In this document: one piece after another, positions 1-64,000 of the stretch
Layout: every line of letters begins with the position of its first letter
How positions within the stretch are numbered: the first letter of the stretch is position 1
Assembly (NCBI RefSeq): GCF_017052655.1
Contig: NZ_JAFIDC010000001.1
Span: 496,001 to 560,000 of the forward strand
DNA length: 64,000 bases
From: Acholeplasma equirhinis
GTDB lineage: Bacteria; Bacillota_I; Bacilli_A; Acholeplasmatales; Acholeplasmataceae
Direction of reading: 5' to 3'
Position numbers and translations under genes: made by a program
Notes under the pieces: model-generated
What the model was told of the DNA's origin: nothing
What the model saw: only the letters and a program-made list of their open reading frames with translations
Database searches by the model: none

Positions 1-612
1 AACAGCATCAATTCTAAATCCATCAATACCTAAATCAAGCCACCATTTACCAACTTCAATCATAGCATTTCTAACATTTGGATTTGCCCAATTTAAATCA
101 GGCATTTTATCACTAAAGATCTTCATATAATATTGATCAGTCTCTTCGTCATATTTCCAAGCAGAACCACCAAAGAATGAACCCCAATTCGTAGGTTCTG
201 AGTTTTGCCCATTTTTTATTTTAGGTGGTTGCCAAATATAATAATCACGATATGGATTATCAAGTGATTTTCTAGATTCTAAAAACCATTTGTGTTCGTC
301 AGAAGTATGATTTAAAACAAAATCCATAATAACTTTAATGCCTAAATTATGTGCATTTTGCAACATTTCTTTGAAGTCATCTAAAGTACCATACATTTGT
401 GCAACCTTAAAGAAATCTCTGACATCATAACCATTGTCATCCATCGGAGAATCATAAAAAGGGGTAATCCATAATAAATTAACACCTAAAAGGTGTAAAT
501 AATCAAGTTTTTCTGTGATTCCTTTTAAATCACCAATTCCGTCGTTATTTGCATCATAGAAACTCTTGATGTAAATTTGATATCCAACGGATTCCATCCA
601 CCATTTTTTCAT
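1..612 (-). CDS. alpha-glucosidase / oligo-1,6-glucosidase, GH13 (partial, N-terminal 204 codons)
   Basis: Cytoplasmic GH13 hydrolase, probably cleaving alpha-glucosidic bonds in isomaltose or maltodextrin fragments. The start ATG is at 612 behind an AGG ribosome site, and the frame is open to the left window edge. The visible part has the (beta/alpha)8 barrel start (VGYQIYIKSFYDANNDGIGD), conserved region I (DFVLNHTSDEH) and region II GFRID near residue 202, the likely nucleophile. The PDLNW motif is typical of the oligo-1,6-glucosidase / trehalose-6-phosphate hydrolase branch. There is no signal peptide. It is divergent from the neopullulanase, with a cre-like operator between them. The general acid and third acidic residue lie outside the window, so substrate specificity is open. 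Confidence 0.85.
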   Translation of the reverse strand, partial: MKKWWMESVGYQIYIKSFYDANNDGIGDLKGITEKLDYLHLLGVNLLWITPFYDSPMDDNGYDVRDFFKVAQMYGTLDDFKEMLQNAHNLGIKVIMDFVLNHTSDEHKWFLESRKSLDNPYRDYYIWQPPKIKNGQNSEPTNWGSFFGGSAWKYDEETDQYYMKIFSDKMPDLNWANPNVRNAMIEVGKWWLDLGIDGFRIDAV

Positions 613-670
613 AGAAAAAAGACCTCGTTTAATCACCTTTATTGTATCAAAAAGAACGTTTAATAGAAAC

Positions 671-686
671 ATGATAGCGGTTACAT
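671..686 (+). promoter_or_regulatory. cre-like (LacI-family) operator between divergent GH13 genes
   Basis: ATGATAGCGGTTACAT fits the CcpA/LacI-family consensus WTGNNARCGNWWWCAW at every position. It lies upstream of a -35/-10 pair for the neopullulanase (TTCGCA 689-694, TATAAT 712-717) and upstream of a weaker -10 (TACAAT, reverse of 641-646) for the alpha-glucosidase. The site therefore could control both genes. The regulator is not in the window. Confidence 0.65.
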
Positions 687-738
687 ATTTCGCATATAAA
701 GTATGCAATGTTATAATGAATTAGGAGAAAAATATACT

Positions 739-2541
739 ATGAATACTTATGCCTTATTTCATCAAGCTAAATCAGAATATTCCTATCAATATGATGATAA
801 AAAATTACATATTTTATTTCGTGCTGCTAAAGGTGATTTAGAAGAAGTCTTCTTAACATGGGGTGATCCTTTCGATTGGCAATTCAAAGATAAGAAAGCA
901 TCCTGGGTGTCAACTTTAGTACCTATGATTAGACGTTATCAAACAGACACGTTTGATTACTTTTTTATAGAAGTAGAACCATGTGATTATCGTTGTAAAT
1001 ATGCATTTTTACTTAAGAGTAAAGATGATTTATATATGTATGGATCAAAACGTATCGAACGCTTAGAGAAGATGCCAACAAATGAATTTAGTGAAGGCAG
1101 TTTTTATGATTTATCAAATTATTTTAATTATCCTTATTTGAATAAAGAAGATTTACCTGGAACACCTCCTTGGGTTAAAGATACTGTGTGGTATCAAATC
1201 TTTCCAGATAGATTTTATTCTCACTCAAAATCTTCAAAACTACCATGGGGTAAATTACCCGTAAATAATCACGAATTATATGGTGGTGACTTACTTGGTG
1301 TTGTAGATAAAATCCCTTATCTAAAGGATTTAGGGGTAACGGGTATTTATTTCACACCAATATTTGAAGCGCCATCTGCACATAAATACGATACGATTAA
1401 TTACTACAAAATTGACCCTCAATTTGGTACAAATGAAGACTTTAAATATTTAGTAAAAGAATGTCATGAAGCTGGTATTAAGGTTGTTCTTGATGGTGTT
1501 TTAAATCACTGTGGTTTCTTTCATCCATATTTTCAAGATGTTGTAAAAAATGGAAGAAATTCTAAATATGCAGATTGTTTCTTTTTAGATAAAGATCCTG
1601 TTATCAATTTTGATTTAGATGAAAATGGTAGACCTAAATACGATGGTAAGCTTAAACCAAATTATCGAACGTTTGCATATACACCGTATATGCCAAAATG
1701 GAATACAGATAGTAAGTTAGCAGAGGAACATTTGCTAGGTGTTATTGAGTATTGGATTAAAGAATATGATATTGATGGCTGGAGACTTGATGTATCAAAT
1801 GAAGTATCACATAAGTTTTTAAGAAAAGTTAGAGATACTGCAAGAAATGCTAAATCAGAAACATTCATTTTTGGTGAAAACTGGGACTCATCTATGCCAT
1901 GGCTCAGAGGTGACCAAATGGACAGTGTGATGAATTACGATTTATCGATTCCAATTTGGCAATATTTTGAAAATAAAATAGACATGCACGAGTTTAAAAA
2001 TGAATTGATCAATTATACAGCATTAACTCCAAAGAATGTCATGCAAAATATGTTTAATCAATTAGATACGCATGATACAGTTCGTATGATGCGTCGTTTA
2101 AAAGATAATGCTGAAAGATTACATCTTGCATATCTTATGATGTTTGCAAGTGCAGGCAGTCCAAATATTTATTATGGCAGTGAAATTGGAATGACAGGTG
2201 ATCATGACCCTGATAATCGTCGTTGTTTCATTTGGGATGAGAATAAATGGAATCATGATTTAAGAAACTTTATCAAACAACTCATTAAAATTAGAAAAGA
2301 AAATTCAGCGTTACATACAAGCGATTATCATTTTGTTAGTGATAATTCAATTTCTTTCATTAAGTCAGATCAAAACGAACAATTATTAATTTTAATGAAT
2401 GATAGTGATGTTGAATTAAATCTAAAGGTCGATTCAAATTTATTTGGAACTTATCAAAGTTTATTAACTAACACAATGGTTCAATTAAATGAAAAATATA
2501 ATTTAAAACCATATGGTTATGAAATCTTGAAGATTAAGTAG
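739..2541 (+). CDS. neopullulanase / cyclomaltodextrinase-type GH13_20 enzyme
   Basis: Cytoplasmic enzyme of 600 residues that should hydrolyse maltodextrins, cyclodextrins or pullulan oligosaccharides. The start is placed at ATG 739 rather than the in-frame ATG at 703, because the TATAAT box at 712-717 lies downstream of 703, AGGAG sits at 723-727, and the resulting N-terminus (MNTYALFHQAKSEYSYQYDD) matches the family. An N-terminal CBM34-like beta domain precedes the barrel. Catalytic residues read as D351 (GWRLD), E380 (FGENW) and D446 (THDT). The MPKWN motif before region II is the GH13_20 signature MPKLN with one change. The length is normal for the family. A bidirectional terminator follows. 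Confidence 0.9.
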   Translation: MNTYALFHQAKSEYSYQYDDKKLHILFRAAKGDLEEVFLTWGDPFDWQFKDKKASWVSTLVPMIRRYQTDTFDYFFIEVEPCDYRCKYAFLLKSKDDLYMYGSKRIERLEKMPTNEFSEGSFYDLSNYFNYPYLNKEDLPGTPPWVKDTVWYQIFPDRFYSHSKSSKLPWGKLPVNNHELYGGDLLGVVDKIPYLKDLGVTGIYFTPIFEAPSAHKYDTINYYKIDPQFGTNEDFKYLVKECHEAGIKVVLDGVLNHCGFFHPYFQDVVKNGRNSKYADCFFLDKDPVINFDLDENGRPKYDGKLKPNYRTFAYTPYMPKWNTDSKLAEEHLLGVIEYWIKEYDIDGWRLDVSNEVSHKFLRKVRDTARNAKSETFIFGENWDSSMPWLRGDQMDSVMNYDLSIPIWQYFENKIDMHEFKNELINYTALTPKNVMQNMFNQLDTHDTVRMMRRLKDNAERLHLAYLMMFASAGSPNIYYGSEIGMTGDHDPDNRRCFIWDENKWNHDLRNFIKQLIKIRKENSALHTSDYHFVSDNSISFIKSDQNEQLLILMNDSDVELNLKVDSNLFGTYQSLLTNTMVQLNEKYNLKPYGYEILKIK

Positions 2542-2544
2542 GAA

Positions 2545-2571
2545 AAAGGAGCTAAATTAGCTCCTTTATTT
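2545..2571. terminator. bidirectional terminator between converging GH13 genes
   Basis: Perfect 11-base inverted repeat (AAAGGAGCTAA / TTAGCTCCTTT, 2545-2567) with T-rich flanks on both sides. It can end the neopullulanase mRNA on the plus strand and the maltodextrin operon on the minus strand. Confidence 0.85.
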
Positions 2572-3852
2572 TTATTCAAACACTTCAAAAATAATTGGTT
2601 CTTGATCAAGTAGTAACATGGAGTTTTTTACTTGATAAGTATTATCACTTAATAGATTTTGGTAAATACCGTTTGGTAAATCAACTTTAGCAACATTTTT
2701 ACCTTCAAGATTGAAGATACCAATGAGTTTTCGATGACCTTTACGATAAGAAATGATTGCAATATCTTTTGAATCTAAGATTTCAAAGATACCATCTGTA
2801 AAAAGTGGGTCTTTCTTTAAGGTTGTTAACTTTTGAATGAGTGGTTCTATAGATTCTAAATCATTCCAAGGTAGTGGATCGAGTTCAAATAAATCTGGAC
2901 GTTTTTTTATTTGATGTTCTTGTCCTGCATAAATCATTGTTGAACCTTTTAAGAAGAATTGCATACTTGTCATTTGAATGAATTGGTGTGAATCCTTTGT
3001 TTTAGATGCTAAACGTTCTTGGTCATGGTTTTCAAAGCTACGTAATTTTACGTAGTTTTTTGGATAAACTGTTTCTTGACGCCAAACTTCATACAAATAT
3101 CTTTCTAATGAATTTCGGCCATGTAAGTATCCATCCATAAATGAGAATATATCATAATCGTATGCGATATCAAACGCTTCAAAAATTTGAGAATCGGTTG
3201 ATGCATCAAAACCTATATCTCTGAGATACTTAATGAATCCGTATTCAACAGATTCAGATAACCAAATTAAGTCTGGTCTAATTGGATCTAGTTGTTTTCT
3301 AGCTTCCATCCAAAATTCAAGTGGAAGTAGTGGTGCAACATCACATCTAAAACCATCTACATATTGTGCCCAATATTTTAGGACGTCAATTAAATATTCA
3401 GATACACCAGGAACTCTAAAATCTAAATCAGCAATATCACTCCAATCACCAACGCGATTAGCAAGTGTACCATCAGGTTTACGATAGAACCAATCAGGAT
3501 TTGATTTAGTTAAAACTGAATCACGAGATGTATGGTTGAAGACGATATCAATCATAATCTTCATACCACGATTGTGTGCTTCATTAATTAATTGTTTGAA
3601 GTCCTCTAAAGTTCCATAATCTTTATCAATTGCATAATAGTCTACGATAGAATATGGTGAACCTTTTGAACCTTTTCTATCTTTTTCTCCAATTGGATGA
3701 ATAGGTAGTAGGTAAATTACATCCATCCCAAGTGATTTTATACGGTCTAAATCTTTCATTAAACCTTTAAAATCACCGGTTGGTGTATGTTGTCTAACAA
3801 ATACTTGATAAATTGATAAGTTTCTAAATGTTTTTGGAGTTTGTTTTGCCAT
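2572..3852 (-). CDS. cytoplasmic alpha-amylase-family (GH13) enzyme, last gene of the maltodextrin operon
   Basis: GH13 hydrolase of 426 residues with no signal peptide, expected to process imported maltodextrins. The start is set at ATG 3852 with AAAAGG overlapping the malG stop; an in-frame upstream start would run into malG. Barrel motifs are region I DIVFNH (about 102-107), region II GFRCD (D171), region III SESVE (E200) and region IV ENHDQ (D277), so all three catalytic acids are present. It is shorter than most alpha-amylases and appears to lack an N-terminal accessory domain. It follows malG by 4 bases. The exact product specificity cannot be read from the sequence. Confidence 0.87.
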   Translation of the reverse strand: MAKQTPKTFRNLSIYQVFVRQHTPTGDFKGLMKDLDRIKSLGMDVIYLLPIHPIGEKDRKGSKGSPYSIVDYYAIDKDYGTLEDFKQLINEAHNRGMKIMIDIVFNHTSRDSVLTKSNPDWFYRKPDGTLANRVGDWSDIADLDFRVPGVSEYLIDVLKYWAQYVDGFRCDVAPLLPLEFWMEARKQLDPIRPDLIWLSESVEYGFIKYLRDIGFDASTDSQIFEAFDIAYDYDIFSFMDGYLHGRNSLERYLYEVWRQETVYPKNYVKLRSFENHDQERLASKTKDSHQFIQMTSMQFFLKGSTMIYAGQEHQIKKRPDLFELDPLPWNDLESIEPLIQKLTTLKKDPLFTDGIFEILDSKDIAIISYRKGHRKLIGIFNLEGKNVAKVDLPNGIYQNLLSDNTYQVKNSMLLLDQEPIIFEVFE

Positions 3853-3856
3853 AATA

Positions 3857-5260
3857 TTAACCTTTTGTTGCTCCAGCCATAATACCTTCGATGAGGTAAC
3901 GTTGGAACACCATATAGATGACTGCAATTGGTAAACCGACTATTAATGCAGCAGCAGCGAATGCTGGATAATTAGCTTGGTTAATATCGTTAATATATGA
4001 GAAGATACCAACAGCAAGTGTCCATTGATTTTGAATGTTAGCTAAATCTTGACCTGGTGCAGGTACATTTAATAAGTAACCTGGTAACATATAATCCATC
4101 CAAGGAGCCATGAACATACCAACTGCGACGAAAGTAAGAATTGGTACAGCAAGAGGTAAGATAATATGTCTAAAGATTTGGAATTTAGATGCACCATCAA
4201 TCATCGCAGATTCATCTAAGTCTTTTGGAATTTGAGATAAGAAACCTTTAATTAACCATAAGTTACCAGGGATTGATCCACCGATATAAAGAATTGTTAA
4301 ATAAATTGGTTGTCCTAAGAGGTTAAATTTCCAGAATAAGACGAACATTGCGATTAAACCCATAAAAGATGGGAATGCTTGTAAGACTAAGATTGCTAGT
4401 AAGCCTGCTTTTTTACCCTTAAATGAGAATCTTGCGAAGACATATGCAGCACCAGTAATAATGACTGTACCAATAAGCATGTTAATCACTGCGATCATTA
4501 AAGTATTACCATACCAAACTGCAAACTTAGATTCATCAGAGAATAATAAGTATTCGAAGCCTGCCCAGCTTGGATTAGATGGCCAGATTTCATTTGGAAC
4601 TGTTGACATTGATTCTGAGAATGCCATACCAAAGATATAAAGAATTGGAATTAATACAACGACAACTAGAACCGATAATTCACCATAAACTAATGCTTTT
4701 TTCACGATGCTTCCAACTGAGAAAGTAGAACGAAGTGCTTGTGGTGAAATATTGCGACGTTTAGGTTTATTTTTGAAGTGAATAAATCCATAAACAGGAA
4801 TTAAACCAATGAGTCCAGGTTCCATACCTTCATAACCTTTTTTCATTGCATATTCAACAACTAAGCCTTGATGTAAGAGTAGAAGGATGACAACAAAGAA
4901 TGTCCACATAATAGTTGCTGTTGAGTTATTTACAAAACCTAAATACATTAAAATAGCGACAGGAATTGCAATTAAGATACCTGCAAGAACAAGTAAGTTC
5001 ACAACAGCAGCACGTTTTATAATGTATTCAAGTGAATGAATATACTCGAATTCAGCTGGACTAATTTGTGGCTTTAAGTTTTCTAACTCTTTAACGTATT
5101 TATTACCATAAATTGGAATTAGACTGATGAGTTTAATGGAAGTTTTAGTTTCATAACCTTTTTTAACTGCTATATCCCAATTCAGTGAGAAATTAGTAAA
5201 TAATGCGGTAAGTAGTTCGGCAACCACGAATATGATAATTAAAAATTGTGTAAAGTCCAT
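3857..5260 (-). CDS. malG: maltodextrin ABC transporter permease MalG with duplicated N-terminal extension
   Basis: Inner permease subunit of a CUT1-type maltodextrin importer. The start is ATG 5260, directly behind GGAGG and 2 bases after the malF stop. The conserved permease part begins near residue 185; the EAA loop is at about 349-370 (DLDESAMIDGASKF). The protein has 467 residues against roughly 280 for usual MalG, because about 185 residues are added in front. The extension holds two copies of a module (A-x-KKGYE about 31-36 and 138-144, LIPIYG/LIPVYG 47-52 and 153-158, then ISP), each followed by hydrophobic segments. I do not recognise this extension. It partners the MalF upstream. 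Confidence 0.9.
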   Translation of the reverse strand: MDFTQFLIIIFVVAELLTALFTNFSLNWDIAVKKGYETKTSIKLISLIPIYGNKYVKELENLKPQISPAEFEYIHSLEYIIKRAAVVNLLVLAGILIAIPVAILMYLGFVNNSTATIMWTFFVVILLLLHQGLVVEYAMKKGYEGMEPGLIGLIPVYGFIHFKNKPKRRNISPQALRSTFSVGSIVKKALVYGELSVLVVVVLIPILYIFGMAFSESMSTVPNEIWPSNPSWAGFEYLLFSDESKFAVWYGNTLMIAVINMLIGTVIITGAAYVFARFSFKGKKAGLLAILVLQAFPSFMGLIAMFVLFWKFNLLGQPIYLTILYIGGSIPGNLWLIKGFLSQIPKDLDESAMIDGASKFQIFRHIILPLAVPILTFVAVGMFMAPWMDYMLPGYLLNVPAPGQDLANIQNQWTLAVGIFSYINDINQANYPAFAAAALIVGLPIAVIYMVFQRYLIEGIMAGATKG

Positions 5261-5262
5261 GA

Positions 5263-7707
5263 TTAATCCTCCGCAAATGCACGGGTTCTTGATAAGTTCC
5301 ATGCAGTAATACTACCAACGAGTAAGAAGATTAGAACCGAGAAGACTGATGCCATGTTATAAAGTGCAATATTTGGATCAGTAGTTAAACGGTACATCCA
5401 AGAAATTAAGATGTCCGTGTCTCCGGCATATCCCCTATTCGGGTCGGTTAAGTCACCTGGTTTACCACCTGTAATAAAGTAGATAACCCCGAAGTTATTG
5501 AAGTTCCCTGAGAATGTCATAATTAAAATTGGTGCAGTTGAATATAATACAAGTGGCATTGTTATATTAACTAATTTTTGCCATCCAGTTGCACCATCGA
5601 TATCAGCAGCTTCATATAATGATTTATCAATGGCAGTCATAATACCAGTCATTAATGCCATAAAGTAAGGGAATCCTAACCAAATGTTGACTATAATTAA
5701 GGTTGCACGAACAAAGTTTGGATTGTGTTCATTTGTAAACCACTGAATATTACTATTACCTAACCAGAATACTTTTGCCCAACCTGTTGCTTCTTGGAAT
5801 GTTTGACCTAATATACCCCAATCTTTAAAGAGTTCGTAAAAGCCCATTGTTTGGAATATTTGGTTTACAAGGCCGTTTTCATTGAAAATGACTGAGAAGA
5901 CCATTTGAGAAAGTAGAGCAGGTATTGCCCAAGGTAAAATTAAAATTGTACGCCATAATTTTCTAAATACGACTGATTCAGAATTTAAGATTAATGCTTG
6001 GAAGAAACCACCGAAGAAAACAGTTAATGTTGACATGACTGCCCAAACAAGTGTCCAACCAAGAACACGCCAGAAGGCGATAGAGAACCCAGAACCGATA
6101 GATGTATTTGGATTAAAGATTGCAATAAAGTTTTCAAAACCTACCCAGTCGAATAAGTTATCCATTGATCCAGTACCTTTAATCGATGTGAATGCAATGA
6201 TGAAACCAAATAAGATAGGCATAATTGAAATGAATCCTAATACAAACATTGCAGGTGAGAGAATGATATATTCAAATCCATTATCCCAGACTGACTTAAA
6301 GTATTGTTTTGTATTAAGTACTTGATGTTCTAATCTCTTTTGTTCAGAAACTCTCCAAGTATCAATCATTGACCAAATACCGAAGATGAAGAAGAAGAGT
6401 GAAAGAATTACAGCAATTAAACCATCGATTAATAATAATGTTGATACGTGACCGCGAACGTTTACAGTACCATCATATGAGATTTTACCTCTCATAGTGG
6501 ATTCGTTAGCTTCACCTACACGTCCAACCATTACATCAACAAGTGATAAGTGATCGTTAATAGCAAATTCTTTAGTTTGACCTAAAGTCATTACTTCCCA
6601 ATAACCTTTGATAAACATACCAGCACGATCGTAGAAGAAGTTATCAAACTGAGTTAAATATGCTTCTTTAAGATCTGGATGCATTTCAAAGTAGACTCTA
6701 ATCATTAATCTCTTTAAATCAGCAGGTTTTACAGGGTTGTTTAAATGTCCTTGTACAAGTGCTAATCTAAAGTATCTTGAGAATGCAGTTTGTTTATATT
6801 GTTGACGAATACCATTATAAAGTAATGCAGGTTCATAATATTCAAAGATTGAACCATTTAATTCATAGATTGGTCCAATAATTTGAGATTGTGAAGTGAA
6901 TGTTACACCTGGACCTGAAGATAAAAGTTCAAAATTTGATGAACTTAATCTTAAAAATTGATTGATACTATTAGCAGTTACACCTACGTAATGGTTTCCA
7001 TTATATGTATAAATTGAGCCAGTCTTATTAAATGTTTTTAAACCAACATTTGATTGAATAACTGATGGATTGTCTAAACGATGTAACCAACCAGTTTCAA
7101 CATATTCTTTTTTAGGACTTCCGTTAATATCTGTTGTATTTCTTTCGAAATAGAATACATTATTCACATCATCCCAGAATAGATTTTCTTTTGTAACCAA
7201 ATTAACTGCACTTTCAAGATCAAAATTCTCAGCAAGAGTTTCTGCTTGAGTTGCTAAATTTGTATAACGTAAATAGGATGCTTCTAAAATATCTTGAGCA
7301 AAAAACTCAATAAATTTATCTTCTGTAAATAGACTTGCAGTTGGATTTAAGACACCTGTAGGTCCACCATAGTAGTTACCATTGTTCCCCTTTGTAACCC
7401 CTATTTCAGTTAAGAATGCTTCAAATTCTGGATGATCATTACCCTTGTTTAAAGCTTCGTTATCATAAGTACTGAAGAATCGTTTTGAATACCATTCTCC
7501 CATGGATTCACCAGTAATCTTATCCATTGCGATTTGATTATCATAAGTTTCTTGGAAGAAGTAATTTGATGTTAATAATTCTATACTTACGAAGATAGCG
7601 AAAAACGTAAAAAAGAATAAAGACTTAAGGTACTGTTTATTAAATAACTGTCCTAGACCCCATATAAAACCAGAAAGAATGGTTTTGATTACACTCCATG
7701 CTTTCAT
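5263..7707 (-). CDS. malF: maltodextrin ABC transporter permease MalF with large extracytoplasmic insertion
   Basis: Permease subunit partnering MalG. The start is ATG 7707 with AAAGG 8 bases upstream. The protein has 814 residues against about 430-510 for common MalF/MalC. The N-terminus has a hydrophobic hairpin (about 5-40, GLGQLFNKQ followed by a transmembrane helix), then about 370 polar residues, a transmembrane helix near 425-450, and the usual permease core from about 480 with the EAA loop near 690-712 (EAADIDGATGW). By membrane logic the long polar stretch is outside the cell, where it could contact MalE much as the E. coli MalF P2 loop does, but it is far longer. That role is inference. 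Confidence 0.9.
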   Translation of the reverse strand: MKAWSVIKTILSGFIWGLGQLFNKQYLKSLFFFTFFAIFVSIELLTSNYFFQETYDNQIAMDKITGESMGEWYSKRFFSTYDNEALNKGNDHPEFEAFLTEIGVTKGNNGNYYGGPTGVLNPTASLFTEDKFIEFFAQDILEASYLRYTNLATQAETLAENFDLESAVNLVTKENLFWDDVNNVFYFERNTTDINGSPKKEYVETGWLHRLDNPSVIQSNVGLKTFNKTGSIYTYNGNHYVGVTANSINQFLRLSSSNFELLSSGPGVTFTSQSQIIGPIYELNGSIFEYYEPALLYNGIRQQYKQTAFSRYFRLALVQGHLNNPVKPADLKRLMIRVYFEMHPDLKEAYLTQFDNFFYDRAGMFIKGYWEVMTLGQTKEFAINDHLSLVDVMVGRVGEANESTMRGKISYDGTVNVRGHVSTLLLIDGLIAVILSLFFFIFGIWSMIDTWRVSEQKRLEHQVLNTKQYFKSVWDNGFEYIILSPAMFVLGFISIMPILFGFIIAFTSIKGTGSMDNLFDWVGFENFIAIFNPNTSIGSGFSIAFWRVLGWTLVWAVMSTLTVFFGGFFQALILNSESVVFRKLWRTILILPWAIPALLSQMVFSVIFNENGLVNQIFQTMGFYELFKDWGILGQTFQEATGWAKVFWLGNSNIQWFTNEHNPNFVRATLIIVNIWLGFPYFMALMTGIMTAIDKSLYEAADIDGATGWQKLVNITMPLVLYSTAPILIMTFSGNFNNFGVIYFITGGKPGDLTDPNRGYAGDTDILISWMYRLTTDPNIALYNMASVFSVLIFLLVGSITAWNLSRTRAFAED

Positions 7708-7740
7708 GTTGCACAACCTTTCTTTTATTAAAATAACCAA

Positions 7741-7767
7741 ATGGAGGCGACGGATTACTCCATCGCC
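7741..7767 (-). other. possible stem-loop between malE and malF
   Basis: The roughly 100-base gap between malE and malF contains GGCGA / TCGCC (5-base stem) nested with ATGGAG / CTCCAT on the minus-strand transcript, without a strong T-run. Such an intercistronic hairpin could stabilise the malE end and give more binding protein than permease. The stem is short and this is only a candidate. Confidence 0.3.
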
Positions 7768-7805
7768 TACACTTAGTTGTCAGTTTAAATTTATTATTTT
7801 TTTAA

Positions 7806-9158
7806 TTATTTACCAAGATTTTTAAGTGCTTGATAAGCTACTTCTGCAGCAGTAACTGCATCAGCTGGTAATGTACCTGTATTCCAAACTGAAATTACCA
7901 TTGATTCTCCTGGACCCCAGTAGAATTGAACTTCAGGAATTGTAGGCATTGGGATAGCTGATGATAATTGGTTTGAAATAGCAACCATTAATTCATCATC
8001 CATGAAACCATTGATATTAGGTAATAATTCTGGTTTTAATGCAGGAACTTTATACTTCATATCGAATTGAAGTTGCATAGCTTCATCACTCATTAAGAAT
8101 TTTAAGAATTCAGCAGCAGCTTCTTTATGTTCTGAGTATTTGTAGATTGCAGCCATTTGAGCACCAGCGAAAGGTTTAGCTTGTTGGCCATTAACTGATG
8201 GAAGTGGAGCGATACCGAAGCTTAAGCCTGTAGCGTTCTTATATTCTTCGATGTTCCATGGACCAGCGATGATATAAGGGATACGACCAGCAACGAAATT
8301 AGCACCAGCACCAGCTGAGTTATGGTTACCTTGACCAGTAACAACTGGTTTTAATGAGTTAACCATCCAAGTTAATGCGTTTGCAGCTTGTGCAAATCCT
8401 ACATTAGTTGGATCATCTAAGTTTTCACCAAACGGTTGGAAACCAAATGCTGAATAAATGTGTTGAATGAAGTATGAGTCAGCCCAGTGTGAAGAAGTTC
8501 CTAAGTAATAGTAACCTTTAGCTGCATTTGATAAACCTGATTCATCAACAGTATTTGTAGCAGCATTCCAGATAGCACCTTGTTCAAGAATTTCTTCATA
8601 AGTAGCAGCTGGAGTTTCAACTAAAGCTTTATTGTAGTATAAACCTACTGATTCTAATGACATTGGAACAGCATATAGTTTTTCAACTGCATTTGATCCA
8701 GGACCGAATTCGCCAGTTGATTCGTTATAAAGTAATGTAGCAATATCTAAACCTAGTGGATGCGCTCTTTCTGATACATCAGCTTTGATGTCATCTGGAA
8801 GTGCATAAACTAAATCTTCTAAAATAGCAGTAGCTAAATGGTCGTGTGGGAATTGGAAGATATCGGCACCGTTACCAGTTAAACCGAAAGTCTTTAATTT
8901 TTCACGAGCTTCAACAGTACCCATATGTTGGTGTTTAACAATAATGTTTGCACCAGCAGGAGTTGCATTGAAGGCTTCAATAACTTTTTGCATATATTCA
9001 CCATTTTGGTCGTCGATCCAAACAGTGATTGTTTCTTTTTCACCACGTAATTCTGAGAAGTCATATCTTTGACCATTGTTGGCTTCTTCAGGTTCTGTAC
9101 ATGCAACGATTACTAATGATGCTAATACAAGCATTAATGTTAAGAATATCTTTTTCAT
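7806..9158 (-). CDS. malE: maltodextrin-binding lipoprotein MalE
   Basis: Extracellular solute-binding protein of 450 residues for the MalFG importer, anchored as a lipoprotein: MKK start, hydrophobic core and lipobox LVIVAC with Cys20. The mature part has the family 1 (SBP_bac_1) pattern, including KLYAVPMSLESVGLYYNKALVE-like and AGPWNIEEYK segments. AAAGG lies upstream of ATG 9158. It sits 20 bases after the CBM41-like gene and before malF. The lack of an ATPase gene in the operon fits a shared MsmX-type ATPase, found at 19003. The ligand could be maltose or longer dextrins. Confidence 0.93.
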   Translation of the reverse strand: MKKIFLTLMLVLASLVIVACTEPEEANNGQRYDFSELRGEKETITVWIDDQNGEYMQKVIEAFNATPAGANIIVKHQHMGTVEAREKLKTFGLTGNGADIFQFPHDHLATAILEDLVYALPDDIKADVSERAHPLGLDIATLLYNESTGEFGPGSNAVEKLYAVPMSLESVGLYYNKALVETPAATYEEILEQGAIWNAATNTVDESGLSNAAKGYYYLGTSSHWADSYFIQHIYSAFGFQPFGENLDDPTNVGFAQAANALTWMVNSLKPVVTGQGNHNSAGAGANFVAGRIPYIIAGPWNIEEYKNATGLSFGIAPLPSVNGQQAKPFAGAQMAAIYKYSEHKEAAAEFLKFLMSDEAMQLQFDMKYKVPALKPELLPNINGFMDDELMVAISNQLSSAIPMPTIPEVQFYWGPGESMVISVWNTGTLPADAVTAAEVAYQALKNLGK

Positions 9159-9178
9159 TGTATTGTCCTTTACCTTTC

Positions 9179-10687
9179 TTAAGCCTGTGGATTCTTAGTT
9201 ACACGGAAGATGAATGTAACTTGTGTTACGTTACCCCAAGTATCTTCAACTTGTAACATAATTGTATAGTCAGCTTCAACTCTAGTGTCTAGGATTGCGT
9301 TTGGACCAGCAGGAACGAATACTTTAGCAGTAACGTCACCGTCACGATCATCAAATGCAGAATATAGAGGGAAGTCATCTAAATCGAATGGTTGACCCCA
9401 TTGTACTAAGATAATATTTTCTTCACCTAATAATGGGAATGAAATTTCTGGACCTTCAGTGTCCATATTTACATCAATTTGAGCTTCATTTACACCATCA
9501 TTGAATGATAATACATATTGTTTAGTATTGTCTAATTGAACACCATCAGCTAAAACAACAACGAAATCAGAAATTGATGAGTTACGTAAAGCGAAGTCAA
9601 TACGTTCAATAGCAAGTTCAGTTTGAGTACCTTTTAAAGTAACCTTGAACCATGATTTCATAGTTGCTAACGCTTGATCTTGTGCTTGAGCAGTTTCAGC
9701 GACAGCATATAAGTTATTAACAGGAGCAGAAGTCTTAACAATAATTTGTGTAGGACGAACTGCATAAGTTCCTGAAGGTTGACCTGTATTAGAATCTAAT
9801 GAGAATGGGTTCAGTCTGAATGTGAATGCTTCTGCAGCATAATCTTCAAAAGCATCAAATCCGTAATAAACGTTATCACCATCTGTGTAAGGAGCACCTT
9901 TAGATACAACCCAAGCAGCAGCAGTAGTGCCAACTGCATGTGTACCTTCACCATAAGCTAATTGGATCTTAACATCACCAGTTCTCTTATTAGCATCTCC
10001 ACCTTCATAGATGAGTAAACCACCATCTTTAACAGCACCGCCATCACCTGGTTCGATAGATAACATAGCAGCTTTAACTACTTGTCCACCTTCTGTTTCA
10101 CCAGCTGTAGAGAATACTTTATTAGGTACTGACCAACCAGCATCACCGATAGACCAACCACCCCAGTTATGAACACCAAGGTTTTCATCATAGTTACCTG
10201 TTGGATCAAAGTAAACTAATAACATATTGTGCATGTCAGGATCAGCGGCAAACCATCTTGGGTTTTCAGCAGTTGATTTACCTGGATCATCGTTTCTGCC
10301 TTGGAAGACATAAACGTGAGTAGTTTTATTTGCTTTGATTACAGTTTGATTAATTAATATGTCTGAAGTAAATTTATTACTCCAATCTGTGCTACCATCA
10401 GCATAATTAACAGCAATGAATGGAATTGTAGCAGTTGAATCTTCTGCAACAACTGGAATATCAGAATATTCGAAGTAAGCTCCGAAATCATCTAAACCAT
10501 CATATGTTTGTTTTTCTGAAATAACAGCCCAAGTGAAACCACCTAACCCGGTGTATTCATCATTCCATTTTTTGAAATGGATGACAAGATTACCAGTTTC
10601 AGCATCCGCAGCAAAAAGTTGTGGAAGTGAAACTAATGTCCCGAGTAAAGCAGCCATAGCGACTAAAGATAAGACAATCTTTTTCAT
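9179..10687 (-). CDS. secreted CBM41-like alpha-glucan-binding protein, no catalytic domain
   Basis: First gene of the maltodextrin operon. The 502-residue product has a Sec signal peptide (cleavage likely after PQLFA near residue 26) and no lipobox. Residues about 32-135 show the CBM41/pullulanase-associated pattern (GNLVIHFKKWNDEY, then GGFTWA). A second copy-like segment starts near 155 (MLLVYFDP...WGGWSIGDAGW). The C-terminus (about 410-500) resembles an Ig-like/surface repeat (DRDGDVTAKVFV). I see no glycosidase motifs. It probably binds starch or glycogen at the surface and feeds MalE; that role is inference from domains and operon position. The start is well set by AGGAGGG. Confidence 0.75.
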   Translation of the reverse strand: MKKIVLSLVAMAALLGTLVSLPQLFAADAETGNLVIHFKKWNDEYTGLGGFTWAVISEKQTYDGLDDFGAYFEYSDIPVVAEDSTATIPFIAVNYADGSTDWSNKFTSDILINQTVIKANKTTHVYVFQGRNDDPGKSTAENPRWFAADPDMHNMLLVYFDPTGNYDENLGVHNWGGWSIGDAGWSVPNKVFSTAGETEGGQVVKAAMLSIEPGDGGAVKDGGLLIYEGGDANKRTGDVKIQLAYGEGTHAVGTTAAAWVVSKGAPYTDGDNVYYGFDAFEDYAAEAFTFRLNPFSLDSNTGQPSGTYAVRPTQIIVKTSAPVNNLYAVAETAQAQDQALATMKSWFKVTLKGTQTELAIERIDFALRNSSISDFVVVLADGVQLDNTKQYVLSFNDGVNEAQIDVNMDTEGPEISFPLLGEENIILVQWGQPFDLDDFPLYSAFDDRDGDVTAKVFVPAGPNAILDTRVEADYTIMLQVEDTWGNVTQVTFIFRVTKNPQA

Positions 10688-10731
10688 TTTACCCTCCTAA
10701 AAGTTTTTGTTTTGAATCATCTTACGGCTTA

Positions 10732-10772
10732 AGTATATCACGATTTGGGTATTAAATGTAAACGCTTTACAA
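10732..10772 (-). promoter_or_regulatory. promoter of the CBM41-malEFG operon overlapping a 15-base operator
   Basis: A perfect odd-centred inverted repeat TGTAAACGCTTTACA lies at 10757-10771. Read on the minus strand, TTTACA inside it could be the -35 and TATACT (reverse of 10732-10737) the -10, with a 19-base spacer. A repressor bound here would block the operon. The spacer is longer than ideal, so the promoter call is tentative; the operator is clear. Confidence 0.55.
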
Positions 10773-10783
10773 AAGTAACTATT

Positions 10784-10816
10784 ATGCAAACGGTTTCTTA
10801 TTGTAATCGCTAACAT
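10784..10816 (+). promoter_or_regulatory. two further tandem cre-like operators upstream of pullulanase
   Basis: ATGCAAACGGTTTCTT (10784-10799) and TTGTAATCGCTAACAT (10801-10816) each match WTGNNARCGNWWWCAW with one core mismatch. With the site at 10757 this makes three operators in 60 bases between the two divergent transcription units. No good -35/-10 pair for pullulanase could be fixed. Confidence 0.6.
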
Positions 10817-10875
10817 CTAAACGAGAATTATATGAACTATGTGATATATTGGAGTCGAAGAGGAGGTACATAGTT

Positions 10876-13830
10876 TTGAAAAAAATAGGAATATTATTGT
10901 TTTTATTGATGTTTTCATTATTCGTAACATTAACTGTTACTTATGCTGCAGAAACACCAAACACACTCGTAGTACATTATTTTAGATATGACCAAACTTA
11001 TGGCAATCATACAATCTGGATGTGGCAATCTGCTCCAACCGGATTAGGGGGTAAAGAATTTAAATTCAATCAAGCGAACACCGATGAACACGGTGCATAT
11101 TTATCAATAAACTTAGCTGCTGATTACTCAACTGCAACTGCTTTAGGTATTATTATTAAAGATGGAGAAGGTTGGAATGGTGAACGTGAACCTGGTGGTG
11201 ATAGATTCATCGATCTAAGCCAAGTGGAAGTAAAATCAGGGGTAGCACATGTTTATTTTGTTCAAGGTCAAGTTCAATTTGGTAAAAGTGATCTAGACCT
11301 AACTAATAACCTTCCTGATTATAGACCTCAAATATTAAGAGCGTCTTTTGCGATTGCTTCTAATAATAAGGTTATTAATTTAAGTCTTTCACATCAAGCA
11401 ACATCATATAAATTATTTGAAGATGGTGTTGAAGTGAAAACAGGATCATTAGGAAATTCAAATAACCACACGATTTCAGGTTATAATTATGAAATTTCAA
11501 AGACATATGAAATTGAAGTTCAGTTTACAAATTCAACTTCAAAGAAATATGTCCAATTAGATGGTATTTATGATACAAATGAATTTGAAGAAGCATTTAC
11601 TTATGATGGTGAATTAGGTGCTATTTATAATGGTGCACAAACAACCTTTAGATTATGGGCACCATTATCACAAGAAGTCAAAGTAAACTTATATAACCAA
11701 GGTCACCCACAGTATGATAGACTTGGTAATGCTTCAGAAGAATTAACACCTTATGCAACACTTGATTTAGAAAAGATTGAAAATGGTGCATGGCAAGTTA
11801 CTGTGAATCAAGATTTAGATTCAAAATATTATACATTTAGTGTGACAAATAATGGTGTCACAAATGAAGTAACAGATCCATACAGTTATTCAACTGGAGC
11901 AAACGGTTTAAGAAGTATGGTTGTTAACTTTGAAAAAACAAACCCTGCTTTTTGGGAATTAGTTCAAAGACCTCAAACGATTAGTTCATTTACAGATTAT
12001 ATTATTTGGGAATTACATGTTAGAGATTTAACATCACATAGTTCATGGAATGGTAATGAAGCATGGAGAGGTAAATTCTTAGGATTATCTCAAAGTGGTA
12101 CAACATATTCTGCAAGTGGTGATACTGTAACAACAGGATTAGACCATATCGAAGAATTAGGAGTTAATGCAGTACATTTATTACCAATTTTTGATTTTGG
12201 ATATATTGATGAAGTGGCACTATTTAAAGACCCAGAAGGTACAACAAATAAATTTAACTGGGGTTATATGCCATATCATTTTAATACACTTGAAGGTTCA
12301 TATTCAACTAATCCATTTGATGGTAATGTAAGAATTTATGAATTCAAACAAGCAGTTAAAGCATTATCTGATAAAAATATCAGAGTAATTATGGACGTTG
12401 TTTATAACCACACTGGTGAGTCAGAAGGTTCAAACTTCCATAAAATCGTTCCAGGATATTTCCATAGATTAAATCAAAATGGTTCATTCTCAAATGGTTC
12501 AGGTACTGGAAATGAAACTGCATCTGAACGTTCAATGGTTAGAAAATTCATGGTAGATTCTACAACATATTTAGCAACTGAATTCAAATTATCAGGTTTC
12601 AGATTTGACTTAATGTCATTACATGATGTTGATACGATGAATGCAATTCGTGATGCTATGGATAAAATTGATCCAACCATCATTTTATATGGTGAACCTT
12701 GGGCAGGTGGAGACACATTAATCGATGGTTCAATTGCTGCAGGTATGACAAATACAAATGGTTGGGATCGTACTCAAATTAGAAAATTAGACAACGGAAT
12801 TGCTGCATTTAATGACTTATATAGAAATGCGTTAAAAGGTTCACCTGATGGTGCTGGTGGTGGTTTTGTTCAAGGTCAAATGGACTACAATAAGATGCAA
12901 GATCTTAGAAAAGGTATCATGGGTGCAACAGACCAATTTACAAATGAACCAACTCAAAATGTTGTGTATGGTGAAGCACACGATAACTTAACATTACACG
13001 ATAAGTTAAGAAGTTCTGGTGTAACAGCATCTGATGTTGTTCACGCACAAGTTCAATCAAACGCGATTGTGTTAACTTCAATGGGTATTCCATTCCTTCA
13101 TGCAGGTACAGAGTTCTTACGCAGTAAACCACTTCAAGGTGGTGGATATGACCACAACTCATATGAATCACCTGACTCAGTAAACCAATTACGTTGGGAT
13201 CGTAAACTTCAATATAAGAATGTCTTTGAATACCATAAAGCATTAATACATATTAGAAAAACATATGATGGTTTGAGACTAAGCTCAAAAGCAGAAATTA
13301 ATCAAAGATTCTCATGGGTTCAAACAACACAAGATGCTACAGATAAGGCATTAGCTTATAAGATTGAAGGTGTAAATGGACAACCAACATTACTCATTAT
13401 TCATGCGGGTAAAGTTAATGGTTCAACCAATGTTACATTAAATGATGGTAAGACTTATATGCAACTAACATCACGTGCTGGTGCTCAAGGCCTCTTCGAT
13501 GTTGAAAAAGGTTTAGTTACAAGAAAAGGTAACTTCTCAGTTACATCAACAAATACAACAGCTATTTTTGTTGAAGTATTAACTATTGAACAAACAACAG
13601 TAAAGAGTGCAAATGTTTCAGTTGCATTAGGTGCAAACTTTAATGAATTATCAAATGTTAATGTTCCAGCTGGTGCTAAAGTTTATGCAACAGATATTAA
13701 TACACAAGTTCCTGGCTTTAAAGTAGTTACAGTTACTGTTGTTGATTACCTTGGTAATAAATCAAATCTTTATTACACAGTGACTGTTTCAGGTGGAAGC
13801 TTCTCAGGTTTAGTAGGAGGTCAAGTATGA
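10876..13830 (+). CDS. pulA: secreted type I pullulanase (GH13_14)
   Basis: Debranching enzyme hydrolysing alpha-1,6 bonds of pullulan, amylopectin or glycogen outside the cell. The start is TTG 10876: AGGAGG at 10861-10866 is ideally spaced, while the upstream in-frame TTG at 10849 lies before that site. The 984 residues comprise a signal peptide (to about 24, TYAA), CBM41 (about 27-130, LVVHYFRYD), a CBM48-like domain (about 245-340, TTFRLWAP), the barrel, and a C-terminal Ig-like region (about 890-975). The pullulanase motif appears as FNWGYMPYHFN. Catalytic residues are D578 (GFRFD), E607 (YGEPW) and D703 (EAHDN). No anchor motif is seen. The stop overlaps the next start by 4 bases. Confidence 0.93.
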   Translation: MKKIGILLFLLMFSLFVTLTVTYAAETPNTLVVHYFRYDQTYGNHTIWMWQSAPTGLGGKEFKFNQANTDEHGAYLSINLAADYSTATALGIIIKDGEGWNGEREPGGDRFIDLSQVEVKSGVAHVYFVQGQVQFGKSDLDLTNNLPDYRPQILRASFAIASNNKVINLSLSHQATSYKLFEDGVEVKTGSLGNSNNHTISGYNYEISKTYEIEVQFTNSTSKKYVQLDGIYDTNEFEEAFTYDGELGAIYNGAQTTFRLWAPLSQEVKVNLYNQGHPQYDRLGNASEELTPYATLDLEKIENGAWQVTVNQDLDSKYYTFSVTNNGVTNEVTDPYSYSTGANGLRSMVVNFEKTNPAFWELVQRPQTISSFTDYIIWELHVRDLTSHSSWNGNEAWRGKFLGLSQSGTTYSASGDTVTTGLDHIEELGVNAVHLLPIFDFGYIDEVALFKDPEGTTNKFNWGYMPYHFNTLEGSYSTNPFDGNVRIYEFKQAVKALSDKNIRVIMDVVYNHTGESEGSNFHKIVPGYFHRLNQNGSFSNGSGTGNETASERSMVRKFMVDSTTYLATEFKLSGFRFDLMSLHDVDTMNAIRDAMDKIDPTIILYGEPWAGGDTLIDGSIAAGMTNTNGWDRTQIRKLDNGIAAFNDLYRNALKGSPDGAGGGFVQGQMDYNKMQDLRKGIMGATDQFTNEPTQNVVYGEAHDNLTLHDKLRSSGVTASDVVHAQVQSNAIVLTSMGIPFLHAGTEFLRSKPLQGGGYDHNSYESPDSVNQLRWDRKLQYKNVFEYHKALIHIRKTYDGLRLSSKAEINQRFSWVQTTQDATDKALAYKIEGVNGQPTLLIIHAGKVNGSTNVTLNDGKTYMQLTSRAGAQGLFDVEKGLVTRKGNFSVTSTNTTAIFVEVLTIEQTTVKSANVSVALGANFNELSNVNVPAGAKVYATDINTQVPGFKVVTVTVVDYLGNKSNLYYTVTVSGGSFSGLVGGQV

Positions 13831-14189
13831 AAAAAATATTAAGTCTACTCTTTTTAGGTCTTGCTTTATTCTTAGTAGCATGTGATCCTACACAAGAGAA
13901 TCCTACAGGTGTAAAAGTTGATAATTTAACCTTTACAAGTAAAACTGTTACAGCGGATATCAATATTGAATTAGAGATTGAAACTTTAAGTTCTTTAAAA
14001 GAAATTATTGAATCTACAGTTTACGCTGTTTACAACAATCATAAAGATACATTTGGTACAGATACGTATACACTTTATTTCTCAGTGTATTTAGATAGTG
14101 AATCAGTTGGTGAGATTTCATATAAAGTGAATGCTTCACTTCAAAATCCTGGTTTGACCTATGTAGCGGATACTTTACAACTTCCATAA
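13827..14189 (+). CDS. small lipoprotein of unknown function, coupled to pullulanase
   Basis: 120 residues with a lipoprotein signal (lipobox LVAC, Cys19). The rest is a soluble, beta-prone domain (about 30-118) that I do not recognise. Its ATG overlaps the pullulanase stop (ATGA) and a terminator follows directly, so the two are translated from one mRNA. Being membrane anchored and coupled to an enzyme with no anchor, it could tether pullulanase or the products at the surface. That is inference. Confidence 0.8.
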   Translation: MKKILSLLFLGLALFLVACDPTQENPTGVKVDNLTFTSKTVTADINIELEIETLSSLKEIIESTVYAVYNNHKDTFGTDTYTLYFSVYLDSESVGEISYKVNASLQNPGLTYVADTLQLP

Positions 14190-14195
14190 ATCAAG

Positions 14196-14228
14196 AAGAT
14201 GTGTCTTAAATAGACGCATCTTTTTTTG
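14196..14228 (+). terminator. terminator of the pullulanase operon
   Basis: AAGATGTGTCT (14196-14206) pairs with AGACGCATCTT (14212-14222), one G-U pair, followed by a T-run. Confidence 0.85.
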
Positions 14229-14265
14229 CTTTTAAATATGAAATCGTTTCTATAAATCTAAATTG

Positions 14266-14294
14266 TTGCACAATGTAAGCGCATACTATATACT
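14266..14294 (+). promoter_or_regulatory. promoter with cre-like operator in the spacer
   Basis: TTGCAC (14266-14271), 17 bases, TATACT (14289-14294). The spacer contains ATGTAAGCGCATACTA (14273-14288), a one-mismatch match to WTGNNARCGNWWWCAW, so the repressor and polymerase would compete. A weaker relative (GAAATCGTTTC, 14240-14250) lies just upstream. This promoter drives the 36-codon ORF and the secreted protein behind it. Confidence 0.7.
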
Positions 14295-14337
14295 TTATAT
14301 AAACAATAATCACTTATTTTTAAGGGGGAGAGATACA

Positions 14338-14448
14338 GTGAAAAAATATTATGAGGAATCTATCCTCGAAGTTGTCGATTTTTCTGTTGAAGAAAGTATC
14401 GCTTCATCAGGTGCGGTTTTGTATGAAGAAGTGTGGAGTCAAAGCTAA
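14338..14448 (+). CDS. 36-residue peptide, translationally coupled to a secreted protein
   Basis: GTG start at 14338 with AGGGGGAG at 14323-14330 (7-base spacing). The product has 36 residues, strongly acidic (nine E, one D), starting MKKYYEESILEVVDFS and containing SIASSGAVLYEE. It has no transmembrane segment and no cysteine. Its TAA shares one base with the ATG of the next gene (TAATG). The N-terminal MKKxYExxxLEVV pattern resembles short leader-like peptides that I associate with clostridial genomes, some suspected to be modified-peptide precursors; this is a recollection of pattern, not a proven homology. A plain translational-coupling role is the main alternative. Confidence 0.65.
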   Translation: MKKYYEESILEVVDFSVEESIASSGAVLYEEVWSQS

Positions 14449-15839
14449 TGAGAAAAGTTAGTATTTTATCTATGCTTTTGATTTGGGCATTTGCATTAGG
14501 TCTATTATTAGTTCCTAGTGTATTTGCAGATGATCCAGTTTTACCTTCTGGAGAAATTCAACTTATTGTTTATACTGATGGGTCTGGTCCAGCAGTAGAA
14601 ACCGAATTTGAAGGTCCACTTGGACAATTAGTAGAAATTGATGTTGAGAGTTTAGAAATTAAAGATAAAGAGTTCTCTTTCTTCATTCATAACGGACAAA
14701 AAATAACTAATCCTAACACTCAATTCTTAGTTTCTAAATCCACTAAAGTGGTGGTTGTGTTTAAAGGTGAAGATGAAATTGTAGCTGCATTCGTCGATAC
14801 GAATGGTCAAGTTTTACACATGCAATATGGTGTTGATGAAATTGATTTAGAGTATGCTGAAGATTCACCATATCCATCAAAACCAGGGTTTCAGTTTAGT
14901 CATTGGAGTGTAAATACAAATGTAACAACTGATACGATTGTAAAACCTGTCTATATTGCTTCAAACATTGATGATATTGTGGTAACTGTTGATGGTGATC
15001 CTATGTTATATCCGTATAACTCGATTGTCACTATAGAATCTGAAGTATCTGAATTTACACATTGGGAAGATGAAAATGGTGTAATTGTTTCCTATGATAG
15101 TATTTATCAATTCACTGCATTAGAAAACATTTCACTTGTTTCAAAAACCGATGGTGAAGAGAAACCAATGGTTTATCTAAGAGATGTTACCGGAATAGTA
15201 GATGGAGCAGAATCATTCTTAGGGCAAGTTTACCTACCAACAGGTTATAGCGTTGTTGAGTGGGGATTCATAGGATCGAATACTGCAGAAAATGGTCAAT
15301 ATTTACCAGAATTAGATGATCTAGATGTTGAAGTTAAAACATTAACAGCTATGTTATCATCAACTGGTGAATTTTTAACTCGTATTATTGGTGAAGGTTA
15401 TGCATATACTAGAGCTTACGCGATTATTAAAGATGAATTAGGTAATTTAGAGTACTTATATAGTGACGTAAGAAATAAGATAAAAGTAATTTTTGAATTG
15501 AACTTTGGTTGGTCAACACCAGTAAATGAAATTGAAGGTGCGTATGTTAAAGGATCATTTAATGGTTGGAGTACGAGTCATAAGATGAATCATGTGATAA
15601 AAGAAGGCGTGAATACAGCATTTGAACTTACAGTTGAATTTGTCTTTATGAAACAAATGCCAACTATAGAATTTAAGTTCTATCATGTGATTCCAGGTGG
15701 ATGGGGTCCTGGACCTTCTGATTTTTCAGGATATGATGCAAGATGGTATGGAGATGGAGATGCAAATTTAACTAAATCAGTAAGTCCAATTAATGGAGCT
15801 ATACAAATTGCATTACCTAGTCCTTATTGGGTAGATTAA
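14448..15839 (+). CDS. secreted InlB-repeat-like protein with C-terminal starch-binding-like module
   Basis: 463 residues; ATG 14448 shares a base with the stop of the upstream 36-codon ORF, with GTGGAG upstream. It has a Sec signal peptide (cleavage near VFAD, about 26) and no lipobox or sorting signal. Residues about 35-330 are shared in order with the protein at 56554: FLVSKSTK, EIVAAFVDTNGQ, an InlB B-repeat-like PSKPGFQFSHW segment, YPYNS, SFLGQ, and RAYAIIKD. The C-terminal part (about 345-463) has VKGSFNGWS, typical of CBM48/SusE-like starch-binding folds. With its operator-controlled promoter inside the glucan island it is probably a surface alpha-glucan-binding protein. Confidence 0.75.
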   Translation: MRKVSILSMLLIWAFALGLLLVPSVFADDPVLPSGEIQLIVYTDGSGPAVETEFEGPLGQLVEIDVESLEIKDKEFSFFIHNGQKITNPNTQFLVSKSTKVVVVFKGEDEIVAAFVDTNGQVLHMQYGVDEIDLEYAEDSPYPSKPGFQFSHWSVNTNVTTDTIVKPVYIASNIDDIVVTVDGDPMLYPYNSIVTIESEVSEFTHWEDENGVIVSYDSIYQFTALENISLVSKTDGEEKPMVYLRDVTGIVDGAESFLGQVYLPTGYSVVEWGFIGSNTAENGQYLPELDDLDVEVKTLTAMLSSTGEFLTRIIGEGYAYTRAYAIIKDELGNLEYLYSDVRNKIKVIFELNFGWSTPVNEIEGAYVKGSFNGWSTSHKMNHVIKEGVNTAFELTVEFVFMKQMPTIEFKFYHVIPGGWGPGPSDFSGYDARWYGDGDANLTKSVSPINGAIQIALPSPYWVD

Positions 15840-15853
15840 CAAAAAAATAATAT

Positions 15854-15885
15854 AAAAGCGGTTCGTGCTGAACCGCTTTTCTTAT
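15854..15885. terminator. bidirectional terminator between the secreted protein and the amylase
   Basis: Perfect 11-base stem AAAAGCGGTTC / GAACCGCTTTT with a 5-base loop, T-rich on both flanks; it serves both converging genes. Confidence 0.9.
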
Positions 15886-15892
15886 GCATAAA

Positions 15893-17470
15893 TTAGATAT
15901 AGTTGTTAACTTTAGATCCATCAATCTCAAGAACTAAAGTTCCCCATGCAGGAATTGTTAATGAATTTCCGTAAATATAGTCTAAATATTCAACATCAAC
16001 TGATCTTGCAGTATCTGATATGTTATGGATAACTAATACAGTTTGACTGAATCCTGTTGTTGAATATTGTCTTACAAATCCTTGTAAGAAAGAACTATTA
16101 TCCTTCCATGCTTTCATGTAATTACCATACATTAAAGCTGGAGTGTCTTTTCTAATATTTGCGAAAGTTTTATAAGTAGTATAAAGTGAGTTTGAATCAT
16201 TAATAGATGATGCAACAGTTGCACCTTGATTAGATCCGTTATAAGGCATTAACCAATCAGTTTGATATTGATTACTTGCTCCCCATAGGAATGGTGCTCT
16301 TCTGTATTGATCCCAAATTGCACCTTGACCGTTTGGATTTTCACCACCATATGCAACACCTTTCATTCCGATTTCATCTCCATAATAAATATGAGGTGAA
16401 CCAGGTAGTGTTAACATAAATTGAGCAGCCATTTTTAATTTATTTAATCCATTTGCACCATTAAATTCATTTCTTGATGCAATTCTATCAATATCGTGAT
16501 TTGAGATGAAAATACTTGGAACATAGTTTGTATCATAAGGTTTATAAGTATTAAAACTTTTTTCGATATTTGAGACGAGTTGATAAATTTGATTTCCACC
16601 ACCAATTTTGCCCCAAATTTGAGCTGCAGCATAGAAGTCGAATAATGAGTCAAGTCCTATGTAATATTGGTTATATGCGACGTATTCGTATTCGAATACT
16701 TCACCTACAAAGAATACATCAGGATTTATCGTTTTAACATAATCTTTTAAGTTTTTTAAGAATGTATAGTTTTTAGCTTGTGCTTGAGCAGGTTGAGAAC
16801 CTGGATCACCTAAGAAGAGATGCTTAGCAGCATCAAATCTAAAGCCGTGTATACCTTTATCAACCCAAAATGCCATAATGTCTTTGATTTCTTGAACAAC
16901 ATCAGGATTATTTAGATTTAAGTCTTTCATACCACCTGCAAATGATTCAAATGCAGTGTTTGCTGCTGTCCATATATACCAATCACGGTAAGGACTATTT
17001 ACGCCTTCTTTAGCTGACATAAACCAAGGATGTGTGTCTGATGTGTGATTGATAACTAAATCCATCACTATTTTAATATCTAGTTTATTAGCTTCTTCGA
17101 TTAAATTTTCTAGATCTTCCATTGTACCATATTCAGGATTGACCTTGTAATAGTCTTTAATACGATAACCATGATATGAATTCCAGTCTGTATCTGTTTC
17201 ATTAAATGGTAACATCCAAATGGCAGTTGCACCTAAATCTTTAATGTAGTCTAAATTAGCAGTTAAACCGTTAATGTCCCCAACACCATCACCGTCTGAA
17301 TCTGCAAATGATCGTATAAATACTTGATAATAAATATCATTTCTTGGATTTAGGGCACGCAAGTCGGGTGTTTGATCAATCGGTTCATTGCCACCACCAC
17401 TGGTAGTATCACAAGCGATTAATAAAACTGATAATAAAGCAATTATCATTAAATTAATAAGTTTTTTCAT
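15893..17470 (-). CDS. alpha-amylase-family lipoprotein (GH13), extracellular
   Basis: Surface-anchored GH13 enzyme of 525 residues, likely releasing maltodextrins from starch. The lipobox is LLIAC with Cys20, followed by a Gly-rich linker. The barrel contains the calcium-type loop DSDGDGVGD (about 58-66), region I DLVINHTSD (about 137-145), region II GFRFD (D213), region III GEV (E257) and region IV SNHD (D326); all three acids are present. The architecture resembles neopullulanase-free, amylase/oligo-glucosidase-like secreted GH13 proteins. The start is fixed by AAGGGGGA. An operator lies 86 bases upstream. Confidence 0.88.
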   Translation of the reverse strand: MKKLINLMIIALLSVLLIACDTTSGGGNEPIDQTPDLRALNPRNDIYYQVFIRSFADSDGDGVGDINGLTANLDYIKDLGATAIWMLPFNETDTDWNSYHGYRIKDYYKVNPEYGTMEDLENLIEEANKLDIKIVMDLVINHTSDTHPWFMSAKEGVNSPYRDWYIWTAANTAFESFAGGMKDLNLNNPDVVQEIKDIMAFWVDKGIHGFRFDAAKHLFLGDPGSQPAQAQAKNYTFLKNLKDYVKTINPDVFFVGEVFEYEYVAYNQYYIGLDSLFDFYAAAQIWGKIGGGNQIYQLVSNIEKSFNTYKPYDTNYVPSIFISNHDIDRIASRNEFNGANGLNKLKMAAQFMLTLPGSPHIYYGDEIGMKGVAYGGENPNGQGAIWDQYRRAPFLWGASNQYQTDWLMPYNGSNQGATVASSINDSNSLYTTYKTFANIRKDTPALMYGNYMKAWKDNSSFLQGFVRQYSTTGFSQTVLVIHNISDTARSVDVEYLDYIYGNSLTIPAWGTLVLEIDGSKVNNYI

Positions 17471-17554
17471 TAGTATCCCCCTTAGATTCTAATTTCTAAC
17501 GTTAATTTATCATATACAAATCAAAATATAATTTGATTTGACTTAATACAAACT

Positions 17555-17570
17555 GTGCAAACGGTTTTAT
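17555..17570 (+). promoter_or_regulatory. cre-like operator upstream of the amylase lipoprotein gene
   Basis: GTGCAAACGGTTTTAT; its core TGCAAACGGTTTTA (17556-17569) matches TGNNARCGNWWWCA with one mismatch. It lies just downstream of the DUF1189 stop and upstream of the minus-strand amylase start. I could not fix a convincing -35/-10 pair. Confidence 0.55.
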
Positions 17571-17571
17571 A

Positions 17572-18387
17572 TTATTCGACAGTCTTTCTTGCAAAGAATA
17601 GAAGTGTAATCATTACAATTAAACCTAATGCTAAATTAAATACTACAGAAGCAAATCCTGGAAGAATAAGCCCTAGTATCATAGATAATACTGCTGGAAT
17701 TGTACTTGCAAAGATTAAGAAATTAATACTGTCTTTATAAGTTAAGAATTTGGCGAAACCAAATCTATAAATTTGAATAATTCCAGATAGTAAAAGAACA
17801 AATAAAATAGAAGCGATAAATTGGAATAATTGATTTCGTAATGTCACAAATAAAATGATATATGTTGAGAAAGAGGATTCAATACTTTGTGCAAAAGTTT
17901 GAAACAACAGATCACGTTCTTCACCTATCGAGAAATTGAGTTCATTCAAATTAATTGTGGTTTTAAACCCATAATAACCATCCGAATCTAAGAAACTTCC
18001 ATTTGTATCGATATAACGAATATGTGTCTCATAAAAGATGATTTGATTTTTTTCTGTTGGATAATCGATATTTTCATTATATCCAAATATATAAATGTAA
18101 TTATCAATTTCAAAATATCTACCATCTGCATGGCTAGATGTGAACCCTGTTAGTGAATTCATTGAACCTTGCGGCAACGTCGTCCAATCAGGTGTTTCAG
18201 TTGTCATATTTTCACGAATGAAATTAATTGTCTGTTGTTCATTCTGATAACCTAAAATGGTTAATGGAAAGTTCATGAACGAAACAAGTAATAAGTAGTA
18301 TATAACTGTTTTAAGTAATGATTCACCACGATGTGTTAATAGTTTTGGAATATTAAATCCGTATCTAAAATATCTAACTAAAAACAT
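17572..18387 (-). CDS. DUF1189 membrane protein (MalA/YvdJ-like)
   Basis: 271 residues: one N-terminal transmembrane helix (about 27-47), an extracytoplasmic stretch of about 120 residues, then three to four helices from about 175 to the C-terminus. The layout and the N-terminal pattern (F-RY-FN-PK---H--E----V-YYLLL) fit DUF1189, the family of pneumococcal MalA and B. subtilis YvdJ, both encoded with maltodextrin genes. The molecular function of the family is unknown. Its start shares a base with the stop of the RDD gene upstream, so the two are one operon. The family call rests on pattern plus context. Confidence 0.7.
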   Translation of the reverse strand: MFLVRYFRYGFNIPKLLTHRGESLLKTVIYYLLLVSFMNFPLTILGYQNEQQTINFIRENMTTETPDWTTLPQGSMNSLTGFTSSHADGRYFEIDNYIYIFGYNENIDYPTEKNQIIFYETHIRYIDTNGSFLDSDGYYGFKTTINLNELNFSIGEERDLLFQTFAQSIESSFSTYIILFVTLRNQLFQFIASILFVLLLSGIIQIYRFGFAKFLTYKDSINFLIFASTIPAVLSMILGLILPGFASVVFNLALGLIVMITLLFFARKTVE

Positions 18388-18860
18388 TAGCGTAAGTCCG
18401 TATCTTTCATAGTTTTAGTGCGAATTGCATCATTATAGCGCTTATTTTGAGGTGAATTATCTAAATCTATGACTTTAGTCTTGAATACATAATCATGAAT
18501 TGTTCTTGATACATGTTGTTCTGAAAGTGCAAAATATGCAACAATTAAATAAATACCACAAGTTACTAAGGAAAGGGTATATTTGAATATTTCTCTAAAA
18601 ATAAGTTTAACTAATGTAGGCTCAGAATCGTCTAAATTAACAGTCTTAATTTTATTGATCCTTTGACCAAAAGTTTGTCTTGATTTTAATGATAATGGAA
18701 TAATGATAATTCCGATGAATGCAACAAGAAGTATGATTGACCGAACTAGTGATTTAAATTCAAAATCAGGTAATCCAAACGCTGTAAGTAATACAACAAC
18801 CATTAACCCTGACATATTTGTTGCGAATGCTCTAACTCTTTTTTCAAATCTAGGAACCAT
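18387..18860 (-). CDS. RDD family membrane protein
   Basis: 157 residues from ATG 18860 (GAGGTG upstream; an in-frame upstream start would run through the promoter). The RDD pattern shows as RVRAFATN near the N-terminus, two transmembrane helices, RQTFGQRINKIK (about 62-73), a third membrane segment and RTIHDYVFKTKVI at the end. RDD proteins are small polytopic membrane proteins of unclear, possibly transport-related role. It is translationally coupled to the DUF1189 gene and shares an operator region with the divergent msmX-type gene. Confidence 0.75.
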   Translation of the reverse strand: MVPRFEKRVRAFATNMSGLMVVVLLTAFGLPDFEFKSLVRSIILLVAFIGIIIIPLSLKSRQTFGQRINKIKTVNLDDSEPTLVKLIFREIFKYTLSLVTCGIYLIVAYFALSEQHVSRTIHDYVFKTKVIDLDNSPQNKRYNDAIRTKTMKDTDLR

Positions 18861-18886
18861 AATTAACACCTCGTCTTGTAAATTTA

Positions 18887-18943
18887 TTATATCACTAAAA
18901 TTCCGTGAAACCGTTTGCAAATTTTTCTCAATTATTATATAAT
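18887..18943. promoter_or_regulatory. bidirectional promoter region with shared cre operator
   Basis: Plus strand: TTGCAA (18915-18920), 17 bases, TATAAT (18938-18943) for the ATPase gene. Minus strand: TATAAT (reverse of 18886-18891) with a weak -35 for the RDD/DUF1189 pair. The operator TGCAAACGGTTTCA (minus strand, 18906-18919) fits TGNNARCGNWWWCA at all positions and overlaps both -35 regions, so one bound protein could control both directions. Confidence 0.75.
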
Positions 18944-19002
18944 TACTTTGATAGAAATCTTGCGTCTATCTAAATTCAAAATATAATTTTCAGGGGGCTA
19001 CA

Positions 19003-20124
19003 ATGGCTACATTGCTTTTAAAAGACATCAACAAGGTATACTCTAATGGCGTACAAGCAGTCTTTGATTTCAATTTAAGCATCAAAGATAAAGAGTTTAT
19101 CGTATTTGTTGGACCATCTGGTTGCGGTAAATCAACCACCCTCCGTATGATCGCGGGCCTAGAGGACATTAGTTCGGGCGAATTATATATTGATGATGAA
19201 TACAAGAACGATACTGCTCCAAAAGACAGAGATATCGCAATGGTATTCCAAAGCTATGCATTATACCCACATATGACTGTGTATGATAACATTGCCTTTG
19301 GTTTAAAATTACGTAAAGTTCCTAAAGCAATCATCAAAGAAAAAGTTCAAGCGGCAGCGGAAATCTTAGGTTTAGTTCCATATTTAGATCGTAAACCTAA
19401 AGCTCTATCAGGCGGACAAAGACAACGTGTGGCATTAGGACGTTCAATCGTTCGTGATGCTAAAGTATTCTTGATGGACGAACCATTATCAAACTTAGAC
19501 GCTAAATTACGTGTTCAAATGCGTGGTGAGTTAATCAAACTTCATAAGAAGTTAGATACAACAACAATTTATGTAACCCATGACCAAATCGAAGCTATGA
19601 CAATGGCTACTCGTATTGTTGTTATGAATAAAGGTTATATCATGCAAGTTGGTGAACCTAAAGAAATTTATGACAAACCAGCTAACATGTTCGTTGCAGG
19701 TTTCATTGGAACACCTCCAATGAACTTCATCAATGGTAAAGTTGATGAAAAAGGTGTGTTCAATGCTGGTGGATACAAGATCAAATTACCTGCGGATAAA
19801 TTTGAAATTGTTAAACAAAACAAATTCATCGACAAACCTATTGTCTTAGGTATTCGTGCTGAAGACATCCATGACGATGAAGTTGTAATGCAAGCACATC
19901 CAGACGGCATCTTAGATGTTGTTGTTGACGTTGCTGAATTATTAGGTGCTGAAACTAACATCTATACAGTAATCAATGAATGTTCAGTTATTGCTAAGGT
20001 AAATGCAAGAACTAACGTTCAAATGGGAGACAAGATTAAATTAGGATTTGATTTACACAAATTACATTTCTTCGATCCAGAAACTGAAATGAGATTAGTA
20101 TTCGACCCAAATAAAGTAGTTTAA
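19003..20124 (+). CDS. sugar ABC transporter ATPase (MsmX/MalK type)
   Basis: Cytoplasmic ATPase of 373 residues that powers CUT1 sugar importers, here probably MalEFG. Motifs in order: Walker A GPSGCGKST (37-45), Q-loop region (MVFQSYALYPH), signature LSGGQRQRVALGR (about 134-146), Walker B VFLMDEP (about 153-159), then MalK-type C-terminal TOBE domains (GIRAEDIHDD). A GGGGG ribosome site precedes ATG 19003. It lies outside the malEFG operon but under the same type of operator, as expected for an ATPase shared by several importers. The C-terminal domain could allow regulatory contacts, but none are evident. Confidence 0.93.
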   Translation: MATLLLKDINKVYSNGVQAVFDFNLSIKDKEFIVFVGPSGCGKSTTLRMIAGLEDISSGELYIDDEYKNDTAPKDRDIAMVFQSYALYPHMTVYDNIAFGLKLRKVPKAIIKEKVQAAAEILGLVPYLDRKPKALSGGQRQRVALGRSIVRDAKVFLMDEPLSNLDAKLRVQMRGELIKLHKKLDTTTIYVTHDQIEAMTMATRIVVMNKGYIMQVGEPKEIYDKPANMFVAGFIGTPPMNFINGKVDEKGVFNAGGYKIKLPADKFEIVKQNKFIDKPIVLGIRAEDIHDDEVVMQAHPDGILDVVVDVAELLGAETNIYTVINECSVIAKVNARTNVQMGDKIKLGFDLHKLHFFDPETEMRLVFDPNKVV

Positions 20125-20149
20125 TCTAAACTATTTAATAAAAAATAAA

Positions 20150-20190
20150 AAAACGGAGTAATCATGCAAGAGGGTTATTCCGTTTTCTTT
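20150..20190 (+). terminator. terminator of the ATPase gene
   Basis: AAACGGAGTAA and TTATTCCGTTT pair (one G-U) around a loop of about 12 bases, followed by TCTTTT. Confidence 0.75.
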
Positions 20191-20215
20191 TATAATATAA
20201 CTAGGAGGCGTTAAT

Positions 20216-20740
20216 ATGGAATTATTTGACATTAAAGTAAAAGACTTCAAACATCAAGTTAAAAATTTATCAGAGTATAAAGGCAAAGTGATTTTAATTG
20301 TAAATACTGCAACTCGTTGTGGTCATACAAAACAATATGATGGTTTACAAAAACTCTATAAAAAATACGAAGATAAAGGATTTGTGATCCTAGATTTTCC
20401 ATGTAACCAATTTTTAGCACAAGCACCAGGTAGTGTAGAAGAAATTAAAGAGTTTTGTGACTTAAATTTCCAAACTACATTCCCTATGTTTGATAAAATC
20501 AAAGTCAATGGATTTTTTGCACACCCTTTATATAAGTTTTTAAAGAAAAATGCACCGTATGAATTACAACCTGGACAATCTTTAGAAACATCAACTGATT
20601 TAAAGAAAACTAAAAAACGTATTAAGTGGAACTTCACTAAATTCTTAATTGATCAAAATGGTGATATTAAATATAGGTTCTCACCAGGCTTCAAACCAGA
20701 TGATATCGAACCATTTGTAAAGAGTTTATTAATCACATAA
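20216..20740 (+). CDS. glutathione peroxidase family thiol peroxidase
   Basis: Cytoplasmic peroxidase of 174 residues, reducing hydroperoxides. The catalytic tetrad of the family can be read: C35 (TATRCGHT, cysteine in place of selenocysteine), Q69 (LAQAPGS), W138 and N139 (KWNFTKFLID). FPCNQF at 61-66 carries a second conserved cysteine (C63). Such bacterial enzymes usually use thioredoxin rather than glutathione as reductant, which is likely here. AGGAGG precedes ATG 20216. It appears monocistronic between a terminator and the next promoter. Confidence 0.9.
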   Translation: MELFDIKVKDFKHQVKNLSEYKGKVILIVNTATRCGHTKQYDGLQKLYKKYEDKGFVILDFPCNQFLAQAPGSVEEIKEFCDLNFQTTFPMFDKIKVNGFFAHPLYKFLKKNAPYELQPGQSLETSTDLKKTKKRIKWNFTKFLIDQNGDIKYRFSPGFKPDDIEPFVKSLLIT

Positions 20741-20769
20741 TTGACTTTTTTATAAGTTTTTGATATGAT
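20741..20769 (+). promoter_or_regulatory. promoter of the uORF-CorC transcript
   Basis: TTGACT (20741-20746), 17-base spacer, TATGAT (20764-20769). It leaves a leader of about 100 bases before the CorC-type gene, long for this genome. Confidence 0.7.
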
Positions 20770-20814
20770 ACCATATGTTACATTCGATGTATACACGGAG
20801 GAAATAATATAATT

Positions 20815-20880
20815 ATGGAAGACAATAGTTGCGGCCAGAGGACGATAGATGAACCCGGGGAGGATAAATCCCTATGTTAG
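20815..20880 (+). CDS. 21-residue upstream ORF overlapping the CorC-type gene start
   Basis: ATG 20815 with GGAGG at 20798-20802, running to TAG 20878-20880, 7 bases inside the next gene. Residues include CGQRTIDEPGEDKSLC, with two cysteines. Its 3' half is much richer in G and C than the surroundings, and GGGGAGGATAAATCCC inside it both supplies the ribosome site of the next gene and can fold on itself. It is probably a regulatory leader ORF or an RNA structural element rather than a functional peptide. Alternatively it is a folded leader and the ORF is chance. Confidence 0.45.
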   Translation: MEDNSCGQRTIDEPGEDKSLC

Positions 20881-22217
20881 TTCAAGTAATTCTAATTTTC
20901 GTTTTCATTGGTCTCAATGGCATCTTTGCCGCAAGTGAAATAGCACTTGTATCAGCCAATCGTAAAAAGGTTGAAGCAGACGTAGAATCAGGTAAGAAAA
21001 TCGCTAAAAAGGCTAAAAAAGTCTTAAAATTAAGTGAAAACCCTACTAGATTCTTATCTACAATCCAAATTGGTATTACCATGTTTGGGTTTATTAATGG
21101 TGCGATCGCAGCGAACGCATTTGCTGATCAATTAGCAAATACATTATCTCAAGATTTTAATTGGGATTATTCTGTTGCATCACCAATCATTACGGTTGTC
21201 ATTACATTATTACTAACGTACTTACAAGTAGTACTAGGTGAGCTAGTACCTAAGAGACTTGCAATGAAAGCACCTGAAAAAGTTGCTTATTTCTTCGTTG
21301 GTTTCTTAAGTGGCATTGCATTGATTATGCGTCCATTCGTTATCCTATTAACAGGGACTGCGAATTTAATAGTAAGAATGTTTGGTATTAATCCAAATGA
21401 AAATGACGACACAATGACTGAAGATGAATTGAGATTAGAACTTAATGCATCTGAACAAAAAGGTGTGATTGACCGTTCAGAAAATGAAATGATTCAAAAC
21501 ATTTTTGAATTTGACACAACAACAGTTGAAGAGGTTATGACACACAGAACTGAAGTCTCAGCTATCGATATTGAAGCAACAAGAGACGAAGTCATTAAAT
21601 ATGTGACAAGTGAGAAGTATACAAGATTCCCGGTATATGAAGGTACAATCGATAAAATTATTGGTACACTTCATGTTAAAGACTTGTTAAAATTCTTAGA
21701 TGAAAATCCAGATACTAATGTATTTGATTTGAAATCTCTTTTAAGAGATCCATTCTTTGTTCCACAATCAAAAAATACACGTCAATTATTTAAAGATATG
21801 CAAGCATCTAAAGTGCATATTGCAATTGTAATTGATGAATACGGTGGAACAGCGGGTATTGTTACATTTGAAGATTTAATCGAAGAAATTGTTGGTAACA
21901 TCTTTGATGAATACGACGATGAAGAAATCGAAATTTCAACAATTCAAGAAGACCAATACGAAATTGATGGTCTAACTAACATTGATGATGTTGAAGAAAT
22001 CATAAATGCGAAATTACCAGTAGAAGAATATGATACATTATCAGGATTCATTTTAGGCCAATTAGGTCGATTCCCAGATCAAGATGAAACAATTGTAATT
22101 GTTTATAATAATTACAGATTCGAAGTCTTATCGATTGATGATAAAGTTATTGGTCGCGTTAAAGTAACTAAGATTGATGATATTACAAATGACAATGACG
22201 AAGCAGATGAAGGTTAA
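20874..22217 (+). CDS. HlyC/CorC family (CNNM-type) membrane protein with CBS pair
   Basis: 447 residues: an N-terminal DUF21/CNNM membrane domain (about 1-175, four hydrophobic segments, GLNGIFAASEIALV near the start), two CBS domains (about 205-325, TVEEVMTHRTEV and VIDEYGGTAGIVTFEDLIEEIVG) and a C-terminal CorC_HlyC domain (about 345-430). Members export or sense magnesium or cobalt; the CBS pair usually binds adenine nucleotides. The ATG lies inside a GC-rich leader and overlaps the 21-residue uORF, so its translation may be regulated. The substrate ion is not determined by sequence. Confidence 0.88.
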   Translation: MLVQVILIFVFIGLNGIFAASEIALVSANRKKVEADVESGKKIAKKAKKVLKLSENPTRFLSTIQIGITMFGFINGAIAANAFADQLANTLSQDFNWDYSVASPIITVVITLLLTYLQVVLGELVPKRLAMKAPEKVAYFFVGFLSGIALIMRPFVILLTGTANLIVRMFGINPNENDDTMTEDELRLELNASEQKGVIDRSENEMIQNIFEFDTTTVEEVMTHRTEVSAIDIEATRDEVIKYVTSEKYTRFPVYEGTIDKIIGTLHVKDLLKFLDENPDTNVFDLKSLLRDPFFVPQSKNTRQLFKDMQASKVHIAIVIDEYGGTAGIVTFEDLIEEIVGNIFDEYDDEEIEISTIQEDQYEIDGLTNIDDVEEIINAKLPVEEYDTLSGFILGQLGRFPDQDETIVIVYNNYRFEVLSIDDKVIGRVKVTKIDDITNDNDEADEG

Positions 22218-22233
22218 TTCATCTGCTTTTTTC
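22201..22233 (+). terminator. terminator overlapping the end of the CorC-type gene
   Basis: AAGCAGATGAA / TTCATCTGCTT perfect 11-base stem with the stop codon in its loop, then a T-run. Confidence 0.85.
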
Positions 22234-22273
22234 TTTACTTTATGTGCTAAAATGAATATAAGGAGATGGGATT

Positions 22274-23695
22274 ATGAAAGTAGCATTTGTAACATCAGAA
22301 ATGTTTCCTTTTTCTAAAACTGGTGGGTTGGCTGATATTGCTTACTTTTTACCAAAAGGACTTGCTAAATTAAATACTGATATGACCGTTTTTACACCAT
22401 ATTACAGAACTGCAAGAATAGATTTTAATCTCTTATCATTCTTAGGTAAAAAAACTATTCGAATGGGTGGTATAGAGACAGATGTGAATTATTTCACATA
22501 TGATTTTGAAGGTGTAAAAGTAATTTTTGTTCAAAATATGCACTATTTTGAGCGTGATAGACTTTATGGCTATAATGATGATGCAGAACGATTCACATGT
22601 TTTAGTTATGCTGTTTTAGAAGGTTTAGAATTACTTGATCATATGCCTGATTTATTACATATTAATGACTGGCAAACCGGAATGATTCCTTATTTATATG
22701 AAAAACATTATAAAGGTAAGTTTACCTATTCTAAACTACGTATAACTATGACTATACATAATATGGAGTATCAAGGAAACTTTGATACCTATGTTGCAAG
22801 ATTTTTCAATCATGATTTTGATTATGAATACATCCATTTTGATAGAGTTAATTTCTTAAAGACAGGTATCTTAAAATCCGATAAGATTAATACGGTATCA
22901 CCATCTTACAGAAATGAAATTTTATCACTTGATTATGGATTTTCACTTGACGGTATTCTAAATTACAGAAAAAATGATTTAGTTGGTATTTTAAATGGAA
23001 TTGATGATGAAACTTTCAATCCAGAAAAAGATAAGTTTATTGAAAACTATAATTTTTCAAACTATAAAGCGGGTAAATTAGCAGCTAAAAAGAAGGTTTA
23101 TGATGCCTTTCACTTAGATAAAACTTATGAAAAGACATTAGTTATCTATATCGGACGATATGCGAATCAAAAAGGTCTTTGGATGATTCAAAATAGTTTA
23201 GAAGATCTTATTCATCATTCTGATGCACAATTTTTCTTTTTAGGTTCGGGTGATCCTAACTATGAAAACTTCTTTAAAGTTATGACTGAAAAGTATCCCG
23301 GAAGAGTTGGAAACTATATCGGATTTAATGAAAGACTTGCACATGAATTGTATGCAGCAAGTGATATCTTCTTAATGCCTAGTGAATTTGAACCCTGTGG
23401 TCTTGGACAAATGATTTCAATGAAGTATGGTTCTTTACCCGTTGTTAGAGAAACTGGTGGATTAAAAGATACTGTCCTACCTTATAATCAATATACGGGT
23501 GAAGGCACAGGTTTCAGTTTTAAGAATTTATCTATGATTGATTTTAAAGATAAAGTTTTTGAAGCAATTATGTTAAAGAAAAATAATCCGAAAATTTGGG
23601 ATAGTTTAGTCAGACAAGCAATGGAAAAAGATTACTCAATGGAAAAAATGGCGAAAGCTTATTTAGAATTCTATAAAACAATAATTGGGGGATAA
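22274..23695 (+). CDS. glgA: ADP-glucose-dependent glycogen synthase (GT5)
   Basis: Transfers glucose from ADP-glucose to the non-reducing end of alpha-1,4-glucan. 473 residues, the normal length. N-terminal KTGGLAD (about 15-21) is the ADP-glucose-binding motif, HINDWQTG follows near 135, and the C-terminal Rossmann domain has IGRYANQKG and the EFEPCGLGQ motif. AGGAG precedes ATG 22274. glgC follows after 2 bases, so enzyme and substrate supplier are made together. No branching enzyme or phosphorylase is in the window. Confidence 0.95.
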   Translation: MKVAFVTSEMFPFSKTGGLADIAYFLPKGLAKLNTDMTVFTPYYRTARIDFNLLSFLGKKTIRMGGIETDVNYFTYDFEGVKVIFVQNMHYFERDRLYGYNDDAERFTCFSYAVLEGLELLDHMPDLLHINDWQTGMIPYLYEKHYKGKFTYSKLRITMTIHNMEYQGNFDTYVARFFNHDFDYEYIHFDRVNFLKTGILKSDKINTVSPSYRNEILSLDYGFSLDGILNYRKNDLVGILNGIDDETFNPEKDKFIENYNFSNYKAGKLAAKKKVYDAFHLDKTYEKTLVIYIGRYANQKGLWMIQNSLEDLIHHSDAQFFFLGSGDPNYENFFKVMTEKYPGRVGNYIGFNERLAHELYAASDIFLMPSEFEPCGLGQMISMKYGSLPVVRETGGLKDTVLPYNQYTGEGTGFSFKNLSMIDFKDKVFEAIMLKKNNPKIWDSLVRQAMEKDYSMEKMAKAYLEFYKTIIGG

Positions 23696-23697
23696 TT

Positions 23698-24924
23698 ATG
23701 GAAACACTCGCACTGATTTTAGCTGGTGGTAAAGGTACAAGATTAGATTTATTATCTAATCGACGCAGTAAACCTGCAATGCCATTTGCAGGTAAATATC
23801 GTATTATTGATTTTGCATTATCAAATTGTAGTCAATCTGGCATCTATGATATCGCAATCCTAACACAGTATTTACCACTTTCTTTAAATGAACATATTGG
23901 TTCTGGTAAACCTTGGGATTTAGACAGAAATAATTCTGCAGTTACACTCCTTCAACCACATGATATGTGGTATAAAGGGACTGCAGATGCAGTTTCTAAA
24001 AACATGGAGTTTATTAAGAAGAAATCTCCTAAATATGTCTTAATTTTATCTGGTGACCATATTTATAAAATGGATTACCGAAAGATGATTCAACATCATA
24101 AAGCTAGTGGTGCGAAATTAACGATTGCTTGTCAGGAAGTTGATCCAAAAGAAGTTTCAAGATTTGGTATCATGTCGATTAACAGAGCAGACGAAATCTT
24201 AGATTTTGAAGAAAAACCTGAAACTTCTAAGAGTAATTTAGCAAGCATGGGTATTTATCTTTTTGAATTAGATTTACTTGAAAAAGTTACTTCACAAATT
24301 AAAGAAGAAGATTTAGATTTTGGTAAACATATCATTCCGTTTTTAATTAAAAATACATCTAAAATGGTGTATGCGTACAAATTTAATGATTACTGGCAAG
24401 ATGTTGGAACCTATGATTCATATTTAGAAACTAATTTGGATATGATTAAATCATATACGCAGCTTGATTTATATGATCCAAGTTGGAAAATCTTTACTAA
24501 ATCAGAGGAAAGACCACCTGTTAAAATATATGAAGGTGCTAAAGTAGAACACGCATTGATCTCAAATGGCTGTGTCATTGAAGGAACAGTTATTAATTCA
24601 GTCTTATCTCCTGGTGTTAGAGTTGGTAAGGGAAGTATAGTTAAGGATTCAATTATTTTAAATGACACAATCATTTCTCAAAATGTAACAATTGATAAAT
24701 GTATTATTGATAAACATGTGGTTGTAGGAAATAATGTATATTTAGGATTTGGTGATGATTTAACACCGAATAAAGAAAAAACTGAACTTTTAACATCAGG
24801 TATAACAGTTGTTGAAAAGTCGGCTGTGATTCCTTCAAACACTAAAATTGGTAGAAACTGTAGAATCTTTAGATCTGCTCAATATGAATCTAAAGAAATT
24901 CCAAGTGGATCAACACTTAAATAA
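23698..24924 (+). CDS. glgC: glucose-1-phosphate adenylyltransferase
   Basis: Makes ADP-glucose from glucose-1-phosphate and ATP for GlgA. 408 residues: nucleotidyltransferase domain with LILAGGKGTRLDLL (about 6-19), RRSKPAMPFAGKYRIIDF, GTADAV, FEEKP and YWQDVGT, then a left-handed beta-helix C-terminus (about 290-390). The catalytic and substrate-binding motifs look intact, so this is the active GlgC rather than the GlgD-like subunit; no glgD is present. It is operonic with glgA and ends at a strong terminator. Confidence 0.95.
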   Translation: METLALILAGGKGTRLDLLSNRRSKPAMPFAGKYRIIDFALSNCSQSGIYDIAILTQYLPLSLNEHIGSGKPWDLDRNNSAVTLLQPHDMWYKGTADAVSKNMEFIKKKSPKYVLILSGDHIYKMDYRKMIQHHKASGAKLTIACQEVDPKEVSRFGIMSINRADEILDFEEKPETSKSNLASMGIYLFELDLLEKVTSQIKEEDLDFGKHIIPFLIKNTSKMVYAYKFNDYWQDVGTYDSYLETNLDMIKSYTQLDLYDPSWKIFTKSEERPPVKIYEGAKVEHALISNGCVIEGTVINSVLSPGVRVGKGSIVKDSIILNDTIISQNVTIDKCIIDKHVVVGNNVYLGFGDDLTPNKEKTELLTSGITVVEKSAVIPSNTKIGRNCRIFRSAQYESKEIPSGSTLK

Positions 24925-24933
24925 AAGATAAGA

Positions 24934-24961
24934 AAACACTTCAAAATTTGAAGTGTTTTTA
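24934..24961 (+). terminator. terminator of glgAC
   Basis: AAACACTTCAAA / TTTGAAGTGTTT inverted repeat followed by T5. Confidence 0.85.
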
Positions 24962-24982
24962 TTTAGGTAGAATTCATTTTGT

Positions 24983-25013
24983 AAAAAAAAAGAGGTACTA
25001 GCAATAGTACCTC
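24983..25013 (-). terminator. terminator of the FMN-binding lipoprotein gene
   Basis: On the minus strand GAGGTACTA / TAGTACCTC with a 4-base loop, followed by nine T. Confidence 0.9.
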
Positions 25014-25037
25014 AATTTAGTAAGTTTAAATTTAATA

Positions 25038-26018
25038 TTAAGCTTTTGGAAGCATTTGCCATAAGCTTACAAAATCATTTGTATGAATTGTAACACCAGT
25101 CATACCATCAAATCTATTGTCATCATTTAAACTTGGGAATGATTGATTTTGAACTAGATAGTTACCAGCCAATCTAGCTTGTGTATCATATTCTTCAGCA
25201 CCTGAAACAACTGACATGCCATATGATTTACCTAATTCATTCTTAGTTAAATAAAGTTTTGGTGCATCTCCAACATAATCAGCAATAACATTTAATTTAA
25301 CTGGATCAGTTTCTGGATCGTTGTCTAAATCAACTTCTTGTTTAACTATCTTACCTTGTTCGTTAAATTGAACTCTGTAACCATTAAACACGTTATTGAA
25401 ATATGCCATTTTGATTGTACCGTTTACAACAATGAAACTACCAAATGTCCAAGAATCCCATTCTGCAACAGTTCTTACTGATTCTGATTTTGGATCCCAG
25501 TAATTAACAACCTCATGTGGTTCAGCATTAGATTTAAGTGATACAAAATGATAACCATCTTTATATTCACCTTTTTCAACTGGACCATTAGCGATTGCTT
25601 TTTCGGCTAAAGTGTAGAAATCATCTGTAGTGATAGTTGCACCAGTTGGAACTGGGATACGATCATTAATATTATTTGTAGCGATTAATTTTTCAATAAT
25701 TAAATCAGCTTGTTCGTGCCACCATAATTCACCTGGATTTTGATCTCTACCTGGAGTCATATCATATTTGTGTTCAACAGAAGCTTGATATTTATCCATA
25801 CCGTTGAATGTTTTATTCGCATCCCCTTGGATATTGAATGCATTCCATTCTGCATCGACAATCTTGTCGCCTTCTTTAACAATTACAACCCAGTAAACCC
25901 AACTTGAGTCTTCGTTGAAATCGTTCATTGCAAAGTAATATGTTCTTTCTGGTGAACTACATGCTGTTAAAAGGAGCATGAAAATTCCTAGGAACATAAC
26001 TAAAAAACCTTTTTTCAT
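25038..26018 (-). CDS. lipoprotein with two FMN-binding-type domains (PplA-like)
   Basis: 326 residues with lipobox LLLTAC (Cys20). The mature part has two similar halves, each ending in an FMN_bind-like motif: PTGATITTDDFYTLAEKA (about 124-141) and DGMTGVTIHTNDF (304-316). In flavinylated proteins ApbE attaches FMN to the final Thr of D-x-x-(S/T)-G-A-(T/S); the second motif keeps the Asp (D304) but has Val for Ala, and the first lacks the Asp. Two-domain flavolipoproteins such as Listeria PplA act in extracellular electron transfer. The fold call is good; flavinylation and role are inference. It is monocistronic with its own promoter and terminator. Confidence 0.75.
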   Translation of the reverse strand: MKKGFLVMFLGIFMLLLTACSSPERTYYFAMNDFNEDSSWVYWVVIVKEGDKIVDAEWNAFNIQGDANKTFNGMDKYQASVEHKYDMTPGRDQNPGELWWHEQADLIIEKLIATNNINDRIPVPTGATITTDDFYTLAEKAIANGPVEKGEYKDGYHFVSLKSNAEPHEVVNYWDPKSESVRTVAEWDSWTFGSFIVVNGTIKMAYFNNVFNGYRVQFNEQGKIVKQEVDLDNDPETDPVKLNVIADYVGDAPKLYLTKNELGKSYGMSVVSGAEEYDTQARLAGNYLVQNQSFPSLNDDNRFDGMTGVTIHTNDFVSLWQMLPKA

Positions 26019-26067
26019 ATACTATTTTTCCTCCGTATTTTTTCTTAGTATCGTGCTTTACATCCTC

Positions 26068-26096
26068 ATTATATAAAGTTTAATTTTGCTTGTCAA
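26068..26096 (-). promoter_or_regulatory. promoter of the FMN-binding lipoprotein gene
   Basis: Minus strand: TTGACA (reverse of 26091-26096), exactly 17 bases, TATAAT (reverse of 26068-26073). This is a consensus vegetative promoter with no operator seen, so expression is probably strong and constitutive. Confidence 0.85.
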
Positions 26097-26200
26097 AGAA
26101 AGTTATAAAAGAAAATGAAAATTGTGTGAAAATTCTATCATTGTTTACAATTAATATGATATGATACAATAGTATCGAATATGGAAAGGTATGAAAAAGC

Positions 26201-28024
26201 TTGAAATACAAATCTTTAAATGAACGTCAAAAATACATTAGAAACTTCTCCATTATTGCACATATCGATCACGGTAAGTCTACATTAGCTGACCGTATTT
26301 TAGAAATGACTGCCTCTGTCCAAAAAAGAGACATGAAAGAACAAATCTTAGACTCAATGGATTTGGAACGTGAACGTGGGATTACAATTAAACTAAATGC
26401 AGTTCAATTAACCTATAAAGCGAAAAATGGGCAAGAATTTATCCTACATTTAATCGACACTCCAGGACATGTCGACTTTACGTATGAAGTTTCAAGATCG
26501 CTTGCTGCTTGTGAAGGGGCTATTTTAGTCGTAGACGCAGCACAAGGCATCCAAGCACAAACACTTGCAAACGTGTATTTAGCAATTGATAATGACTTAG
26601 AAATTATTCCTGTACTTAATAAAATTGATCTACCATCAGCAGAGCCTGAAAAAGTACGTCAAGAAATTGAAGATGTCATCGGTATCGATGCATCAACAGC
26701 AGTAAAAGCATCTGGTAAATCAGGTTTAGGGGTAGATGAAATCCTTGAAAGAATCGTCACAGACGTACCTGCACCAGATGGTGATGAAGATGCACCATTA
26801 CAAGCATTAATCTTTGACTCATTCTTTGATGCATATCGCGGTGTCATTCCAACGATTAGAGTTGTGAATGGTTCAATTAAAAAAGGTGATATGATTGAAT
26901 TTATGGCATCTGGTGCCAAATTTGAAGTTGTTGAAGTTGGTGTTTATACACCTGCTCAAAAACCAGTTGATATTTTAGGTCCTGGTGATGTTGGTTATTT
27001 AACTGCTGCAATTAAAACGATTGGTGATGTGCGTGTCGGTGATACGATTACAAACGCTACTAAAAAAGCAAAATCACAGCTACCTGGTTATCGTACATTA
27101 AATCCTGTTGTTTTCTGTGGATTATACCCAATTGATCCAGATCAATACATGGATTTAAAAGAAGCATTAGAGAAATTAAAACTTAATGATGCATCATTAG
27201 TCTTTGAACCAGAATCATCACAAGCATTAGGATTTGGATTCCGATCAGGTTTCTTAGGTCTCTTACACATGGATATCATCCAAGAGAGAATCTATCGCGA
27301 ATTTAACATTGATTTAATCGCGACTGCACCTTCCGTAATTTATCATGTATATATGACAGATGGTGAAATGATTTTAGTTGATAACCCATCTATGTTACCA
27401 GACATCCAAAAAATCGATCGCATTGAAGAACCATATGTCAAAGCAACCATCATGTGTCCAAAGGACTATGTTGGTGCAGTTATGGATATTTGTCAGAAGA
27501 AACGTGGTACTTTCGGTGATATGACTTATATCGACCAAACACGTGTCATGTTGACATACCAATTACCACTTGCAGAAATTGTTTATGACTTCTTTGATAA
27601 ACTAAAATCTACAACAAAAGGCTATGCATCATTCGACTACGAATTATCTGGATATAAACCTTCAGAATTACGTAAGATGGATATCCTCTTAAATGGAGAA
27701 GTTGTCGATGCTTTATCAGTTATTGTACATCGTGACTTTGCATATTCACGTGGTAAAGCAATTGTTGAAAAATTAAAAACGTTAATTCCTCGTCAAATGT
27801 TTGAAATTCCAGTTCAAGCTGCATTAGGTGGAAAAATCATCGCAAGAGAAACAATCAAAGCACTTAGAAAAGACGTACTTGCAAAGTGCTATGGCGGTGA
27901 CATCACACGTAAGAAGAAACTTCTTGAAAAACAAAAAGAAGGTAAAAAACGTATGAAGACATTTGGTAAAGTGGATATTCCACAAAGTGCATTTATGGCA
28001 ATTTTATCAAACTCTGATGAGTAA
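26201..28024 (+). CDS. lepA: elongation factor 4 (LepA)
   Basis: Ribosome-associated GTPase of 607 residues that back-translocates or remodels stalled ribosomes. G-domain motifs are AHIDHGKST (G1, about 20-28), DTPGHVDF (G3) and NKID (G4). The EF4-specific C-terminal end is present ([21 protein letters not shown]). The start is TTG 26201 with GGAAAGG 11 bases upstream; the ATG at 26191 is in another frame and stops after 10 codons. The length is normal. Confidence 0.96.
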
Positions 28025-28056
28025 TTAAATCTATGACATTTTACTAATGAAATTCC

Positions 28057-28085
28057 TTGACATGAATGCGCTTACATGATATCAT
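28057..28085 (+). promoter_or_regulatory. strong promoter with cre-like operator in the spacer
   Basis: TTGACA (28057-28062), 17 bases, TATCAT (28080-28085). ATGAATGCGCTTACAT (28062-28077) matches WTGNNARCGNWWWCAW with one mismatch and fills the spacer. The layout copies the promoter at 14266, yet no sugar gene follows. Confidence 0.7.
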
Positions 28086-28125
28086 GAATATGGAATGATT
28101 AGTAACATAATTCCAGGAGAAATTT

Positions 28126-28212
28126 ATGATGTTTACACTAAAGAAAGTGAAACTAAATAATGTCTCAATTGGAGTAGAAGTAACTCTACAATATTTTCAT
28201 ATAATAATCTAA
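28126..28212 (+). CDS. 28-residue peptide under an operator-controlled promoter
   Basis: Two adjacent ATGs (28126, 28129) behind AGGAGA (28115-28120). The product of 27 or 28 residues begins MMFTLKKVKLNNVSIG and ends in a hydrophobic YFHIII tail; the N-terminus carries four lysines. A hairpin and T-run follow its stop directly, so it may form its own short mRNA. I do not recognise it. It could be a leader peptide, a small membrane-active peptide, or part of a small regulatory RNA. Confidence 0.5.
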   Translation: MMFTLKKVKLNNVSIGVEVTLQYFHIII

Positions 28213-28241
28213 GGGCATAGTATATCTATACCCTTTTTTAT
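28211..28241 (+). terminator. terminator/attenuator after the 28-residue ORF
   Basis: AAGGGCATAG (28211-28220) pairs with CTATACCCTT (28226-28235), one mismatch, then T6. Confidence 0.65.
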
Positions 28242-28265
28242 TGCCAAGGCGAAGGAGGATTAAAT

Positions 28266-28427
28266 ATGTCAAATATATTTCAGTACGAACCAAAGCAAAA
28301 CGTCTATGACGTGAAGGATGTGGGAACTAGTAAAAAGAAGCTAGGTAAACACGTAACAGTTGAACAAGATAAATTCGTTGACGAATTACTAGAAATCATT
28401 ATTAAAGAACAAGACGAAATCAAATAG
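28266..28427 (+). CDS. 53-residue hypothetical protein
   Basis: ATG 28266 with a strong GGAGG site (28253-28257). The product is a highly charged, soluble protein of 53 residues (MSNIFQYEPKQNVYDVKDVG..., C-terminal helix-prone VDELLEIIIKEQDEIK). The ribosome site, the perfect terminator that follows and the typical codon use support it as a real gene. It has no signal peptide or membrane segment. I do not recognise it. Transcription may read through from the operator-controlled promoter at 28057. Confidence 0.7.
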   Translation: MSNIFQYEPKQNVYDVKDVGTSKKKLGKHVTVEQDKFVDELLEIIIKEQDEIK

Positions 28428-28463
28428 TAGCCTACAGCATATAGGTTACACCTTCTCTCTTCA

Positions 28464-28501
28464 AAGAGGTATCCAAGTTGGGTGGATACCTCTTATTTTT
28501 T
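28464..28501 (+). terminator. strong terminator before hemW
   Basis: Perfect 11-base stem AAGAGGTATCC (28464-28474) / GGATACCTCTT (28484-28494), then a T-rich run. Confidence 0.9.
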
Positions 28502-28529
28502 GGTATAATATAAGAAGAGGTTGACTGCT

Positions 28530-29621
28530 ATGAAAGGTTTATACATCCATATCCCATTTTGTGAGTACATATGTCATTATTGTGACTTTGTTAAACGTGT
28601 TCCAAAGGATCAAAATATGATTGATACATATTTGATTCGCTTACGAGATGAAATACAAACATATCAAAAACATTTTGATTCAATAGAAACAATTTATATT
28701 GGTGGTGGTACACCATCAATGTTAACTGTCGACCAATTAACCTATCTTTTTGACTCATTAAAAGCTATCCATCCAATGGAGTTTTCAATTGAGGTTAATC
28801 CTGAAAGCTATACTTTTGAAAAAGGTGAGGTCTTTAAAAAGTATGGTGTTAATAGAGTCTCACTTGGTGTTCAGTCATTTGATGATAAGATTCTAGCTTA
28901 TATGAATCGTGGACATAAGACTGAACAAATTGAATCAATTATTAAACATTTAAAATCAATTGGTATAAAAGATATCTCAGTTGATCTAATTTTTGCAATC
29001 CCTGGTCAAACTATGGATCATATTAAACATGATTTGGAACAATTCATTAAATTGGACATTGATCATATTTCATATTATTCATTAATCTTAGAAGACAAAA
29101 CTTATTTTTATCATCAATATTTAAAAGGTAATTTTAAACCAATGGATGAAGATATCGAAGCTGAAATGTATCATTATATTATTGATTTTCTTGAGTCAAA
29201 AGGTTATGAACAATATGAAGTTTCAAACTTCGCTAGAGACAATCATTATTCACTTCATAATTCAATCTATTGGACATTAGGTGAATATATCGGTGTTGGT
29301 ATGGGTGCACATGGATTTATTGATAATGAACGTACTTATAACGAGCGTGGAATGAGTCAATATTTAGACCATTTTACAAAAGAACGTATGCCACAAACCG
29401 ATGAGCTTAAACTTCAGGATGAATTAATATTTGGACTTAGAATGACCAAAGGTGTTGATATTCATAAGATTGAAAAAACTTATGGTATTAATCTTTTTGA
29501 AAAATATCCTCAAATACAAGATAAGATTGAACTCGGTTTGTTAAGACTTAAAGATCATCATTTGCAATTAACTAAAGAAGGAATGATGCTTGGTAATCAA
29601 GTATTCATGTTATTCATATGA
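28530..29621 (+). CDS. hemW: HemW-like radical SAM protein
   Basis: 363 residues from ATG 28530 (AAGAGG at 28515-28520; the in-frame TTG at 28521 has no suitable site). The radical SAM cluster motif is C11-x3-C15-x2-C18 (PFCEYICHYCDF), followed by GGGTPS and the SAM-binding EVNPES segment, and the HemW-type C-terminal domain. These proteins are often annotated as coproporphyrinogen oxidase, but HemW is a haem-binding chaperone; the short CxxxCxxC motif without the extra HemN cysteine supports HemW. It overlaps xerD by 4 bases. Confidence 0.88.
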   Translation: MKGLYIHIPFCEYICHYCDFVKRVPKDQNMIDTYLIRLRDEIQTYQKHFDSIETIYIGGGTPSMLTVDQLTYLFDSLKAIHPMEFSIEVNPESYTFEKGEVFKKYGVNRVSLGVQSFDDKILAYMNRGHKTEQIESIIKHLKSIGIKDISVDLIFAIPGQTMDHIKHDLEQFIKLDIDHISYYSLILEDKTYFYHQYLKGNFKPMDEDIEAEMYHYIIDFLESKGYEQYEVSNFARDNHYSLHNSIYWTLGEYIGVGMGAHGFIDNERTYNERGMSQYLDHFTKERMPQTDELKLQDELIFGLRMTKGVDIHKIEKTYGINLFEKYPQIQDKIELGLLRLKDHHLQLTKEGMMLGNQVFMLFI

Positions 29622-30523
29622 AGTATTTAGTAAATGATTTTATTTATTACTTAAATCATGAAAAAGGGTTATCTAAAAATACCCAGCAGGCTTATCTTAC
29701 TGATATTGAGGGATATCAACAGTTTTTAGAAAAGTATCACAAGATTACTAAAGTGGATAGGATTGAAAGAAAGCATTTAGAAGCCTATCTAAAAAGCCTT
29801 AAAAATAGAGGTATGAGTGCGAAATCAATGGCACGCAAACTGACGTCAATTAAAGCATTTCATGCGTTTTTATTAGAAGAAAAAGAAGTTGATACAAATA
29901 TTGCTTTATTAATTGAAAGACCTAAAATTGAAAAGAGTTTACCTTCAGTATTATCGATTGATGAAGTAGTTAAACTCTTAGAAACAATTGATCGTTCAAC
30001 ACCACTTGGACTTAGAAATGTAGCTTTACTTGAACTGATTTATGGGTCAGGACTTAGAGTATCTGAACTCCTTAATATTCATACATCGGATGTACATATG
30101 ACACAGGCTTATGTTGTCGTAACAGGTAAAGGTTCTAAAGACCGAATGGTGCCTATTTCTGATATGGCTGTGGTTGCGATTAGAAACTATTTAACACAAG
30201 GTAGAGATGAACTTTTGAAAAGACCTTCTAGTTACTTATTTGTTAACTTGAATGGTGAACCTTTATCAAGAGTTGGATTCTTCAAAGTATTAAAAAAATT
30301 AGCATTCGATGCAGGTCTTAATCCAGAACATATTTCACCACATACACTCAGACATTCATTCGCAACACACCTATTAGAAAATGGAATGGATTTAAGAAGT
30401 TTACAAAATTTACTAGGACATGAAGATATTTCAACTACTCAAATTTATACACACATTTCACAAAAGAGATTAAAGGAAGTTTATGAAAATACACATCCTC
30501 GAGCGAGAAAGGAAAAGCTATGA
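29618..30523 (+). CDS. xerD: tyrosine recombinase XerD
   Basis: Site-specific recombinase of 301 residues that resolves chromosome dimers at dif. The N-terminal SAM-like domain spans about 1-90. The catalytic residues are complete: R147 (GSGLRVSEL), K171 (TGKGSKDR), H242 and R245 ([11 protein letters not shown]), H268 (LLGHED) and Y277 (TQIYTH). It starts in an ATGA overlap with hemW and overlaps deoB likewise. The xerD-deoB order matches the ripX-drm order of B. subtilis, supporting XerD rather than XerC. Confidence 0.9.
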
Positions 30524-31713
30524 AATACAAAAGAATATTCTTAATCGTTATGGATTCAGTTGGTATTGGTTATCAACATGATGCAGATAAATTCTTTAAT
30601 GCTGGCCATAATGATATTGGTTCAAATACACTTGGAAACATTGCAGAAAGAATGGATTTAAAGGTTCCAAATCTTGAGAAATTAGGTCTTGGAAACATTG
30701 CACCTTTAAGAGGTATTAATCCTCAAAAAGAACTTAAATCTTTTGTTACAAAGATTGCAGAAGCAAGTAATGGAAAAGATACAATGACAGGTCATTGGGA
30801 GATGATGGGACTCTATATTACAACACCATTCCAAACCTTTACAGACACTGGTTTCCCTAAAGAATTAATTGATCTTTTAGAACAAAGAACTGGACGTAAA
30901 GTTGTAGGTAATATCAGTGCATCTGGTACTGAAATTATTAAAGACTTTGGTGAGCATCATATGAAAACTGGTGACTTAATTGTCTACACTTCAGCTGACT
31001 CAGTTTTACAAATTGCTATGCATGAAGAAATCATTCCAATTGCTGAACAATATCGAATTTGTGAGATAGCTCGTGACATCACTATGAAACCCGAATGGAA
31101 GGTTGGACGTGTTATTGCAAGACCATTCTTAGGAACAAATAAAGACAACTTTAAACGCACTTCAAATAGACACGATTATGCACTTAAACCATCAAATAAA
31201 ACAGCTCTCAATTTCTTAGATGAAAAGGGTTTTGATGTGATAGCACTTGGTAAAATTAATGACATCTTTGATGGCTATGGAATTAACCAATATGCTAAGA
31301 CAGTTTCTAACGATGATGGTATGGTAAAAATCACTGAGTGGAGTAAGAAAGATTTCACTGGATTGGTGTTCTTAAACCTCGTAGATTTTGATGCGTTATA
31401 TGGACATAGAAGAGATGTTGAAGGTTATGGAAAAGCGATTGAAACATTCGATTCTCAACTACCTGAATTAATGAAAAATCTACGAGAAGATGACTTACTT
31501 TTAATTACAGCAGACCATGGTAATGACCCTACATTCTATGGTACAGATCACACCAGAGAACATGTGCCATTAATCATTTATAGTCCAAGTTTCAAATCAG
31601 GTAAACTCTTAGAAACAAGACATACATTTGCAGATATTGGATTCTCTATTGCAGAAAATTTTGATACAGAATTACCTGAACATGGTAAATCATTCTTAGA
31701 CTTAATTAAATAA
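30520..31713 (+). CDS. deoB: phosphopentomutase
   Basis: Interconverts ribose/deoxyribose 1- and 5-phosphate in nucleoside salvage, linking DeoA/DeoD to DeoC, all encoded in this window. 397 residues, alkaline-phosphatase superfamily: VMDSVGIGY near the N-terminus, the phosphorylatable DTMTGHWE segment, and the C-terminal metal-binding [11 protein letters not shown] and DHTREHVP. The start overlaps xerD (ATGA). It is the last gene of the hemW-xerD-deoB operon. Confidence 0.95.
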
Positions 31714-31734
31714 TAGGGTTTAACAAATATAAAC

Positions 31735-31760
31735 AAAAGGAGCTCGCTAGCTCCTTTTTT
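31735..31760. terminator. bidirectional terminator between deoB and the asparaginase remnant
   Basis: AAAAGGAGCT (31735-31744) / AGCTCCTTTT (31749-31758), 4-base loop, followed by T and preceded by A. Confidence 0.85.
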
Positions 31761-32742
31761 AATTTTCAAAATATTGATTTAATTCATCATTAGTTGATAT
31801 AGATTCAAGTGCAAGCATTAGAAGTATTCTTGATTTTTGACTTGGTAAATTACCGCTAAATAATACACCTAATTGTTTAAGATGATAGCCGCCACCTTGA
31901 TATGCATAAGTGTCAAATACACGACCCTTAGGACAACGTGAAGTAACAACAACAGGGATACCTTCCTGTATCGCACGTGCAATACCAGGTACCATCATTG
32001 GTGGTACATTACCACGTCCAAGTGCTTCAATAATAATCCCATCAACTTTAGAATCAATTAAGAAATTAATGATAGATGAGTCTGTACCTGATGCAGCTTT
32101 GACAATTTCGACTCTTTTTGTAAGTTTACTAATTGTAATTTTAGGTTTAGTATTTGTATTCGAACGATAAAAGAAAACTCGTGAAGAATCGACAACTCCA
32201 AGTGGTCCAAATTCAAGAGACTTGAAAGTATCGAGTGCAACAGTATGCGTTTTGGTAACTTCGCTAGCAGCATTGATCTCATCATTCATGACTAGTAGCA
32301 CACCACGGTTTTTTGACTGTGAGTCAGAAGCGACTAAAATTGCTGAGACGATATTTGAGAGTCCATCATACCCTAGCTCAGATAGGTTACGCATTGCACC
32401 AGTCATAACGATTGGAGTCTCCATTTTGTAATAGAGATCAAGGAAGTATGCAGTCTCTTCAATGGTGTCAGTACCGTGTGTTATAACGATCCCATCATAA
32501 TTTGTATGTTTAATTTCACTGTCAACTAGTTTAGCAATGTTAAACATATCATTTGGCGTTATTTAAGGACTTGGGAAATAGGAGTGTTCAATATATTTAA
32601 TTTCGATGTCTCTAAAGACGTCCTTCACAGCTGATTGGAGTTGAGTGTTACCAGATGACATGACTGATTTCATAGTGTTCATATCATTGATCATTGCGAT
32701 GGTACCACCTGTAAAAATTACGAGTATTTTCTTATTATTCAT
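31759..32742 (-). pseudogene. L-asparaginase gene interrupted by an in-frame stop at codon 60
   Basis: A full 328-codon frame runs from ATG 32742 (AGGTGA ribosome site) to 31759, broken only by TAA at 32565-32563. The first 59 residues contain the nucleophile region VIFTGGTIAM; after the stop the same frame continues ITPNDMFNIAK and holds the second active-site motif ITHGTDTIEE and the rest of a type I asparaginase. No frameshift is needed, and the downstream part (possible restart ATG at 32547, no ribosome site) is otherwise undamaged. On its own it lacks the nucleophile and would be inactive. A recent nonsense mutation, a sequence error, or read-through are the options. Confidence 0.85.
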
Positions 32743-33529
<787 letters not shown>

Positions 33530-33553
33530 AAAAAATGCACCGTGTAGGTGCAC
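33530..33553 (-). terminator. terminator of the UPF0154 gene
   Basis: Minus strand TGCACC / GGTGCA with a 5-base loop followed by T7. Confidence 0.8.
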
Positions 33554-33574
33554 TTTAATATATTGTCTATTTTC

Positions 33575-33796
33575 TTACTTGTTATTTTTCATTGATGCAA
33601 GAATTTGGCGAACTTGTTTTTCAGATGGTGTTCTTCCCATTTGTCTAAACATTTCGCGAATTGATCTTTCATCGATTGGTGGGTTCTTTTCAAGGTAGCT
33701 CTTAAATACTTTTCTTGATATGAAGAATCCTGCAACACCACCAACTAGTAATGCTCCAACGATAATAACAACGAATAACCAAATTTCAATTTGCAT
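33575..33796 (-). CDS. UPF0154 family membrane protein (YneF-like)
   Basis: 73 residues: one N-terminal transmembrane helix (about 5-27, ending GGVAGFFISRKVF) and a cytoplasmic tail with the family pattern NPPIDERSIREMFRQMGRTP (33-52). The start is ATG 33796 with AAGGAG 8 bases upstream, rather than the in-frame TTG two codons earlier. The family is widespread in Firmicutes and Mollicutes; its function is unknown. Confidence 0.88.
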   Translation of the reverse strand: MQIEIWLFVVIIVGALLVGGVAGFFISRKVFKSYLEKNPPIDERSIREMFRQMGRTPSEKQVRQILASMKNNK

Positions 33797-33858
33797 GGTC
33801 AATACTCCTTTTGTATGTCACAATTAATTTTACTTGAATCTTATATAAATTACAATGA

Positions 33859-34407
33859 TTATATTTTAATCACATAATAGATCTTTTTAATGCCATATAC
33901 TTTTTCTGATCTTACTTGATATTTTGGTGTGCGTTCTAAGCTGAGTATGACATCTTTATGTGTTTCTATAACGATTAGGCCATCATCATCAAGTATACTA
34001 TCTAAATCATTAATAAGTGATTCTAAATTAACTTTTTTGTATGGTGGGTCTAAGAAGATAAGGTCGAATTTATATTGTTCGTTTTTGAGTTTTTCTACTG
34101 CTTTTAAATAATCTAATTTAAGCAATTCAGACTGTTCTTCAACCTTTAAACTCTTAATGTTTTCTAGTATAGTTTTGGTCGCATCTAGTTTAGTATCATT
34201 AAACATACATTTTCGTGCACCACGAGAAATTGATTCAAGTCCGTATGCACCACTACCTGCAAAAAGGTCAAGTATAAATGCATCTTTAACTTTATCTCCA
34301 ATGGAGTTTAAGACTGCTCCTCTAACTTTGTCAGAGGTTTCTCGTGTTGATTCAGAAGGTACCATTTTAATGATTCTGCTTCGATGGATACCACTTATAA
34401 TTCTCAT
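33859..34407 (-). CDS. rsmD: 16S rRNA (guanine966-N2)-methyltransferase
   Basis: Methylates G966 of 16S rRNA during 30S assembly. 182 residues, class I SAM fold: RIISGIHRSRII at the N-terminus, the SAM-binding DLFAGSGAYGLE (47-58) and the catalytic DPPY (120-123). The ATG shares bases with the deoA stop (TAATG), so it is coupled to deoA, an unusual pairing with a nucleoside salvage gene. The length is normal. Confidence 0.93.
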   Translation of the reverse strand: MRIISGIHRSRIIKMVPSESTRETSDKVRGAVLNSIGDKVKDAFILDLFAGSGAYGLESISRGARKCMFNDTKLDATKTILENIKSLKVEEQSELLKLDYLKAVEKLKNEQYKFDLIFLDPPYKKVNLESLINDLDSILDDDGLIVIETHKDVILSLERTPKYQVRSEKVYGIKKIYYVIKI

Positions 34408-35705
34408 TATACAATTGTCTCTTCAATCAGTTTTAACTTAATTTGTTTAGGCCCAACAACATAAGATTTTTCAATGATTTCTTTAGCTTCTTGAAGTCCT
34501 TTATCGTGGTGATAGATTGTAACAATTGGATCACCAATTTTTACATCATCACCAATTTTTTTATGTAAATCTAGTCCTACAAGCAAATCAATTTTGTCTT
34601 CTTTTTTCATGCGTCCTGCACCAAGTTTCATAGCAGCTATTCCAAAGTTTAATGCATCAACTTTTTCTAAGAATCCATTCATCTTAGCACGGATAACTTC
34701 GACCTTTGTATCACCAATTAAATTGGCTTTATTTTTTAAGAAATTAACATCGCCACCTTGTGCAGCAACGAATGTATAAAAGGCATTTAATGCTTCACCA
34801 TTTCTTAAAGTTTTATATGCAAGTTTGTAACCGTCTTCAAAGGTATCAACTACTTTTGCATCACGTAATAAATGACCAGTTATGACAGAAACAACTTCGG
34901 TTAAATCTTCTGGACCTTTACCTTCGAGTGTTTCAATTGCTTCATAAATTTCAAGAGAGTTACCAATCTTATGTCCCAATGGTTCATCCATTGAGGTAAG
35001 AATTGCAGTGACTTTTTTGCCTGCTTTTTTACCAATCTCAACCATCAATTTAGATAGTTCAATTGCATCTTCTTTAGTCTTCATGAATGCACCAGATCCA
35101 ACCTTAACATCAAGAACAATTGCATCTGCACCAGATGCTAATTTTTTACTCATAATTGATGAAGCAATAAGTGGCATTGAATCAACGGTTGCAGTAACAT
35201 CTCTTAGTGCATAAATCAATTTATCAGCTGGTGCAATATCACCAGATTGTCCAACAATTGAGCATCCAATTTCATTCACTTGTTCTTTGAATTTTTCTAA
35301 AGGTAACACAACATTAAATCCAGGAATCGCTTCTAATTTATCAATTGTTCCACCAGTGTGACCTAAACCTCTACCACTCATTTTTGCAAGTTTAGCACCT
35401 AAGTGTGCAACAAGTGGTGCGAGCACTAAACTCACTTTATCCCCGACACCTCCTGTTGAATGTTTATCAACCTTCACCCCTTTGATATCGGATAAATCTA
35501 AGACTTCACCAGAATCACGCATAGCCATTGCGAGGTTTGTTGATTCATCAGAATTCATACCTTGGAAATAAACTGCCATTAAGAATGCTGACATTTGATA
35601 ATCAGGAATTCTACCATTTGTATATCCATCGATTACAAATTCAATTTCTGCTTTGGTTAAAGTTTGCCCATATTTTTTCTTGGCAATAATATCTACCATT
35701 TCCAT
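34407..35705 (-). CDS. deoA: pyrimidine-nucleoside phosphorylase
   Basis: Phosphorolysis of thymidine/uridine/deoxyuridine to base plus (deoxy)ribose-1-phosphate. 432 residues; motifs DKHSTGGVGDKVSL (about 81-94) and KMSGRGLGHTGGTIDKLE (about 108-125) bind phosphate and nucleoside, and SGDIAPADK follows. The length and motifs match Bacillus Pdp, which accepts both uridine and thymidine. AAGGAG lies upstream of ATG 35705. It feeds DeoB and DeoC. Confidence 0.94.
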   Translation of the reverse strand: MEMVDIIAKKKYGQTLTKAEIEFVIDGYTNGRIPDYQMSAFLMAVYFQGMNSDESTNLAMAMRDSGEVLDLSDIKGVKVDKHSTGGVGDKVSLVLAPLVAHLGAKLAKMSGRGLGHTGGTIDKLEAIPGFNVVLPLEKFKEQVNEIGCSIVGQSGDIAPADKLIYALRDVTATVDSMPLIASSIMSKKLASGADAIVLDVKVGSGAFMKTKEDAIELSKLMVEIGKKAGKKVTAILTSMDEPLGHKIGNSLEIYEAIETLEGKGPEDLTEVVSVITGHLLRDAKVVDTFEDGYKLAYKTLRNGEALNAFYTFVAAQGGDVNFLKNKANLIGDTKVEVIRAKMNGFLEKVDALNFGIAAMKLGAGRMKKEDKIDLLVGLDLHKKIGDDVKIGDPIVTIYHHDKGLQEAKEIIEKSYVVGPKQIKLKLIEETIV

Positions 35706-35746
35706 ATTTATTTACAACTCCTTTATATAAAAAGGGCTAATATAAA

Positions 35747-36037
35747 TTAGCCGTTAAGTACCATAAAAACAACTACGATTATACCGATCACTACAACGAG
35801 TTTTAGTGATTTTTTTATTAGAGAAATTAATCCCATGATTAATAAGATACCTGCAAGTCCAACGAATAAGATTTGAAGTAAAACTGGGAATGTATTAAAG
35901 TAATCAAAACCAGAAATCCACCATTGGTCTGTCGTTGGTTTTAATAATGGATCTAACCATCCTGTTACATCTTGAAACCATTGTAAGATTGCATTCCAAA
36001 TATTACCTACGGTTTCTTGCCACCCACCATTTTCCAT
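35747..36037 (-). CDS. small membrane protein of unknown function
   Basis: 96 residues. The N-terminal half is rich in tryptophan (six W in the first 45 residues) and looks amphipathic; the C-terminal half has two hydrophobic segments (about 51-69 and 75-94) separated by a short basic loop (KKSLK). I do not recognise a family. The start has a moderate ribosome site (GGTGACA). It lies 41 bases upstream of deoA on the same strand, so may be cotranscribed with it. It could be a peripheral or surface-seeking membrane peptide. Confidence 0.65.
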   Translation of the reverse strand: MENGGWQETVGNIWNAILQWFQDVTGWLDPLLKPTTDQWWISGFDYFNTFPVLLQILFVGLAGILLIMGLISLIKKSLKLVVVIGIIVVVFMVLNG

Positions 36038-36130
36038 AATTGTGTCACCTTCGCTTTCAAATATTATTTTACCAAATAATTGGGTTGTTTAAAAGGCTTT
36101 AGGATGTTATAATCAAGTTCGGTGATAAAT

Positions 36131-36700
36131 ATGATACTCACAATGATTAGACATGGTGAAACAGACTATAATAAACAAAGACTTGTACAAGGCAGAATGG
36201 ATAATCCATTAAACGAACATGGTAAAAATCAAGCACGTACGACAGGTCAACTTTTAAAAGATTTAAATGATACTTTTGATATCTTAGGTACATCTCCATT
36301 AAAGCGTGCGTATGAGACTGCAGAGATTGTTGGATCATATCTTGATATGAATGTCGAGTTTACATTTGATGGCATGTTAGAACGCGATTTTGGCTCATTT
36401 GAAGGTAAGTCAATTGATCTTGCACTTCCTGTATGTACAGATGATCAATATAAAGAACCTGGTTTTGAAAATAATGAAATATTAGCATCAAGGATCAAAC
36501 AAGCTACCTACGATTTATATCAAGAGTTTGAAGATAAGAAAGTGTTATTTGTTGCACATTCACATGTCATCAAAACCTTACTTATTCTATCTGATAAATC
36601 AAAATATACATATACAAATCATTATGTTGGAAATTCTTCAGTTTGTTATTTTAATGTTACAAAGGATAAAATTGAATTAATTAAACAAATTGATCTTTAA
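36131..36700 (+). CDS. histidine phosphatase family protein (phosphoglycerate mutase-like)
   Basis: 189 residues from ATG 36131 (GGTGAT upstream; an in-frame GTG at 36122 lies in that site). The catalytic RHGE is at 7-10, with the usual QGRMDNPLNEHG, the SPLKRAYETAEI arginine, and the second histidine in FVAHSHVIKTL. This makes it a 2-phosphohistidine phosphatase; the substrate cannot be told, and glycolytic mutase activity is unlikely at this length. It is monocistronic with a strong terminator. Confidence 0.88.
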   Translation: MILTMIRHGETDYNKQRLVQGRMDNPLNEHGKNQARTTGQLLKDLNDTFDILGTSPLKRAYETAEIVGSYLDMNVEFTFDGMLERDFGSFEGKSIDLALPVCTDDQYKEPGFENNEILASRIKQATYDLYQEFEDKKVLFVAHSHVIKTLLILSDKSKYTYTNHYVGNSSVCYFNVTKDKIELIKQIDL

Positions 36701-36703
36701 CAT

Positions 36704-36733
36704 AAAACGCACATAACTTTGTGCGTTTTTTTT
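36704..36733 (+). terminator. terminator of the phosphatase gene
   Basis: AAAACGCAC (36704-36712) / GTGCGTTTT (36721-36729) then a long T-run. Confidence 0.88.
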
Positions 36734-36743
36734 ACTTTGAAAA

Positions 36744-36771
36744 ATAAAAAAACCTATCACGATGATAGGTT
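36744..36771 (-). terminator. terminator of the pepV-thyA-dfrA-plsC operon
   Basis: Minus strand AACCTATCA / TGATAGGTT with a 3-base loop, then seven T. Confidence 0.88.
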
Positions 36772-36779
36772 TAACAATA

Positions 36780-37580
36780 TTACTCTGTGTGTGATTTATC
36801 AATTAGTCCAGAATTGATTGCAACTTGAACCATTTCACCAACTTCTGCAGTTTGCATTGATTGGTATTTTTCATAAGGAATTGGATCATGAACAACTACA
36901 GTTACTCTAGTGTGTCTAAATGGTGAATTATGCTGGATTTTAGAGTTTCCATTAATTGTAAGTGGTAGAATTGTTGCACCAGGTTTTACAGCCATTTTAA
37001 ACGCACCAGCACGGGTTGCTTTAACTTCGTCTGTGTCACGGTCTTTTCTTCCACCTTCAGGGAATACTGTCATAACAAATCCGTTTTCAACTTTTTTAAT
37101 TGTTTCAACGAGACCTTTGGCTGTTTTTCTATCATCTCCACGATAAACTGGCATACAACCCATGGAGTTTAATACAAGTCCAAATAAAGGTATTTTATAG
37201 AGTGATGATTTTGGAGTAAATGCGGATGGACGTTTAATGATTTGCATAATAATCATTGGATCTAGATAAGATTTATGATTTGAATATGCGACAAGTTTAC
37301 CGTCTTTTGGAATTTTTTCACCACCAATAACTTTTACAGATACATTAAACATAAAGAGTCCTACTGCTACTGAAGCTGAACGCCAACCATAATTTTTGTA
37401 TCTTGAAGTATATGGAACTTTATAAAAGATTGCAGCATGCACTGCGATGCCAACCCAAATCATTAAGATACCAAACAAATATCCTAAGACGAACCATAAA
37501 ATCATCCACCATCCACCAAGGATTAGTGACATTCCGATAAAGAATGATAAAAATGAAATTAGAAAGATAATTGTAAACAT
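36780..37580 (-). CDS. plsC: 1-acyl-sn-glycerol-3-phosphate acyltransferase
   Basis: Makes phosphatidic acid in membrane phospholipid synthesis. 266 residues: two hydrophobic segments at the N-terminus (about 1-55), then the acyltransferase domain with H102-x4-D107 (SNHKSYLD) and FPEGGRKDRD (about 163-172; the usual FPEGTRS is altered to GGR). LPLTINGNSK follows as the fourth block. It is the last gene of the pepV-thyA-dfrA-plsC cluster, 8 bases after dfrA. Confidence 0.9.
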   Translation of the reverse strand: MFTIIFLISFLSFFIGMSLILGGWWMILWFVLGYLFGILMIWVGIAVHAAIFYKVPYTSRYKNYGWRSASVAVGLFMFNVSVKVIGGEKIPKDGKLVAYSNHKSYLDPMIIMQIIKRPSAFTPKSSLYKIPLFGLVLNSMGCMPVYRGDDRKTAKGLVETIKKVENGFVMTVFPEGGRKDRDTDEVKATRAGAFKMAVKPGATILPLTINGNSKIQHNSPFRHTRVTVVVHDPIPYEKYQSMQTAEVGEMVQVAINSGLIDKSHTE

Positions 37581-37588
37581 AGTCTAAC

Positions 37589-38053
37589 CTATTTCTCGTA
37601 GGTGGCAAAAATTAAGCCAGGTACGATTTTCTTTTCTATTAGTTTATACTTAGATAGTTCAAAAGGTGTGAAATATACATTACCTTCGTGATAATTCAAA
37701 ACATGCGTGATATAGAGTCTTTCAACATAAGGAAGTGTAATTTCGTAAATCTTTTTACCACCAATGACCACTAAGTCAGATTTAAAATTTTGAATAAAGC
37801 TAATGACATCCGTGATGCATTCTGCATCAGGGTATTTGGTATTTATAAGATTTGCAACAAAGATTTTCCCATAAGGTAATGGTTTATCTTTATAATAACC
37901 TTTTAATGAGCGGTAAGTTGCTTCACCCATTAAGACAGTTTTACCTTCTGTCATTTTTTTAAAGAATGCTAAATCTTCTTTGTAATGCCAAGGTAGAACA
38001 TTGTCCTTACCAATTAACCAGTTAATATCCATTGCCCAAATGGATGAAATCAT
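37589..38053 (-). CDS. dfrA: dihydrofolate reductase
   Basis: Regenerates tetrahydrofolate used up by thymidylate synthase. 154 residues with the DHFR pattern: [31 protein letters not shown] (substrate site, acid in KEDL), [11 protein letters not shown], and VIGGKKIYE for NADPH. The ATG overlaps the thyA stop (ATGA). A conserved MGR motif reads MGE here, which is an unusual change but at a tolerant position. Confidence 0.93.
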
Positions 38054-38916
38054 ACAGCAACCTCACCTTTAATTGAAGGATATGGATCATATCCTTCTAG
38101 TTTAAAGTCTTCATAAGTAAAATCTTCTAAATTTTTTACATCTGGGTTAATTTTTAAAGTTGGTAATTTTCTTGGTTCTCTGGTTAATTGGAGTTTAACT
38201 TGTTCCATATGATTAGAATAAATATGTGCATCACCAATTGTATGAACAAACTCACCAACTTCCATACCGGTTACTTGTGCAACCATCATTAAGAAGATTG
38301 CATAAGATGCAATATTAAATGGAATACCTAAAAAGACATCACCACTTCTTTGATAAAGCTGTAAACTGAGTTTATTATTAACAGAATAAAATTGGATTAA
38401 TGTATGGCATGGCGGTAAAGTCATTTGACCAATTTCAGCAGGATTCCAACTTGATAAGACAAGTCTTCTTGAATCTGGATTTTTCTTTAACTCCGTTAAG
38501 ATATACTTAATTTGGTCAACACCATTAAATTTACGCCATTGTGAACCATAGACAGGACCTAAGTCACCCCACTTTTCAGCAAAGCCAACTTCATTTCTGA
38601 TTTTATCAGAAAATTCAGCCATTGTCTCACCTTGGTATGCTGGGGATTCCTTATATTTTTTATATGGCCAGTCAGTCCAAATACCTACACCATGGTCTAC
38701 TAGATATTTAATATTAGTGTCACCTTTAATAAACCATAATAATTCATAGATAATGCCCTTTAAAAAGGTTTTCTTTGTAGTGACAAGTGGAAATCCATCC
38801 GCAAGGTCAAATCGCATTTGATAACCAAATACGCTTCTTGTTCCTGTTCCTGTACGATCTGATTTTTCTACACCATGATCTAGTATATGTCTAACTAAAT
38901 CCAAATATTGCTTCAT
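38050..38916 (-). CDS. thyA: thymidylate synthase
   Basis: Converts dUMP to dTMP with methylene-tetrahydrofolate. 288 residues with the catalytic cysteine in [23 protein letters not shown] for folate/dUMP contacts, and the C-terminal IKGEVAV. AGGGGG precedes ATG 38916. Translational coupling with dfrA keeps the folate cycle balanced. It complements the deoA/deoC salvage genes nearby. Confidence 0.97.
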
Positions 38917-38936
38917 GCTAATCCCCCTAAATATAA

Positions 38937-40313
38937 TTACTTAGCTAATTCGTATAAGCTTTCTGTGTAAATAATTGTTGCTGTGATAAAGTCATCAATA
39001 TCAATGAATTCATCTTTTTGGTGAATATAAGTTGGTTTATCAATAAAGTGTGGACCAAATGCTACAACATTTTCAGTTGCACGTGCGAAAGTACCACCAC
39101 CAATTGATATTGGACCACGTTCATCACCAGTATGTTTTTTATAAACATTCATTAAAGTTTTAATTAAATGTGATTCTGGATCTTTATACAGTAGTTTTTG
39201 ATGATGATTTACTGACAAGATATAGTTAGATGGTAAAAGTGATGCAATCTTTTCAAATACATCTTTTTGATAATTCACACCTTTTGGATATCGGATGTTA
39301 AGAATCATTTCAAATTTATTACCATCTGTTTTTAACACACCAAAGTTGTTCGTTAAAGGTCCCATTTCTTCATCAGTGTATGCAATACCAAACTTTAAAC
39401 CTGCAGTATCATGATTTAAATATTGATCCATGAATTTAGTTAATTCATTTGACAATTCAAGTTCTTTTAAACCATCAAGCATTAAATGAATTGCATTTAC
39501 GCCTTCTTGTGGTAATGAACCGTGTGCAGATTTACCTTCAACAAAAAGATTCATTAAACCATCTTTTTCTTCAACTTTACCAACTAAATTGTTTTTACTT
39601 AAGTAATTATTCCATTTAGTTTTAAGTAATGTATCTTTTTTGACTGTAACAGTTGCAGATTCTGGAACCATATTTGTTCTTAATCCTGCTTCCATCTTGA
39701 TGATGTCACCTGGTTCAAAAGTACCTTTAATAATTGTATTTGTAATACCTTTTTCTGCATAAATTAATGGGAAATCAGCATCAGGAATAAATCCAGCAAC
39801 TGGTATTTCTGGATATTTCTTGAAATAATAATCCATACATCTCCAACCGGATTCTTCATCTAAACCTAAAACAAGTTTAATTCTCTTATTTAGTTTTAAA
39901 CCAGATTCTTTTAAAATCTTCATTGCATAATAAACAGCCATTGTTGGACCTTTATCATCTTCTGATCCACGTGCATAAATTTTATTATCATGAATTTCTG
40001 CACCATATGCAGGATAAGTCCAGCCTGAACCTGCTGGAACGACATCTAAGTGTCCGATTGAACCGATGTATTCTTTTGAATCACCGAATTGGATATGTCC
40101 TGCATATCCATCGACATTTTCAAATGAAAAACCATCGCGTTTTGCTAACTCTAACATGAAATCTAATGCAGCTTTATTACCTGGACCAAAAGGAGCTCCT
40201 TCACGATTCGGATCAAAACTGGTTAGTTCTGAGTTAATTTGTAGTAATTTTTGTGTATCTTTGATTAATTGATCCTTATATTGTAAGACCAATTTTTTGA
40301 AGTCTATTGACAT
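38937..40313 (-). CDS. pepV: M20 dipeptidase PepV
   Basis: Zinc dipeptidase (Xaa-His dipeptidase type) of 458 residues, trimming imported peptides. The start is ATG 40313 with AAGGAG 8 bases upstream. Metal ligands appear in [39 protein letters not shown] and THQK-like IHQKDEF near the C-terminus; the [10 protein letters not shown] block is typical of PepV. It is the first gene of the cluster ending in plsC. Confidence 0.92.
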
Positions 40314-40380
40314 AGTATCATCTCCTTTTTTATATTGTATCACTAATCACTTTAAAACTCTATTATATAGAGTTGTTTCA

Positions 40381-40409
40381 AAAAAAATTGAGGATATTCT
40401 CCTCAATTT
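40381..40409 (-). terminator. terminator of the membrane protein gene at 40412
   Basis: Minus strand AAATTGAGGA / TCCTCAATTT, 5-base loop, followed by a T-run. Confidence 0.85.
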
Positions 40410-40411
40410 AA

Positions 40412-41176
40412 TTAATCTATATTATCGATATATTCGTTGTACTTATGCTCTAATCCTTCAAATGTTTCACATGCATCTTTGATTGCTTCATAAAGATCAG
40501 ATTGATAGGGTTTAAATGCAGTGTTTTCCATGTTGATTTCATCTTCAATATAGTAGATGTAATGTAATTCACCATTCTCATGATAGATACCACGAGCTTT
40601 TACATAAAGATCTTGGTTAAGTACCTCTGAGACTTTAATCAGTGATCTTTTGGCACTCATTTTATACACTCTTTTTGAAGCCTTACCAACAATTAAAATG
40701 ATTGAGAAGTTTTTCTTTACGTTATTAGAAATAATTAAATAAAGAACAATTAAAAGAATAATCGATGTAACAGCTAAACTCCAAATATTTTCAACCTTTA
40801 AAGTATCATTTAAGACATCAATCAATGTTAATAAATCACCTAAAATTAGAATTCCTAACATAATCCAAAGTGTTGCAAGTATTCTGCTATAAAACGCTAC
40901 AAAAAATTTACTCTTGGTATCATCTTTAGGTAATACATAATATTTCATGATGTTATTGACAAAAAAATGTAGTGGAAATAGTATCATTCCAGGGATGATG
41001 AGTGAAAATAAATCAAATGTATAAAGATCTTTTACAAAAAAGTAAATAAGTATTGCGGTTGTCAAAGCGAGTATTGCATAGATTGAAAAAGTTAACCAAA
41101 GTTTTTGGTAACCAATGAGTATATATAATATAACCATAACAAACATAGATGAAAGTAAAAGTGTCCAAAATATCAT
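40412..41176 (-). CDS. polytopic membrane protein of unknown function
   Basis: 254 residues: about five hydrophobic segments in the first 155 residues (about 4-22, 27-48, 55-75, 95-115, 133-150), then a soluble, acidic C-terminal domain of about 100 residues (KARGIYHENGELHYIYYIEDE...). I do not recognise the family. It has its own terminator and appears monocistronic. The cytoplasmic tail could be a sensing or interaction domain. Confidence 0.7.
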   Translation of the reverse strand: MIFWTLLLSSMFVMVILYILIGYQKLWLTFSIYAILALTTAILIYFFVKDLYTFDLFSLIIPGMILFPLHFFVNNIMKYYVLPKDDTKSKFFVAFYSRILATLWIMLGILILGDLLTLIDVLNDTLKVENIWSLAVTSIILLIVLYLIISNNVKKNFSIILIVGKASKRVYKMSAKRSLIKVSEVLNQDLYVKARGIYHENGELHYIYYIEDEINMENTAFKPYQSDLYEAIKDACETFEGLEHKYNEYIDNID

Positions 41177-41220
41177 GTTATCTACCTCTATCTTTATTAA
41201 GATTATATCACATTTTGACT

Positions 41221-41565
41221 TTAGTCATTCATTGCTTCAAAGTATGCATCGTCATCTTTAGGTAAGAATATAATACGTTCTACAACAATTTGAATATTTG
41301 AACGATTCTTTTCATCATCATCTACCCATTTTGATACTTCAAGACGACCTTTTAATGCAATACCCATACCTTTTCTAAAGTATTCTTGTGCTTTCTTATG
41401 ATTATGATCAAATAAAGCAATTCTAAAGTAATCTGCATCATAAGTACCTTGGTAATTTTTATAAGGTCTCATAACAGAAACTCTAAGATCAGTGTATTCA
41501 ACACCACTATCTGAAACTTTTGCATCAAAACTAACGACTCTTCCAATTAAATTTACGAATGTCAT
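41221..41565 (-). CDS. ssb: short single-stranded DNA-binding protein
   Basis: 114 residues from ATG 41565 (AAGGAG upstream; the longer frame lacks a site). One OB fold: NLIGRVVSFDAKV..., DYFRIALFDHNHKKAQEYFRKGMGIALKGRLEVSKW, then IQIVVERIIFL. It ends in an acidic EAMND tail with almost no linker and no DDIPF tip, so it is shorter than a replicative SSB (150-180). It is probably an accessory paralogue, for example for competence or repair. Confidence 0.82.
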   Translation of the reverse strand: MTFVNLIGRVVSFDAKVSDSGVEYTDLRVSVMRPYKNYQGTYDADYFRIALFDHNHKKAQEYFRKGMGIALKGRLEVSKWVDDDEKNRSNIQIVVERIIFLPKDDDAYFEAMND

Positions 41566-41662
41566 ATGTATATCTCCTTTTTTTCTTTCAATCATAGAAG
41601 ATATACATTCATTTGTTAAATGCAATTTTAAAAGATTAAGCTTAAGTTAATCTTCATTTCAA

Positions 41663-41695
41663 CATAAAAAAAAGTGATGTTTCGAACATCACTTT
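41663..41695 (-). terminator. terminator of the deoC-deoD-M16 operon
   Basis: Perfect stem AAAGTGATGTT / AACATCACTTT with TCG loop, and T8 on the minus strand. Confidence 0.88.
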
Positions 41696-41732
41696 ACTTT
41701 TTAATTAAAATTTTATCTAAAACAGTATAATT

Positions 41733-42989
41733 TTAGATTTTAGGAAAAACATATAATTTTGAGATAAATTCCATACTTAATGCATAATAAAGTGAAAGTA
41801 TGTCATCAAGTATAAAATCGTTTAAGTATTTAATTGCATCTTCTAATGAAATACCATTTAAATGATATTTGCCATATAAGAATAATCTGTTTTCAATATC
41901 ATCAAGTGCCATAATATAACTACCTAAATATGCACGTTTCAATGTGTTAAAGTTTTTCTCATTTAAAGCATTCAAACCTTCATTAAAGAGGTAATCTGTG
42001 ATTAACTCTGCTAATTTTTCAGGGTCATCTGCTTGATTGTCCATAATAAAGATCATGGTTTCATCTTCCATCGTGACATTCATTTGAAATCCATCATTAA
42101 TATATCCATCTGCAATCAGTTTTTCTGCAAATTCTGATTGATTACCAAAGAGCATTTGCATCAAGAATAAAATCGACATCTCTGTTTTAAAAAGTGATAT
42201 TTCATCATCTTTTGAAAGGTTATATTTAACACCTAATAATAAACCAGGCATTGCAATATCAATAAATAGCTTATCTTCTTGAATTTTAACTTTTGAAGGT
42301 TCTTTAACTTTGATAATTTCTGGAACTTTTTGATCTAAGACATAGTCTTTTTCATAAAGTCTTTGTTTTAAATCATCAAAATCTAAATCACCACATATGA
42401 TTAATTGTCGATTAGGAGATTTATAAAAATGGTGATAGACAGTTTCTAACTGTTCTTTATCTATTTTTTTTATATCTTCAACTGTACCTAAGATATCATG
42501 AAGTATTGGGTGTACCCAAAACATCATATCATAAAGTTTTTGAGTCGTAATGGTTTCTTTATCATCATCATACATCATAATTTCTTCTTTGATGATTTTC
42601 TTTTCATTTTCAACTGATTCTTTTGTAAAATAAGGTGTTTCAATGACATCAATCAAATACATTAAAGATTCTATGAAGTTGAAACTACCATTCATGGTGT
42701 AACTTGTTTGACGGTAAGTTGTTAATGCATTTGCAGAAACACCTAAAGATGATAACTTTTTAAATGCATCACCTTCTGGCATTTGAAACATTTGATGTTC
42801 TAGAAAATGCGGCAGTCCAGGTGTGATATCATAGGATTCATCACCTGTTTTATATTTAAGGTAGTATGAACCAAGTGGTATATCAAATTGAGCATAATTT
42901 ACTTTAGTCTTTTCATATATTAAATGAACATTTAAGCCATTCTTCAATTTGATGATTTCTGGGGTGTGATTAAAGATCTTGATATTCAT
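41733..42989 (-). CDS. M16 family zinc peptidase, catalytic partner (YmfH-like)
   Basis: 418 residues with the inverted zinc motif HFLEH (about 75-79, PGLPHFLEHQMF) and the downstream glutamate in VENEKKIIKEEI, so it should be active. M16 proteins often work as an active/inactive pair, and the gene before it (20-base overlap) encodes the inactive partner, as in B. subtilis YmfF/YmfH. There is no signal peptide; it probably degrades peptides in the cytoplasm. Confidence 0.88.
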   Translation of the reverse strand: MNIKIFNHTPEIIKLKNGLNVHLIYEKTKVNYAQFDIPLGSYYLKYKTGDESYDITPGLPHFLEHQMFQMPEGDAFKKLSSLGVSANALTTYRQTSYTMNGSFNFIESLMYLIDVIETPYFTKESVENEKKIIKEEIMMYDDDKETITTQKLYDMMFWVHPILHDILGTVEDIKKIDKEQLETVYHHFYKSPNRQLIICGDLDFDDLKQRLYEKDYVLDQKVPEIIKVKEPSKVKIQEDKLFIDIAMPGLLLGVKYNLSKDDEISLFKTEMSILFLMQMLFGNQSEFAEKLIADGYINDGFQMNVTMEDETMIFIMDNQADDPEKLAELITDYLFNEGLNALNEKNFNTLKRAYLGSYIMALDDIENRLFLYGKYHLNGISLEDAIKYLNDFILDDILSLYYALSMEFISKLYVFPKI

Positions 42990-44193
42990 TTTGATCCCCC
43001 ATTAACGTATAAGTTGTTTTTAATTCTAGTTTTTGTAATACTTGTCTAATATCTTCTACTGTGACACGATCAATACGAGAAAGTGTTTCTTCTAAAGGTT
43101 GTTCAACTTGATATAAATCAGATAAAAACTTTCTTGGAATTAAGGATTGTTGTTGGTCAAGTGAAGAAAGTATTTGAGATTTTAAATAAATTTTTGCATC
43201 ACTTAACTCTTTTTCAGATGGACCATCAAATTGGAAATTATTAATGATTTCTATCATTTCATCAAAAGCATAATCTTTTTGTTCAAGATTAACACCTGCA
43301 TAGATGAATAAATACTTTTTATCGTATTCAAAGTGACTATCAACCTCATATGCAAGTCCAAGTGTTTCTCTGATACGTTTAAATAAAATACTTTCAGGAT
43401 ATCCACCAAGAATTAAACTTGCAAGTTGGCTTGCTGTATATAATTTATCTTTTCTTTCAATTGGTAGTGAAAAGCCTAAGAATATCATTGCTTGATGCAT
43501 AGAAATTTCTTCTTCATGATTTGTTAAAGGTTTTGTAATATTAGGAATATTGACTTCTAATGTTGCATCTTGTGTTTCATAGATAGAAATACTTTCTAAT
43601 GCATGGCGAAACTGATCTGAAATATCACCAGAGACATAAATCTTTAAAATATTATCTTTAAAATCACCTTTATAGTAATTGTAGAGGTCTTCTACATCAA
43701 TTGATTTAATCGTATCTTGAGTTCCATAAATAGGTAATCCATATGGATGATTAAGAAAAGTGTGTGCCATAAATTGTTCTTTAGCATACTCAAATTTACG
43801 ATCTTTACGTGTTTGAATATATTCTAAACAAAATCTTTTAACTTCATTAAATTGCGATGGCTCAAACATTTCTCTTTCAAAGAATGTTTCTTTTAAAAGT
43901 GAGACAATATCGTTGATATAATTTTGATCATCAATGAATTTAGGATTTGGTAGAACAAAGGTAAATCTTAAAATTTGATACTCACCAAGCATAAAAACTT
44001 GATTAGAAACATACATACCATAAAGGTTTGCGAATGCTTCAATCAATTGTTTTTTTGTCGGATAAGATTTTGTGTATGAAGTTAGTAATCTTGTCAATAA
44101 AAAACGATACGGTATCGTATCTTTTTTTAATTTCTCTAAAAAGTAGAAGGATACGTGTATCGTTTTAAATGTATCATCTTGAATAAATGTCAT
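42970..44193 (-). CDS. M16 family peptidase, inactive partner (YmfF-like)
   Basis: 407 residues with the M16 fold (FKTIHVSFYFLEKL..., GLAYEVDSHFEYDKKYLFIYAGV in the C-terminal half) but no HxxEH motif. It is expected to form the substrate cavity with the catalytic partner encoded next. The start overlaps deoD by 4 bases and the end overlaps the partner by 20 bases, so the three are tightly coupled. The tie to nucleoside genes is unexplained. Confidence 0.85.
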   Translation of the reverse strand: MTFIQDDTFKTIHVSFYFLEKLKKDTIPYRFLLTRLLTSYTKSYPTKKQLIEAFANLYGMYVSNQVFMLGEYQILRFTFVLPNPKFIDDQNYINDIVSLLKETFFEREMFEPSQFNEVKRFCLEYIQTRKDRKFEYAKEQFMAHTFLNHPYGLPIYGTQDTIKSIDVEDLYNYYKGDFKDNILKIYVSGDISDQFRHALESISIYETQDATLEVNIPNITKPLTNHEEEISMHQAMIFLGFSLPIERKDKLYTASQLASLILGGYPESILFKRIRETLGLAYEVDSHFEYDKKYLFIYAGVNLEQKDYAFDEMIEIINNFQFDGPSEKELSDAKIYLKSQILSSLDQQQSLIPRKFLSDLYQVEQPLEETLSRIDRVTVEDIRQVLQKLELKTTYTLMGDQNEYQDL

Positions 44194-44900
44194 AATTTAG
44201 CGTTAAGAGCAATCTCCATCATACGAGTAAATGCATTTTGACGTTCTTCAGCTGATGTTGCTTCATGTGTAACAAGTGAGTCAGAAATTGTTAATAAACA
44301 AGCAGCATTTTTACCTGTTGCCATGGCATTTGCAAATAATGCAAAGCTTTCCATTTCAACACACATGCAACCATATTTATCATGAATATTTTTATATTCA
44401 TCACCATTGATGCGGTAGAAAACATCTGATGAATGAATTGTACCTTCATGTAGAGGAATACCTAATTTCTTAGCAGAGTTTCTAATTGCACGATTTACTG
44501 ATTTTGTTGATTGTAATTTCTTCTTAGAAGAAACACCCATAGTTTTTGCATATGTTGATTCACTCCAAGCAGATGTTGCAAGTACAACATCATAAAGTGC
44601 TAAATCTTTTGTATATGCACCTACTGAACCGATACGAATGATTGTATCAACATCATAGAACTTAAATAGTTCGTATGAATAAATACCAATTGAAGGCATA
44701 CCCATACCAGAACCCATGACAGTTATTCTTTTACCTTTATAAGTTCCAGTGAATCCAAACATATTTCTAACACCGTTGATTTGTACAACGTCTTTTAAAT
44801 ATGTATCTGCAATATATTTCGCACGAAGCGGATCTCCAGGCATTAATACGACTTTTGCGATTAAAGATTTATCATTTAACTCAATATGTGGTGTTGCCAT
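44190..44900 (-). CDS. deoD: purine-nucleoside phosphorylase (hexameric DeoD type)
   Basis: Phosphorolysis of purine (deoxy)nucleosides. 236 residues, normal length, with VVLMPGDPLRAKYIA (phosphate site, about 17-31), GMGMPSIGIYSYEL, and VEMESFALFANA for the ribose. It overlaps deoC upstream by 20 bases and the M16 gene downstream by 4. Together with deoA, deoB, deoC and the deaminase it gives a complete deoxynucleoside breakdown route. Confidence 0.96.
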   Translation of the reverse strand: MATPHIELNDKSLIAKVVLMPGDPLRAKYIADTYLKDVVQINGVRNMFGFTGTYKGKRITVMGSGMGMPSIGIYSYELFKFYDVDTIIRIGSVGAYTKDLALYDVVLATSAWSESTYAKTMGVSSKKKLQSTKSVNRAIRNSAKKLGIPLHEGTIHSSDVFYRINGDEYKNIHDKYGCMCVEMESFALFANAMATGKNAACLLTISDSLVTHEATSAEERQNAFTRMMEIALNAKL

Positions 44901-45549
44901 TAATTTTTTCTCCTTCCATTAAGCTCACGCCAGATGATGTACCAAGTCTTGTTGCACCAGCTTCAATCATTGCTTTTGCATCTTCCATTGAACGAATACC
45001 ACCGGATGCTTTAATTTCACCTGCATCACCTACGACTTTTTTCATTAATTTAACATCTGTAACATTTGCACCACTTGGAGCATATCCGGTTGATGTTTTA
45101 ACAAAATGTGCACCAGCTTTTATAGCTAGTTTTGATACAGAAGTGATTTCTTTTTTTTCTAAGTATGCTGTTTCAATGATAACTTTCACAGTTCTTCCTG
45201 CTGCAGCTTTAACTATACCTTTAATTTCTTTTGAGATTGCTTTTTTATTTTGTGCTTTTACATCAGCAACATGGACAACCATATCGATTTCATCCGCACC
45301 ATCTTTTACTGCTTCTTTAGTTTCATAGATTTTAACCTTAGTTGTTGAAGTGCCATGTGGGAATCCGACGACTGTACAAACTAAAACGTTTGTACTTGCT
45401 AATTTTTCTTTTGCATATTTAACCCATACAGGTGATACACAAACACTCTTAAATTGATATTTGATTGCTTCTGCAATTAATTGATCAATTTGAGCTAATG
45501 ATACAGTTGGACCAAGTTTAGTATGGTCAATGTATTGATTTAAATTCAT
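44881..45549 (-). CDS. deoC: deoxyribose-phosphate aldolase
   Basis: Splits 2-deoxyribose-5-phosphate to glyceraldehyde-3-phosphate and acetaldehyde. 222 residues from ATG 45549 (GGAGG 7 bases upstream; an in-frame TTG two codons earlier is closer than ideal). The Schiff-base lysine is K151 in FVKTSTGYAPSGA, and the proton-relay residues sit in DEIDMVV (about 86-92) and KASGGIR. The end overlaps deoD. Confidence 0.96.
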   Translation of the reverse strand: MNLNQYIDHTKLGPTVSLAQIDQLIAEAIKYQFKSVCVSPVWVKYAKEKLASTNVLVCTVVGFPHGTSTTKVKIYETKEAVKDGADEIDMVVHVADVKAQNKKAISKEIKGIVKAAAGRTVKVIIETAYLEKKEITSVSKLAIKAGAHFVKTSTGYAPSGANVTDVKLMKKVVGDAGEIKASGGIRSMEDAKAMIEAGATRLGTSSGVSLMEGEKINGNTTY

Positions 45550-45562
45550 CCTCAAACCTCCT

Positions 45563-46018
45563 TTAATAGTTTGGACGATGTTCTTTATCTAAATAGTATT
45601 GATAAAGTTTTAATACAGCTTTTCTATCTAATTCTTGTAAGATTTGTTCCTTCTTACCATTTGCAATTTCATAAAATACAGAATCTCTGAAGCCGATTTT
45701 TTCGGTATCATCAATATTTGCACCAAAATAAACCTTATCAATATTAGCCCATAGGATTGCACCTAAACACATTGGACAAGGTTCACCGGTTGTATAAATC
45801 TCACAACCAGTAAGGTCAAATGATTTCAATTTTTTTGTTGCTTTTCTAATGGCGTTCACTTCACCATGTGCAGTTGGGTCATTATCTTTTAACACTGTGT
45901 TATGACCTTTTGCAATCACAACACCATCTTTAACAACGACTGCACCAAAAGGTCCACCATGAACATGATCAATACCTTTTTTCGCTTCGTTGATCGCTTG
46001 ACGCATAAATTTATTCAT
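45563..46018 (-). CDS. guanine deaminase-like cytidine/deoxycytidylate deaminase family protein
   Basis: 151 residues with the zinc motif H51-x-E53 (TAHGEVNAI) and PC81-x2-C84 (EPCPMCLG). The GGPFGAVVVKDG segment and length resemble B. subtilis GuaD more than the tRNA deaminase TadA, whose motif is usually HAE; here it reads HGE. In a purine and deoxynucleoside salvage operon, guanine to xanthine deamination makes sense. TadA is the alternative. Confidence 0.75.
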   Translation of the reverse strand: MNKFMRQAINEAKKGIDHVHGGPFGAVVVKDGVVIAKGHNTVLKDNDPTAHGEVNAIRKATKKLKSFDLTGCEIYTTGEPCPMCLGAILWANIDKVYFGANIDDTEKIGFRDSVFYEIANGKKEQILQELDRKAVLKLYQYYLDKEHRPNY

Positions 46019-46034
46019 TTTAAATTAACCTCTT

Positions 46035-46892
46035 TTAATCTAAAAGTTCGTGTAGATGATATTTTGCAAAACTTTTTGCAACTGGATTCCATTTACCTTT
46101 TTTAGCGCTCTTAGATAATTTCTTTAAATATTTTTTAGGGACTACCTTAGTTCCTTGTAAAAAGCCTGGAACATCAAGTAAGTATTTTTGATTTTTTGTC
46201 AGATATTCTTGATAATCAATGACTTTTAAAACACCATCAGTTTGATGAAATAAAATATAGTCAGTGTGTGGTGGTATGACTGTCTGAGTCATTTCTTTCC
46301 ACTCAATAGCAAAATATGCTTTATCTTCTTCATCTTTGATGAAATAATATTTAGGTACAATCGTATCTAAATCATTGTAGTAGTCTTGTAGGACTTTGAT
46401 TTCATCTGTGTATCTTAAGATATGTGATAATTTTTCTTCTTTAACCCAGAAATATTTTTCTTCATATTCAGGATACTTTTCTAAATAGGCTTTTTTGACC
46501 ATTTGGAATACTTTAAGTATACGTTCTTGATTAAATTCAAGTACATCAGAAAACATTTCTGATAAGACATAGAAATCAAATTTGTCACAAATCTTTTTAA
46601 CAAGTTGAATAACTGATTTAACAAAATATGTTGGACTTAAAATAGGTAACTCTAGATGAAAGTTTACCTCTAAATACTTAGGTGAAATTCTTTGTATATT
46701 AGGTACTTGAGATTTAGGTGTTAAATAAAATGCACAAGGAAAACCGAGTGTTGGATGTGTATATAAGAATCTAACACTTTTTTCATCCATTTCGACTTCA
46801 AATCCTGGTTCATTATCGAAAAAATCAATGACTTTTTCTTTATCTAGTGATCTTGATTTTTCTTTAAAGAAGTGTAAGTAAAATTGGCTCAA
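46035..46892 (-). CDS. hypothetical protein in the surE-deoC operon
   Basis: 285 residues from TTG 46892 with AAGGGGAG 6 bases upstream. It is soluble, rich in lysine, tyrosine and phenylalanine, with no signal peptide, no membrane segment and no motif I recognise. The C-terminal 35 residues are strongly basic (KKYLKKLSKSAKKGKW), suggesting nucleic-acid or phospholipid contact. It sits 44 bases after surE and 16 before the deaminase gene. A hairpin in the gap to surE (AGCAT / ATGCT) could separate the two. Confidence 0.75.
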   Translation of the reverse strand: MSQFYLHFFKEKSRSLDKEKVIDFFDNEPGFEVEMDEKSVRFLYTHPTLGFPCAFYLTPKSQVPNIQRISPKYLEVNFHLELPILSPTYFVKSVIQLVKKICDKFDFYVLSEMFSDVLEFNQERILKVFQMVKKAYLEKYPEYEEKYFWVKEEKLSHILRYTDEIKVLQDYYNDLDTIVPKYYFIKDEEDKAYFAIEWKEMTQTVIPPHTDYILFHQTDGVLKVIDYQEYLTKNQKYLLDVPGFLQGTKVVPKKYLKKLSKSAKKGKWNPVAKSFAKYHLHELLD

Positions 46893-46936
46893 TGATATCT
46901 CCCCTTTAGTTCATTTTAGCATGAAACAATGCTGAA

Positions 46937-47665
46937 CTACTTAAGAATCTTTTCAATTTTTTTGTAATCTGTACGATCAAACTTAATTGGAGTGATTGAA
47001 ACATACCCATTTTCATAGGCATAAACATCTGATGTGTCATCTTCAACAATTTTCATAATTGAATGTGAAAGATTATACATGTTTGGTTTATCTGTTTTCA
47101 TAAACTCCAAATGTTGAAGTCTTTTACCTAATTTTGTAATTTTAGTTCCTAACACCTTTTGGAAATTATAATGCGGGTAATTGACGTTTAAAACATCAGC
47201 TTCGTGATAAAGTTTATTTTCAATGATTTCATCTAAAAGTTTTACTGTTTCATCATAAACGTAAGATAGGTTGATATCAGCAGCAGAAAATGCAATTGCA
47301 GGTAGACCTAAAATTGCAGCTTCAAACGCAGCACCGACAGTACCAGAATATTGCACATCATGTGCAATATTACATCCATGATTAATACCAGATAAAACTA
47401 AATCAAATTCTTGATCAAATATTTTTAGACCTGCTCTTACTGCATCTGCTGGATAACCATCTACAGCAATTGAACGAACTGAACCGAAAAGTGGTTCAAC
47501 CTCGGTAACTTCTATAGGTCCTTTGATTGTAATCGATGCACTTTTTGCACTTTGTTGATGTTTTGGAGCTGCAACATACACAGTACCGTGATGTGCTGCT
47601 GCCTTAGTTAACAATTTTAAACCTTCTGCATTAATTCCATCATCATTTACGATTAAAATATTCAT
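46937..47665 (-). CDS. surE: 5'/3'-nucleotidase SurE
   Basis: Metal-dependent nucleoside monophosphate phosphatase of 242 residues: VNDDGINAEG (D8, D9) and SAKSASITIKGP bind metal and phosphate, and SGINHGCNIAHD carries the second metal ligands. It supplies nucleosides to the phosphorylases encoded downstream. The start overlaps the ileS stop by 4 bases. Confidence 0.94.
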   Translation of the reverse strand: MNILIVNDDGINAEGLKLLTKAAAHHGTVYVAAPKHQQSAKSASITIKGPIEVTEVEPLFGSVRSIAVDGYPADAVRAGLKIFDQEFDLVLSGINHGCNIAHDVQYSGTVGAAFEAAILGLPAIAFSAADINLSYVYDETVKLLDEIIENKLYHEADVLNVNYPHYNFQKVLGTKITKLGKRLQHLEFMKTDKPNMYNLSHSIMKIVEDDTSDVYAYENGYVSITPIKFDRTDYKKIEKILK

Positions 47666-50349
47666 TTAGTCCCCCTCATGACTCTTGCACAACGATGACA
47701 TAAGCCATCTTCTGTTTCAGAAACAATATTCCAACATCTTTCGCACATGTGTCCTTCTGCTTTTGTAACTGTCACTTGATTTTCTTTACCAACAGTTAAT
47801 GAATAACTTGAAACAATAAATGCTTTATGAAGTGAATCTTTAATATCTATGAATTTGATTGCATCAAGTGTTTCTTCTGTAACAACTAAATTTAAATGCG
47901 CTTCTAAAGATTTACCAATAACTTTTGCAGCACGTGCAAGTTCTAAATGTTTTAAGACTTGATCACGTAATTGCATAAAGATATCAAATTTTTCATGCAT
48001 TACAGGATCTTTTACTTTAACACGTGATGGCATATGTTCAAGATAAACATCTTCATAACGTTTTCCAGGTAAGAAACTATATGCTTCGCTTGTTGTATGT
48101 GGCATGATTGGTGTTAATAAACGTAATGTCCCGTGTAAGATGTCATAAACTGTTGATTGTATTGCGCGACGTTCAAAGTCATTTTCAGCATCACAGTAAA
48201 GACTATCTTTTGTATAGTCTAAATAATATGCGGATAAGTCATTAACAAAGAACGGAACAATGTTTCTTGTAACTTCAATAAATTTATAGTTTTCATAAGC
48301 TGTTAAAACTTTATCTGTTAAATCGTAAAACTTATCAGTCATCATACGATTCATCTTGCCACGCATAGACCAACCGATATAATCATTTTCACGATCAAAA
48401 TCTGAAACAACACCTAACATGAAACGGAATGTATTTCTGATTTTACGATAACTTTCAGCAACTTGCTTCATAAGTTCATCTGAAATTCTTACATCTGACT
48501 CATAATCAACAGATGCAACCCATAATCTAAGTACATCAGCACCTTGTTCTGACATAACTTTTAATGGATCAACAACGTTACCTAAGGATTTACTCATTTT
48601 ACGTCCTTGACCATCTAATACGAAACCGTGTGAAACGATTTCTTTATAAGGTGACATGCCTTTAACTGCAACTGCAGTTGTTAAACTTGAGTTGAACCAA
48701 CCACGATATTGGTCTGAACCTTCTAAGTAAAGGTCAGCTGGGAACGGTAACCCTCTACGTTCTAAAACACTGTATGATGTACCAGAGTCAAACCAAACGT
48801 CCATAATATCAATTTCTTTTGTTAAAGGACCATTGGAATTAAACCATTCAGGTAATAACTCTTTAGCATCCCATTCATACCAAATATCTGAACCATGAAC
48901 TTCAAATAATGATGCAACATGATCGATTAATTTAGCATCAAGAATTGGCGTGCCATCTTGTTCATAGAACACTGGGATTGGAACTCCCCAAGCTCTTTGT
49001 CGTGAGATTACCCAGTCTTGACGGTCTCTTAACATATTAACAAGACGCGTTTCACCCCATGGTGTATTCCATTTAACTGATTCTGCAGATTTGATTAAAT
49101 CTTCTCTAATCATTGCAATACTTGCAAACCATTGTGGTGTTGCTCTAAAGATAATTGGTTTTTTAGTTCTCCAGTCATGTGGATATTGGTGACGAATTGT
49201 TGTATGTTTTAATAAATGACCATTTTCTTTTAAATCTTCTATGATTGAAAAGTTAGCTTTTTCATAGAACATACCTTCGTATTTACCAGCATCTGCTGTC
49301 ATCATACCTTTATCATCAACTGGTGATAAAAGTTCAAGATTGTATTTTTTACCAACCATGTAGTCATCTTCACCATGACCCGGTGCAGTATGTACTAAAC
49401 CTGTACCATCTTCGTTTGTTACATGTTCACCTAAGATAATTGGTGATACACGGTCATATAATGGATGTTGATATTTAACAAATTCTAAAGTATTTCCTTT
49501 AAATGTTTCCAATTCTTTAACGTCATTAAATCCTAAAACTTCTTTTAATTTAGGTAAAAGTTCTTTTAGTGCGATATATTTTGTACCATCTGCTTCAAAA
49601 TAAACATATTCAAAATTAGGATGTACTGAAACAGCTAAGTTTGCAGGTAGTGTCCATGGTGTAGTTGTCCAAACTAACAGTTTAGCACCAAGATACTTTG
49701 AATCTACAACATCAAATGCAATGTAGATTGATTGAGATTCTTTTTCCATATATTCGATTTCTGCTTCAGCAAATGCAGATTCTGATGATGGTGACCAATA
49801 AACTGGTTTTAATCCTTTATAGATTAAATTCTTTTCAACCATTTTTCCAAATACACGAATTTGATCAGCAATAAATGACTTATCCAAGGTTAAATAAGGT
49901 TTATCCCAATCACCTAAAATACCTAAACGTTTAAATTGTTCTTTTTGCATACCAACTTGGCTGATAGCAAAATCTCTACAAATTTTTCTAAATTCAGCAC
50001 GTGTTAATTCTTTTCTATTAACACCTTTTTTTGTTACTTCGTTTTCAATTGGAAGACCATGTGTATCCCATCCAGGTACATATGGGACATAATAACCAGA
50101 CATTGTTTTAGATCTTAAAACGAAGTCTTTAAGTGTTTTTTGGAATGCATGTCCAATATGAATGTTTCCATTTGCATATGGTGGACCATCATGTAAAACA
50201 AATGGTGTATTGTCCTTATTCTTCTCTAATACTTTTTTATATAATTCAATTTCTTCCCATCGTTTTTGTAACATTGGTTCTTTAGTGCCTAAATTACCTT
50301 TCATCTCAAAATCAGTTTTAGGCATTCTTAAGGTATCTTTGTATTCCAT
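47662..50349 (-). CDS. ileS: isoleucyl-tRNA synthetase
   Basis: Charges tRNA-Ile. 895 residues from ATG 50349 (AGGAGG upstream; the longer frame reaches into the T-box). Class I motifs: HIGH at 64-67 (GNIHIGHAF) and KMSKS (GRKMSKSLGN). The connective editing domain and the C-terminal zinc-binding segment (CERCWN...CHRC) are present. It is controlled by a T-box and overlaps surE. Confidence 0.97.
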   Translation of the reverse strand: MEYKDTLRMPKTDFEMKGNLGTKEPMLQKRWEEIELYKKVLEKNKDNTPFVLHDGPPYANGNIHIGHAFQKTLKDFVLRSKTMSGYYVPYVPGWDTHGLPIENEVTKKGVNRKELTRAEFRKICRDFAISQVGMQKEQFKRLGILGDWDKPYLTLDKSFIADQIRVFGKMVEKNLIYKGLKPVYWSPSSESAFAEAEIEYMEKESQSIYIAFDVVDSKYLGAKLLVWTTTPWTLPANLAVSVHPNFEYVYFEADGTKYIALKELLPKLKEVLGFNDVKELETFKGNTLEFVKYQHPLYDRVSPIILGEHVTNEDGTGLVHTAPGHGEDDYMVGKKYNLELLSPVDDKGMMTADAGKYEGMFYEKANFSIIEDLKENGHLLKHTTIRHQYPHDWRTKKPIIFRATPQWFASIAMIREDLIKSAESVKWNTPWGETRLVNMLRDRQDWVISRQRAWGVPIPVFYEQDGTPILDAKLIDHVASLFEVHGSDIWYEWDAKELLPEWFNSNGPLTKEIDIMDVWFDSGTSYSVLERRGLPFPADLYLEGSDQYRGWFNSSLTTAVAVKGMSPYKEIVSHGFVLDGQGRKMSKSLGNVVDPLKVMSEQGADVLRLWVASVDYESDVRISDELMKQVAESYRKIRNTFRFMLGVVSDFDRENDYIGWSMRGKMNRMMTDKFYDLTDKVLTAYENYKFIEVTRNIVPFFVNDLSAYYLDYTKDSLYCDAENDFERRAIQSTVYDILHGTLRLLTPIMPHTTSEAYSFLPGKRYEDVYLEHMPSRVKVKDPVMHEKFDIFMQLRDQVLKHLELARAAKVIGKSLEAHLNLVVTEETLDAIKFIDIKDSLHKAFIVSSYSLTVGKENQVTVTKAEGHMCERCWNIVSETEDGLCHRCARVMRGTK

Positions 50350-50367
50350 AAATTTCCTCCTAGATAT

Positions 50368-50570
50368 ATAAAAAATCGTCCTTAAAAATAATTCTAAGGA
50401 CGAATAAAATTCGCGGTACCACCTTAGTTCGTGTAAAAAATACACGCACTCAATTGATTTATTTGTTTACTCATAGATGATAATCAACTAAGTTCTTATA
50501 TAAGGCTTACACCATCCCTTACTCGCTTTGAAAGAATACTTAATTGACCGTGTTCTAATCAATGTAAACT
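50368..50570 (-). promoter_or_regulatory. T-box riboswitch upstream of ileS
   Basis: Minus-strand leader of about 200 bases. The core T-box AAGGTGGTACCGCG is present, followed by a terminator stem (CGTCCTTA / TAAGGACG, 50376-50403) and T6. Stem I is closed by GTTTAC / GTAAAC, and ATC (isoleucine) sits at the expected specifier position just before its 3' side. Uncharged tRNA-Ile should favour the antiterminator and turn on ileS and probably the genes behind it. Confidence 0.93.
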
Positions 50571-50576
50571 ATTAAA

Positions 50577-50894
50577 TTAATTTAAATTGGTTCTAAGCCA
50601 ATCTTCAACGCTACCATCTTGATATAATTCTTGGTTACCAAATAGGTAAGTTGTTTCATTAATTTCAACAATGTGACCAGAGATTGCATAGACAACACCT
50701 GACATAAAAGCAATGACTTTATTCGCTCTATCAATATGTAGTCTTTCAAAATTAAGAATAAGTGGTGAACCTGCCATCATTTGACGAGCAAGATCAGTCA
50801 CATATGCATCATCATCACTATTCAATTGTTCCATAATGATTTTCTCTGCTGTTAAAGTTTCAACTTTAACTTGTTTTTTCTTAAATAACCCCAT
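50577..50894 (-). CDS. sepF: cell division protein SepF
   Basis: 105 residues; small FtsZ-binding protein that bundles FtsZ filaments and tethers them to the membrane. The SepF core (VRQIL-like DLARQMMAGSPLILNFERL, then RVIAFMSGVVYAISGHIVEI) is clear, but the N-terminal amphipathic helix and linker seem shortened. It follows yggS with no gap, as in the ylmE-ylmF order of Bacillus. The ileS leader begins about 6 bases after its stop, so the ileS promoter must lie inside or before sepF. Confidence 0.88.
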   Translation of the reverse strand: MGLFKKKQVKVETLTAEKIIMEQLNSDDDAYVTDLARQMMAGSPLILNFERLHIDRANKVIAFMSGVVYAISGHIVEINETTYLFGNQELYQDGSVEDWLRTNLN

Positions 50895-51485
50895 TTAAAT
50901 TACCTCTTTAAATAATGAACCAATTCGTAACATATCACTTCCATATTGGAGTGCAAGTTGATAATCATTGCTCATCCCCATTGAAAGCATATGTAGTCCA
51001 TATTGATCCTTAAGTTCAGCCAATTTTTGGAAGATTTCAGCAGTTTTTTCTGCATCATCATGCACGCCAATTGTCATAAAACCGATTAGATTTATTTTAT
51101 CATATTTTTTTATCTCTTGATAAAAGTAATCTAAATCTTTAAGTAAAATGCCAGATTTTTGTGATTCTTCCGCTAAATTGATTTGAATTAAACAATTTAA
51201 TGGGTTTTTTCTGTGTTTTTGGATTTCAATTGCAAGCTTTATTGAATCTAGAGAATCTAAATAATCAATTTCATTGATAATCATTTTGACTTTGTTGGTT
51301 TGTAAGTGTCCAATGAGATGCCATTTAATATCTGAATGACTAAGTTCACTTTTTTTCTTAAGTAAATCTTGGGCGTAGTTTTCACCAAAGTGTCGAATAC
51401 CTAGATCATAAATCCTATTCATTTCAGAAACACTAAAGTATTTAGATGCACAAAGAATTTTATCTTTATAATCTAAAAAGCTCAT
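50895..51485 (-). CDS. YggS/YlmE family PLP-binding protein
   Basis: 196-residue alanine racemase N-fold protein that buffers pyridoxal phosphate. The PLP lysine is K15 (LCASKYFS), and HFGENYAQDL, WHLIGHLQTNKVK and the C-terminal SMGMSNDY phosphate site are present. The usual family length is about 225, so the N-terminus is slightly short. It overlaps ychF by one base and precedes sepF, the classical division-cluster position. Confidence 0.92.
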   Translation of the reverse strand: MSFLDYKDKILCASKYFSVSEMNRIYDLGIRHFGENYAQDLLKKKSELSHSDIKWHLIGHLQTNKVKMIINEIDYLDSLDSIKLAIEIQKHRKNPLNCLIQINLAEESQKSGILLKDLDYFYQEIKKYDKINLIGFMTIGVHDDAEKTAEIFQKLAELKDQYGLHMLSMGMSNDYQLALQYGSDMLRIGSLFKEVI

Positions 51486-52582
51486 TATACATTAAACCTA
51501 AAGAGCATGATGTCACCATCTTGAACAACATAATCTTTACCTTCTAATCGTACTTTACCTTTTTCTTTAGCAGCTTGCGGTGTACCAAAAGCCATTAAAT
51601 CAGAATAAGATAGTGTTTCCGCTTTAATAAATCCTCGTTCAAAATCTGTATGAATAATACCAGCTGCTTGTGGAGCTTTTGTACCGTCAACAAATGTCCA
51701 TGCACGTGTTTCTTGCGGTCCACATGTAAAGTAAGTCTTAAGACCTAACAATTCATAACCTTTTTGAATAACTGAATCAAGACCTGATTTTTCTAAACCA
51801 TAACCTTCTAAGAACATTGCTTGTTCTTCTGGTTCAAGTGTTGAAATTTCATATTCAACTTGTGCACTAATTGGAATCACATCAATTCCAGAACCATGCG
51901 CTTTAGACTTAAGTTGTTGAAAGAATGTATTTGTTTCTGGATTTTTTAAATCCGCTTCTGAAAGATTTGCAATATAAAGATTTGGTTTTAATGAAAGTAA
52001 ATTCATACTCTTAATGGCAGCACGTTCATCATCTGTTAAGTCTAACTTGTCAGCAGGAACATCATTTTCAATCATCTCTTTAACTTTGGTTAAAGCATCA
52101 AATTCAAGAATTGCTTGCTTATCTTTAAGTTTTAATTGCTTTTCAAGTCTAGGTAATCTTTTTTGAATGGATTCTAAGTCGGCAAGGCGTAGTTCCATTT
52201 CAATAATTTCTAAATCACGAATAGGATCAATTTTACCCTCAACATGGGTAATATTTCCATCTTCAAAACAACGAATAACATGTGCAATTGCATCGACTTG
52301 TCTAATGTGGCTTAAAAATTGGTTACCTAAGCCTTCACCACTAGCTGCACCTTTTACCAATCCTGCAATATCAATGAATTCAATTGCAGTTGGGATAATC
52401 TTTGCAGACTTATAAATTGAAGCTAATTTTTCTAATCTTTCGTCCTTAACTTGAACGACACCAACATTCGGATCAATTGTCGCAAATGGATAATTTGCAG
52501 CTAAGACGCTTGATTTTGTGATGGCATTAAATAGTGTGGATTTACCAACATTTGGTAATCCAACGATTCCTATACTTAACAT
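51485..52582 (-). CDS. ychF: ribosome-binding ATPase YchF
   Basis: OBG-family P-loop ATPase of 365 residues that binds ribosomes and is linked to oxidative stress. GLPNVGKST (about 7-15), DIAGLVKGAASGEGLGNQFL (switch region) and the C-terminal TGS-like domain (KVRLEGKDYVVQDGDIMLFRFNV) are present. ATG 52582 is preferred over the in-frame start two codons earlier because GGAG lies 8 bases upstream. Confidence 0.95.
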   Translation of the reverse strand: MLSIGIVGLPNVGKSTLFNAITKSSVLAANYPFATIDPNVGVVQVKDERLEKLASIYKSAKIIPTAIEFIDIAGLVKGAASGEGLGNQFLSHIRQVDAIAHVIRCFEDGNITHVEGKIDPIRDLEIIEMELRLADLESIQKRLPRLEKQLKLKDKQAILEFDALTKVKEMIENDVPADKLDLTDDERAAIKSMNLLSLKPNLYIANLSEADLKNPETNTFFQQLKSKAHGSGIDVIPISAQVEYEISTLEPEEQAMFLEGYGLEKSGLDSVIQKGYELLGLKTYFTCGPQETRAWTFVDGTKAPQAAGIIHTDFERGFIKAETLSYSDLMAFGTPQAAKEKGKVRLEGKDYVVQDGDIMLFRFNV

Positions 52583-52619
52583 AAGCATTACTCCGTTAAA
52601 AAAGGCTTACGCCTTTTAG

Positions 52620-53747
52620 TTATTTTTTGGTTAACCAAATAGGCAATGTTCTTTCTTTTGCCTCTTTAGTTTTAGATTGTTCATCTAAATCTTTAACAGT
52701 TTCTAAACCATCTTTAGTAATTTTAACTTGTTCAGTTGTATTTTTTCTAAAGAGTGATCCAACTAAATCTTCAACTGTATTTTCTTTTGCTCTAAGTTCA
52801 TAACCAGTTGCAATAATTGTAACGATCATTTCATCATCTAAATCAACGTTAACTGTATGCCCATAGATAATATTTAAATCATATTCTGTTGCATTTCTAA
52901 CTTCTGTTAAAGCTTCTTCAATTTCAAATAATAAGACATTAGGTCCTGTTGTAATATTAACGATAGCATCTGTAGCACCATCAATTGTAATTTCAAGTAA
53001 ACTTGAATGAATTGCTTTTCTTGCAGCTTCAATTGCTCTGTTTTCACCAGATGCGATACCGATACCCATTAAAGCTGTACCTTTATTTTCCATGACTGTT
53101 CTGACGTCTGCAAAGTCAACATTAATCATACCTGGGACAGCAATGATTTCTGCAATACCTTGCACACCTTGGCGAAGAATCTTATCCGATTCTCTAAATG
53201 CATCTAAAAGTTGCATTGTGTGGTCAGCAATCGTGAATAAACGTTCATTTGGAATAACGATTAAAGTATCAACATTTGGTTTTAATTCTTCAAGACCCAT
53301 AATTGCATGTTGCATTCTTAAAGGTCCTTCAAATTTAAACGGTTTAGTTACGATACCAATGGTTAAAATACCCATTTCTTTTGCGATTTTTGCAACGATT
53401 GGTGCAGCACCAGTTCCGGTACCACCGCCCATACCTGCAGTAATAAACACCATATCCGTGTTAGATAAAACTTCTCTGATTTCAGATTCAGATTCAAGTG
53501 CAGCTTGACGACCAACTTCAGGTTTTGCACCTGCACCTAATCCACGAGTAAGTCTTTTTCCTAATTGAATACGTTCATCTGCTCTAGATACCTTAAGTAC
53601 TTGAGCATCTGTATTCATCGCAACATAGGATACCCCTTTAACATCGTTTTCGATCATACGGTTAATGGCAGAATTACCTCCACCCCCAACACCTATGACT
53701 TTAATAACGGGCTTTTGATTAAATTCGTCTGACATGCCAAAAACCAT
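52620..53747 (-). CDS. ftsZ: cell division GTPase FtsZ
   Basis: Tubulin-like Z-ring protein of 375 residues. GVGGGGNSAINRM, the GTP signature GGGTGTGAAP (about 110-119) and the T7 loop NVDFADVRTVM are intact. The C-terminal tail is short and ends LPIWLTKK, corresponding to the SepF/FtsA-binding peptide. AGGAGGG is 5 bases before ATG 53747. FtsZ with SepF in an apparently wall-less organism suggests a SepF-tethered ring. Confidence 0.97.
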   Translation of the reverse strand: MVFGMSDEFNQKPVIKVIGVGGGGNSAINRMIENDVKGVSYVAMNTDAQVLKVSRADERIQLGKRLTRGLGAGAKPEVGRQAALESESEIREVLSNTDMVFITAGMGGGTGTGAAPIVAKIAKEMGILTIGIVTKPFKFEGPLRMQHAIMGLEELKPNVDTLIVIPNERLFTIADHTMQLLDAFRESDKILRQGVQGIAEIIAVPGMINVDFADVRTVMENKGTALMGIGIASGENRAIEAARKAIHSSLLEITIDGATDAIVNITTGPNVLLFEIEEALTEVRNATEYDLNIIYGHTVNVDLDDEMIVTIIATGYELRAKENTVEDLVGSLFRKNTTEQVKITKDGLETVKDLDEQSKTKEAKERTLPIWLTKK

Positions 53748-53800
53748 GATATCCCTCCTATTAATCTAATTGTAATCTATTTTTAATAAAAAATAAAGAT

Positions 53801-54916
53801 TTAATACTTAACTTGCGGATAATTCGTTTTTGCATAGAATTCTTTTTTGAAGTCAAGTAATCTATCTTCTTTAATAGCTTGTCTAATTTCTGCCATTAAA
53901 TGCTTTAGGTAAGCCAAGTTTTGAATGGTGAGGATTCGCATCCCTAAGATTTCTTCGGCTTTGAACAAGTGTCTAATATAACTTTTTGAATATTTAGAAA
54001 TACTTGTTGGTAAATTTGGATCTAAGGATTCAAAATCCAATTCATACTTTTGATTTTTCACTTGAACCTTACCAATAGTGGTGAGTGCTGAACCGTGTCG
54101 TGCGTTTCTAGTTGGTAAGACGCAGTCGAACATATCGACTCCATTTATCACATTTTCTAATAAATCTTCTGGTGCACCAACACCCATTAAATATCTTGGT
54201 TTATCAAATGGTAAGATTGGGTTTAAGAATCTTGTCATTTCATACATTTCTTTTTTAGTTTCACCGACTGATAATCCACCAATTGAATATCCTGGGAAAT
54301 CAAGTTTCATGAGTTCTTCTGCACAAAACTTTCTTAAATCTTGATTTAAACCACCTTGTACAATTCCAAATAAAGCTTGATCAGATTTTAATGCATTTTT
54401 GCCACGTTTAGCCCATCTGATTGTTCTTTCAACAGATTTCTTCATATAATCATATGATTCATATGGTGGTGGACACTCGTCAAATGACATAATAATGTCT
54501 GCACCTAAATCTTCTTGAATTTTAATCGCATCTTCTGGTGATAAAAATAAAGGAGCTCCACTCTTATGATGTTTAAATGTGACACCTTCTTCTTTAATGT
54601 CACGAATTTTAGCAAGTGAAAACACTTGAAATCCACCTGAGTCGGTTAATAATGCACCGTCCCATTTCATAAATCCTCTAATACCACCATGTGCTTTTAC
54701 AATTTCATTGCCTGGTTGTTGCCAAAGGTGATAAGTATTTGAAAGGATTAATCCTTCACTAACTTCTTTAATTTCTTCTGGAGTTAATGTTTTAACAGTT
54801 GCTAACGTTCCAACAGGCATAAAAATAGGTGTTTCAAATACACCATGTGGGGTAGTTAATCTGCCTAATCTAGCTCCACTTTGCTTACAAACATGTAAGA
54901 CTTCATACTTTATCAA
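53801..54916 (-). CDS. tgt: queuine tRNA-ribosyltransferase
   Basis: Exchanges G34 for preQ1 or queuine in tRNAs with GUN anticodons. 371 residues from TTG 54916 (AAGG 8 bases upstream; an in-frame GTG three codons earlier overlaps that site). [12 protein letters not shown] (catalytic Asp), GGLSVGE and [12 protein letters not shown] (second catalytic Asp) are present. The zinc site is not the usual CxCxxC-H: the C-terminal part lacks the CSC triad, an unusual feature worth checking. Divergent from queT. Confidence 0.9.
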
Positions 54917-54974
54917 ATAAATCACCTTCCGTGCTTGAAATTATATCATAATATGATAAAATTAAACAGGTAAA

Positions 54975-55016
54975 AAGCGGTATCCTAGTAAAACCCGCTC
55001 TAAAAAAACGAGGAGA
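54975..55016 (+). promoter_or_regulatory. preQ1 class I riboswitch controlling queT translation
   Basis: AGCGG (54976-54980) pairs with CCGCT (54995-54999), followed by an A-rich tail (CTAAAAAAACG). The loop TATCCTAG contains TCCT, which can pair with AGGA of the queT ribosome site at 55011-55015, forming the pseudoknot that hides it. Size and layout match preQ1-I. Confidence 0.85.
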
Positions 55017-55021
55017 CAAAT

Positions 55022-55516
55022 ATGACAAACAAATTTACCATTAAAGACCTGATTACTGAGGTCACAATTGCAGCCATCTACGTTGTTTTAGTGTTGGCTT
55101 TTTATTTTATGAGTTTTGAAGCGATTCAATTTAGAATTGCTGAAATTATGTTAGTTCTTGTGTTTTTTAATAAAAAGCACACGATTGGTATCGTTACAGG
55201 TACGTTTATTGCAAACTGGATTGGTATATTCGGAATTGTAGATGCATTCTTCGGTGCTTCCGCAACTCTACTGGTATGTATCTTTCTAGTAATCTTTAAA
55301 AAACATTGGATTCCTGCACTTATCATTTTCCCTGCATTATTAAACGGAATCATCGTATCCATTGAAATTTCATTACTTGCAGAAGTTTGGGATATTTTCG
55401 TTGCTAATGTGTTATGGATTGCATTAGGTGAACTTGTAGTAATGATTGTACTTGGTATTCCATTTAAAATGTTAATAGAAAAAATGAAGCTCAATGATAC
55501 GCTTCATTTAAACTGA
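55022..55516 (+). CDS. queT: QueT family queuosine-precursor transporter
   Basis: Membrane S-component of 164 residues with about five to six hydrophobic segments, thought to import preQ1 or a related 7-deazaguanine through an ECF module encoded elsewhere. The QueT signature includes FRIAEIMLVLVFF and IGIVTGTFIANWIG. The riboswitch upstream and the divergent tgt support the ligand. No preQ1 biosynthesis genes are in the window, so the cell may depend on uptake. Its 3' end overlaps mutY tail to tail by 13 bases. Confidence 0.9.
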   Translation: MTNKFTIKDLITEVTIAAIYVVLVLAFYFMSFEAIQFRIAEIMLVLVFFNKKHTIGIVTGTFIANWIGIFGIVDAFFGASATLLVCIFLVIFKKHWIPALIIFPALLNGIIVSIEISLLAEVWDIFVANVLWIALGELVVMIVLGIPFKMLIEKMKLNDTLHLN

Positions 55517-56511
55517 TTAATTATTTTCTTGTGCACGGTTGCTATTGGATATTTACTAAAATCCGATACTAGTTCATATCCATCAGGTAATTTATTTACT
55601 CTACCTTCATATACATCTAAATACCAAACTAGGTGGGTAAAGATGTGTTTAACAGGTTTAAGTTGATTGATTATATTAAATTCAAAACCTAAATCATTCA
55701 AATATTGAATGGCATAGTTCAAACTATCTGCTTCTACTTGTATGAATTCATAGAAGCTATTCAATAAATCTTCAGATCTTTTTCTTAAAACAAATTGATC
55801 TTGATACTTAAGCACAAAGGAGACGAATTTTGTTTCCTTTTTTTCTTTTAAAGGACTAATAAAAGGATATTTATCAATCGATTTTGTTTGATTAGCCTTA
55901 CACATATCTTTTAAAGGACAAGTCTCACAAGATGGATTGTATTTTTTACAAACTGTCGCACCTAATTCCATCATACTTTGCGTATAGTCGTGTGGGTTAT
56001 TAGATGATTCAATTAATCTTTGATTAAATTGATTTAATTTCTTACGATTTTTTTCAAATCTGAAATCATCTTTGAACTGATATAGTCTTGATAAAACCCG
56101 AATGACATTACCGTCTGTTGCAGCGTGAGGTTTGTTAAATGAGATTGAAGAAATTGCACCAGCTGTATATGCACCAATACCTGGAATTTTAATGATTTCA
56201 TCATAACTATCAGGGAATATACCATTAAGTTTTGAAACGACGTATTCTGCTCCTTTTTTAAGCAATTTAAATCGTTTATAGTATCCAATACCTTGGACAA
56301 TATTTAAAACTTCTTCAAGTGATGCTTCACTTAAATCCTGGATTGATGGATACTCTTTTAAAAATCTATCATAAAAAGGTAGGACTGTTTCTACTTGAGT
56401 TTGTTGAAGCATGACTTCTGAGACCCAAATTTTATAAGGATCTTTAGTTTCTCGGAATGGAAGCTTTCTATGATTAAGTTCATACCATTTAAAAAGTGAT
56501 TGATAGTCCAT
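55504..56511 (-). CDS. mutY: A/G-specific adenine glycosylase
   Basis: Removes adenine opposite 8-oxoguanine. 335 residues. E32 (WVSEVMLQQTQV) and D133 (HAATDGNV) are the catalytic pair, the HhH motif is PGIGAYTAGAI (110-120), and the 4Fe-4S cluster is C188-x6-C195-x2-C198-x5-C204. The C-terminal NUDIX-like domain (about 225-335) recognises oxoG. GAGG lies upstream of ATG 56511. Confidence 0.95.
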   Translation of the reverse strand: MDYQSLFKWYELNHRKLPFRETKDPYKIWVSEVMLQQTQVETVLPFYDRFLKEYPSIQDLSEASLEEVLNIVQGIGYYKRFKLLKKGAEYVVSKLNGIFPDSYDEIIKIPGIGAYTAGAISSISFNKPHAATDGNVIRVLSRLYQFKDDFRFEKNRKKLNQFNQRLIESSNNPHDYTQSMMELGATVCKKYNPSCETCPLKDMCKANQTKSIDKYPFISPLKEKKETKFVSFVLKYQDQFVLRKRSEDLLNSFYEFIQVEADSLNYAIQYLNDLGFEFNIINQLKPVKHIFTHLVWYLDVYEGRVNKLPDGYELVSDFSKYPIATVHKKIINQFK

Positions 56512-56553
56512 TTGTCCTCTTATAACTAATTTTTTATTACCTTTACTAATATC

Positions 56554-58476
56554 TTAATACAATGTTTGAAGATAAGCATTGATTGAAACTTCAAGATCTG
56601 ACCAAGGAACAATATTTCTCATATTTTTGGCAATTGTTGATACACTTGTACCAGCAATTCTTCCTTGAACTGCTATTAAATAAGCATTTTGAATCTTAAT
56701 CACTGGCACATCACAAGCTTCATAAATCCATAAAAGTAATTCTGGACTTAATAATTTTGAATAAACTCTTGTTTTTGCACTTTCCGTATATGAAAGTGTT
56801 CCTGCTGCAATGCTAGGATACATCCAAGAATCAAAAAAGTGCCATTTTTGATTTGGTGAATGTTGTGATTTATCAACAAGTATTCCTAAACTTTTTGCAA
56901 GTGCGATATAACCACCACTTGCTTGTTGGTGATCTTCGATAAACATATCTGATATTGGATAATGTTCATTTTTTGTTTGTAAAAATACTGCAATTTCATA
57001 CATTGAAATGAATCCGTCATTAATAATAACTTGACCATCTGATGGATTTGTTGGATTTTCAGGATTTTCAACAACTGGAGGTTCTTTTTGAACTATAGAT
57101 GTCGTTTTAAAGAATCTAATATTATCTAGACCACCATCCCAGTTTGTAGCAGTAAGTGGGTCTTTGTTTACGAATGTAAGTGTAATTTCTTTTTCACCAT
57201 TTGTTTGTATTTCAAAGTTTCTGACTAAACTAGTACCAGTAATTGTCGTATCTCCAATGACCCAAGCAGTTTTACTTTGTGTTCCTAGTTTTAAATCAAC
57301 TAAAACTTTATCAAAACCAGTCACATCAATGGTTACTACTTTAGGATCTGGATAGTTACTATTAATTCTCACATAGAATGTATTGTTATCAATTTTCCCT
57401 GCTGCTGTTGTTGAAACATTACCAAAACCAGTAACTCTACCAAAAGTTTTTTCTTGAAAATAACCGGTACCCGTACTATATGATTCGAAGTTTTCAACAT
57501 CAATTAATCCTAAAACATTATCGGAATAAATAAATTCTAAATTGTTATCGTTTTTAACAATCAAATATGCTCTAACTGTAAGATATTTATCGATTGGTAG
57601 TGATCTTAAAAATTCATTTGTATGTGCAAACGCTGTTGATGGTATTTTAGTACCATTCTCAATTGTTAATGGTGTAACAAAAGTTTCCGTTACAACTAAT
57701 CCAGCTTCAACGAATTCATAACCTTCAGTTAACATATATTGTCCCAGATAGGATTTGTGACCACCTCTAAGTGTTAACTCATTTGATAAAACTATGTTAG
57801 GGGTTGTTACTAGCCCTTCAACAGATACTAACTTTCTTGGATATATTACTGAAAATTCATAAACTGGTCCAACTGAAACAGGTATTCCATATTCTTCCCA
57901 ATGGAAACCATCTTCTGCATAAATTGTTTGAACTGAATTATATACATAATATTCTGATTGGCCATCAATGATAATTTCAATATCATCATATTCCATTTCA
58001 TATTGTGCAACAAATACTGTATCAGAAGTTATCGGATAATCTGGTAAATTAAAACCGGTAAATTTAAATCCGGGTTTTGTTGGTACTGCACCATCATAAG
58101 TTGGTAGCAAAGAAAATTCTCCATACAGTGCGTATAAGAATTTCCCATTTGAATCAACAAATGCTGCAACTACCTGCTCTTCTTCTTTTAATATCATAGT
58201 AATAGCTGTTGAATGACTTACTAAGAAATTTCTGTTTATTTCTTGACTGTATTCTCCATTAAATATGTGGAATGCATAGCCAGTTATAGCAAATGACATA
58301 TTGACATGTTCTCCATAATAACCTGTTAGGTTTAATTCAAATGGTTCATTATCTGGAGTTACAACATTAATCTCTATTTCAGTTTGTTCATTTACGGCAA
58401 ATAACATTGGAGTCATATAGATTCCAATAAATAAAACACTTATAAAACTAAGTGTGGTTAATACGATCTTTTTCAT
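56554..58476 (-). CDS. large secreted InlB-repeat-like protein with jelly-roll and unknown C-terminal domain
   Basis: 640 residues with a Sec signal peptide (cleavage near MLFAVNE, about 27). Residues about 35-330 match the protein at 14448 in order: FLVSHSTAI, QVVAAFVDSNGK, PTKPGFKFTGF, YVYNS, SYLGQ, RAYLIVKN. Residues about 335-475 look like a carbohydrate-binding jelly roll (GNVSTTAAGKIDNNTFYVR ... WDGGLDNIRFF). A linker rich in P and N follows (about 480-500), then about 135 residues I do not recognise. It is translationally coupled to a 43-residue ORF. It is probably a surface ligand-binding protein; no enzyme motif is seen. Confidence 0.75.
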   Translation of the reverse strand: MKKIVLTTLSFISVLFIGIYMTPMLFAVNEQTEIEINVVTPDNEPFELNLTGYYGEHVNMSFAITGYAFHIFNGEYSQEINRNFLVSHSTAITMILKEEEQVVAAFVDSNGKFLYALYGEFSLLPTYDGAVPTKPGFKFTGFNLPDYPITSDTVFVAQYEMEYDDIEIIIDGQSEYYVYNSVQTIYAEDGFHWEEYGIPVSVGPVYEFSVIYPRKLVSVEGLVTTPNIVLSNELTLRGGHKSYLGQYMLTEGYEFVEAGLVVTETFVTPLTIENGTKIPSTAFAHTNEFLRSLPIDKYLTVRAYLIVKNDNNLEFIYSDNVLGLIDVENFESYSTGTGYFQEKTFGRVTGFGNVSTTAAGKIDNNTFYVRINSNYPDPKVVTIDVTGFDKVLVDLKLGTQSKTAWVIGDTTITGTSLVRNFEIQTNGEKEITLTFVNKDPLTATNWDGGLDNIRFFKTTSIVQKEPPVVENPENPTNPSDGQVIINDGFISMYEIAVFLQTKNEHYPISDMFIEDHQQASGGYIALAKSLGILVDKSQHSPNQKWHFFDSWMYPSIAAGTLSYTESAKTRVYSKLLSPELLLWIYEACDVPVIKIQNAYLIAVQGRIAGTSVSTIAKNMRNIVPWSDLEVSINAYLQTLY

Positions 58477-58607
58477 CAGTATTGCACCTCACTTTGATAC
58501 TGGATACTTTGAGGTAATTTAGTTGTTCCATATAAACTTGGTTTCATAAGTTTAAACATGATTGCTTCAGGTGCCATCATTGTGAGTTTTATTATCCCTT
58601 TTATCAT
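58476..58607 (-). CDS. 43-residue peptide coupled to the secreted protein
   Basis: ATG 58607 behind GGAG; 43 residues, basic and methionine-rich (MIKGIIKLTMMAPEAIMFKL), with KPSLYGTTKLPQSIQ after it. Its TGA shares one base with the ATG of the downstream gene (TGATG), just as at 14448. It has no cysteine or clear membrane span; the first half could form an amphipathic helix. I do not recognise it. The position, not the sequence, is shared with the 36-residue ORF. Confidence 0.6.
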   Translation of the reverse strand: MIKGIIKLTMMAPEAIMFKLMKPSLYGTTKLPQSIQYQSEVQY

Positions 58608-58634
58608 AAAAATCTCCTCTATTAAATTATCACT

Positions 58635-58685
58635 AAATTGAGTTTAACACATTTTAGTCTAATTCTTAGTTTGATGACTCAATTT
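58635..58685. repeat. inverted repeat upstream of the secreted-protein operon
   Basis: AAATTGAGT (58635-58643) and ACTCAATTT (58677-58685), perfect 9-base arms 33 bases apart, 28 bases upstream of the small ORF. It may be an operator pair or a leader hairpin. No cre-like site is seen here. Confidence 0.5.
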
Positions 58686-58701
58686 ATATAGTTAATTTCA
58701 A

Positions 58702-58889
58702 TTAACCGTTAAAGAAGCTCAACAATATGTGGATGAAGAACAATTTGGTAAAGATTCAATGGAATAAAATAATTTGTAGCGATTAATTTTATGAATGCTC
58801 ATCCAAAAGGCACTGCAATCATTGCTTCTCTTGAAGATGCTTCAATTGCAATTAAAGAAGAAGCAGGAACTAAAATTTTTCATGACTAG
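58702..58889 (+). pseudogene. arcC: decayed carbamate kinase C-terminus
   Basis: Two fragments in one orientation. Fragment 1 (58702-58767) reads LTVKEAQQYVDEEQFGKDSM before a stop, matching the EAKKYIEEGQFAPGSM segment of carbamate kinase. Fragment 2 (58791-58889) reads HPKGTAIIASLEDASIAIKEEAGTKI and a stop, matching the family C-terminus (kAIITSLedAveALeGkaGT.I). The residues between are deleted or shifted, and the N-terminal 250 residues are absent. It suggests that an arginine deiminase pathway gene once lay here. Confidence 0.7.
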
Positions 58890-58896
58890 ATAAAAT

Positions 58897-58952
58897 AAAA
58901 CACCTCACGTTACTATCGCTCTTAACAAATAGTACCGATAAGGTGTTTTTTT
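58897..58952. terminator. terminator at the end of the ABC transporter operon
   Basis: AAAACACCT (58897-58905) / AGGTGTTTT (58941-58949) with an inner TACTAT / ATAGTA stem; T-rich on both flanks. Confidence 0.75.
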
Positions 58953-58955
58953 ATA

Positions 58956-61211
58956 CTACATATCGTAACTTGAAATAATTTGAGCAGGTGTTTTTCTTAA
59001 TAACATTAGCATTGGCATGATACCAATAATAAGATTTGAAAGATATATAAAGAGTGCACCTAAGATAAAGACCATAAAGTCAACTTCAAAGGTTGCAATC
59101 GCTGAAAGTGGTGTATTGTTAAATTGACTCATGATAATCATCATTAAGACAAATCCTAAGAAGCTAGATATTGTCGTAATCATGACGATTTCAACTGTAA
59201 ATGAACCAACAACTTCACGTCGTTTCACTCCAAGCGCTCTGTAAACTGCGATTTCATAAATTCTAGAAAGCATTGAAGATCTCATAACAAAATAGAAAAT
59301 GAGGAGTGAACCAGCAACTAAGAATCCTGCTGTAATGATATTCGTTGATAATTCAATTTCTATTTGATTTTGGTTATCAATCATTGCTTGTCTTGATGTT
59401 AAAGTGATATCATACCCTTTCTCCCTTAAATTTGACTCGATTTCTAATGGATTATCACCATAAATCACGATTCTCACGTTATTATTAAAAATAATCGATT
59501 TTTCATAATCTTCTTTAGTTATATTACGGTCTAAGAGTGGTGAATCTGTTAAATCATTTAATGCAACATGGTCGAATGCATAAATACCACGATAAACACT
59601 ATTTGTAATACCAACAATTTCAAATTCTAATCCAGTTTCAAAATGATTATATGAATTAATAATGATTTCACCTAAAAGTTGTTCAATGCTCCAAATACCA
59701 ATATCTTTAAAGTTGGTATCACTAAACGCATCACCAGTCGAATAGAAACCTGATGAAACCATAATTTCATTACTGTTTTCAGGTCTTCTACCATAAATAA
59801 TTTCACTATCATCAACGACAAAATGATACTCAGGAATCATAGAATTATAAATTGCTTTATTTCTTGAACCTGGTAATAGAATTTCAAGACTATATGATGT
59901 TTTTAACTCAGGTAGGATGAAGTAATTGGTATTATCACCGATTACTTCCATAATATCATCATATCTATCTTGTAGATTTACTGGTATACCTTCAGAGTTT
60001 AACATGTTAATTGCTAGTACTTTTTCATCTTGAGAAATGAATCGTTGATAATCATAATTCAAAATTGTGTAGATATTTAAGAAACTATTTGCAACAAGTG
60101 CACCAACGATACCAAAGATAAGCAGCATAAGTTTACCTTTTGCACCAAATTGAAGCACACGTTTAAATGCGATCCAAAAACTCGTTTTTGTAGATATGGT
60201 GTAACTCTTTGATTTAGCTACATCTGAATGATCAAGTTTACCAAGATCAAATGTTGTTTCCATCATTTGTTCTCTAGTTTGCTTTTGGAATTTCTCATCT
60301 TTCAATTGAATGTGCGAGTCTTTATCAATCAATTGGATCTTATTAATTTCTGAATTAACATCAAGATATAAAGTTTTATTTTTAATGATCAACTTAACAG
60401 AAATCGGTGTTCTATCATCCTGATCAGTGTATACTTTAGCATCAAGTACATCATTTTTGACTTCGGATATTTCATTTAAATCTTTAAGATATATGATGTT
60501 TTCATTTTTAAAGTCATGATCAGATTGATTATCATTATAACGTTCATTTACAACTTGACCATCTTTAATTTCAATAATACGGTCACCATAGAAATCAGCA
60601 ATTTCTTTTTCGTGCGTAACTAAAACGACAAGTTTAGTTAATGAAATTTGCTTGATAATATTCATAATTTCAAGCGTATTTTTACTGTCTAAGTTACCTG
60701 TAGGTTCGTCTGCAATAATGACTTTAGGATTTTTAACTAAAGCTCTTGCGATGGCAACTCTTTGTTGTTGTCCACCAGATAATTGGGTAGCTTTTTTCTT
60801 TCTAAAGCGGTACATTCCAACTTGATTTAGAATATAATTCACGCGTTCTTCGATTGCTTCTTTATCTGTAATCCCAATCATCTTAAGAACAAATGCAACA
60901 TTATCAAAGACAGATAAATCATTCATTAAGTAATAATTTTGGAAGATATACCCGATATCTTGAGTTCTGATTTTATCCCAAATACCGGGTTTATACCCTT
61001 TGATTTGATGCTCATAAAATTGAATGGTACCACGGTCAACTTTATCAAGTCCACCGATTACATTAAGTAATGTTGTTTTACCTGAACCAGAAGCACCAAG
61101 TAAGACTACTAAGCCTTTTTCAGGAAATTCCATGGAAACATTATTTAATACATGAATACTATTTCTAGACCCTTTATTAAAGGTTTTATCTAGTTGTGTA
61201 ACTTTAATCAT
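58956..61211 (-). CDS. ABC transporter with fused ATPase and FtsX-type permease (second of pair)
   Basis: 751 residues. The ATPase (about 1-225) has Walker A LGASGSGKTT (about 38-47), signature LSGGQQQRVAIARAL and Walker B VIIADEPTGNLD; the tail (about 230-350) is a linker, then one transmembrane helix (about 365), a large extracytoplasmic domain (about 390-620) and three helices near the C-terminus, the MacB/FtsX layout in reverse order of fusion. Such transporters export lipoproteins, peptides or drugs or transmit force; the cargo is unknown. It starts in an ATGA overlap with the partner gene. Confidence 0.88.
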   Translation of the reverse strand: MIKVTQLDKTFNKGSRNSIHVLNNVSMEFPEKGLVVLLGASGSGKTTLLNVIGGLDKVDRGTIQFYEHQIKGYKPGIWDKIRTQDIGYIFQNYYLMNDLSVFDNVAFVLKMIGITDKEAIEERVNYILNQVGMYRFRKKKATQLSGGQQQRVAIARALVKNPKVIIADEPTGNLDSKNTLEIMNIIKQISLTKLVVLVTHEKEIADFYGDRIIEIKDGQVVNERYNDNQSDHDFKNENIIYLKDLNEISEVKNDVLDAKVYTDQDDRTPISVKLIIKNKTLYLDVNSEINKIQLIDKDSHIQLKDEKFQKQTREQMMETTFDLGKLDHSDVAKSKSYTISTKTSFWIAFKRVLQFGAKGKLMLLIFGIVGALVANSFLNIYTILNYDYQRFISQDEKVLAINMLNSEGIPVNLQDRYDDIMEVIGDNTNYFILPELKTSYSLEILLPGSRNKAIYNSMIPEYHFVVDDSEIIYGRRPENSNEIMVSSGFYSTGDAFSDTNFKDIGIWSIEQLLGEIIINSYNHFETGLEFEIVGITNSVYRGIYAFDHVALNDLTDSPLLDRNITKEDYEKSIIFNNNVRIVIYGDNPLEIESNLREKGYDITLTSRQAMIDNQNQIEIELSTNIITAGFLVAGSLLIFYFVMRSSMLSRIYEIAVYRALGVKRREVVGSFTVEIVMITTISSFLGFVLMMIIMSQFNNTPLSAIATFEVDFMVFILGALFIYLSNLIIGIMPMLMLLRKTPAQIISSYDM

Positions 61212-63328
61212 AATGTTTCCTCCTTACTTTCTTGAATATTCTCAATAATTGAGAATTTGAATGTACGTTTATTAAATCTTCTAGCAAGCCATAGTGTTAG
61301 ATAAGTGAAAGTTAAGAAAATAATCATATAATCAGTCATGGTAAGAATCGATAGCAATTTATTTACAACAAAGTTAGAATATGAAATTGAACTAAGGATA
61401 ATCATTGCAATTGCAAATGAAATCATCATGACAATCAATTGTTCAAAAATTACTAACCAACCTAACTTAGATTGATTTGCACCAATTGATCTGAAGATTG
61501 CAAAATCCTTCTTTCTTGCCTGCATAATGTTTCTGACAACTGTATAAAGAATAAAATACATAAATAATGCAAAGAAGAATACGAGTGCATAGAAAATTAG
61601 TGAAACAATAAAATTGATCGGACCAAATAGTGATTGAATTGTACCTTTATCAAGTTCAGGATAAACTACACGGTAAATGTTTTTATCAATGCTATCAAAA
61701 ATTCTTTCTGCTTGAACTTGAGTTCTTGCCGCAATCATAAAACCATTACCTAAGAATGGTGAATCTAAAAAGTCATGTGATAAATATAAGACACCTTTGT
61801 TGTTATCGTTGTATTTACCAACAACTACAAGCCGTTGGTAATCATTGATGTAGCGCTCAACATAGACTGAAAATTCTTCTACGTCTGATGCTGCTCTCCC
61901 TGTAAATTGAGGAATCGAGAATTTTTCGTAAAAATTTCCTTCTATTCGAGAATATGATCCATCTTTAAACTTAATTTTAATTTCATGGTAATTATCTTCA
62001 TTTGTGTATTCAAAGGTGATATTATCACCTACAATTTGTGCAGGTTTTTCTAGATAAACTCGACGATTACCAAAAAAGTCAATCTCATCCCCTACATTGA
62101 TGTTTTGGAACATATTAGAAACGACAATTTCGTTTTGTTCTTCTGGCATTCTACCTTCAATAATAAATTGTGGTGTATTTGAAATTGAGTAAGTGGTATC
62201 TAATTTAAAATTGTATAACTGGAAGGTAGAGTCATCAGCATAGACTTGTAGGTTACTAAAGTTATTAATATCAATATATGTAAAGTCTTTATACACATAA
62301 TGATTACCACCTTGTAATGCACTTAATGCATTATAGTCAGACGCAGTCATTGTTTGATTATCTTTTCTTAATACATAAAATCTATTATCTGTTGTCCAGT
62401 CTGTATAAAATTCAAAATAATTTGAATTACCACCAGTGTAGCCATCACCAAATAGATTATTTCTAGCTTGATCCATTAGGAAGGTGTATGCAAACGTAAA
62501 CACAGTCATAATTACAATCTGAAATAATAGGAAGAAAAATGTTCTTCTTGGTGTTGTAAATAAATTTCTAAGTGAGAACTTAATTACAGATGGTACTGTC
62601 ATAACTTTTAAGGTTGGTTGTTCTGGAGCTTGTGGTGCTTCAGTCTTTTTTAAGACTTTATCTTCAACCACTTCACCATCATGCATTTTAATCTTTCTTG
62701 TTGCATACTGCTTAACTTGATCAAAATCATGGGTAACAATAACAACTAACTTCTCTTTAGAAACTTCATGTAATAAATCAATGATTTGTTTACTTGACTC
62801 TGAGTCTAAATTTCCGGTAGGTTCATCTGCAACAATTATTGGACAGTCTTTAGCAAGTGCTCTTGCGATAACTGCTCTTTGTTTTTGTCCACCTGAAAGT
62901 TTTGCAGCTTTATGATGGATATGAGATTTTAATCCAACTTTTTCGATTAACTCAAGTGCACGTTGTTTTCTTAAATGTCTTGGGTAATTTTGGATTTCTA
63001 GTGCAAGCATAACATTTTGATACACAGAATATGAATCAATAATGTTATAACTTTGGAAAATAAATCCGATATATTTTGCACGATAAAGTTCCCAATCTCT
63101 ATTCGTGTAATGTGATGTTTCTTCATTTTGAATGTATATTTCGCCGTCTTCATAACTATCAAGTCCTGAAATAACATTGAGTAATGTTGATTTACCTGAA
63201 CCGGATTCCCCAGTTACTGCAACAAATTCTCCCAAATTAAATTCAGTGGAGATTTTACGCATCCCAACAGATACACCATCCCCAGACTTATAGAATTTAG
63301 AGACGTTATCTAATTTGATTAAGCTCAT
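61208..63328 (-). CDS. ABC transporter with fused ATPase and FtsX-type permease (first of pair)
   Basis: 706 residues with the same design as its partner: ATPase about 1-225 (TGESGSGKST, LSGGQKQRAVIARAL, IIVADEPTGNLD), transmembrane helix about 258-280, extracytoplasmic domain about 285-560 and three C-terminal helices. The two proteins differ clearly in the outer domain and so probably form a heterodimer rather than a recent duplication. GAGG lies upstream of ATG 63328. The cargo is unknown; nearby secreted proteins and the tiny ORFs are candidates by proximity only. Confidence 0.88.
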   Translation of the reverse strand: MSLIKLDNVSKFYKSGDGVSVGMRKISTEFNLGEFVAVTGESGSGKSTLLNVISGLDSYEDGEIYIQNEETSHYTNRDWELYRAKYIGFIFQSYNIIDSYSVYQNVMLALEIQNYPRHLRKQRALELIEKVGLKSHIHHKAAKLSGGQKQRAVIARALAKDCPIIVADEPTGNLDSESSKQIIDLLHEVSKEKLVVIVTHDFDQVKQYATRKIKMHDGEVVEDKVLKKTEAPQAPEQPTLKVMTVPSVIKFSLRNLFTTPRRTFFFLLFQIVIMTVFTFAYTFLMDQARNNLFGDGYTGGNSNYFEFYTDWTTDNRFYVLRKDNQTMTASDYNALSALQGGNHYVYKDFTYIDINNFSNLQVYADDSTFQLYNFKLDTTYSISNTPQFIIEGRMPEEQNEIVVSNMFQNINVGDEIDFFGNRRVYLEKPAQIVGDNITFEYTNEDNYHEIKIKFKDGSYSRIEGNFYEKFSIPQFTGRAASDVEEFSVYVERYINDYQRLVVVGKYNDNNKGVLYLSHDFLDSPFLGNGFMIAARTQVQAERIFDSIDKNIYRVVYPELDKGTIQSLFGPINFIVSLIFYALVFFFALFMYFILYTVVRNIMQARKKDFAIFRSIGANQSKLGWLVIFEQLIVMMISFAIAMIILSSISYSNFVVNKLLSILTMTDYMIIFLTFTYLTLWLARRFNKRTFKFSIIENIQESKEETL

Positions 63329-63487
63329 ATTTTCTTATCCTCTTTATTTATATTCACATTTATATTTTAATATAAGTTTCATAAATACCAACCGATTTCA
63401 TTTATATATTCACAATATCCACTATATAATACATAAAATCAGTTTAAAAACCTTTTTATTTAATACGAATTAAAATGTTCATACAAA

Positions 63488-63511
63488 AAGAAAACCCCTA
63501 AAAAGGGGTTT
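63488..63511 (-). terminator. terminator of the GH16 gene
   Basis: Minus strand AAACCCC / GGGGTTT around a 6-base loop, followed by TCTTTTTG. Confidence 0.8.
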
Positions 63512-63514
63512 AAA

Positions 63515-64000
63515 CTACGTTTTTGTAAAAGTGAACGGTTCTGAGAATTCACCTGTTTTACCAACAAAGTCAACAGCCCTTACTGTAATTTCATAAGTTC
63601 CTGCAGATAGTGTGGTTAACATGATTTGATTTAGGTTAGTCTTTTTATAGAACTCACCATTCACATAAACCTCATAATATTCAACACCGTGATCATCTTC
63701 TGCTTTAGGCCACCAAATTGAATTAGCAAGTTGTGTAGTTTTAGCAATCGTACCAACCTTAGTTGGTTCAAAACCATCATAATATAAATAATCTTTTTGA
63801 TAAACTCTGACGTAATCTACTTGCATACTGGTAGGGAAAATAGAATCGACAACACCTTGTGACCCACCCCATGTACCACCAACTGCCACATTTAAAATCA
63901 AGAAGAAATATTGATCAAATGGAAAAGCTTTCCAATATTCAACATCTTGATTAGAAAGTGGGTTATATGCAAACACACCAAGACCAACAGGTTCTCCATC
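63515..64000 (-). CDS. GH16 family beta-glucanase-like protein with Fn3-type C-terminus (partial)
   Basis: C-terminal 161 codons of a gene that runs off the right edge. The first part is the end of a GH16 (laminarinase/beta-1,3-glucanase) fold: PFDQYFFLILNVAVGGTWGG, then FPTSMQVDYVRVYQ (about residues 24-70 of the fragment). A fibronectin type III-like module follows (YYEVYVNGEFYKK ... YEITVRAVDFVGKTGEFSE). The catalytic ExDxxE motif lies outside the window. Proteins like this are normally secreted. It indicates that beta-glucans are also attacked. Confidence 0.82.
   Translation of the reverse strand, partial: DGEPVGLGVFAYNPLSNQDVEYWKAFPFDQYFFLILNVAVGGTWGGSQGVVDSIFPTSMQVDYVRVYQKDYLYYDGFEPTKVGTIAKTTQLANSIWWPKAEDDHGVEYYEVYVNGEFYKKTNLNQIMLTTLSAGTYEITVRAVDFVGKTGEFSEPFTFTKT

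Follow-up and report, generated by a model that had tools for sequence, protein, structure and literature searches.

PqqD-type RREs of known RiPPs bind a YxxPx(L/I) motif in the leader of the precursor (PMC12710340, PMC10368454), and RREs that bind W/Y/LxxP/L/I are found in the pathways for lasso peptides, PQQ and sactipeptides (PMC12710340). The nearest described systems to the locus analysed here are the clusters for phosphorylated or phosphoglycosylated lasso peptides (paeninodin, pseudomycoidin and Bradymonas bsf), which contain this leader motif, a discrete RRE, an HPr-like kinase, a nucleotidyltransferase and an ABC gene (PMC8498205, PMC10368454). The authors of RRE-Finder noted that, of the almost 8,000 proteins for which their discrete lasso RRE model is the best match, only about 4,000 co-occur with a lasso protease and cyclase (PMC7470986). 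Short ORFs placed before genes for exported proteins or export factors are likewise known from the arrest-peptide regulators SecM, MifM and VemP.

Here we analyse a 36-codon ORF and the secreted-protein gene that it overlaps, both located in a 64,000-nucleotide stretch of the Acholeplasma equirhinis genome (“the window” hereafter). We consider it probable that this ORF encodes an RRE-dependent, RiPP-like precursor, recognised in trans by an RRE, phosphorylated by a kinase, cut by a protease, and translationally coupled to a surface protein.

Organization of the peptide locus

Broadly, the layout proposed in the earlier note is borne out by direct reading of the sequence: a GTG-started ORF with a strong ribosome site runs through TAATG onto the gene of a 463-residue secreted protein, the stop codon TAA (14446-14448) sharing a single base with the ATG at 14448 (Table 1). 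The locus lies in a starch-use region, flanked by a pullulanase-like gene and an alpha-amylase gene, and the C-terminal region of the secreted protein weakly resembles a glycogen/starch-binding module (AMPK1_CBM, E 0.059, below cut-off). A structure model of this protein, made from four sequences, was too poor for use (pLDDT 57). Neither Pfam nor NCBIfam gave a match for the peptide itself, and no known RNA element was found upstream of its gene.

The operator-controlled promoter that had also been proposed is weak. The sigma-70-like match at 14267-14294 scores 9/12 in a region that holds 11 such matches (11.6 expected), and the cre-like site is near chance level, with 7 such sites in the window vs. 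2.7 expected, a number reached in 5 of 100 shuffles. Cre-like sites stand before the pullulanase-like gene (10802-10815) as well as before the peptide gene, which hints that the two genes may be under shared sugar control; the number of such sites in the window is only weakly above chance.

Table 1. Coordinates of the features of the two peptide/secreted-protein loci of the window.
Feature	Position	Strand	Description
Cre-like operator sequence	14274..14287	+	TGTAAGCGCATACT; one mismatch; weak, near chance
Shine-Dalgarno-like sequence of the peptide gene	14323..14332	+	AGGGGGAGAG, ribosome site AAGGGGGAG; direct reading of the sequence
Predicted precursor-peptide gene	14338..14448	+	GTG start, 36 codons, VKKYYEESILEVVDFSVEESIASSGAVLYEEVWSQS; family profile match E 9.6e-14
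Predicted leader block	14350..14409	+	YEESILEVVDFSVEESIASS; ungapped 20-residue block common to 23 peptides
Predicted core peptide	14410..14445	+	GAVLYEEVWSQS; residues following the predicted I-A-x-S cut
Ribosome site of the secreted-protein gene	14434..14438	+	TGGAG, within the Trp-Ser codons of the peptide
Secreted protein, 463 aa	14448..15839	+	N-terminal signal peptide; N-terminal ~340 residues family-specific
Paralogous secreted protein, 640 aa	56554..58476	-	35% identity over 347 residues
Short ORF overlapping the start of the paralogue	58476..58607	-	Layout as at 14338; orphan peptide, outside the family count

A conserved peptide precedes the secreted proteins

A homologous peptide is found directly upstream of 23 of 26 assessable Acholeplasmatales homologues of the secreted protein (the window copy and 22 others), the denominator comprising loci whose upstream region could be judged (L014, L026 and L029 were left out); the three paralogues without a family peptide are L002, L018 and L023. 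The secreted-protein family has five copies in the genome of the window, three of which, besides that of the window, have a homologous peptide directly upstream, and peptide-bearing homologues also occur elsewhere in the order, in further genera and families. A fifth, divergent peptide of the same genome, MENLIKRCYETPSIEITEFDEKVHANSTSVPVDSWFAD, lies 15 bases before a secreted protein outside the relatives from the P0001 search, and profile searches of this genome found no further copies.

The 23 peptides share an ungapped block of 20 residues (consensus Y..P.IEV.EF....SIAxS) and have no hydrophobic segment. The tail behind the block is 9-21 residues long and varies in both length and sequence. 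A short peptide with a conserved N-terminal part and a variable C-terminal part is what is expected of an RRE-dependent RiPP precursor. The window peptide is the sole case among the 23 in which Ser replaces the Pro of YxxP. Evolutionarily, the 20-codon block has a pooled pN/pS of 0.43 in its own frame, vs. 0.82 and 1.67 when read in the others, and between L017 and L020 differences fall at 12 of 12.5 synonymous sites and 4 of 47.5 nonsynonymous sites. The overlapping short ORF that the earlier note expected at the starts of homologues is thus present in 23 of 26 cases and under purifying selection, and the peptide sequence is conserved as well as the coupling. At one locus (L104 around 9356-9409, genome G005), a stop truncates the peptide after MEKKYYEEPQLEVIEFK and no large secreted ORF follows it, but the kinase, RRE and protease genes are still present, an apparent decay of the peptide/secreted-protein pair.

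The same design had been described at 58476-58607, in front of the paralogous secreted protein. Its layout indeed recurs, with a ribosome site and an overlap of the form TGATG, but the peptide is an unrelated orphan, so that neither a shared peptide nor a shared peptide function follows: the family profile fails to pick it up, a survey of 61 genomes gave no convincing homologue, and we rejected it as a family member on these grounds.

In nearly all Acholeplasmatales pairs, the gap from peptide stop to secreted start is between -20 and +15 bases, and the gene that follows encodes a protein with a signal-peptide-like start (vs. 85 of 262 longer neighbourhood ORFs, judged by the same crude rule). 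The ribosome site of the secreted gene sits in the terminal Trp-Gly/Ser codons of the peptide, with GGGG or GGAG inside the peptide in most members, so the terminal EEIWG could not be kept as a purely peptide motif, its Trp-Gly part being the ribosome site of the next gene. Peptides that end earlier lack the terminal Trp and have this site after their stop, which indicates that peptide sequence and coupling are conserved for separable reasons.

An RRE, a kinase and a protease accompany the peptide

The YxxPx(I/L) start of the conserved block resembles RRE-bound leaders, and a search for PqqD (PF05402) was therefore made as a prediction. PF05402 matches above cut-off occur in 18 of 18 peptide-bearing genomes vs. 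7 of 43 others among 61 relatives (P 4e-10), and of 295 genomes drawn from the whole phylum, 25 have the peptide and 30 the kinase introduced below, with 24 having both (P 1e-28), these P values ignoring shared ancestry and thus overstating significance, with peptide genomes spanning 17 genera. In the sole peptide genome without the kinase (G297), the peptide is almost the same as in G076, and a misbinned contig is a possible explanation.

In most peptide-bearing relatives only a few kb separate the PqqD gene from a peptide, and it is part of a conserved cassette of HprK/PEPCK-fold kinase, RRE and S24/S26 protease of ~140 residues, which in several genera also includes an NTP_transf_5 nucleotidyltransferase and an ABC exporter; the exporter, of the peptide-export type, adjoins the kinase in genera other than that of the window, where the cassette has neither adjacent exporter nor nucleotidyltransferase. 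In the genome of the window, the PqqD-type gene is located at C1:1112.8 kb, about 600 kb from the window peptide, and stands beside one of five precursors. The other four pairs being distant from the RRE gene, its action in trans is assumed.

Several other loci of this genome deserve mention. An NTP_transf_5 (PF14907) gene lies at C1:97059-97706 (L213), apart from the kinase/RRE/protease locus. A second cassette-like locus (L090 9827-15739, C1:605.8-611.7 kb) has a divergent peptide, a different secreted protein (GASIRT type with List_Bact repeats), a kinase fused to an S24-type protease, and a GHL10 glycosyl hydrolase. At the maturation locus itself (L088 5746-6753, C1 ~1.106 Mb), an ORF encoding Endonuclease I (PF04231) continues in the -1 frame past the stop of the big secreted ORF. 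ORFs of this type have neither a start codon at their beginning nor a signal peptide, the junction at the stop lies in a Pro-rich linker, and the -1 relation holds in 8 of 8 cases (L088, L091, L094, L096, L097, L098, L099 and L100) with no common slippery site, which makes a programmed frameshift possible.

In profile comparisons the RRE matches TfuB1 and TbiB1, both of them lasso RREs, and it also hits NCBIfam lasso PqqD models below their cut-offs. A Foldseek search with a structure model of the kinase (pLDDT 95) found PEPCK and HprK (E about 1e-6 to 1e-4), and the sequence has an intact P-loop with invariant residues and an NDDKP motif; by fold and P-loop, the protein is thus predicted to be an HprK/PEPCK-fold kinase. 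The protease shows Ser (SMxP), His and Asp (GD) boxes of the archaeal/ER signal peptidase type, invariant in 19 of 19 sequences, and its profile matches SPase I and SEC11, in line with a predicted member of the S26 signal-peptidase catalytic family; no membrane segment was noted. Signal peptidases favour small residues at positions -3 and -1. Counting from the end of I-A-x-S, position -3 is A, S or T and position -1 is S or G in 23 of 23 peptides, which is consistent with a cut at this point.

Related cassettes in gut Clostridia

Scanning named genomes for the kinase yielded 80 loci, mainly from gut Clostridia, together with Peloplasma aerotolerans and one Acholeplasmataceae genome. Among these, at least 60 have the RRE, at least 49 the protease, at least 26 the ABC gene, at least 24 the nucleotidyltransferase and at least 24 the peptide, all lower bounds given that contig ends interrupt many loci. 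The typical Clostridial peptide reads ..Y..P..EVV.FE.EDVIT.SG, and some are followed by small lipoprotein-like genes; at none of the Clostridial loci was the peptide seen tightly coupled to a large surface protein. At four Clostridial loci (L157, L181, L184 and L196), related peptides are followed by radical SAM genes, with the kinase/RRE/protease set near most of them. The Clostridial loci support a precursor role for the peptide.

Proposed pathway and alternative explanations

Taken together, these observations suggest a pathway in which the N-terminal block (14350..14409 in the window) would serve as leader and carry the cut site, the PqqD-type RRE recognising it in trans and handing the peptide on to both the kinase and the signal-peptidase-like protease. 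The HprK/PEPCK-fold kinase, a neighbour of the RRE, presumably phosphorylates the precursor, and the soluble Ser-His-Asp protease probably removes the leader by cutting after I-A-x-S, which would free a short core (GAVLYEEVWSQS here) that is probably exported in genera with the ABC gene. Through translational coupling, each peptide would be made in step with its own surface protein, a single RRE serving the five peptide/surface-protein pairs of the genome; the simplest guess is a joint action of the core and the surface protein made alongside it.

The earlier note had offered a precursor or leader peptide, a secretion aid and a translational regulator as ways in which peptide and surface protein might form a functional pair, and the first of these is now favoured. 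If the short ORF were only a translational device, i.e., a coupled leader cistron with a functionless peptide, by which translation of the secreted protein is set or sensed, the tight coupling and the ribosome site carried by the terminal Trp-Gly codons would be readily understood. However, selection at the amino-acid level acts on the N-terminal block, distant from the coupling site, the strict co-occurrence with the RRE and kinase, and the presence of a cassette that also includes the protease, would be left unexplained, and the homologous Clostridial peptides adjoin the cassette without a coupled large surface protein, so we regard such a device as unlikely. Arrest peptides as in SecM, MifM and VemP differ further, the family peptides having no signal or membrane segment, no export signal and no conserved C-terminal stall sequence, with conservation in the N-terminal block instead and a linked processing cassette. 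A small acidic secretion aid or chaperone, unprocessed and cytoplasmic, would fit the signal peptides of nearly all coupled partners and the lack of an exporter beside the cassette in the genus of the window, but would account neither for the RRE, kinase and protease genes nor for the I-A-x-S motif, and sits poorly with the exporter adjoining the kinase in other genera; it seems to us quite improbable.

The likeness to phosphorylated lasso clusters extends to the YxxPx(L/I) leader, an Ile near the leader end, the discrete PqqD-type RRE, an HPr-like kinase, a nucleotidyltransferase and an ABC exporter (PMC8498205, PMC10368454), all of which a lasso precursor with its remaining enzymes unlinked would explain. 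Yet the lasso leader protease B2 (transglutaminase-like, PF13471) is above cut-off in none of the 61 relatives, and the Asn-synthase-like cyclase (PF00733) gave one marginal partial match in the genome of the window (E 1.2e-4, model positions 17-79 of 354). On these searches we rejected a lasso assignment, and most cores, inspected by eye, showed no suitably placed ring-closing acidic residue; we consider an unlinked lasso pathway very improbable. Where lasso clusters have their protease and cyclase, the present system has a soluble signal-peptidase-like protease, and its precursors are scattered and coupled to surface-protein genes. With PQQ and the StsA/StsC sactipeptide pathways (PMC12710340), the peptides share the motif by which the leader is recognised. 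The StsA model weakly picks up one member of the family (E 0.0033, below cut-off), and radical SAM genes adjoin related Clostridial peptides. In contrast to these pathways, no radical SAM gene was seen in the examined Acholeplasmatales cassette neighbourhoods, in which kinase and signal-peptidase-like protease are the constant partners. The likeness seen to the SynChlorMet cassette is a kinase match to ScmC (NCBIfam, E 1.1e-11, below cut-off).

Our preferred reading of a processed precursor is best placed as a variant within the known RRE-dependent RiPPs. The earlier view that no system of this form had been described needs revising for the leader and RRE logic, which is familiar from RiPPs, and holds for the rest: neither a cassette of kinase, RRE and signal-peptidase-like protease nor precursors coupled to surface-protein genes are described in the literature searched (preprints and most subscription journals were outside its scope), so that cassette composition and surface-protein coupling are apparently new. 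It is possible, if somewhat short of an even bet, that they define a distinct RiPP-like class (HprK-fold kinase, PqqD-type RRE and soluble signal-peptidase-like protease) in which a processed, perhaps phosphorylated, peptide and one co-translated surface protein form a unit in wall-less bacteria, gut Clostridia having related peptides and cassettes. The cassette could be one group among the RRE-Finder proteins found without lasso protease and cyclase. An unannotated 36-codon ORF becomes a predicted substrate with named partners, namely an RRE, a kinase and a signal-peptidase-like protease, and a RiPP-like precursor would here be tied to a surface protein rather than housed in a product gene cluster. 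Since related peptides and the cassette are present in many gut Clostridia, the relevance of this system may extend well beyond Acholeplasma.

Follow-up and report, generated by a model that had tools for sequence, protein, structure and literature searches.

An in-frame stop codon in the only asparaginase gene found in Acholeplasma equirhinis suggests recent inactivation beside a predicted dif site

The window, that is, the whole 64,000-nucleotide stretch of Acholeplasma equirhinis DNA analyzed here, corresponds to bases 496001-560000 of contig C1 in a genome of 1.446 Mb that is assembled in 7 contigs and 99.75% complete. On its minus strand it carries a reading frame for an L-asparaginase (ansA) that comprises, on translation, 328 codons with one internal stop and a TAA at the end. 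The genus genomes G001, G004 and G006 carry uninterrupted, syntenic copies of ansA, flanked by counterparts of the metalloenzyme-family gene at 30520-31713, which we read as deoB, and of the genes at 33575-33802 and 33859-34407. A phage-integrase-family gene, labeled here as being of the Xer type, is located at 29618-30523. The features relevant to the analysis are the following:

31759-32742, minus strand: ansA (L-asparaginase) frame, 328 codons counting the internal stop, matched by translation, Pfam, relatives and structure
32563-32565, minus strand: in-frame TAA at codon 60, where all 48 aligned relatives have a sense codon
32563-32742, minus strand: first piece, a 59-residue ORF holding T14 and S58
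31759-32547, minus strand: second piece, a 262-residue ORF starting at the next in-frame ATG and holding T91, D92 and K164
32746-32752, minus strand: ribosome-binding site AGGTGAT; GGTGAT occupies this position in G001, G004 and G006
32759-32764, minus strand: -10-like box TATAAT, also present in G001, G004 and G006
31739-31754, minus strand: intrinsic-type terminator hairpin with a T run behind it; G001, G004 and G006 likewise have a hairpin in this position
32889-32903, minus strand: second conserved motif of 15 nt, located on the ansA side of the dif-like core at a distance of 38 nt (context)
32942-32963, minus strand: dif-like site for chromosome dimer resolution, which precedes the ansA start by 199 nt and is given as context, being outside the gene

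The ansA frame covers both asparaginase Pfam domains (PF00710 and PF17763) from end to end. Read with an X at the stop, it matches the Asparaginase N-terminal domain over residues 5-194 (E-value 1.1e-56) and the C-terminal domain over residues 210-325 (E-value 1.8e-31), and solved asparaginases match it over residues 4-326 (top match 9d91_A, E-value 2.9e-72). T14, T91, D92 and K164 are all present in the frame, such that both halves carry catalytic residues, and T91 and K164 are likewise found in 48 of the 48 relatives in the alignment. Here we take T14 to be the nucleophile threonine, and S58, T91, D92 and K164 to be residues of the catalytic site. The frame is not a chance occurrence, because it is 71-72% identical, over its full length, to the unbroken frames found at this chromosomal position in the three genus genomes. 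An earlier, sequence-only reading of this DNA had reported a TAA at codon 60 (32565-32563) within an otherwise good asparaginase frame, which the translation and the Pfam matches bear out, and had described a ribosome site and both active-site halves, which are indeed found (AGGTGAT before the ATG, and the four residues named above). The locus hence resembles bacterial L-asparaginases of the ansA type in both domains, in length and in the retention of T91 and K164. In contrast with the single uninterrupted reading frame of these enzymes, however, it is broken at codon 60, and a complete enzyme is not expected from it. Beyond this stop the frame shows no lesion, be it frameshift or deletion.

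The -10-like box, the ribosome site and the terminator of ansA are positioned as in relatives with intact genes. Further upstream, a conserved stretch was considered as a possible leader of ansA or as a non-coding RNA, and rejected in both roles, as it is also kept in genomes without ansA and contains the dif-like site. Consensus folds of this stretch were weak on both strands, no Rfam family reached its gathering score in the window (with only chance-level matches at E-values up to 10), and the RNase P RNA is located elsewhere, outside the stretch. Separately, a tracrRNA-like Rfam match at 33530-33603 (minus strand; E-value 0.68, far below the cut-off) ends in a hairpin and a T run just past the 33575-33802 gene, and is most likely the terminator of that gene.

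In an alignment of the A. equirhinis sequence with 48 relatives, column 60 is variable and always sense, with serine in 28 sequences, tyrosine in 7, alanine in 5, histidine in 5 and phenylalanine in 3. All three other genus copies encode tyrosine at this codon. The frames of G030 and G017 present extra stops, which fall outside the aligned residues and were treated as natural ends. In an observation apart from ansA, the lepA match in G004 (L144:4667-6583) is about 32 codons longer than the lepA of the window, which is an insertion or an assembly oddity.

A sequencing or assembly error, with a sense codon in the true sequence and a normal ansA, would account for the TAA, and a single wrong base would leave the remainder of the gene and its signals as untouched as they look. 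The assembly is, however, not error-rich in this region: a scan for broken frames, covering 184 kb and based on 68 ORFs of G001 that are matched in the A. equirhinis genome at 40% identity or more, flagged four cases, and ansA alone was judged a true break. The other three, judged by their coordinates, are not breaks: one is an ORF on the strand opposite the 33575-33802 gene, one reflects a start extended ahead of the gene at 36122, and one is a match to a paralogue. In the reverse direction, 2 of 63 were flagged in G001. The completeness of the genome and its small number of contigs also argue against an error, as does the absence of ansA from half of the genus, which makes its loss a plausible event. 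An error of this kind hence appears unlikely, and it ranks second among the readings considered here.

The amino-acid changes accumulated by the gene bear on the age of the lesion. Private changes affect 27 of 325 sites in the A. equirhinis ansA, a share of 0.31 among the four genomes, compared to 0.27 when pooled over 13 neighboring genes (range 0.12-0.39). Furthermore, among 63 positions conserved in at least 97% of the other sequences, this ansA has changed at one, with the other 48 sequences changing at 0 to 4. Nothing in these comparisons suggests long decay, and a substitution rate this ordinary would be expected just as much if the base were a sequencing error, or if the gene remained in use.

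A match to ansA is present in 39 of the 61 genomes searched, A. equirhinis included. Within the genus the gene is found in 4 of 8 genomes (A. equirhinis, G001, G004 and G006) and was not found in G002, G003, G005 and G007, all of which retain the place that it occupies elsewhere; ansA is dispensable within the genus. A tree of the eight genomes built from six genes groups three of those without ansA with 92% support and places the fourth, G007, separately. Since G007 stands apart and the deeper nodes are weak (53-78%), one or more losses of ansA are possible. In G003 and G002 the ansA place spans about 1.1 kb and holds no long ORFs. A search for an asparaginase relic at the ansA place of the genus genomes without the gene returned only scattered short protein and DNA matches, and the candidate was rejected; judged without a formal null, these matches read as chance, and a fully decayed relic is possible. 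In two genus genomes without ansA, this interval of about 1.1 kb between deoB and the dif-like element (L158:1245-2380 and L159:1272-2377), with no long ORF, approaches in size that of ansA-bearing genomes.

A similar patchiness has been described in Buchnera, in which, among close relatives whose genomes are reduced, some keep ansA and others are without it (PMC3890641), although this organism is unrelated and the passages concerned describe no broken ansA. Searches for two asparaginase families revealed no further PF00710 gene and no PF01112 gene in the A. equirhinis genome, so that a real and effective stop would deprive the cell of its only recognized asparaginase.

The sequence-only reading had also put forward read-through of the stop, for which we obtained no positive support. 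Decoding of the TAA often enough to yield full-length asparaginase would be helped by the nature of position 60, where the occurrence of S, Y, A, H and F in relatives indicates that nearly any inserted residue might work, and the remaining frame shows no decay. Nonetheless, no anticodon reading a stop was detected among the 34 tRNAs found (an incomplete set, from which tRNA-Asn and tRNA-Ile(GAU) are also missing), two genes with a class-I release factor domain are present in the genome, and TAA is the usual end of genes (44 TAA, 13 TGA and 5 TAG among 62 genes matched in G001). In addition, shuffled sequences fold as well as the 150 nt that surround and follow the stop (z -0.21), and none of the 48 aligned relatives presents a stop at this position. 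Efficient read-through is thus highly improbable, and reassignment of TAA to a sense codon is ruled out by its role in terminating 44 of the 62 matched genes. Given the range of residues accepted at position 60, some active enzyme could still arise from weak leakage; that a leaky TAA at this tolerant position supplies a low level of the only known asparaginase, thereby keeping the gene under selection, seems marginally less probable again. As to the tRNA set itself, the lack of tRNA-Asn(GUU) and tRNA-Ile(GAU) across all contigs probably reflects assembly gaps, perhaps at rRNA operons.

The 59-residue and 262-residue pieces might alternatively be made separately and then assemble into a split enzyme. 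The next in-frame ATG, five codons past the stop, is near enough for reinitiation, but no ribosome site is visible before it and no aligned relative among the 48 is split at codon 60, leaving this as the most remote of the readings.

Taken together, these data suggest that the TAA is probably a genuine nonsense mutation that has inactivated, recently in evolutionary terms, the only asparaginase gene found in the genome; this is the best reading of the locus, with sequencing error next and read-through unsupported. Very recent inactivation, as initially proposed from sequence, is the interpretation best supported by the single lesion, the ordinary amino-acid changes, the intact signals and the absence of the gene from half of the genus. 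Because the signals for transcription and initiation look intact, ansA probably continues to be transcribed, and to be translated over its first 59 codons. An ordinary TAA would then end translation, giving rise to a short, inactive peptide with the catalytic nucleophile and without the remaining active site. We infer that the base at codon 60 is correct as sequenced and that active asparaginase is not produced.

The premature stop, in a frame that relatives keep intact, marks ansA as a probable nonsense pseudogene, and the locus resembles recent pseudogenes of this type in presenting one stop, no frameshift or deletion, ordinary substitutions and a gene missing from some relatives. It differs in that the stop is known from one assembly of one strain. 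Open-access literature searches on asparaginase in combination with Acholeplasma, pseudogenes, dif or read-through revealed no report of this case among the matches listed. The gene is therefore an example of one apparently caught right after its first lesion, with half of the genus genomes already lacking it. The nonsense mutation in itself is probably ordinary, and its location is of interest for another reason.

The 830-nt gap that precedes ansA includes a part conserved throughout the 8 genus genomes, those without ansA among them. The invariant core of this part (32942-32963) occurs as one copy each in 24 of the 61 genomes at up to 1 mismatch, with a reversed-pattern control detected in 0. 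This core resembles the E. coli dif site, a 28-mer that was found in four papers, one of which concerns dif prediction. Within the window, the GC skew switches sign at the site, from +0.049 on its left to -0.093 on its right, and the cumulative skew peaks at 33630. The distance to dnaA is about 721 kb, which amounts to half the genome when the small contigs are not counted. Based on the single core, its likeness to E. coli dif, the skew switch and the distance to dnaA, the element is predicted to be dif, and the window to span the replication terminus. An occurrence of at most one copy per genome, near a GC-skew switch and opposite dnaA, is in line with a XerC/XerD dimer resolution site, and an earlier study (PMC3025954) gives as its criteria that the site occurs once and is close to the skew shift. 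The element departs from known dif sites in that most genomes here add a second motif at a fixed distance of 38 nt. Searches of the open-access literature for dif in Mollicutes or Acholeplasma returned no paper.

With up to 4 mismatches allowed, 43 of 46 loci show this second motif of 15 nt on the ansA side of the dif-like site, compared to 0 of 46 on the other side (46 loci were tested of 49 given, some of which represent the same region twice). The 4-mismatch limit is lenient, since shuffled sequences reach 2-5 mismatches at best, and the constant spacing, exactly 38 nt from the core in 37 of the 46 loci, is for this reason the stronger sign. The motif is also found in genus genomes without ansA and, at 37 nt, in one genome with an asparaginase gene of family f3. 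Its reverse strand in this window resembles a DnaA box.

The association between the dif-like site and ansA extends across the order. At up to 3 mismatches, the site lies 156-222 nt upstream of ansA, on the same strand, in all 28 testable loci of the order, A. equirhinis included (28 of the 30 ansA loci had enough upstream sequence). In a named collection of loci, which overlaps in part with the order-wide set, the linkage is present in 13 of the 14 closest loci (L001-L014), the contig of the fourteenth ending too close, and in none of the 66 other loci does a dif-like site fall near the asparaginase gene (3 mismatches, within the available locus sequence). Among seven asparaginase genes of the distantly related family f3, one is located 27 kb from the dif-like site and six are on other contigs. 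The surroundings hence matter more than the broken ansA itself: the gene sits beside a dif-like site, in an arrangement kept across the order and accompanied by a second motif at a fixed distance. The dif-like site, ansA and the motif constitute a concrete target for the biology of the replication terminus in wall-less bacteria.

Follow-up and report, generated by a model that had tools for sequence, protein, structure and literature searches.

A family of exported scaffold proteins and its candidate RiPP precursor partners in an Acholeplasma genome

On balance, we favor the view that the locus examined here is one of five scaffold genes in its genome, members of a family that partners a RiPP system of the linear polyphosphorylated peptide (LPP) type. 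It lies in a 64-kb stretch of Acholeplasma DNA, the whole of which we call the window. Both the scaffold and the partner peptides are conserved in this family, whereas the pair originally flagged no longer has the family peptide. This type of RiPP is already known; the new part is the one-to-one coupling of its precursors to exported modular proteins in Acholeplasma-like bacteria, of which we found no account in the open-licence papers searched.

The scaffold family and its C-terminal modules

The focal pair consists of a tiny ORF with an ATG start and a 640-aa protein with an N-terminal hydrophobic stretch that follows MKK and ends FA|V, resembling a signal peptide. The original prediction had the two ORFs overlapping as TGATG, and the ORF coordinates bear this out (Table 1). 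No promoter or terminator signals above chance were found around the pair.

Table 1. Features of the focal pair and of the comparator pair within the window
Feature	Positions	Strand	Basis
Focal scaffold-family protein, 640 aa, Sec-exported	56554..58476	-	ORF; four paralogues in genome
Conserved scaffold region, focal residues 1-318	57523..58476	-	Alignment with 20 homologues
Exchangeable module, focal residues 319-465 (putative; originally labeled "jelly roll")	57082..57522	-	Aligned with scaffold-less secreted protein L141
C-terminal module, focal residues 485-636, no Pfam family	56569..57024	-	Similarity to secreted proteins
43-codon tiny ORF, outside the precursor family	58476..58607	-	TGATG overlap with scaffold gene
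Shine-Dalgarno sequence AGAGGAG of the focal tiny ORF	58614..58620	-	Sequence; simulation
Probable LPP-type precursor ORF, 36 codons	14338..14448	+	GTG start, TAATG overlap; precursor HMM E 2.7e-16 / 2.7e-15
Scaffold paralogue, 463 aa, different C-terminal module (comparator)	14448..15839	+	Homology to focal protein

The focal pair had been proposed to be paralogous to the one at 14338. This holds for the scaffold proteins, which are 33% identical over focal residues 1-319 (E 2e-37) and so share the N-terminal scaffold attributed to them, and fails for the tiny ORFs, of which only the 14338 peptide belongs to the precursor family described below. Further members had been left to a genome-wide search. 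Searching the 1.45-Mb genome with the focal protein located five paralogues with differing C-termini (C1:552557, 1108309, 510448, 15246, and 951979), two of them within the window. Common to all five is a Sec-exported N-terminal region of ~320 aa, the scaffold. A scaffold profile run against 60 relatives recovered full-length homologues in several genera and families, nearly all of them accompanied by a tiny ORF. Neither the scaffold nor the tiny peptides match a family in Pfam or NCBIfam, and comparison of the scaffold profile with solved structures, by sequence, found none (best E 0.47). In two genomes the scaffold gene is broken near its start by a frameshift or stop (L066 13048-13210; L065 reverse strand 3086); the interruption in L066 may be an assembly homopolymer error.

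The C-terminal modules have been exchanged, because the C-terminal half of the focal protein aligns end to end with a secreted protein that has no scaffold. Residues 319-636 match the complete 378-aa sequence of that protein, which comes from a different family (34% across 353 aa; E 3e-58), and over residues 487-632 the identity to a third secreted protein is 65%. The focal protein is thus a scaffold fused to the body of another secreted protein. Secreted proteins from three genomes in one other family (f11) match its C-terminal module at 49 to 65% identity, and the module is absent from all other genomes searched in the focal genome's own genus or family. The idea of a constant scaffold carrying exchangeable C-terminal modules thus stands, as does the predicted difference between the C-termini of the focal and 14448 proteins. 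For the "starch-binding-like" label given to the latter, the Pfam evidence is a subthreshold match to AMPK1_CBM (E 0.059). Pullulanase-like and alpha-amylase-like genes flank the 14338/14448 pair (window 10849-17470), neighbors that would fit a starch-related role of this module.

Tiny ORFs upstream of the scaffold genes

Four of the five scaffolds in the genome are directly preceded by tiny ORFs of a single family: MSTENKKQYEVPMIEIIEFNTKNSIAESVGQHGAGFFEEM, MENTKQQYTSPEIEIVEMSVEQSIAASADGVSLWEEMWG, MRENKEKLNYSTPEIEVLEINPNTTIAVSGQGVAVFEE, and, at 14338, (V/M)KKYYEESILEVVDFSVEESIASSGAVLYEEVWSQS. These are conserved acidic ORFs of 36 to 40 aa, with a net charge of -4 to -7 and the motif YxxPx[IV]E[IV]xEFxxxxSIAxS; in the 14338 copy YxxP reads YEES, with Ser for Pro. 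The sequence is conserved across several taxonomic families. Residues of the leader half are nearly invariant (Tyr 40/40, Pro 39/40, Glu 37/40, Ser 37/40), whereas the tail varies, as in RiPP precursors, with Ser occupying the proposed core phosphorylation position in 36 of 39 precursors scored. The small partners had been predicted to be variable, but they prove to form a conserved family of precursors, in which the leader is conserved and the tail varies, and the focal ORF is the outlier.

The pairing was counted over every locus fetched, each of which was retrieved via one or the other partner, and the counts therefore characterize the family rather than sampling it without bias. Of 55 distinct scaffolds with a complete N-terminus, 44 have an adjoining tiny ORF whose end lies between -4 and +17 nt from the scaffold start; the other 11 have no adjacent precursor. 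A scaffold gene follows 43 of 55 distinct precursor ORFs, and three more precursors sit at contig ends. Members of the precursor profile occur in 46 of 395 genomes of the class; at the Clostridia loci the precursor candidates are weak. Upstream of several precursors in the genus are cre-like (catabolite control) boxes (window 14200-14340; L233 4750-4830; the upstream region of L006). Such boxes, with 8/9 matches, were found in 6 of 55 precursor upstream regions against 1.6 expected, a weak enrichment.

The focal tiny ORF falls outside this family. Its peptide has a net charge of +3, compared with -6 for the 14338 peptide, which agrees with the original description of one as basic and the other as acidic, and it has no homologue in 60 related genomes. 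Two candidate origins were rejected: a frame-shifted precursor by a search of all six frames with the precursor HMM, which gave no match, and a diverged precursor by the precursor PSSM, which scored the ORF below the shuffled mean (p 0.90) with no match to the YxxP motif. The ORF is best read as the site of a lost or replaced precursor, probably now at most a translational leader, a verdict that rests on lack of similarity across 43 aa. The focal copy either relies on peptide made at the other loci, acting in trans, or no longer takes part in the system.

That the focal ORF is only a leader, in which ribosome traffic opens the scaffold start and the peptide is functionless, is a serious possibility, if somewhat short of an even chance: the Shine-Dalgarno sequence and the overlap are both present where the precursor peptide is absent and the peptide shows no sequence conservation. 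We consider it improbable that the ORF arose by chance ahead of an ordinary modular surface protein, with no tie to a RiPP. The ORF does lack a homologue, and its GC content by codon position is flat (0.36/0.32/0.30). However, when the upstream DNA was simulated with a first-order Markov model, an ORF of 43 codons or more ended at the focal TGATG with p = 0.0086, falling to p = 5e-5 once a Shine-Dalgarno sequence was also demanded, and the focal scaffold itself belongs to a RiPP-linked family. As a scaffold that lacks a recognizable precursor, the focal copy offers a natural control for what the peptide contributes.

Maturation machinery and relation to known systems

The maturation machinery is encoded in the same genome, outside the window. 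Genes for an HprK-like kinase, an RRE, and an S24/S26 peptidase lie at ~C1:1112300-1113800, ~3 kb upstream of the pair at 1109 kb, and an NTP_transf_5 enzyme (PF14907, 152.5 bits) is encoded apart from them at C1:97059. The RRE is a discrete PqqD-like protein (PF05402, 57.2 bits; cut-off, 23.4). The kinase has the conserved P-loop SAPSGTGKST, and its best NCBIfam matches, ScmC and HprK_rel_B, fall below their cut-offs (ScmC E 1e-11, far under the cut-off). The peptidase is SipW-like, matching PF00717 above the cut-off and TIGR02228 below it (E 2e-8), with the catalytic residues Ser33, His70, and Asp85 invariant among 11 sequences.

In most relatives the machinery is adjacent to the pair, with genes for the HprK-like kinase, the S24/S26 signal-peptidase-like protein, NTP_transf_5, and a divergent ABC exporter; an MsbA-like exporter adjoins the cluster in several of them, but among the many ABC genes of the genome studied here no single one could be assigned to the system. 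In most scaffold-positive relatives a PqqD-type RRE is encoded on the same strand ~1 to 3.5 kb upstream of the pair. All 15 scaffold-positive genomes carry PqqD, which is present in 25 of 61 genomes overall (Fisher p 4.6e-8), and NTP_transf_5, present in 21 of 61 (p 7.7e-10), both values being uncorrected for kinship. In several genomes the kinase and RRE are fused in one protein (for example L060 8739-9830; L066 10150-11244), which further supports their joint function.

LPPs are products of the lpp clusters of Bacillota described by Popov et al. in May 2026 (PMC13381572). Their core set comprises LppK, LppB, LppS, LppN, LppD, and a YxxP precursor, and LppK has been described experimentally to polyphosphorylate a Ser that is the third residue after the leader cleavage site (PMC13381572). 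Shared with this set are the HprK-like kinase, the discrete PqqD-type RRE, the SipW/archaeal-type signal peptidase, the NTP transferase, and, in relatives, the MsbA-like exporter, together with the tiny precursor, the YxxP leader, the conserved Ser after the leader, and the lack of a lasso B2 protein. Since the RRE, kinase, SipW-like peptidase, and NTP_transf_5 enzyme correspond to the LPP core set, the four family ORFs of this genome are best read as LPP-type RiPP precursors, an assignment we regard as very probable.

The system also departs from the published one. Whereas the LPP leader consensus is YxxPxVLxHQxIxFETxxS (PMC13381572), the precursors here read IE[VI]xEF...SIAxS after YxxPx[VI], and their conserved Ser is one residue further from the Tyr. 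Their cores are very short, several precursor loci are scattered in one genome, and the precursors are coupled to a Sec-exported scaffold protein, a partner absent from the LPP paper, as is any mention of Acholeplasmatales or Izemoplasmatales hosts. Judged from sequence, the system is of LPP type, apparently as a divergent branch rather than a proven member.

Could the tiny ORFs of the whole family be translational leaders with functionless peptides? The TGATG and TAATG overlaps and the strong Shine-Dalgarno sequences are what such leaders would have. Yet the amino acid sequence is conserved at 44 of 55 loci in several taxonomic families, and the association with the RRE is tight. A pure leader would not keep these features, and we consider this explanation highly improbable for the family.

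Two other known systems bear comparison with the LPP-type assignment. Paeninodin-type lasso peptides likewise combine an RRE, an HprK-like kinase, an NTP transferase, and a YxxP/WxxP leader logic, and NCBIfam gave a weak hit to lasso_PadeA_fam (E 0.083). In contrast to that type, a signal-peptidase-like protein takes the place of the B2 transglutaminase-like leader peptidase (PF13471), of which the genome has none, and lasso precursors were ruled out on this ground; no macrolactam synthetase (C protein) was seen in the cluster regions read. The SynChlorMet cassette and HprK-related kinase systems (TIGR04249, TIGR04352, TIGR04355) include the best named relatives of the kinase (ScmC), but the cluster in this genome lacks their radical SAM pair, and radical SAM proteins appear only in some distant relatives. 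Izemoplasmatales-like genomes (L107, L108, L109, and L111) have a radical SAM enzyme in the cluster and precursor tails with a conserved Cys (SIA.SGDFGS.T.CGEE.F), a combination that suggests an additional modification.

Possible roles of the peptide and scaffold

The following model extends homology to LPP to the pairs described here. In the usual arrangement, seen at four of the five loci in this genome, a tiny precursor gene would be translationally coupled to the scaffold gene. The RRE would bind the precursor via YxxP, the HprK-like kinase would phosphorylate or polyphosphorylate the invariant Ser just after SIA, and the SipW-like peptidase would remove the leader near SIA. The NTP_transf_5 enzyme may modify the peptide further before an ABC exporter releases the product, with the scaffold presumably leaving via Sec. 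Outside the cell, the N-terminal scaffold domain may receive, carry, or respond to the modified peptide, while target binding may fall to the exchangeable C-terminal module. The focal copy took its C-terminal half from another secreted protein, and its precursor would have disappeared or given way to an unrelated coupled leader ORF.

A physical partnership of the peptide with the scaffold N-domain outside the cell has, in our estimation, close to an even chance of being correct; operon coupling alone could reflect coregulation. A more specific version, in which the peptide, once processed and modified with phosphate or a nucleotide, binds or is covalently attached to the extracellular scaffold domain and anchors or activates the interchangeable binding modules, seems rather unlikely. 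If it were true, LPP-type peptides would serve modular proteins exported by Sec as partners or prosthetic groups, a form of peptide-based display in largely wall-less bacteria.

Antagonism would be a different use of the same genes, with the modified peptide as a bacteriocin-like product and the scaffold protein as the partner that delivers it or provides immunity. Scaffolds do have ABC exporters and Endonuclease_1 ORFs as neighbors, and LPPs have the patchy distribution typical of conflict genes (PMC13381572). Against this, the scaffolds within the genome carry different C-termini, two of the five have pullulanase/amylase or amino-sugar genes as neighbors instead of nucleases, and no conserved immunity-like membrane gene was found; we rate antagonism as unlikely. 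At machinery-linked loci, an Endonuclease I ORF lies directly 3' of the scaffold in L006 (reverse strand), L060 (14358-15161), L057, and L107, and such ORFs beside scaffolds often have lamin-tail or Ig-like domains.

The role of LPP peptides is unknown (PMC13381572), so the pairing of precursor and scaffold provides a testable clue. For the favored LPP-type reading, an exported protein whose scaffold is constant and whose modules are exchangeable becomes a candidate physical partner of LPP-like precursors, almost one-to-one in this lineage, and the RiPP type is extended to Acholeplasma-like bacteria.

Some precursors have an unrelated secreted protein as their neighbor on one side or the other (L117, L118, L119, and L120), and in two cases the precursor lies immediately downstream rather than upstream of it (L119 6843-9749; L120 6893-8555). 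The genome studied here has a second LPP-like set at C1:605826-609139 (L233 4827-8139), in which the precursor MENLIKRCYETPSIEITEFDEKVHANSTSVPVDSWFAD is followed by a 669-aa secreted protein of another family, and the last gene encodes a single protein fusing an HprK-like kinase with an S24/S26 peptidase.
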